Virus record (IMG/VR): IMGVR_UViG_3300030450_000888
Span: 1-22,677 of that record
Length of the DNA: 22,677 nt
Reading direction: 5' to 3' (one strand)
Source: a virus
Part shown: piece by piece, positions 1-22,677 of the stretch
Layout: the number at the start of each line of letters is the position of its first letter
Numbering within the stretch: position 1 is the first letter of the stretch
The notes under the pieces: generated by a model
What the model was told of the DNA's origin: nothing
What the model saw: the letters and a program-made list of their open reading frames with translations, nothing else
Databases searched by the model: none
Made by a program: the position numbers and the translations under genes

Positions 1-191
1 GAGTTACCAGATTTCTTAACCATAGGTATATCTACATAGTTCATGGTAATGATAAATCCAGACCATACTACTACACCTAATCTTACAAAAGTGCCTAGTA
101 TTTCTATTTGATGTTCTTTATCTTCTACAACATCTTTTAACTTTTTTGTGAAGCTCCTTGGTTGTCCTTTGATGACTTTTTCTTCTTCCAT
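1..191 (-). CDS. Small membrane protein, C-terminus cut by window edge
   Basis: The reading frame opens with ATG at 191 and stays open to base 1, so the C-terminus lies outside the window. The visible 63 residues begin MEEEKVIKGQPRSFTKKLKD, then a charged stretch, then one hydrophobic segment (about residues 35-51, containing LGVVVWSGFIITM). That layout, charged amphipathic start followed by a membrane helix, fits a small phage membrane protein. I recognise the sequence style as one shared among cyanophages, but its function is not established; a holin-type role is possible and is only an inference. The start lies inside the 3' end of the 132-aa gene, overlapping it by 55 nt in another frame, and no clear Shine-Dalgarno precedes it. 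The next ATG downstream would fall after the membrane segment, which favours the early start. Confidence 0.6.
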   Translation of the reverse strand, partial: MEEEKVIKGQPRSFTKKLKDVVEDKEHQIEILGTFVRLGVVVWSGFIITMNYVDIPMVKKSGN

Positions 192-535
192 TTATCAACT
201 TTACCTTGTATAAACTTTTGTAGTTTTTTCTTTATGGTGTCAAAAAACGGTTGAGCAAACGTAGTTACAGCTACGGCAGATACCGCTGCATAGCTTGCAG
301 CCACTACTACCTCTGTGGTAGGTAGTGGTACATCTATGTTTATCATTGGTATGTTTATGCTCGGTGCTGGTTGTTCCGTAGTTTCTGTAGCCTCTGGTTC
401 TGTACCCTCTGGCTCTCTAAGATCGCTAGGAGGCACTACCAAAGGCACATAACTAGGAACGTCAGCAGTGGGTAACGGTATAGATATTGTTTCAAATTTT
501 TGTGCAGGTGGTAACTTTATGGTTGGTATTTCCAC
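137..535 (-). CDS. Conserved cyanophage protein, Pro-rich with a hydrophobic segment and basic tail
   Basis: A 132-aa protein with a GTG start. The start is forced by context: the upstream gene's TAG overlaps it as TAGTG at 537-533, and no in-frame ATG gives a similar full-length product. Residues 1-75 are rich in Pro, Thr and Glu with repeated short hydrophobic-Pro units (for example IPLPTADVP and IDVPLPTTEV). Residues about 76-95 form a hydrophobic stretch (VVVAASYAAVSAVAVTTF). The C-terminus is very lysine-rich (DKWKKKKSS). I see no catalytic motif. Placement right after the tail fibres and before a membrane protein suggests a virion-associated or lysis-region accessory, but this is inference. 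Proteins of this style occur in several cyanophage groups, function unknown. Confidence 0.75.
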   Translation of the reverse strand: MEIPTIKLPPAQKFETISIPLPTADVPSYVPLVVPPSDLREPEGTEPEATETTEQPAPSINIPMINIDVPLPTTEVVVAASYAAVSAVAVTTFAQPFFDTIKKKLQKFIQGKVDKWKKKKSSKDNQGASQKS

Positions 536-816
536 TAACTTTTATCTGCAATAAGTTTTGCTTTCCACTCATCTTTTATGTTTTGAGTCCAAACTGCATT
601 ACATACACCTTGTACTTCTGCTGGTTCTGCTGAAATATCAGTACTAACTAAATTATTGTTACCATCTAATGTACCAGCTTGCAGTACATATCTTTCAAAA
701 GATCTTGCAATTTCTTTGCCATCTTTTTTAATAACTGTTGCTTTGCGGACTTGTACAGCTTTGTATTGACCGACAACTTCTATCTTGTCGTATTCAATTG
801 ATTCGCTTAATGCCAT
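535..816 (-). CDS. Conserved cyanophage hypothetical protein (93 aa)
   Basis: A 93-aa soluble protein, mixed alpha/beta by eye, with no signal peptide or membrane segment. It starts MALSESIEYDKIEVVGQYKA and has a single tryptophan-containing C-terminal helix region (VWTQNIKDEWKAKLIADK). GGAG at 826-823 upstream of the ATG is a plausible, slightly distant ribosome binding site (about 10 nt). Its TAG stop overlaps the GTG of the next gene by one base, so the two are probably translationally coupled. I recognise the family only as a small protein frequently found near tail-fibre genes of marine cyanophages; no function is known to me and none can be read from motifs. Confidence 0.8.
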   Translation of the reverse strand: MALSESIEYDKIEVVGQYKAVQVRKATVIKKDGKEIARSFERYVLQAGTLDGNNNLVSTDISAEPAEVQGVCNAVWTQNIKDEWKAKLIADKS

Positions 817-872
817 TAGGATTAATCTCCGATTAAAACAGGTTTAGGCTTAGTTTATAGACGTAGCTCGGT

Positions 873-3335
873 CTATGCTGCTCTATAAGTGTAAGTAAAG
901 GTTAGATAAGTACCAGCTTTAATAATGCTATTATTTGCACCTATCCAAGCTGAATTATCTCTAGTAACTACAAAATAAGCGTAGGCTGTACCACCGCCAA
1001 CTTCTAAAAACATTCCCATATGACTACCAGTTCCAGCAGTAGAATCAAAATCAGCACCATGAGTAGCTACAGCAGCCATTGATGCGTTACTTGTATTAGT
1101 ATTACTTTCAGCAGTAAAAGGTAATGTTATTCTTAATCCTCCACTGTAAGAAACAGTCTGCATCCTTAGTCTTCCACTAATATTAACTAAATTTCCAATT
1201 TTTGTATAATTTAATGTATTTTCACCAGAATATACAGACACATCTGTTTGACCGCTATCGCCCGTAGGAGTAGGCTGGTATTGTCCTTCTTCATAATCGT
1301 CAAGTGCGTTGGCTGCTGCGGTGTCTCCGTTAAAGGTTATTCCTCCACCACTTAGTATTCTTAATTTTTCGCCATTAGTAAAGAATCTAATAACGTCATT
1401 ATTAGTACTTTCTATACCAGCACTACCATCACTAAAGCTAGATAATTTAAATCCGTCTGTGCCTGATTTTAGTTCTAGTTGAACATCTTTATTACCATGT
1501 CCACCAACAATGTATCTGTTTGCTTCTGCTCTTAAAGAAACTACCGAAGTGTCACCATAACTTTCTTTTGAAGTTACACTTTCATATCTATTATCACTTA
1601 ATTGTGTGTTAGTTGCAACATCAAACACTGATATTCCAGTAGTAAAATCATGAAATACATTATTAGCAATAAGGTTTGAATCTCCATGTTGTACTCTAAC
1701 ACCTCTTTCTGTTTGAGTACCAGATGTATTATTAACTCTTTCTCCATGAAATACATTATCTGTAATGCTATTAAAATCATTATCAGCATTAGCTAATAAC
1801 TCAACACCTATATAATCTTCACAAGCAGTGGGGTTTTCAGTATCAGCATAAAATAAATTATTACTAATAATAGATTGTTCTGATTTACTAATTCTTACTC
1901 CAAATTGTCTAGTATTAAAATGAGAACCAATAACAGAAAGATATGGTTCCATAGATGGGGTAGCATGGTCTACACCAATTTTTGTATTAATAACTAAAGC
2001 ACTACTTATCTGTACTCCTTCACAAGTACCTCCAATAGTAAATGCTGCACCAGTACTAGCACCTATATCATTTGCTTGACATCTTTCAGCTTTTACATCA
2101 AGACATTGACCTGCAAATATAAAACCGCTTTGTGTTGTGCCATACACACCATTATGGATACATTCAACAATATTACTATTTCTACAATTATTAAATTTAA
2201 AACCTTGTGTCCAAGCACCAGATCCAGTGGGTGCAGCTACAATATTTTCTAATGAAACTCCAGGTCTTATACTTCCAGACGATACACTAAAGTTTGCATC
2301 CACAGGCGAACCTGACATAGTTGCAGACGCTTGAAACTGTAACTTTTCTAGTACTAATGAATGAGTATCATCCGAAGATGACCAATACAAACCATCAGTA
2401 CCACCCGTAAATTTAAGTATAGATAACCTTTCTCCGTCACCAAACATAGTGACATTTTTATCACCAATAGTTATGGTTGAATTTAAAACATAAGTACCAG
2501 CTGGAACGTATACAGCTTTTTCAGTAGCTAAAGCATTATTAAAAGCTGTTGCATCGTTTGTAGAACCATCACCTGTTGCACCAAAATCTTTTACTGAAAC
2601 AAAATCTTCTAATTTAGAGTCAATAGTTCTAGCTGTTGCTCCTGTATCAGATTGTGTATATGATAATTTTGTTGCAGCTATTGCTGCTGTTGAGGTAATA
2701 TGACTGTTATCTATTTCTGCTGCTATCTTTGCACCTGTAACAGCATCATTTGCAATCTTAGCTGTAGTTATAGCATTACTTGCTATCTTATCACTTGTTA
2801 CTGCATCATTTGCAATTTTAGCTGTAGTAACGGCACTACCCATAATTGTGCCAGTAGTAATAGCGTTGCTTGCTATTTTTGCTGTTGTTACATTTAAGTC
2901 TGCAATCTTTGCAGTTGTGACTGCGTCATCTGCAATCTTAGCTGTAGTTACACCATCGTCTGCTAACGCACCAGTAACATATATTGTACCTTTCATGTTA
3001 GCATGAGAAGCACACTGGTAGTACAGAACATCAGGAGCATCATGCTGTACTTCAACTATAACAGTTCCTGTTGTGTTGTTATTGGTAACACCTGTATTAT
3101 ATAATGTACCGCTAGTGCCATTATCTGCACTTTGTATTCTTATAGCATGAGCACCTGTGGTGTTCTCAAACCTATATGTTTTACCTCTTGTTAGGTAAAG
3201 TGTGGGGTCATTAACAGTTCCGTTAAGACCCTCTCCTTGAAAGGTGTAGTGATTTGTACCACTAGCACCTATTGTAAAGACATGATCCAGAGCTATTTCA
3301 TCTAGACCAGCCTTATTTATTTGTGTTAATGACAT
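873..3335 (-). CDS. Second tail adhesin: cupredoxin, 10-aa repeats, pectate-lyase-like beta-helix
   Basis: An 820-aa modular structural protein. Residues 18-120 look like a cupredoxin: a beta-rich segment with NPT-like and RGKTYRFEN strands, then His63 (GAHAIRI) and the loop YYQCASHANMKG giving Cys108, His111 and Met114, a complete type-1 copper ligand set in the C-x2-H-x2-M spacing of amicyanin. Residues 122-225 are 10-residue repeats of the form DDAVTTAKIA. Residues about 244-290 (SVKDFGATGDGSTNDATAF) match the opening of pectate-lyase-superfamily beta-helices, the usual fold of phage glycan-binding or depolymerising adhesins; the helix continues to about residue 640. The C-terminus (ALDDYEEGQYQPT and onward) is a domain often found at the end of cyanophage fibre proteins. 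It begins 3 nt after the first fibre gene. Enzymatic activity on host polysaccharide is possible but no catalytic residues can be assigned. Confidence 0.85.
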   Translation of the reverse strand: MSLTQINKAGLDEIALDHVFTIGASGTNHYTFQGEGLNGTVNDPTLYLTRGKTYRFENTTGAHAIRIQSADNGTSGTLYNTGVTNNNTTGTVIVEVQHDAPDVLYYQCASHANMKGTIYVTGALADDGVTTAKIADDAVTTAKIADLNVTTAKIASNAITTGTIMGSAVTTAKIANDAVTSDKIASNAITTAKIANDAVTGAKIAAEIDNSHITSTAAIAATKLSYTQSDTGATARTIDSKLEDFVSVKDFGATGDGSTNDATAFNNALATEKAVYVPAGTYVLNSTITIGDKNVTMFGDGERLSILKFTGGTDGLYWSSSDDTHSLVLEKLQFQASATMSGSPVDANFSVSSGSIRPGVSLENIVAAPTGSGAWTQGFKFNNCRNSNIVECIHNGVYGTTQSGFIFAGQCLDVKAERCQANDIGASTGAAFTIGGTCEGVQISSALVINTKIGVDHATPSMEPYLSVIGSHFNTRQFGVRISKSEQSIISNNLFYADTENPTACEDYIGVELLANADNDFNSITDNVFHGERVNNTSGTQTERGVRVQHGDSNLIANNVFHDFTTGISVFDVATNTQLSDNRYESVTSKESYGDTSVVSLRAEANRYIVGGHGNKDVQLELKSGTDGFKLSSFSDGSAGIESTNNDVIRFFTNGEKLRILSGGGITFNGDTAAANALDDYEEGQYQPTPTGDSGQTDVSVYSGENTLNYTKIGNLVNISGRLRMQTVSYSGGLRITLPFTAESNTNTSNASMAAVATHGADFDSTAGTGSHMGMFLEVGGGTAYAYFVVTRDNSAWIGANNSIIKAGTYLTFTYTYRAA
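2661..2972 (-). repeat. 10-residue (30-bp) repeat array in second adhesin
   Basis: About ten tandem units of the consensus D-x-A-V-T-T-A-K-I-A link the cupredoxin domain to the beta-helix. At DNA level the array shows recurring gctgtagt-aacagc-type words every 30 bp on the plus strand. The same unit recurs in the first fibre gene. Confidence 0.85.
2976..3284 (-). other. Cupredoxin-like domain with complete type-1 Cu ligands
   Basis: This stretch encodes residues about 18-120 of the second adhesin. His63, Cys108, His111 and Met114 are in the order and near-spacing expected of a mononuclear blue-copper site. No signal peptide precedes it, as expected for a virion protein assembled in the cytoplasm. 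Confidence 0.7.
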
Positions 3336-3338
3336 AAA

Positions 3339-6300
3339 TTATGCTGCCTCTAATTTTGCTATTCTGGTTTCTAATGTCTCTACTTTTGCTGACAATTCTT
3401 GAACTGCCTTTACAAGCATTGGTATTACCAATTTTTCATTGACTCTAATAGTATCTTCTATTACTTTTCCATTAACCTCTACAGTTCCATCTGCACCAAA
3501 TTGTTGTACTAAATTAGGATCTACAGTTTTTACTTCTTGTGCAATAAAACCATATAAAGTATCTTTTTCTTCGTCACAAAATCCTTCTATCCAATTAAAT
3601 GAAACAGGTCTTAAAGCATTTATAGATGTTAAACCTTTATCTAGAGTAGCAATATTTTTCTTAAGCCTTCTATCAGAAACATTATAAATATTAGAACCTG
3701 AAGGAGCACCAATATTTCCTCCAGCACTAATCTTCATTCGTAACTGGTCAGAAGTTTCAAAATTCATAGGTATTGCTGAAGGTGTCGCAATTCTTACGTT
3801 GTCACCAGCATCATATTTCAACATGAATGTTCTGACTACACCTGTAGAAGTCTTACCAAGCATAGTAAGTGCACATTCTCCTTGATTAGCAATATTTTCT
3901 ATTTTTATGTCAGCAAAACCGTTCTGTCTTACATGAAGATTATGTTGAGGGTTAGTTGCTGAATCACCTATACCTATATCACCGTTTGCGGCTATACGCA
4001 TACGTTCAAGAAGATTACCACTAGTATCTTTATTGAAGATTTGAAATACTCCACCACCACTAGATTCTGATACTTGTATTTGCCCTGCTTGGCTAACACT
4101 ATTTGATTTAAATAAAAGCTGTGCGTTAGCACCAGTTCTACTTACAGCTACACTTGAGTTATTATCTTCTACCTCAAAAATATGGTCTGGTGATGTTGTT
4201 CCAATACCAAGCCGTCCAGTTGCAGTTAGACGCATACGTTCTGCAACTGTAGAGCCAGTATGGAAAGTAATTGGATTACTATTGTCACATCTTAGTGATA
4301 ATTTGTTACTTGAATATAAAAGTGTTCCTGGGCCAGTTACAGAGCCATTACTATATGAACTACCAAGTCTTACAAGTTGAGCATTAGAAGATCCCGAAGT
4401 AAGTCTAATACCTTCACTACCACTACCTAAATTAGCTTCAGTATCTACATCTAAGTTTAATAAAGTTGCTGGACTTGATGTACCTATACCAATTTTGCCG
4501 TCTGAAACTATACGCATAGCTTCATTACCACCCACATCAATCATCATACGGTCAACATCATGGCCGTATGTTATCCTTCCTCTACCGCCAGCAGCAGTAT
4601 CAGCAAAATCTATTGCGTTAAAACCATCTGTAGCAGCAATAAGTGTTACACCTGCTCCTCCACCTGACGCTGTATTGGAAATAACTACATCATCATAATA
4701 AGAACTAGCAGAACCAATACTTGTACCGCCAATAAGCAACCTTCCAGACGAATCAAAAATTAAATTTGACTCACTATTTAAAGTATCAGTAGTTCCAGTA
4801 CCAGTGATAACTCTGTTGTCTCCTTGGTTGTTTATTGTTATACCAGAAGGTATAGATTCAAATGTAGGGTCTGCTCCATTGTTTGCACGTAAAAACTTAC
4901 CATCATTTGATGATGTGCCATGTTCTAGTTTTGCTAAGGTTACTGCTTGATCTGCGATTCTAGGTTCAGTAACTGCATTGTTTGCTATCTTAGTTGAAGT
5001 AACTGCACTGTCATTTAACTTAGTTGTAATTACACTAGCTGCACCTAATTTATCCTCTGTAATTGCACTATTTCCAATCTTAGCTGTAGTTACTGCACTG
5101 TCTGCTATTTTAGCTGTAGTTACGTTAGCGTCTATAAGTCTATCTGTATTTATAGAATTATCAGCTAATTTGTCTAGAGTAACTTGTCCAGCAGCTATTT
5201 TAGCTGTTGTAATTGAACCATCTGCCAACTTTGCATTTGTTACGTTCGCATCTACAATCTTAGCAGTTGTAACTGATCCGTTCTGTAGTATGGCTGTTGT
5301 AACTGTGTTGTTACTTGGTGTACCTATTCCGACTGTTGACCCAATGACAGTAACGAAAATACTAGCACCGTTAGCAGGGGCAGACCCAAAGATAATGTCG
5401 TTGCCAACAAGAACGAATCCCTCGCTTGGCTGGCTTGATCCAGCGTTAGGTTTTTGAATGACTCCATCGACACTAACAATAAGTTGCTGTGCATTAGTTG
5501 GTGCATTTGATATGGTAAATCTATAAGCTGTTCCATTTGGTGTTGCACTTCCTCCACCTGTATTAGATGAGCTAGATAGTGTAGATATAAAGAAGTTACC
5601 AATAGCTGTAGCTTCTTCCCAAGCAGAATTTTGACCAGAGTAAACCATAAGTTTACTATTACTTGTGTCGTACCATAAGTCACCGCTATCTAAAGAAGAT
5701 GTAGGTGCAGAAGATGACACTCTGTATCTGTTTGAAAATGAGTTAACTGTTGCACTGATAGCTGCAATATCCGCAGCACTAGCTAGTTGTTTGTGAAATG
5801 TGTATGTATGTAATGTTGTTGTAGTCTGTACCTGTAGTCCACTGCTTGCAGCTAGACTTGTATTACGTAGTGTTGTTGGGAAACCAGTTATAGTTACAGT
5901 GTTACCTGTACCAGCACCGTTAGATATAGTTGCTACACCAGAGTTATTAATACTAATTGCACTACCACTACTTACCTGAGATATTGACACAACAGTACCA
6001 GCACCGTTGCTTGGATCTGGGTTTGTAGCAGGAAAACTTGTCTCATCAGCAATAGCTACAAAACCACCAAGAGCGTTAGTTACTGCAAGTATTTGATCGT
6101 TTACAGCTTTTGATGTAGGTATACGAGCATCGCTAGAGGTTAAACTTGTTTCTAGTGTAATACCATCAAGCTGGTTTAGCTCTGCTGTAGTAGCTGTAAG
6201 AGCTGTAGAGCTTGCTAGGTTTGACGCAGTTGTTGACTGCATACCAGCTAGTGTTGTAAGCTCAGAGTCAGCTATCTTGTCAGTTGTAACAGCGTTGCTT

Positions 6301-7403
6301 GCTATTCTAGCTGTAGTTATTGCTGAATCTGCAATTTTGTCTGTAGTAACTTGTCCAGCAAAAATATGGGCTGTTCTTATAGCATTGTCACCTATTTTGC
6401 TGTTATCAATAGCGTCATCTGCTATCTTAGCTGTAGTAACTGCACTATCCTGTATTAAAGCTGTTGATATTGTGTCATCACCTATTTTTGCAGTAGTTAC
6501 AGCATCATTTGCGATTTTAGAATTAGTAACAGAAGATCCAGCTAGTTTATCTGCCGTAATATTTCCGTTAAGTATTTTAGCTGTAGTAACTGCGTTATCT
6601 GCAAGTTTTGCTGTAGTAACTGCTGAATCATTTAATTTAGCTGTAGTAATAGAATTATTTGCAAACTTTGCTCCTGTAACTGCATTGTCTGCTATTCTAG
6701 CTGTAGTAACTGCATCATCTGCAATTTTACCTGTGGTAACTTGACCATCAAAAATATGATTTGTTCTTATAGCATTGTCACCTATTGCAGCTTCTTGAAT
6801 CGCATCATCTGCTATTTTTGCTGAAGTAATAGCATCATCAGCTATGTCTGCTGTAGCAATACTACCATCTATAATTTTAGCACTGTTTACAAATGGTTGT
6901 GCTACACCGCTAATACTAGGTTGTATGCCACCAAATATAGATCCTTCTAAATCTAGTGCTTTGTTCCTAGCATCTTGTGCTGTAAAGTTAGATTCAGTAG
7001 ATGAGTTGTTTAAATCTGTAGCTCTTATTGTACTACCACTAGCAAAGCTAGTATATGCACTGTCTGCATCTCTTGTTCTACGCTCACAAAATACTACTGC
7101 ACCTTGCGGTAGTGCAGAGTTAAATGTAATTGTATTGTTATCGCTGGATAGTGTGTAGTTGTATAAAGTTGTACCTGCTGAAACTGCAGGGAAGTATAAT
7201 CCATCTGTGTTGTTCACCTGTGGGTGACTAGACTGTGCAGTACTACCAGTAGACTGGCGTAGCTGTAGCACTCTAGTACCACCCGACAATGTGACATAAA
7301 CATCTAGATCATCTTGGTTATTTAGTTGTATACTGACAGGACTAAATACAGTTGTAGTTGCATTAGTCGTGGCAGGAAATTGTTTTTTAGTTGTAACTGC
7401 CAT
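3339..7403 (-). CDS. gp17: T7 gp17-like tail fibre with C-terminal S74 auto-chaperone
   Basis: A 1354-aa fibre. Residues 1-155 resemble the N-terminal tail-attachment domain of T7 gp17 (FCERRTRDADSAYTSFASGS and TDLNNSSTESNFTAQDARNK are typical). Residues about 175-385 and 695-830 are two arrays of a 10-residue repeat (xDAVTTAKIA). Between and after them are beta-rich segments of the kind found in marine phage fibres, including repeated GIGTSSP- and MRI-type units from about 950 onward. The last 112 residues are a peptidase S74 intramolecular chaperone: Ser1243 followed five residues later by Lys1248 (SDRRLKKNI) is the self-cleavage dyad, GFIAQEV is the conserved core, and a C-terminal coiled coil follows. 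The fibre should trimerise, then shed this domain. T7 gp17 is 553 aa, so this is much longer. It starts 12 nt after gp16 with no clear Shine-Dalgarno; the start ATG sits in the inverted repeat CATTGATTATCAATG. Confidence 0.92.
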   Translation of the reverse strand: MAVTTKKQFPATTNATTTVFSPVSIQLNNQDDLDVYVTLSGGTRVLQLRQSTGSTAQSSHPQVNNTDGLYFPAVSAGTTLYNYTLSSDNNTITFNSALPQGAVVFCERRTRDADSAYTSFASGSTIRATDLNNSSTESNFTAQDARNKALDLEGSIFGGIQPSISGVAQPFVNSAKIIDGSIATADIADDAITSAKIADDAIQEAAIGDNAIRTNHIFDGQVTTGKIADDAVTTARIADNAVTGAKFANNSITTAKLNDSAVTTAKLADNAVTTAKILNGNITADKLAGSSVTNSKIANDAVTTAKIGDDTISTALIQDSAVTTAKIADDAIDNSKIGDNAIRTAHIFAGQVTTDKIADSAITTARIASNAVTTDKIADSELTTLAGMQSTTASNLASSTALTATTAELNQLDGITLETSLTSSDARIPTSKAVNDQILAVTNALGGFVAIADETSFPATNPDPSNGAGTVVSISQVSSGSAISINNSGVATISNGAGTGNTVTITGFPTTLRNTSLAASSGLQVQTTTTLHTYTFHKQLASAADIAAISATVNSFSNRYRVSSSAPTSSLDSGDLWYDTSNSKLMVYSGQNSAWEEATAIGNFFISTLSSSSNTGGGSATPNGTAYRFTISNAPTNAQQLIVSVDGVIQKPNAGSSQPSEGFVLVGNDIIFGSAPANGASIFVTVIGSTVGIGTPSNNTVTTAILQNGSVTTAKIVDANVTNAKLADGSITTAKIAAGQVTLDKLADNSINTDRLIDANVTTAKIADSAVTTAKIGNSAITEDKLGAASVITTKLNDSAVTSTKIANNAVTEPRIADQAVTLAKLEHGTSSNDGKFLRANNGADPTFESIPSGITINNQGDNRVITGTGTTDTLNSESNLIFDSSGRLLIGGTSIGSASSYYDDVVISNTASGGGAGVTLIAATDGFNAIDFADTAAGGRGRITYGHDVDRMMIDVGGNEAMRIVSDGKIGIGTSSPATLLNLDVDTEANLGSGSEGIRLTSGSSNAQLVRLGSSYSNGSVTGPGTLLYSSNKLSLRCDNSNPITFHTGSTVAERMRLTATGRLGIGTTSPDHIFEVEDNNSSVAVSRTGANAQLLFKSNSVSQAGQIQVSESSGGGVFQIFNKDTSGNLLERMRIAANGDIGIGDSATNPQHNLHVRQNGFADIKIENIANQGECALTMLGKTSTGVVRTFMLKYDAGDNVRIATPSAIPMNFETSDQLRMKISAGGNIGAPSGSNIYNVSDRRLKKNIATLDKGLTSINALRPVSFNWIEGFCDEEKDTLYGFIAQEVKTVDPNLVQQFGADGTVEVNGKVIEDTIRVNEKLVIPMLVKAVQELSAKVETLETRIAKLEAA
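3342..3677 (-). other. Peptidase S74 / intramolecular chaperone domain
   Basis: This stretch encodes residues 1243-1354 of the first fibre. The Ser1243/Lys1248 pair is at the same i, i+5 spacing as in the endosialidase family, and a heptad-like tail (VKAVQELSAKVETLETRI) ends the protein. Cleavage just before Ser1243 is predicted. Confidence 0.85.
4914..5333 (-). repeat. Second 10-residue repeat array in gp17-like fibre
   Basis: About 13 degenerate 30-bp units encoding variants of VTTAKIADxA, residues about 691-830. They cause long open frames on the opposite strand that are not genes. Confidence 0.8.
6234..6893 (-). repeat. First 10-residue repeat array in gp17-like fibre
   Basis: About 21 units of the 30-bp repeat, residues about 171-390. 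A higher-order duplication is embedded: residues 207-246 and 337-376 are near copies beginning IGDNAIRT and containing HIF-x-GQVTT, 390 bp apart. Confidence 0.85.
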
Positions 7404-7415
7404 TGATAATCAATG

Positions 7416-10400
7416 TTATTTTGGTATATTTATTAAGTTTTGTATTGCTTCGTAATTTCCTGATTGACCTATACCTTTCTGTAAGGTTCTTGCTCTAAAT
7501 TTAGCATCTAACTGTGGGTTGTTTCTACGTAATTCTTCCCATGCTAATTTCTTAGCTCTTCTAAACTCTTCTGCAATAACTCTGTAGAATTTTTGCTCAT
7601 ATAGTTTAAAGTCAGTTTGACGTAAACCTCTGTTTTTATATTCTGCTAATCCTCTAGCCCATAAACCATTTTTATCACCCATAATAGCTTCTAATCTAGA
7701 CCTTAGTGGCCCCATAGACATGTATTTAGATAGCTCTGACTTTTCCATAGATGTAAGTTTTACACCTTTGTATGTATCCATAATCTCAGGTAAGTTAAAG
7801 TTCATTTCTAACAAACCTTCTTTTACAAAATCACCGTCAGGTGCTGATATAGTTATGGGACTAAACGCATTAAATATACGCCAAAGTGGACTACCTACAG
7901 GAGGTTGGTATCTTTTACCAGACCTGTCCTTAGCTAGTATGTCATACTTAGGAGGTATAGTAGATTTAAAGATTAGATCACGTTTTCTAAAGTTTTCTAA
8001 AAATGTATTAGCTTCTTTCTCGTTTGCATCAACAATATCACCAAGCTGACCTAAAAGACCATATCCTGGAAATAGTGTTCGTAGACCTCTTGTTAGTATA
8101 TTCTGTACTTGACCACCTGCAGAGTCTGCATTTAGTAGTATAGCTAGATCTTCTACACCAGCTAACATAGATTTATCTACAAATGTAGCTGTAGCCATCC
8201 ATACTAGCTTTTCTGCTGTTTCATCTCTATAATCTGTACCTAAAACGTGCTGATAGTTTACAAGGTTAGCAGTAGCAGCTAATAATGTGTTAAATGGCTC
8301 TAAATCTCTGTAAGATACGTAAACATCACGTCCACCTACACTTACTTTGATAGAGTTTGGCTGTATACCGTTAATTCTCCAAAGATCTCTAGTCTCTTTG
8401 TCAAATGGTAAGTCACCATATAGCTGACCAGCGTAGGCTGCAGCTGTAGCAGCTCCTATTAGGGTAGTACCCATAGCCAATCTACCCTTCATTATAGCCT
8501 GTTCTTGTGCTAAATTACCTTTAGTTATACCATATTCAGCTAAAACATCAAAATCAGGCTTAGAGGACATAATATCTGTCCACTTTTTAGTAAATATTTC
8601 TAGAGGTGTATGAGCCCAGCTAAGTCGTAGGGCATTATAACCAGTACGTACAAATGGAAAGAAGAATAAACCGCCAGGAACTTTGTTTAAAGACTCAAAT
8701 ATTCTAAGACTATCAGGTAAAGCTGAGGTTAATGTAGCTTCGTTACCAGCTAATTGAGCTGCTTCGTCACTAATAATAAACTTACCATCTTTTTCTTTAA
8801 ATATAAGTGATCTAAAATCGTTTTCTGTCCTTGCTGCATACTCAGTTAGATCTTTAATATCTATACCTTGTTCTATACCACGTTGAGCAGCTCTCATACG
8901 CATTTCAAATCTACCAATAACTGTACGTGCCATAGCATCTCCAGCACCCATTATGTTTTGACTAAATCTTACAAATGGGTTGGTGTTGAAATCTGCAACA
9001 GTAGTTAAGAATCCGTATGTATTTTTTTGTACATCAGTACCATACTTATCTACTAATCTTTTTTGTTTCTGTAGCTGTGCAATATCTTGTGCTTGGTCAA
9101 ATCTACCTACATAACTCTGTTTACCTCTGTTCATACCTACTTTATAGTTATGTACAAACATTTGTAGACCCTCTGCATAGGCTTTACCTATAGCGTCTAT
9201 ACCAGCTGCAGCAATAGCAGCAGTTTGTCTGTCACCAGTAATTCTAGCTCCAATATAAGCTGTCCAAGGTCTTAATACTGTTATAAAGTTTGTACCAAGT
9301 ACGGCTCTAATTGGTGTTTTTAGACTACTAAGAATAGAATTGTAGTATACAGAGGTTAGTTCTGTGTATAATCTAGGTGCTATTCTGTTACCTTGTATGT
9401 TACCACCAATCAAACTACCAAATCTAAACTGTAGATAATCATTAATATGTTCAAGTGTATTTATTGCACCATCAGAGGCAGCATATAACTCAATCAAATC
9501 ATTTAGCTTATCTGGATTATTAGTATCCTTAGCTAACTCATCTAAATTTTTACGGTATTTTTTTACTGATGATTCTATACGTGCTAAGTTTCTATTAACT
9601 CTTTTCTTTGCAGCACCGCCTAACTGTAAACCTTTTTGTACAGCTAGTTCGTTACCTGTCATCCAACCAATCTTCTTATGTTCTATTAAGGCTATCTCCA
9701 TCCTATCAAGAATCATTTGAATCTGTCTTTGTTTGTTTACACGCTTAGGTAGTTTTAGTGTACCTGCTGATATTTCAGATAGTTGTTTAGCTAAAGTTTG
9801 TACAACTAAACCAAGAGCAGCTTTCTGTGTACCAGTACCAGTAACTATCTTGTTACCATCGTGTACCCATTGTATATAGTTTTTAGCATCAGGATTATCA
9901 AACAAGTTTCTAATCTGATCTACACCATCATCTTTTGCTAACATACCATATATCTCTTGCATCTGTTTGATAATTGTAGCTTTGACCTCTGCATAAGGCA
10001 TAGCGTTATCAATGTCTTGAAATGCTTTTTCTGATATGTTATCTACTACTTCTAGTATATATTCACGTATATTTTTGTCACCATTTGACATCTGCCTTAG
10101 TGCAGTCTCAGTAACAATGTTACTAGAACTTACTGGTCTACCTCCAACCTTACGGTAGGTATTAGCTTCGCTTAAATTTTTTGCAGCATTATTTACATTG
10201 GTGTCCATCGTAGTTGTGGCTCTAGCAGAGTCATCAAACTTCTCTGGGTTGTTAGTAGGGTCTGGTTTACGGAACCTATCTAGCATGTCTTGTCTACTAC
10301 TTTTACCTAAGTTGTTATCCCATCTATCACCTTTAGATGCTCCAATCTTTTTAGCAAAAGCTATATAATCTTCTATCTCAGCTGCAGTTGGGTCTGCCTT

Positions 10401-12149
10401 AGATAAGTTAAGTTGGTCAGCAGGATCCCAGTATATACGTACTTGATGTAGACGTTTACCTTTACCAGCCTTGTAACCACCTTCATGTGTAAAACCACCA
10501 AAACCTAATTCTCTAAATCTGTTTCTAAGTGGGTCAATAAACCACTCGTTTATACCGTCCCAATCTACACCATCATCGTAATAATCTTTTTGAACATAAC
10601 GTAATTCATCTAAAAACTCAGCCAAAGTAGCATCTTCACCTACATTCTCATATGCTTCATTTACTGCAGATTGAAAAGAACTAGGTTCATTAAATTTCAT
10701 TTCACCTTCTGTAGCACTAAAAATTGTTCTTTCAGTTCCTGGCTGGTTAATGTAATCTTCAATAAAAGCCCTTGCATCAGAATCCATAGGCTTATCTAAA
10801 TCTATGAATTTTACTGGTTCCTTTTCTGCACCTCTATATACTATAGGTTTAGATTTGTCACCTTTCTTACGACCTTTTTTTGTATATGTTCTAGCTGTAG
10901 TAAAATCTTCAGTTGTATACAGACCATCACCATAAATACCAACTTGTTTACCTTGTTCTAAAGCATTGTAATCTTTATCTAAAGTAAACTGTTCTCGTGT
11001 ACCATGATAGTATGTACCTCGACCTCTTGTGTCAATTTTAGTTCTTATCTTTTTACCAGCAAATAATTTTTGTAGTTCTTTGTAATCATCTTCGTCTAGA
11101 TGAGTTTGTAGGTATTCATCAAAGTAATCTCTTTGGTCACGTATACCATTACCTTGTGCAAACTCGTAATCAGCTCTTTCTTTGTTAGTTATGGTTTCTT
11201 CTTTAATACCTTCCTTAACAGTTTTATTTAGTTCTTTATTTGCTTTTACGTTTGCTTGTTCTACAGTGTCACCTGCTTTTACAGCCTTCTTAGCAACTCT
11301 CATGCCTTTTACAAGACCTATTAAGTAGTGACCTACAATGTTAGTAGCACCACCTGCAGCGGTAGTTTTAATTCTAGCTAACCAAGGGTTATCATCTTCT
11401 TTAATAGATAATGCTTCACTAAAAGGTAAAAAAGGTGCATGTTCATCTATGAGGTTTGCTATGTTACCCATTTCAGAACTTTCTGTTATAAAATCTGCAA
11501 CAGCACCCTCAGATGCAATCTTTGCTAATTTACCAAGTGGTTTTTTACCTTTACCTATAAACGTAACAAATTTACCACTAGGTTTTGCAAGTCCTAATGC
11601 TTTACCAAATCTACCACCGTAGCTACCTAATTTAGCAGCTTTTGCTCCTACAGCAGTTGCAGCACCTGTACCAGCTGTAGCCCAAGATAATAGTCCAAAC
11701 TCTACTAGACCTCTAGTTAGTTTACCTAGTCCAGATCTGTTTTCTGGTGTTAGCTGGTCAGGTATAATATCTACAGCACTACCCTCATAATCTTTATGAA
11801 AAGGGTTGTTTAGGTCATCTTGTACACCATACAAAGCATTTATACCTGTTTGTACTGTGTCTCCACTAAGTTTAAAAAGACTACCTACACTTTCAACAGC
11901 ATCTATACCACCACCTACTATAGCAGATCCAACTTCTTGAACTGCTTGTATTGGGTTGTTTGCTATAAAACCTTGCTCTTTAGCTTGCTCTGTTGCCTGT
12001 GCTTTCATGGCATCTTCTTGTGCCTGTTCAGCTTCTACTATAGTTCTTGCCTGTTCAGCAGCTGCTTCCCATCCCGCTTGATCTTCTTCTAACTCGTTAA
12101 AACTAGATACATCAATGGGATTTTGATTTAAGTTTAATTCTTCACTCAT
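7416..12149 (-). CDS. gp16: gp16-like internal virion (ejection) protein with embedded ADP-ribosyltransferase-like domain
   Basis: A 1577-aa protein in the position of T7 gp16 (1318 aa), the core protein ejected into the cell with the DNA. N-terminal hydrophobic patches (about 68-95, 146-173, 262-283) and another at 1225-1241 fit a membrane-penetrating role. Residues about 378-582 look like an ADP-ribosyltransferase fold: YYHGT (His382), GDGLYTTEDFTTARTY (Tyr411) and GFGGFTHEGG followed by HQVRIYWDP, the order seen in ART domains of the polyvalent-protein type. I cannot place the third catalytic residue with confidence. The lytic transglycosylase domain found at the N-terminus of T7 gp16 is not visible. 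The C-terminal 600 residues are the part I recognise as typical of cyanophage gp16 (FFFPFVRTGYNALRLSWAHT). ATG overlaps the gp15 stop as ATGA, and a strong AAGGAG lies 8 nt upstream inside gp15. Confidence 0.88.
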   Translation of the reverse strand: MSEELNLNQNPIDVSSFNELEEDQAGWEAAAEQARTIVEAEQAQEDAMKAQATEQAKEQGFIANNPIQAVQEVGSAIVGGGIDAVESVGSLFKLSGDTVQTGINALYGVQDDLNNPFHKDYEGSAVDIIPDQLTPENRSGLGKLTRGLVEFGLLSWATAGTGAATAVGAKAAKLGSYGGRFGKALGLAKPSGKFVTFIGKGKKPLGKLAKIASEGAVADFITESSEMGNIANLIDEHAPFLPFSEALSIKEDDNPWLARIKTTAAGGATNIVGHYLIGLVKGMRVAKKAVKAGDTVEQANVKANKELNKTVKEGIKEETITNKERADYEFAQGNGIRDQRDYFDEYLQTHLDEDDYKELQKLFAGKKIRTKIDTRGRGTYYHGTREQFTLDKDYNALEQGKQVGIYGDGLYTTEDFTTARTYTKKGRKKGDKSKPIVYRGAEKEPVKFIDLDKPMDSDARAFIEDYINQPGTERTIFSATEGEMKFNEPSSFQSAVNEAYENVGEDATLAEFLDELRYVQKDYYDDGVDWDGINEWFIDPLRNRFRELGFGGFTHEGGYKAGKGKRLHQVRIYWDPADQLNLSKADPTAAEIEDYIAFAKKIGASKGDRWDNNLGKSSRQDMLDRFRKPDPTNNPEKFDDSARATTTMDTNVNNAAKNLSEANTYRKVGGRPVSSSNIVTETALRQMSNGDKNIREYILEVVDNISEKAFQDIDNAMPYAEVKATIIKQMQEIYGMLAKDDGVDQIRNLFDNPDAKNYIQWVHDGNKIVTGTGTQKAALGLVVQTLAKQLSEISAGTLKLPKRVNKQRQIQMILDRMEIALIEHKKIGWMTGNELAVQKGLQLGGAAKKRVNRNLARIESSVKKYRKNLDELAKDTNNPDKLNDLIELYAASDGAINTLEHINDYLQFRFGSLIGGNIQGNRIAPRLYTELTSVYYNSILSSLKTPIRAVLGTNFITVLRPWTAYIGARITGDRQTAAIAAAGIDAIGKAYAEGLQMFVHNYKVGMNRGKQSYVGRFDQAQDIAQLQKQKRLVDKYGTDVQKNTYGFLTTVADFNTNPFVRFSQNIMGAGDAMARTVIGRFEMRMRAAQRGIEQGIDIKDLTEYAARTENDFRSLIFKEKDGKFIISDEAAQLAGNEATLTSALPDSLRIFESLNKVPGGLFFFPFVRTGYNALRLSWAHTPLEIFTKKWTDIMSSKPDFDVLAEYGITKGNLAQEQAIMKGRLAMGTTLIGAATAAAYAGQLYGDLPFDKETRDLWRINGIQPNSIKVSVGGRDVYVSYRDLEPFNTLLAATANLVNYQHVLGTDYRDETAEKLVWMATATFVDKSMLAGVEDLAILLNADSAGGQVQNILTRGLRTLFPGYGLLGQLGDIVDANEKEANTFLENFRKRDLIFKSTIPPKYDILAKDRSGKRYQPPVGSPLWRIFNAFSPITISAPDGDFVKEGLLEMNFNLPEIMDTYKGVKLTSMEKSELSKYMSMGPLRSRLEAIMGDKNGLWARGLAEYKNRGLRQTDFKLYEQKFYRVIAEEFRRAKKLAWEELRRNNPQLDAKFRARTLQKGIGQSGNYEAIQNLINIPK
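10404..11018 (-). other. ADP-ribosyltransferase-like domain within gp16
   Basis: This stretch encodes residues 378-582. The H (YHGT), Y (GLYTTEDF) and C-terminal beta-strand (RIYWDPADQL) motifs occur in the order typical of H-Y-[EDQ] transferases such as the ART-PolyVal family. The assignment is by motif only. Confidence 0.65.
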
Positions 12150-15100
12150 TGTTGTAACTCCTTCCTAAGAAAGTTGTAAAAGTTTTGTAGATTTTTTGCT
12201 TCAATTCTACTATTTCTCCTATCAAGTGGGTTTATATACGACATAAATGTCATACCTTCTTGGTTAAAACCAGATGTTTTTCTAAATTTTTCTACTAATT
12301 TTAAGTATGGGTCATTAACAGAACCAGCTACTTTACCTTCTGAAAAATGCTGAGATCTAATCATAAGTTTGACAGTCTCAAACTCAGATTGACTAGGTTT
12401 CCAATTTGTACCATCCCAACTCTTGTGCTTGTCATCTAGTATTTTTGAACCTTCAATCTTTTGTTCAAGTATAGTTTTATTTTTCTGCCACTTAACATAG
12501 TCTGGGTTTTGTATTGTTAGTGTACCCATACCACTTTCTACTTCAACATACCGATCTTCTGGCTCTAAAGAAGTCAAGGTAGCTAGTTGTTGTGTTAGAT
12601 CTTGAGTAGTACCTGCACCAGAGTTCTTGATAACTTTGTTTAGTGTTGATTTAGTGTTAGTGTTAGCAGCTATACTAATTCTAGGAAAACCTGCATCAAG
12701 TTTAGTAGTATCTCCAGAATAGTAACTATTTAGTACACCAAACGCAAAATCCTTATCATCTTGTATATTATCTGTCAAACTACCAGCTTGCATCATTAAC
12801 TTATAACCGTTCATCATATCCTTACCATTTCTGTAAGCATGAGCTACCATTAGTATGGCTTGATTCTTGTTATCAGTTTGAGCTACAGCAGTCTGTATCA
12901 AATCGTTTAGATGTTTACTGTTTACCTTTGTACGAATGTCTGGATCAGTTGTATACTGTTCCATAGTAACATTTTGGCTTTGTAAAATATTAGACAAATC
13001 TTTATCGTTTATATCTACATCTACTAAAGCATTACCTAAAAACGCTGTAGATACAACACCCATCTCATCTAATGCACTTTCTTTTTCTAACTTACTGTCA
13101 GAGTTAAAAGCTGCACGTAGATGTTTATATTTTTCTTCTAAATTTTGCTGTATAACTTGTTGTGCTGGACTAAGTTGTGATATATCTATGACTAGATCTT
13201 CACGTCCATTTGCCCTTGCCTGTAAGTTATGTATCTCAAATTTAGTTCTACCAAGTGTATCTAGTTTTTGTAGTTGACTTACTTGCTTGTTAAATCCTAC
13301 AACTACACCTTTCTTATTTATTTGTGGTGTAAGATTTATTTCGCTTAGTAATTTATCAGTAGCAATAGCATCAGCATTGCTGTATTTAATTTTAGCTTCT
13401 AAATTATCTCTAGCTATAATACCCTCACTTAACAATAAGTCAGCTCTAGTTGTAGACGCAGGTTTAGTATTGATAAAACCTTTTTCTAAATCAAAATAAT
13501 ATCTATAGTTTGGATCATTTTTCTTAGCTTCATATTCATCAATCATTTGTTGTGCAGCAGCTTCATAAGCCTGAGCTTTTGTTGCAAATTGTCCAGTTTC
13601 CCATGCTTGTTTAGCTTTAGCCATTACATCTGACTCAGCAAATTTAACTGCATCGTCAATACTGTTTGTAACAAAATCAGCTGTAGTTTTATTTGCACCA
13701 CCTATATCTTTTAGATGTTTTTCTACACGCTCGTTTGATGCTTTTACAGCCTCAACAAACCCTTGCTCATTAAAACCAAATGGCTCTTCTACCAAATGCT
13801 TATTATCCTTAACCATTTGTTTGACATCTGGGTGCATCTTATTCCACTGTTCTCTAGTAACCTCACCATCAGTATCATAAATATCTGCATAAAATTTTAA
13901 TGATGCTCGTTTATTTAATATATCTGGAGTCCAATCTTGCTCTTGTTTTAGTAAAGTTCCTATATTATCAAGATCTTGAAAATTATTATTAGCTGCCATA
14001 AACTCTTCTAAACCATTTTTATAATCGTTTAAAGAAAAGTCTGAGCCATCTTCATTACCGTTAAAATATAATTTTTTCAGTTCTTTTACACCATTGGTGA
14101 ATCTTAACTTTAATGCTTTTTGTTCTTGATTGGCTCTTTGTACATCTTTTTGTTCTGCATTTGCTAAGATTATATCTAAATCTAAATCACCAACAAAATG
14201 CTCCTCTAATGTTTTTTCGCCTTGACCTCTCATAAAAAACTTACCAACTCTTTGATCTCGCAAAAATTGTACTATTTCTTGCCTTGAGTCTGCATCTGCA
14301 GTTTCTAAAAAAGTTGTTATATCTTTTATTATCTGTTCTCTATTCTGTAAGTTTCTTGCACTGTTAGGACTGTTTAGACTGTGACTATATGCACCTAGGT
14401 TTAACATTTCCTGGATTGTGTCTTTAGCAGTCTTTACACCGCCTTCTAACTTAACCTCTACTCCATCAACAACCTTACCATAATCTAGAGTTTCATCAAA
14501 GTCAAAGTTTTTAGCTGCAGAAAATAAAGTAGTTCTTCTATCTAATATTTCTTCAGCACCTTGAGCTTTCTTTTCTTTTTGAAACTGCTCTTCTCTATAG
14601 TCATCAGTTGTCTTTACAACAGACTTAGTTAGGTATCTATATACAATACTTTCTTTTGCACCATAAGGATTGTTTTCTTCTAAATAACGATCTTCAACAA
14701 CATCTTCAACATAACGCTTTTTATTTACATCAGTAAGTGTTCTGTAATCTTTTATTGCTATTTCTCCACCACCTAACTCATCTGGAAAAGTTATTCTTTC
14801 TTCACTAGAACTTAGTTGTGATTCTAGATATGGTCTGTATCCTAATGCAGCCTCGTTAAAGGTTGCTCTCATAAAACCATAGGCTACATTGGAACCGAGT
14901 TTTCTTATGTTTAGTGCTTGTAGTTTTTGTTTTAGATTTAATCTAACTTCATCTTCTAAAAACTTTTGACTGGTTGCAATAGCTTTTTCTTTTTGTTCAG
15001 CTATTTTAGCTTCAATCTCATCTAGTTGTGCTTGAGTTCCATCAATTTCTGCAACAGTTTCTGGATCACCTGCTATATATTTACGAGCTTTTTCAGTACC

Positions 15101-15400
15101 TTGTCTGCGTTTCTCATCAATATATGCCTTACCTATAGTCTTTGCAGAGGTATCTAAAAACTCGTTTAGTGTGTTACTAAATTGTCTAAGGTTTTGTAGT
15201 TCGTATTGGTCGTTACGACTCATTATAGAGTCTTGTCTTTGTAACTCAGCCATTTGTCCACTGGCTTGCCTTTGGAACTCTGCAACATCTTGGGCTCTTT
15301 TACGATCTAGTGCCTTAGCTGTTTGAGCTATGTCCGTAGACACATCAGGTACTGATCTGTTCTTAAAACCCGTTGCTTTTGTACTGGGTGTGTATGACAT
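12146..15400 (-). CDS. gp15: gp15-like internal virion protein
   Basis: A 1084-aa, mainly helical, highly charged protein in the slot of T7 gp15 (747 aa), which with gp14 and gp16 forms the ejected trans-envelope core. The first 250 residues have long stretches of Gln, Glu, Lys and Ala suited to coiled coils (RKRAQDVAEFQRQASGQ; DEIEAKIAEQKEKAIATSQK). There are no membrane segments or catalytic motifs that I can identify, and similarity to T7 itself is low; the call rests on size, composition and gene order. The gene begins 6 nt after the end of gp14 and runs into gp16 by an ATGA overlap. The last codons carry the ribosome binding site of gp16, so translation of the two is likely coupled. Confidence 0.85.
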   Translation of the reverse strand: MSYTPSTKATGFKNRSVPDVSTDIAQTAKALDRKRAQDVAEFQRQASGQMAELQRQDSIMSRNDQYELQNLRQFSNTLNEFLDTSAKTIGKAYIDEKRRQGTEKARKYIAGDPETVAEIDGTQAQLDEIEAKIAEQKEKAIATSQKFLEDEVRLNLKQKLQALNIRKLGSNVAYGFMRATFNEAALGYRPYLESQLSSSEERITFPDELGGGEIAIKDYRTLTDVNKKRYVEDVVEDRYLEENNPYGAKESIVYRYLTKSVVKTTDDYREEQFQKEKKAQGAEEILDRRTTLFSAAKNFDFDETLDYGKVVDGVEVKLEGGVKTAKDTIQEMLNLGAYSHSLNSPNSARNLQNREQIIKDITTFLETADADSRQEIVQFLRDQRVGKFFMRGQGEKTLEEHFVGDLDLDIILANAEQKDVQRANQEQKALKLRFTNGVKELKKLYFNGNEDGSDFSLNDYKNGLEEFMAANNNFQDLDNIGTLLKQEQDWTPDILNKRASLKFYADIYDTDGEVTREQWNKMHPDVKQMVKDNKHLVEEPFGFNEQGFVEAVKASNERVEKHLKDIGGANKTTADFVTNSIDDAVKFAESDVMAKAKQAWETGQFATKAQAYEAAAQQMIDEYEAKKNDPNYRYYFDLEKGFINTKPASTTRADLLLSEGIIARDNLEAKIKYSNADAIATDKLLSEINLTPQINKKGVVVGFNKQVSQLQKLDTLGRTKFEIHNLQARANGREDLVIDISQLSPAQQVIQQNLEEKYKHLRAAFNSDSKLEKESALDEMGVVSTAFLGNALVDVDINDKDLSNILQSQNVTMEQYTTDPDIRTKVNSKHLNDLIQTAVAQTDNKNQAILMVAHAYRNGKDMMNGYKLMMQAGSLTDNIQDDKDFAFGVLNSYYSGDTTKLDAGFPRISIAANTNTKSTLNKVIKNSGAGTTQDLTQQLATLTSLEPEDRYVEVESGMGTLTIQNPDYVKWQKNKTILEQKIEGSKILDDKHKSWDGTNWKPSQSEFETVKLMIRSQHFSEGKVAGSVNDPYLKLVEKFRKTSGFNQEGMTFMSYINPLDRRNSRIEAKNLQNFYNFLRKELQQ

Positions 15401-15406
15401 TTTAAA

Positions 15407-16141
15407 TTACTTTGAAAATGCGTCCTGCCAAAACTCATCTCCACCTATAGTTTTTCCTGCTGACAAGGTAGTACTTATACCACCAAGTATAGGGCCAAGT
15501 ATGGAGGGTTTGCTTGGAGCTGCTTGTTTTATTGGTCTTATCGTCTTAAACGATGCGGATGGAGCGACTGATGCAGATGTACTAATACTGTTAAAGGCAG
15601 TAACATTAGACCCATACTGATCTAAGTCAATACCAAATTGTTTGATACCGTATGCCCTAGTAGCATCATATACTGTAGCATCCAGTTGTGCTTGTGAAAA
15701 TCCAAACTCTCTCTCAGCTTGATCTAGAGTCAACATCATAGATTGACCAGATTGCTGTCCACTTGCTAGTACCGATCCTTGAGCTTGAATTGCTTTTGCT
15801 AAATTAGTTTGACTTTCAAACATAGTCTTGTTTACTTTTTCTCGTAACTCTGCTTGATTAGCCTCAGAAGCTCTGTTGGCTTCTATTTGATTTATGTTCT
15901 TTTTGTTATAGTATGCAGATCTAGCTGCTGCGTCAGCTTGTAATTGTGCAGTAAATACTTCACCTTTGCGTTGGTCATTGTATGCTGATATTGTTATATC
16001 ATTGATATACTTTTGTCTTGCCATCGCATTAGAACGATTAACAGCATCGACTTGTGCTCGATGTGCTCTGTTCTGTTCAGCAATACCACTTACAGCTTTA
16101 GCTGCACCTAAGCCGATACTGAAGGCCAAGGTTGTACACAT
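15407..16141 (-). CDS. gp14: gp14-like internal virion protein
   Basis: A 244-aa protein in the T7 gp14 slot (196 aa). It opens with a short hydrophobic, glycine-rich helix (LAFSIGLGAAKAVSGIA, residues 5-21), consistent with the proposed outer-membrane insertion of gp14. Residues about 22-135 form a long Gln/Ala/Asn-rich amphipathic helix region (AQLQADAAARSAYYNKKNIN). The C-terminus is Ser/Pro/Gly-rich (APSKPSILGPILGGISTT). The ATG lies 34 nt inside the end of the gp13-like gene. The same layout, hydrophobic start then helical coil, is usual in cyanopodovirus gp14. No catalytic function is expected. Confidence 0.85.
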   Translation of the reverse strand: MCTTLAFSIGLGAAKAVSGIAEQNRAHRAQVDAVNRSNAMARQKYINDITISAYNDQRKGEVFTAQLQADAAARSAYYNKKNINQIEANRASEANQAELREKVNKTMFESQTNLAKAIQAQGSVLASGQQSGQSMMLTLDQAEREFGFSQAQLDATVYDATRAYGIKQFGIDLDQYGSNVTAFNSISTSASVAPSASFKTIRPIKQAAPSKPSILGPILGGISTTLSAGKTIGGDEFWQDAFSK

Positions 16142-16596
16142 GGTTTAATAAATGTTATAAGAGGGACATTGTTATAGACATGATAGTTGACAAAGGTGAA
16201 ACCTAAAAGTTTTAGTAATTTTATATGTGATTCATTCCGCATATCTGCTTGATTGAATAAATAAGGATTGAGTAAACTGTTTACCCAGCGTTTAGCTTCT
16301 CTCACAAATGTATGTGGGTATTCTGTACTAGCATCAGTACATAACATCCAAATAAGATTATGTGGAGTTACTCCTGCCACTCCAGCAGCCTTGCCGTTGG
16401 GAACCTTAAAATATACAGAATATGCTGAATTATAGAAAGATTCAATTATAGAAGCCTCTGCACATAAACCAGAAGTCTCCTCTGCCTCACGCCTATCTTC
16501 ACGGCGTAAGTCCAGACCTACACTTAGAGCTAACTCTGGAGTGCAAGTCTGTATATACTTACCTTCGTACATGTCGTCTATTATGGTATACGCCAT
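16108..16596 (-). CDS. gp13: gp13-like protein (GNAT-like fold, virion assembly)
   Basis: A 162-aa protein between tail tube B and gp14, as in T7 where gp13 (138 aa) is needed for virion morphogenesis. The C-terminal part shows the family hallmark: a segment like ESHIKLLKLLGFTFVNYHVY (residues 122-141) aligns by eye with HIRFLKTIGAVFHEEY of T7 gp13, and VYFKVPNGKAAGVAGVTP resembles the central strands of a GNAT-type fold. No acetyl-CoA loop is evident, so enzyme activity is doubtful. The ATG chosen is 38 nt inside the tail tube B gene; an alternative ATG at residue 9 (MYEGKYIQT) would shorten the overlap. The 3' end overlaps gp14 by 34 nt. Confidence 0.8.
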   Translation of the reverse strand: MAYTIIDDMYEGKYIQTCTPELALSVGLDLRREDRREAEETSGLCAEASIIESFYNSAYSVYFKVPNGKAAGVAGVTPHNLIWMLCTDASTEYPHTFVREAKRWVNSLLNPYLFNQADMRNESHIKLLKLLGFTFVNYHVYNNVPLITFIKPCVQPWPSVSA

Positions 16597-19500
16597 CCCA
16601 GCTTGCTGAGATTATAGCGGTTGAAAAGGGGTCGGGTATTTGTATTTGTAAAGTATATTTCTCATTCTTACGTTGTACTGGCACTCGCACACTTGTAGCT
16701 AAGTCTGCAGGAGGCTTATCAAATACACTAGAATCAGATAATATACCAGACTCAAATTGTACATAATCATCTATATCTTTAGTTACGTTACCACTAGCAT
16801 CAACATATGTAAATGGTGATGTCAAATGGAACTCTACAGGGCCACCTACACCCATTTCAAAGTTGATACCAGATATACGTAAATCACCATCTGTATCATA
16901 GGTGTTTTGACCTACATTAAAATAGTATGTGGGTAATTCTATAATACTTGTATACTTATATCCTACAGCAACTTTTGCTGCACTATGTAAGTTTATATTA
17001 TTGAATGTAACACTGTTAGTTCCTACAGCATCAGCTGCTCTTACAGTACCAGCTATGGAGTTACCATCGCTATCGTTACCAGACAAACCAACCATAAACA
17101 AGTTTGTAGTGTTTGCAGGTGTATATGGTATTGTAAGTACAGTTTTTTCTGGAGCTGTAGTTGTTTGAGCTGACCCAGCTACGTTTGTAGCTATGGTCAT
17201 GTTATCTAAATGTGCTTCAAACTGTCTTGAAGTTTCAAGTGGTGAGCCAACAGTACCTGTACCTAGTACATATGCCCTAGTATTATCAGCATCTGCTACA
17301 TATTCATGTCTACATAGTTTGTAGCTACCATCATGTAAAGTAACAGTAAAAAAACTACCAGCTGTATACAACATGTGTTGCATAGTACCTGTAAGTGTCC
17401 AGCTATACCATGCTGATTGTTCACGATTGTTACCAGCGTTGTAGTATTTATAATGATATACAGAAGTGTCACCTTTTTTACCATAGGTTACAATACCTAT
17501 AGATGTAGAGTTTGTAGATTTAGTTATATCTTTGGGTAAAAACTCTGGTACTACTCGTGTCTGTTCTAGTATATTAGGAGGTGTGTCATCATCTATAACA
17601 GTAGCTTCAAATGCTCTTGCATATGCAGATACGTTAGATGTAAACAATACTGACGTTCCTAAATCTACAGGTTGTATAGTTTGATCGCACTCATAACTAG
17701 CAACCTTTTTTAATCTTACAGTTTTAGGACTAAATATATCAGACTCTGTAAATAATAAAAACTGTCCACTGTCACTAAACATCATCATACCTTTTTGTAT
17801 AGGTAAGACATGGTTAATAAATGCAGGTTTTATATCAGATACAGTTATGTCTATAGGATTATCGTCACTAGCAGATATGGCTGATACTATAAATAAATTA
17901 AAGTACGATCCTGGCTGGCTCATTACTACATTCTCACCAGAAATCAAACCTAATCTGTTTCTGTGAAAAAACATTTCTTGTATTGTAGAGCCTTGAAAAG
18001 AAGGAAAAGGATTAGAAGCATTATCACCTACTTCTCTATTTTTCCAGTAGTTATCATTGCCTTGACTATTTGCAGTTGATAAATCTAACTTTACAAAAGT
18101 AAATGTACCGTTACGGTTGTTTATCAAAGCATGTGGCATAGTTGCTGGGTCTAACCCTAAAAACATAGGATCATCGTCCATAGTCACACTACCACTACTA
18201 GCATTATTATCTGTGCCAGTTACTGTAAGTGTTTTAGATAATCCCGATCCTGCAACTGCAGTAACTGTGTAAACACCATCTACCGCTGATCCACCTGTAA
18301 AATTTAAATGTACATCATCACCAACTACATTTGTATGATTAGCTATAGTGCATATTATGTCTGTTGAGCCACTAGCAGTAGTGTATGTTCCAGTTCTTTT
18401 AGGTAATGAAAAACTTGTTGGTCTAACAGTTTCTTCGTAACTACCTGCCCCAGACGAACCATTATTAGCTATAAATTTTACATAGTAATCATCAGTATCT
18501 AAGTCAGCAGTGTTTGATATTTGAGCTACATAACCATGCTTGTTCATAGCTGGTAATCTAGTAATATCTTGTGCCTTTTGACCTATCACACTCATGTTTT
18601 CATTTACAGCACCACCAAGAAAGTTTACACCATCTGCAGCTGTACCATCTAAGTATAAACCACTACCTATAACTTCAGCATTTACGTTAGCTAAAGAACT
18701 ATTAACAGCAGTAGCTAAACCATTAAGAATGGAAGCCATAGAGATAGTACCATTATCTGGGTTTTTAGGAGTTTTAAAGTATGCTATACCAGAAACACCT
18801 TCATATGTAGTTACTGGTTCTACAGCTTCTACTGATATACGGTAGGTCTCACCTTCCATAGTTACGTCAATAAATTTACCTTCTGCTGTAGTTTTGTTTG
18901 TTTCTTTTATAAGTCCACCGTCAGATAATGTAACTGTTGCAGTATATCGAACTCTATAGTTTTGAGTGTAACCTAAGAAATCGGACACCTCAGTACCAGT
19001 TCCATCATAGTTTGCTGTGTTACTTTCTATATAACTATTACCATTTACTTGTAAGCTACCTTCAATGTTTTCACAGTTACTAGCACCAGAAGTACTTACT
19101 GCACTACCTCCAGAAAATGACCAAGTTAATGTACCAGACTTTGATTGGTTTACATTAGAGTCATCAAAAGTTGGCCCTTGAGCACTACCTCCAGACAACC
19201 TATCCACTTTTACAGAAGTAACTCTGAAAAATGTATTGGGTGTGGGAGCTGTACCAGTATATAAAATGTATTCAGTATTGTAAGCAACAGTATCCAGCCT
19301 AGCATATGAGTAGTTTCCATTATCTAAAGGTTCCTCTGTAAGACCTGCTATACCAACAACTTTGTTTGGGTTTGCAATTAGAGTATAGTCTTGAATTGTA
19401 GTAACTGCATAGGGTGATGTAGCCCCAGCAAGGTAGCTAAATATAGAATCTCCACTAGAATTTGTCAGAGATTTTTCAGTACCATCTGCTAGATCCCATA

Positions 19501-19768
19501 CTCTAATAGGCATACTACCAGAATTACTTGGTGTTATTTGTACTATATATTTTTCATCTCCATCTCTCAGTATTTCATACCAATGGCCAGATGTATTTGC
19601 ATTGGTTAGAGTCCCTACAAATTCTGCAGGAGGACGTTTTCTAAGACCAAACGTGATGTCTGGAACGGCATTATCACATACCCTTAACTGTCCTGGAAAT
19701 TTTATTTTATCTGGCTGTTGTGATACACCCCCTAGAAAGTTTGGGATACGTTGATTAATTGATGCCAT
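16559..19768 (-). CDS. gp12: Tail tubular protein B (T7 gp12-like nozzle)
   Basis: A 1069-aa protein. The N-terminus (INQRIPNFLGGVSQQPDKIK followed by LRKRPPAEFVGTL) aligns by eye with T7 gp12 (KGGISQQPD and LQKRPP). The C-terminus ends in the basic GVYHNRRHVRR, also gp12-like. The product forms the tail nozzle and contacts fibres. It is about 275 residues longer than T7 gp12 (794 aa); the extra length seems to lie in Ser/Thr/Gly-rich beta segments at about 190-420 and 455-530 (for example TVTAVAGSGLSKTLTVTGTD), which look like inserted Ig-like or fibre-type modules. The start ATG overlaps the tail tube A stop as TAATG, preceded by a weak AAGAAG. Copy number and function are inferred from the family. 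Confidence 0.93.
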   Translation of the reverse strand: MASINQRIPNFLGGVSQQPDKIKFPGQLRVCDNAVPDITFGLRKRPPAEFVGTLTNANTSGHWYEILRDGDEKYIVQITPSNSGSMPIRVWDLADGTEKSLTNSSGDSIFSYLAGATSPYAVTTIQDYTLIANPNKVVGIAGLTEEPLDNGNYSYARLDTVAYNTEYILYTGTAPTPNTFFRVTSVKVDRLSGGSAQGPTFDDSNVNQSKSGTLTWSFSGGSAVSTSGASNCENIEGSLQVNGNSYIESNTANYDGTGTEVSDFLGYTQNYRVRYTATVTLSDGGLIKETNKTTAEGKFIDVTMEGETYRISVEAVEPVTTYEGVSGIAYFKTPKNPDNGTISMASILNGLATAVNSSLANVNAEVIGSGLYLDGTAADGVNFLGGAVNENMSVIGQKAQDITRLPAMNKHGYVAQISNTADLDTDDYYVKFIANNGSSGAGSYEETVRPTSFSLPKRTGTYTTASGSTDIICTIANHTNVVGDDVHLNFTGGSAVDGVYTVTAVAGSGLSKTLTVTGTDNNASSGSVTMDDDPMFLGLDPATMPHALINNRNGTFTFVKLDLSTANSQGNDNYWKNREVGDNASNPFPSFQGSTIQEMFFHRNRLGLISGENVVMSQPGSYFNLFIVSAISASDDNPIDITVSDIKPAFINHVLPIQKGMMMFSDSGQFLLFTESDIFSPKTVRLKKVASYECDQTIQPVDLGTSVLFTSNVSAYARAFEATVIDDDTPPNILEQTRVVPEFLPKDITKSTNSTSIGIVTYGKKGDTSVYHYKYYNAGNNREQSAWYSWTLTGTMQHMLYTAGSFFTVTLHDGSYKLCRHEYVADADNTRAYVLGTGTVGSPLETSRQFEAHLDNMTIATNVAGSAQTTTAPEKTVLTIPYTPANTTNLFMVGLSGNDSDGNSIAGTVRAADAVGTNSVTFNNINLHSAAKVAVGYKYTSIIELPTYYFNVGQNTYDTDGDLRISGINFEMGVGGPVEFHLTSPFTYVDASGNVTKDIDDYVQFESGILSDSSVFDKPPADLATSVRVPVQRKNEKYTLQIQIPDPFSTAIISASWDGVYHNRRHVRR

Positions 19769-20406
19769 TACATTCTTCTTAATACTTTAAATGGTCTGTA
19801 TACGGTATTAGCATCTTGTTGATACTGATAGTCGTTGAATATATTGTGGTCTGCCTGTCTGTTTTCATACTCAATAGCAGAAGCCCTTGCAAGAGCCTCA
19901 TCTGCCTCAAGTAACTTAGCAGATGGTTGACTGTTTACCATACGGTTAGAGGCCACTCTGGAGGCTCTGATGGTAACATAGTCTTTAAATGCTTGTGGTA
20001 GATCTTCAAAGTCTAGCATCCACACAATGTCAAAATATAATTTACTGCAATTTTCAAAAGTAAAAGTATGACCTTTTTTGTCGTATACTTTCATCACTCC
20101 GTTGTCACTACGTCTAACTACATCATAATCTTTACCATGTTGAAAGATGTTGAGGTCTAGTTGTAGTACATTGTTTGGTATGATACATTGATTGTTTGCA
20201 TCAAGTTGTATAGGGTACTCATTCTCTGTGTTGTATGACCACCCTTCAGCTTGTATCTCACGGCAGACTTGCCTTAGAGTCTTTTGTGCTATAGCCACTT
20301 CGGGGCTCTGCACTGTTAATGTATTAACTGGGGTTTCTCCAACGCTCATCAGGATTGAGTTGACAGCATCTAGTTCGGTAGACACTCCGTAAGATATTTG
20401 TGCCAT
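19768..20406 (-). CDS. gp11: Tail tubular protein A (T7 gp11-like adaptor)
   Basis: A 212-aa protein matching the gp11 family: an N-terminal helix TELDAVNSILMSVGETPVNT corresponds to the T7 pattern ELSAVNDILASIGEPPVST, followed by REIQAEGWSYNTE, like RQIQSRGWTFN in T7. It forms the ring between portal and nozzle. T7 gp11 is 196 aa, so the length is normal. The start codon directly abuts the U-tract of the upstream terminator, leaving no room for a Shine-Dalgarno sequence. The gene is therefore read only from transcripts that pass the terminator, and initiation must be SD-independent. The 3' end overlaps tail tube B by one base. Confidence 0.94.
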   Translation of the reverse strand: MAQISYGVSTELDAVNSILMSVGETPVNTLTVQSPEVAIAQKTLRQVCREIQAEGWSYNTENEYPIQLDANNQCIIPNNVLQLDLNIFQHGKDYDVVRRSDNGVMKVYDKKGHTFTFENCSKLYFDIVWMLDFEDLPQAFKDYVTIRASRVASNRMVNSQPSAKLLEADEALARASAIEYENRQADHNIFNDYQYQQDANTVYRPFKVLRRM

Positions 20407-20430
20407 AAAAAAAGGGGGGCGTGTGCCCCC
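20407..20430 (-). terminator. Intrinsic terminator between capsid and tail tube A (T-phi equivalent)
   Basis: On the minus strand the stem GGGGGC/GCCCCC (6 GC pairs, loop ACAC) is followed by C and seven T residues. The T run ends at the base before the tail tube A ATG. T7 has its late terminator T-phi at the same place, after gene 10. Confidence 0.92.
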
Positions 20431-20445
20431 GTATAAATGTGTATA

Positions 20446-21615
20446 TTAGTTGAAAGCTGCTGGCTTTGTAGTTGTTCCTGCGAACAATTCTACACAAGCT
20501 GCTGGATTCACAAAATCTGCTCCCATAGCCATGCGTCCTAGGATGACATCGCCTTGGTATACCACTGAGACATCCCCAGAAGTTACCTGTACCTGTGGGC
20601 CGATTGTTTCTACTACACCTGCAGCTTCTCTTTGGAAGATTAGCCCGCATGTGTTTGCAAAGTTAGAGGCAGCACCGTAGTTTTGGCGAGGGCCATAGTT
20701 GTTACCTGTAACTGTTGTAGCTGTTTCGATACCTTCAGATACGAATGAACCTGTGTTGCCAGGATCTACTGTATCAAGGTCAGTTGCAGCTGAAGCACCA
20801 CTTGAAGGTGCATACTTAGTACCGTACTTAGAGAAGAATGGTACGTTCATTGATTTGTAGATTTGAATACCTGCAATTTCAATTACTCCGTTACCAGACT
20901 GAAGTGCTGTACCTTGTACGTCTCTGTTGATTAAACCGTTTGAACCAGCACCTTGTATAAGTGCGTAGTACTGTCTAGGGTTAAGTACGGCAACCCGACC
21001 ATCATCAGAAACTCCTTTTTCGTCAAGAGCTGCAGCAGCATCATAAAATGCTGTTACGAGCTTAGTATCATCAAGAGCATCATCAGCGTTAGAACCAGCT
21101 CCCACTTGGATTTGTGTACCACCTGGCTCAACGAAGTTGGTTAGTGATACTGGAGAAGCCTGTCTAGCACCTTTAGCAATAGCTCTGAAGATTAATCTGT
21201 CATACTTCTGTGCAAGAGCATAACCGATCTTCTTAGAAATTTCTCCTCTTAACTCGTAGTGAGAAAGTGTCTCATCTAGCTCATAGACAAATGCACTAGA
21301 GATGAGTAGGTCATCTACTGTGATTGTCTTTTCTGCTACTGGAGGAGTTTTGTCAGAGTTTCCTAATATACTGTTGCCAGGAGTGTGGTATTCCGCACTT
21401 GTACGTCCAGTATAGATGAACTGTAAACTCTTACCGTTGGTGAGTGTACGCTTCATAACGAGATCTCTTGCGATTGTCTCTCTTTGGAAGCCAGTAAACA
21501 TCTCACCGCTGAACAACTTTAAATATAAATCTCTGTTGTTTGTTGCGTTTGTCGCTGTGTTTATCCTACCCAGAAAGGTTTGTGAAGCAGGATTGTTTGT
21601 TGACTGTTGTGCCAT
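20446..21615 (-). CDS. gp10: Major capsid protein (T7 gp10-like)
   Basis: A 389-aa capsid protein of the T7 HK97-fold type (T7 gp10A is 344 aa). Recognisable parts are LYLKLFSGEMFTGFQRETIA (N-arm), SLQFIYTGRTSAEYHTPGN (E-loop region), ISSAFVYELDETLSHYELRG (spine helix), RVAVLNPRQYYALIQ and IAGIQIYKSMNVPF (central domain), and GDVILGRMAMGADFVNPAAC (C-terminal strand). It is strongly similar in style to cyanopodovirus capsid proteins. Codon use has more GC-ending codons than the neighbouring fibre genes, consistent with high expression. No Shine-Dalgarno precedes the ATG (upstream is CCCTACAAAATA). No scaffold gene is seen immediately upstream in this window. The gene is followed by the terminator. 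Confidence 0.97.
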   Translation of the reverse strand: MAQQSTNNPASQTFLGRINTATNATNNRDLYLKLFSGEMFTGFQRETIARDLVMKRTLTNGKSLQFIYTGRTSAEYHTPGNSILGNSDKTPPVAEKTITVDDLLISSAFVYELDETLSHYELRGEISKKIGYALAQKYDRLIFRAIAKGARQASPVSLTNFVEPGGTQIQVGAGSNADDALDDTKLVTAFYDAAAALDEKGVSDDGRVAVLNPRQYYALIQGAGSNGLINRDVQGTALQSGNGVIEIAGIQIYKSMNVPFFSKYGTKYAPSSGASAATDLDTVDPGNTGSFVSEGIETATTVTGNNYGPRQNYGAASNFANTCGLIFQREAAGVVETIGPQVQVTSGDVSVVYQGDVILGRMAMGADFVNPAACVELFAGTTTKPAAFN

Positions 21616-21641
21616 TATTTTGTAGGGTTATATGTATCGTC

Positions 21642-21653
21642 TCTAGATCTAGA
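21642..21653. repeat. 12-bp perfect palindrome TCTAGATCTAGA
   Basis: The palindrome is centred about 30 bp upstream of the capsid start codon and overlaps the likely transcription start of the candidate promoter. It could be an operator or a weak hairpin. Confidence 0.5.
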
Positions 21654-21682
21654 ATTATAGGAATCTTAATTGTATCAGCTAA
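21654..21682 (-). promoter_or_regulatory. Candidate sigma-70-type promoter for the capsid gene
   Basis: A consensus TATAAT at 21659-21654 lies 17 nt after TTAGCT (3 of 6 -35 matches). The expected start of transcription is about 21647, giving a leader of roughly 32 nt. TATAAT is easily found by chance in AT-rich DNA, and a phage-RNAP promoter could exist here unrecognised. Confidence 0.35.
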
Positions 21683-21710
21683 GACTCAAAGCTGCCTGTG
21701 GTCTATCCCA

Positions 21711-21779
21711 CCGTCTAGACGGCATTAGGTGTCTCCGTAGAGGCTAATACCAAATGTAGAGGGAGGCATTGCACCTCCC
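21711..21779 (-). other. Hairpin cluster in the capsid leader
   Basis: Three hairpins lie in tandem on the minus strand: GGGAGG-7 nt-CCTCCC (21779-21761), GTATTAG/CTAATGC with an inner CTC-TACG-GAG (21750-21722), and the palindrome CCGTCTAGACGG (21722-21711). None has a U-tract, so they are more likely RNA-processing or stability elements than strong terminators. No protein-coding frame is supported in the leader between the 43-aa gene and the capsid gene. Confidence 0.5.
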
Positions 21780-21786
21780 ATGTCGC

Positions 21787-21918
21787 TTAACGAACTACTT
21801 TATGAAAATGTAAATTTGGACGTTTCTCAGTCATGTGCGTTTTAATGTGGCTTAATTCTAAAGCACCCATTATAAGAGCTAGACCGATTATACCGAACCA
21901 AATTGCTCGATCATTCAT
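21787..21918 (-). CDS. 43-aa single-helix membrane protein downstream of riboswitch peptide
   Basis: Starting at ATG 21918 the product is MNDRAIWFGIIGLALIMGAL followed by ELSHIKTHMTEK and a basic His-containing tail ending HFHKVVR. One hydrophobic helix (residues about 6-22) would span a membrane. The start overlaps the stop of the 17-aa peptide as ATGA, and no Shine-Dalgarno precedes it, so translation probably depends on the peptide gene and hence on the riboswitch. The open frame extends further upstream to 22014, but that extension runs through the riboswitch and is very unlikely to be coding. Function is unknown; it does not carry the hli motif. Confidence 0.6.
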   Translation of the reverse strand: MNDRAIWFGIIGLALIMGALELSHIKTHMTEKRPNLHFHKVVR

Positions 21919-21968
21919 TTGATAATTTTGGTGTAAGCAACGCCACGATATACGTAAGTTACTGTCAT
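21915..21968 (-). CDS. 17-aa Downstream-peptide, YRGVxY motif
   Basis: The micro-ORF encodes MTVTYVYRGVAYTKIIK. It sits exactly where the Downstream-peptide RNA family is known to have a short conserved reading frame (about 17-100 aa), and has a good ribosome binding site, GGGAG at 21979-21975, 6 nt from the ATG. The TYxYRGVxY core resembles small cyanobacterial proteins of the DUF4278 kind (YRGVxY near the N-terminus). The gene is coupled to the 43-aa gene by ATGA. The cellular role of such peptides is not known to me. Confidence 0.75.
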   Translation of the reverse strand: MTVTYVYRGVAYTKIIK

Positions 21969-21983
21969 GGTAAACTCCCATAT

Positions 21984-22034
21984 ACCAAAGCCCCGTTCCA
22001 TGCTTTGGTGTCATGCGTCCCGAAGGATGAACGG
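21984..22034 (-). promoter_or_regulatory. Glutamine riboswitch, Downstream-peptide type
   Basis: On the minus strand: P1 5' CCGTTC (22034-22029), CAT-type junction, P2 TCC-TTCG-GGA (22027-22018) with a UUCG tetraloop, junction CGCATGA, a loop segment ACCAAAGC (22009-22002), then the P1 3' strand GAACGG (21998-21993), then GCTTTGGT (21991-21984), which pairs perfectly (8 bp) with the loop segment to form a pseudoknot. The CGTTCATCC...GGGACG...GGAACGG frame is the signature of the cyanobacterial glnA/Downstream-peptide glutamine aptamers, and the 3' pseudoknot is that of the Downstream-peptide class. The pseudoknot ends 4 nt before the GGGAG ribosome binding site, suggesting control of translation, although no rho-independent terminator form is evident. 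Confidence 0.85.
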
Positions 22035-22049
22035 ACGTGGCGTTTGTGG

Positions 22050-22078
22050 ATTATAATATGCCAGGAATTATTTGTCCT
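22050..22078 (-). promoter_or_regulatory. Candidate promoter inside the end of hli, driving the riboswitch transcript
   Basis: AGGACA (22078-22073, 4 of 6 -35 matches) and a perfect TATAAT (22055-22050) are separated by 17 nt. The hli stop codon TAA lies inside the -10 box. The predicted start is about 22043-22045, just ahead of the riboswitch. Confidence 0.55.
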
Positions 22079-22185
22079 GTTGTTAGGTATGTACCTACAG
22101 CTATCACGAAACCTAGCATTGCTAGTCTACCGTTTAGCTCTTCAGCTACATGCCATTTGTCGCCATCGTGGTTGTGGTGTGTCAT
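22051..22185 (-). CDS. hli: High-light-inducible protein (Hli/HLIP)
   Basis: A 44-aa protein with the full chlorophyll-binding signature ExxNGRxAMxGF: Glu15, Asn18, Gly19, Arg20, Ala22, Met23, Gly25 and Phe26, inside a single transmembrane helix, followed by the TGQIIPG end typical of phage and multi-copy Prochlorococcus Hlis. Hlis sit in the thylakoid membrane, bind chlorophyll and carotenoid as dimers or heteromers, and protect photosystem II during stress; phage copies are thought to keep photosynthesis running during infection. The N-terminus is unusually His-rich (His3, His4, His6, His12). The ATG overlaps the stop of the upstream 78-aa gene as ATGA, and only a weak GAAG-like site is present, so coupling is likely. 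No psbA is seen in this window. Confidence 0.95.
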   Translation of the reverse strand: MTHHNHDGDKWHVAEELNGRLAMLGFVIAVGTYLTTGQIIPGIL

Positions 22186-22418
22186 TTTTTTCTTCGTTTA
22201 TGGTTGTAGTTAATTCTACGTGAACTTGTTTTAGATTTTCTAAATCTTGTTTTTTCACCGCTAGACATCTCTTTGGTAGTCTTTGGTGTTTTGGATGAGA
22301 CTCTACGAGATGGACGACAAGCGGGGTAGCCTTTACGCTTTTCGCCTTTCTGTCTGCCACATGGCTTACCAGTTTTTACGTCCACCCACTTCTCTTTAAA
22401 CCATCTTCTTAAACTCAT
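22182..22418 (-). CDS. 78-aa basic Cys-containing protein, conserved in cyanophages
   Basis: The protein starts MSLRRWFKEKWVDVKTGKPC, continues with CGRxKGExRxGYPACRPS, then a Ser/Thr/Lys/Arg-rich tail ending KRRKK. It is very basic, with two Cys residues (20 and 34) in the CGR and ACRPS motifs. I recognise this pattern as a small protein that recurs in cyanophages and other marine phages, but no function is established; nucleic-acid or metal binding is a guess from charge and cysteines. A clear ribosome binding site GAGG (22428-22425) lies 6 nt before the ATG. The gene overlaps its neighbours on both sides by ATGA. Confidence 0.8.
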   Translation of the reverse strand: MSLRRWFKEKWVDVKTGKPCGRQKGEKRKGYPACRPSRRVSSKTPKTTKEMSSGEKTRFRKSKTSSRRINYNHKRRKK

Positions 22419-22576
22419 CTTTTTCCTCTAGTATATCCTTTAGCGGTCTTTCTTTTACCACCAGATTTTACTTGTCCTTTACATACCTTTACACCATAAG
22501 CATTAGCATATGCTGAAGGGTATACCTTGAACTTTCTTTTCGCAGCTGCTTTACCACGGGCACATAGTTTAGCCAT
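22415..22576 (-). CDS. 53-aa basic protein, KVYPSAYANAY motif
   Basis: MAKLCARGKAAAKRKFKVYP is followed by SAYANAYGVKVCKGQVK and a Lys/Arg/Gly tail (GGKRKTAKGYTRGKR). The LC-x-RGKAAAK...YPSAYANAY...VCKG pattern is one I associate with small conserved proteins of cyanophages and other marine phages; the pair of cysteines (Cys5 and Cys32) brackets the motif. The function is unknown. The start codon shares a base with the stop of the 18-aa gene (TAATG) and GGAGG lies 12 nt upstream, a little far. The stop overlaps the next start as ATGA. Confidence 0.8.
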   Translation of the reverse strand: MAKLCARGKAAAKRKFKVYPSAYANAYGVKVCKGQVKSGGKRKTAKGYTRGKR

Positions 22577-22632
22577 TACTTTTTCTTGCCTCCGTGTTTA
22601 CAGCCACACTTAGATCCTTTCTTGTGTGCCAT
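22576..22632 (-). CDS. 18-aa Lys/Gly-rich micro-protein with CxCxH
   Basis: The reading frame encodes MAHKKGSKCGCKHGGKKK: half of the residues are basic, with a compact C-x-C-x-H that could bind a metal ion. It is framed exactly by neighbours (TAATG on both sides), which is the main reason to call it a gene. An in-frame ATG at 22644 would add MEML and make it 22 aa. No convincing ribosome binding site is seen. Similar tiny K/C/G/H peptides are found in cyanophages, but I know of no function. Confidence 0.55.
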   Translation of the reverse strand: MAHKKGSKCGCKHGGKKK

Positions 22633-22677
22633 TAGCATTTCCATCTACGTAGTGCCAACGCTTTACGGGTTGGCTTT
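22632..22677 (-). CDS. C-terminal end of an upstream gene
   Basis: The last codons before a TAA at 22634-22632 read KPTRKALALRRWKC. The frame is open to the window edge and its stop overlaps the next start as TAATG, the junction style of the whole cluster. Too little is visible to identify the product, which is basic. Confidence 0.45.
   Translation of the reverse strand, partial: KPTRKALALRRWKC

Follow-up and report, generated by a model that had tools for sequence, protein, structure and literature searches.

What does the RNA between hli and the major capsid gene of a T7-like cyanophage control, and to which signal does it respond? The window, a 22.7-kb viral contig analysed over its full 22,677 nucleotides, carries the late genes of such a phage on its minus strand. 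Phages of this T7-like group, which infect Prochlorococcus and Synechococcus, occur in very large numbers. A preliminary description of this DNA placed here a glutamine riboswitch governing a micropeptide and a coupled membrane protein in a phage late region. The late setting is confirmed by the capsid, tail tube, nozzle and internal virion protein genes, all on the same strand (table 1). The locus is likely to be a phage type 2 glutamine riboswitch, serving as a translational ON switch for a 17-aa YRGxxY micropeptide and, through termination–reinitiation, for a 43-aa protein. We infer that glutamine is bound, that its binding turns expression on and that the peptide is translated.

The stop codon of hli (22053–22051) lies 14 nt upstream of the aptamer. 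Besides hli and the small basic protein gene, a second small gene matches phrog_27331. GACACC repeats are poor candidates for phage promoters: 19 matches were found against 9.6 expected, mostly with three mismatches.

Table 1. Features of the locus in window coordinates, with the evidence for each.
Feature	Position	Strand	Evidence
Small basic protein, upstream of hli	22182–22418		DUF5872, PF19197, 2.9e-14
hli, high-light-inducible protein, 44 aa	22051–22185	−	phrog_178, E 2.9e-18; ORF list
Glutamine-II (Downstream-peptide, type 2 glutamine) riboswitch aptamer	21984–22036	−	RF01704; covariation
P1 helix, 3 bp, UUCG loop (22027–22025 / 22020–22018)	22018–22027	−	covariation, 4/4 pairs
P2 helix, perfect 8 bp (22009–22002 / 21991–21984)	21984–22009	−	covariation, 8/8 pairs
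Pseudoknot helix (CGUUC 22033–22029 / GAACG 21998–21994)	21994–22033	−	complementarity
Predicted OFF hairpin (expression platform)	21942–21991	−	folding, synonymous-shuffle, swap and covariation tests
Shine–Dalgarno (SD) sequence GGGAG, 6 nt before ATG at 21968	21975–21979	−	sequence
17-aa micropeptide MTVTYVYRGVAYTKIIK plus stop codon	21915–21968	−	YRGxxY ORF after phage aptamers; codon statistics
43-aa single-helix membrane protein, ATGA overlap with micropeptide stop	21787–21918	−	same −4 offset in relatives
Major capsid protein, T7 gp10-like, next large gene downstream	20446–21615	−	PF21703, E 8.2e-71

The aptamer and its occurrence in cyanopodoviruses

The Downstream-peptide glutamine aptamer proposed earlier is recovered by its covariance model. 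RF01704 matches the minus strand at 22036–21984 over its full length (50.0 bits against a gathering threshold of 33, E 1.3e-9), the sole gathering-level Rfam match in 22.7 kb. Glutamine-I (glnA, RF01739) gave no cmscan match over 21600–22677, even at E up to 10. Three invariant blocks are present: CGUUCA, CGCA and UGGAACGG. The layout first described, a UUCG-capped short helix, a long helix and a pseudoknot, stands with two corrections. Crystal-structure naming makes the short UUCG helix P1 and the long helix P2, the reverse of the names originally given, and the pseudoknot strand GAACG sits within the P2 loop, not at the 3′ end.

Covariation was assessed in 40 diverse phage relatives. All 12 pairs of P1 and P2 changed on both sides; because they covary, the check named in the preliminary description, pairing of 22009–22002 with 21991–21984, came out in its favour at all eight pairs. 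Over the whole structure 95.3% of cells are paired, against 33–55% for structures shifted by one to three columns. The covariation score is 0.444, compared with 0.152 in shuffles, and on each of five covariation measures all 500 shuffles fall below the value observed. The pseudoknot strands are complementary in 40 of 40 relatives, but they do not vary and the search pattern itself fixes them, so that covariation speaks for the short UUCG helix and the 8-bp helix and is silent on the pseudoknot. Judged by sequence and covariation, the aptamer is a true member of the Glutamine-II class, in a phage-specific variant. Pooled scans yielded at least 164 distinct phage elements, and an SD-like match is present in 156 of these 164.

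An independent scan by capsid protein collected 47 cyanopodovirus loci with at least 900 nt upstream, and the riboswitch unit precedes the major capsid gene in 43 of them. At 39 loci the aptamer pattern lies within 1.6 kb of the capsid gene; Rfam recovered one further aptamer (L267, 40.3 bits), and L289, L291 and L292 hold it in the gene-containing form described below. The pattern is absent from L235, L255, L256 and L257, all closely related to the window; of these, L235 and L255 were read out and have other ORFs where the unit would be. Among isolates, P-SSP7, P-SSP2, P-GSP1, 9515-10a and NATL1A-7 score 48–59 bits with RF01704, and DNA similarity places the unit in P-SSP3, P-SSP6, P-SSP10, NATL2A-133 and others. 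Annotated isolate records have no feature under nearly all unit matches, including that of P-SSP7. The capsid operon seems almost always to include this unit, which has gone unannotated even in this model phage. Gene end and aptamer overlap in S-TIP28 (L538:1810–2033): the stop codon of STIP28_40 lies inside the P1 stem, and a 37-aa YRG peptide is annotated in this phage.

The micropeptide

A 17-codon ORF with a YRGVxY core, 6 nt past a GGGAG site, had been proposed, and all of these elements are found on the minus strand. Its association with the aptamer is drawn from the aptamer-only, capsid-protein and insert-pattern scans; one further scan that required the peptide was not used. Scanning viral contigs by the aptamer pattern alone gave at least 87 elements with a proper P2. 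Among the matches listed, a Y[RK]GxxY ORF follows 84 of 87 aptamers and the other three reach the contig end, so that every complete phage aptamer listed (84/84) has its YRGxxY ORF. The phage peptides listed are 13–60 aa long (median 19) and 83 of 84 contain a single YRGxxY motif. In cyanobacteria, peptides that follow this aptamer mostly have two or three YRG copies, with a median of 34 and a minimum of 33 aa. The second Y of the motif is invariant in 65 of 65 distinct phage cores, with both Tyr codons in use, and the position following YRG is V or I in 58 of the 65.

Longer phage peptides match DUF4278 (PF14105, 7.3e-7), as do a host 33-mer and a host 63-mer. Two relatives fall on either side of the 25.3-bit cut-off, a 34-aa peptide at 20.2 and a 35-aa peptide at 29.9 bits; a 21-aa phage variant has no DUF4278 match, and the 17-mer is below the length limit of the profile search. 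This pattern supports a translated peptide of the DUF4278/YRG kind, a class to which the 17-mer is assigned through its relatives, being itself too short for a membership test. The peptide is probably a minimal mimic of host glutamine-induced DUF4278/YRG proteins, made late in infection when nitrogen is sufficient. The earlier proposal that the phage tunes both products to the nitrogen state of its host is a reasonable deduction from the ligand.

The predicted masking hairpin and the proposed switch

In the predicted OFF hairpin, the 3′ arm of P2 and the SD leader pair with micropeptide codons through YRG and enclose both SD and AUG. The window hairpin has a folding energy of −14.9 kcal/mol (z −2.61 against dinucleotide shuffles), and 2.9% of synonymous versions fold equally well. 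In shuffle and swap tests, which do not fully remove the relatedness of the sequences, the leader–codon hairpin has a z of −2.60 against synonymous shuffles for phages with short peptides (n=19) and −2.97 for those with long ones (n=26), compared with −0.19 in hosts (n=23); own partners in short-class phages pair at −13.99 kcal/mol versus −10.80 when swapped, with 0 of 5000 permutations as good. The average loss on swapping leaders and coding parts within the short class is thus 3.2 kcal/mol. In the long-peptide class, the duplex measure of the swap test is not significant, and the evidence for the hairpin is weaker in this class. The base after the leader GGUA pairs with the base before the UAU (Tyr) codon in 73 of 79 sequences (T–A 55, C–G 15, G–C 2, A–T 1; the others are two G/T wobbles and four mismatches). 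By these comparisons and by predicted folding, a conserved masking hairpin is shown to be specific to phages and absent from hosts.

The base of the hairpin uses the 3′ arm of P2, and P2 and hairpin are therefore mutually exclusive. Opening the SD–AUG region of the window is predicted to cost 12.2 kcal/mol if the P2 arm is free but 4.7 if it is occupied, on secondary-structure energies that leave the pseudoknot, co-transcriptional folding and ribosomes out of account; the corresponding means are 7.7 and 4.1 in phages and 4.7 and 3.3 in hosts. Masking that depends on the P2 arm is stronger than expected from synonymous versions by 2.44 (se 0.54) in the short class and 1.34 (se 0.36) in the long class, against 0.12 (se 0.26) in hosts. 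The predicted ON and OFF states are nearly equal in energy. When the full-length window RNA is folded, P2 forms even without ligand, and unconstrained folding gives the masking hairpin in both apo and holo models. Published probing of the aptamer, quoted in PMC6698751, found P1 and P2 formed without glutamine, a result that counts against the mechanism proposed below and would point to the pseudoknot as the sole driver of switching. A local GGUA...UACC hairpin around the window SD was considered as the platform and dropped, as it is not conserved.

The Glutamine-II riboswitch of Prochlorococcus is described as an ON switch that probably works at the level of translation (PMC6316151; PMC6698751). 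Reading the phage element as an ON switch follows from this reported host behaviour together with the lower predicted opening cost when the P2 arm is occupied. The proposed mechanism is as follows. (i) Without glutamine, the P2 3′ arm GCUUUGGU and the SD leader would pair with the codons ...ACUUACGUAUAUCGUGGC, which specify T-Y-V-Y-R-G, and this pairing would bury SD and AUG. (ii) Bound glutamine would stabilize the pseudoknot, so that the 3′ arm is retained by P2. (iii) The masking hairpin would be deprived of its base, and ribosomes could start on the micropeptide. (iv) The 43-aa protein would be read by termination–reinitiation from the micropeptide. Control of the 17-aa ORF, as first claimed, is well supported by the anatomy of the locus and the predicted SD-masking hairpin. 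If the expression platform lies in the codons of the very peptide under its control, this would be one explanation of why the 17-codon ORF is conserved at the nucleotide level. If the proposal is true, phages would sense host glutamine late in infection and respond by making a peptide similar to the YRG proteins that glutamine induces in the host. It is directly testable in P-SSP7 and its MED4 host system.

Downstream genes, alternative readings and known systems

The ATGA-coupled one-helix ORF of 43 aa is present as described (21918–21787). It has no SD of its own, keeps the −4 offset (ATGA) wherever it follows the peptide in relatives, and is under purifying selection (pN 0.108, pS 0.320, n=13); the protein has no Pfam or PHROG match. 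Its control by the riboswitch, the other half of the original claim, is supported by the overlap, the missing SD and the constant offset, but the gene is also retained in relatives that have exchanged the unit for something else. L235 and L255 have other ORFs in front of it, which indicates coupling to whichever ORF precedes it and not specifically to the riboswitch. Riboswitch control through coupling is plausible for this gene but is not its defining property. In the same two relatives (L235:3290–3765, L255:2300–2780), the 43-aa gene and the overlap region remain after replacement of the riboswitch–peptide unit, which suggests cassette exchange. Many relatives have a small ORF whose start is a few nt from the peptide stop, and most other phages have no gene between the peptide and the capsid leader element. 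Cyanopodoviruses such as L087, L271, L279, L286 and L414 have a Phage_OMP gene (PF24653, E 3.1e-44 for L271) directly after the micropeptide; it encodes a secreted beta-barrel, and between it and the capsid gene come a small acidic ORF and then a one-helix protein. The peptide stop in L012 appeared to abut the capsid start, but the ATG at that point belongs to a 44-aa ORF, and the capsid gene is 301 nt further downstream of the peptide.

Three other readings need to be weighed. The micropeptide might be a mere translational relay that gates the downstream gene, the 43-aa gene here and a beta-barrel or small ORF elsewhere. The ATGA overlap, the lack of an SD before the 43-aa gene and the small ORFs close to the peptide stop in many relatives all fit such a relay, but most loci have no gene for it to gate, and the 43-aa gene outlives the riboswitch. 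The peptide itself is also kept: YRGxxY is conserved, including the second Y, which lies outside the masking hairpin, and the same motif occurs in longer host proteins. We consider this reading unlikely. Slightly less likely still is that the micropeptide is regulated while its leader–codon hairpin is incidental, the switch following a host scheme in which the pseudoknot competes with some other SD-masking structure. Host Glutamine-II units lack the hairpin, yet one is reported to switch (PMC6316151). The long-class swap result also fits an incidental hairpin. An incidental hairpin is hard to reconcile with its strong excess stability over synonymous shuffles in phages, with leader–codon covariation through all four Watson–Crick pair types and with the overlap of its base and the P2 arm.

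Far less probable than either is that the aptamer is an inert relic of host DNA with no function in the phage. It can be lost, as in L235 and L255 with their other ORFs, but compensatory P1 and P2 changes across diverse phages largely refute this reading; the presence of the unit at 43 of 47 capsid loci, the phage-specific hairpin and the one-repeat phage peptides, which form a class distinct from host peptides, likewise tell against it.

A glutamine-responsive ON switch for the micropeptide remains the preferred reading, and some relatives of the window carry the aptamer in another form. S-SBP1 had been taken for a riboswitch-less phage; this was rejected when its aptamer was found split by gp32, which lies within P1 (CGTTCA TCTATG...ATAGA CGCATGA). 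A pattern scan for P1 inserts gave at least 95 distinct elements, none of them in the window itself; examples are L412:2167–2376 (S-SBP1), L289:1885–2096 and elements in L416–L534. Among the elements listed, all 95 hold in the P1 loop a 53–60-aa ORF of one family (phrog_628, 4.4e-15 for one member). The ORF starts 3–9 nt after CGTTCA without a visible SD and, in 91 of the 95 listed, ends exactly at CGCA-TGA/TAA, where the core GACGCAUGA encodes Asp-Ala-stop (GAC GCA TGA/TAA). It is under purifying selection (pN 0.185, pS 0.629, 52 sequences). The P1 arms pair at 5.10 of 6 positions versus 4.07 when shuffled (maximum 4.58 in 1000 shuffles). A YRG peptide lies downstream of 92 of the 95 gene-containing aptamers listed, and 75 of the 95 are upstream of the capsid gene on the same strand.

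A ribosome starting the inner gene would occupy the pseudoknot strand, which makes opposite control of the two products an attractive idea. The split aptamer may tentatively be seen as a two-way toggle: once formed, the pseudoknot would block the inner-gene start and free the ribosome site of the micropeptide, so that low glutamine would switch on the inner gene and high glutamine the micropeptide. The window would then hold the gene-less form of the same device, with peptide codons as the switch. We regard this as possible but somewhat doubtful. The gene-in-aptamer variant would be an unusual regulatory design.

The locus resembles Glutamine-II (RF01704) of Prochlorococcus and marine Synechococcus in aptamer sequence, P1–P2–pseudoknot architecture and the short YRG ORF downstream (PMC2864571). 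Unlike host units, which lie among nitrogen genes, phage units stand in the capsid operon, have one YRGxxY repeat and pair their leader with peptide codons. Yfr6 of Prochlorococcus, likewise a short RNA, joins this aptamer to a YRG peptide that is small and conserved (PMC2518516, PMC2864571), but its peptide has 33 aa and two YRG repeats, and it is encoded on the host chromosome with no leader–codon hairpin. The YRGxxY core is shared with DUF4278 proteins, including the N-terminal part of the GS inactivating factor IF17; this domain has 57 positions, more than twice the length of the 17-aa peptide. Phage-borne glutamine riboswitches are also found in T4-like cyanophages and marine myophages (glnA type; Melnitz tmRNA), but these belong to the Glutamine-I class, to other phage families and to other regulated genes (PMC9964418, PMC9004378). 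Already known are the aptamer class, its glutamine ligand, ORFs of 17–100 aa and the glutamine riboswitches of T4-like cyanophages (PMC2864571, PMC6316151, PMC9964418, PMC9004378). A 2018 review restricted the Downstream-peptide aptamer to marine picocyanobacteria (PMC6316151). A literature search, whose coverage left out most subscription journals, found no description of Glutamine-II in cyanopodoviruses. The first description of the Downstream-peptide motif reportedly also mentioned one cyanophage. Four features appear to be new: the near-constant location of the unit ahead of the capsid gene, a peptide class with a single repeat, a platform built from codons, and the aptamer with a gene inside it.

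The capsid gene itself starts without a visible Shine–Dalgarno sequence (ACCCTACAAAATAATGG, window 21615–21640, minus strand). Between the small genes and the capsid gene lies a conserved structured RNA that is absent from Rfam (window 21798–21698, minus strand). No tRNA or tmRNA was found at the capsid leader in the window, and among the loci scanned only NATL1A-7 has a true tRNA-Gly at this place. The hairpin of the leader RNA resembles a tRNA T-arm with acceptor-like flanks in some phages (in L002, a true tRNA-Gly) and has the loop CACCTCAGAGTCGGA in others. The block after it reads TTGG...GCC-hairpin-GAUACC...GCCGUCUAGACGGUGGGAUAGACCAC, and the hairpin in this block covaries.
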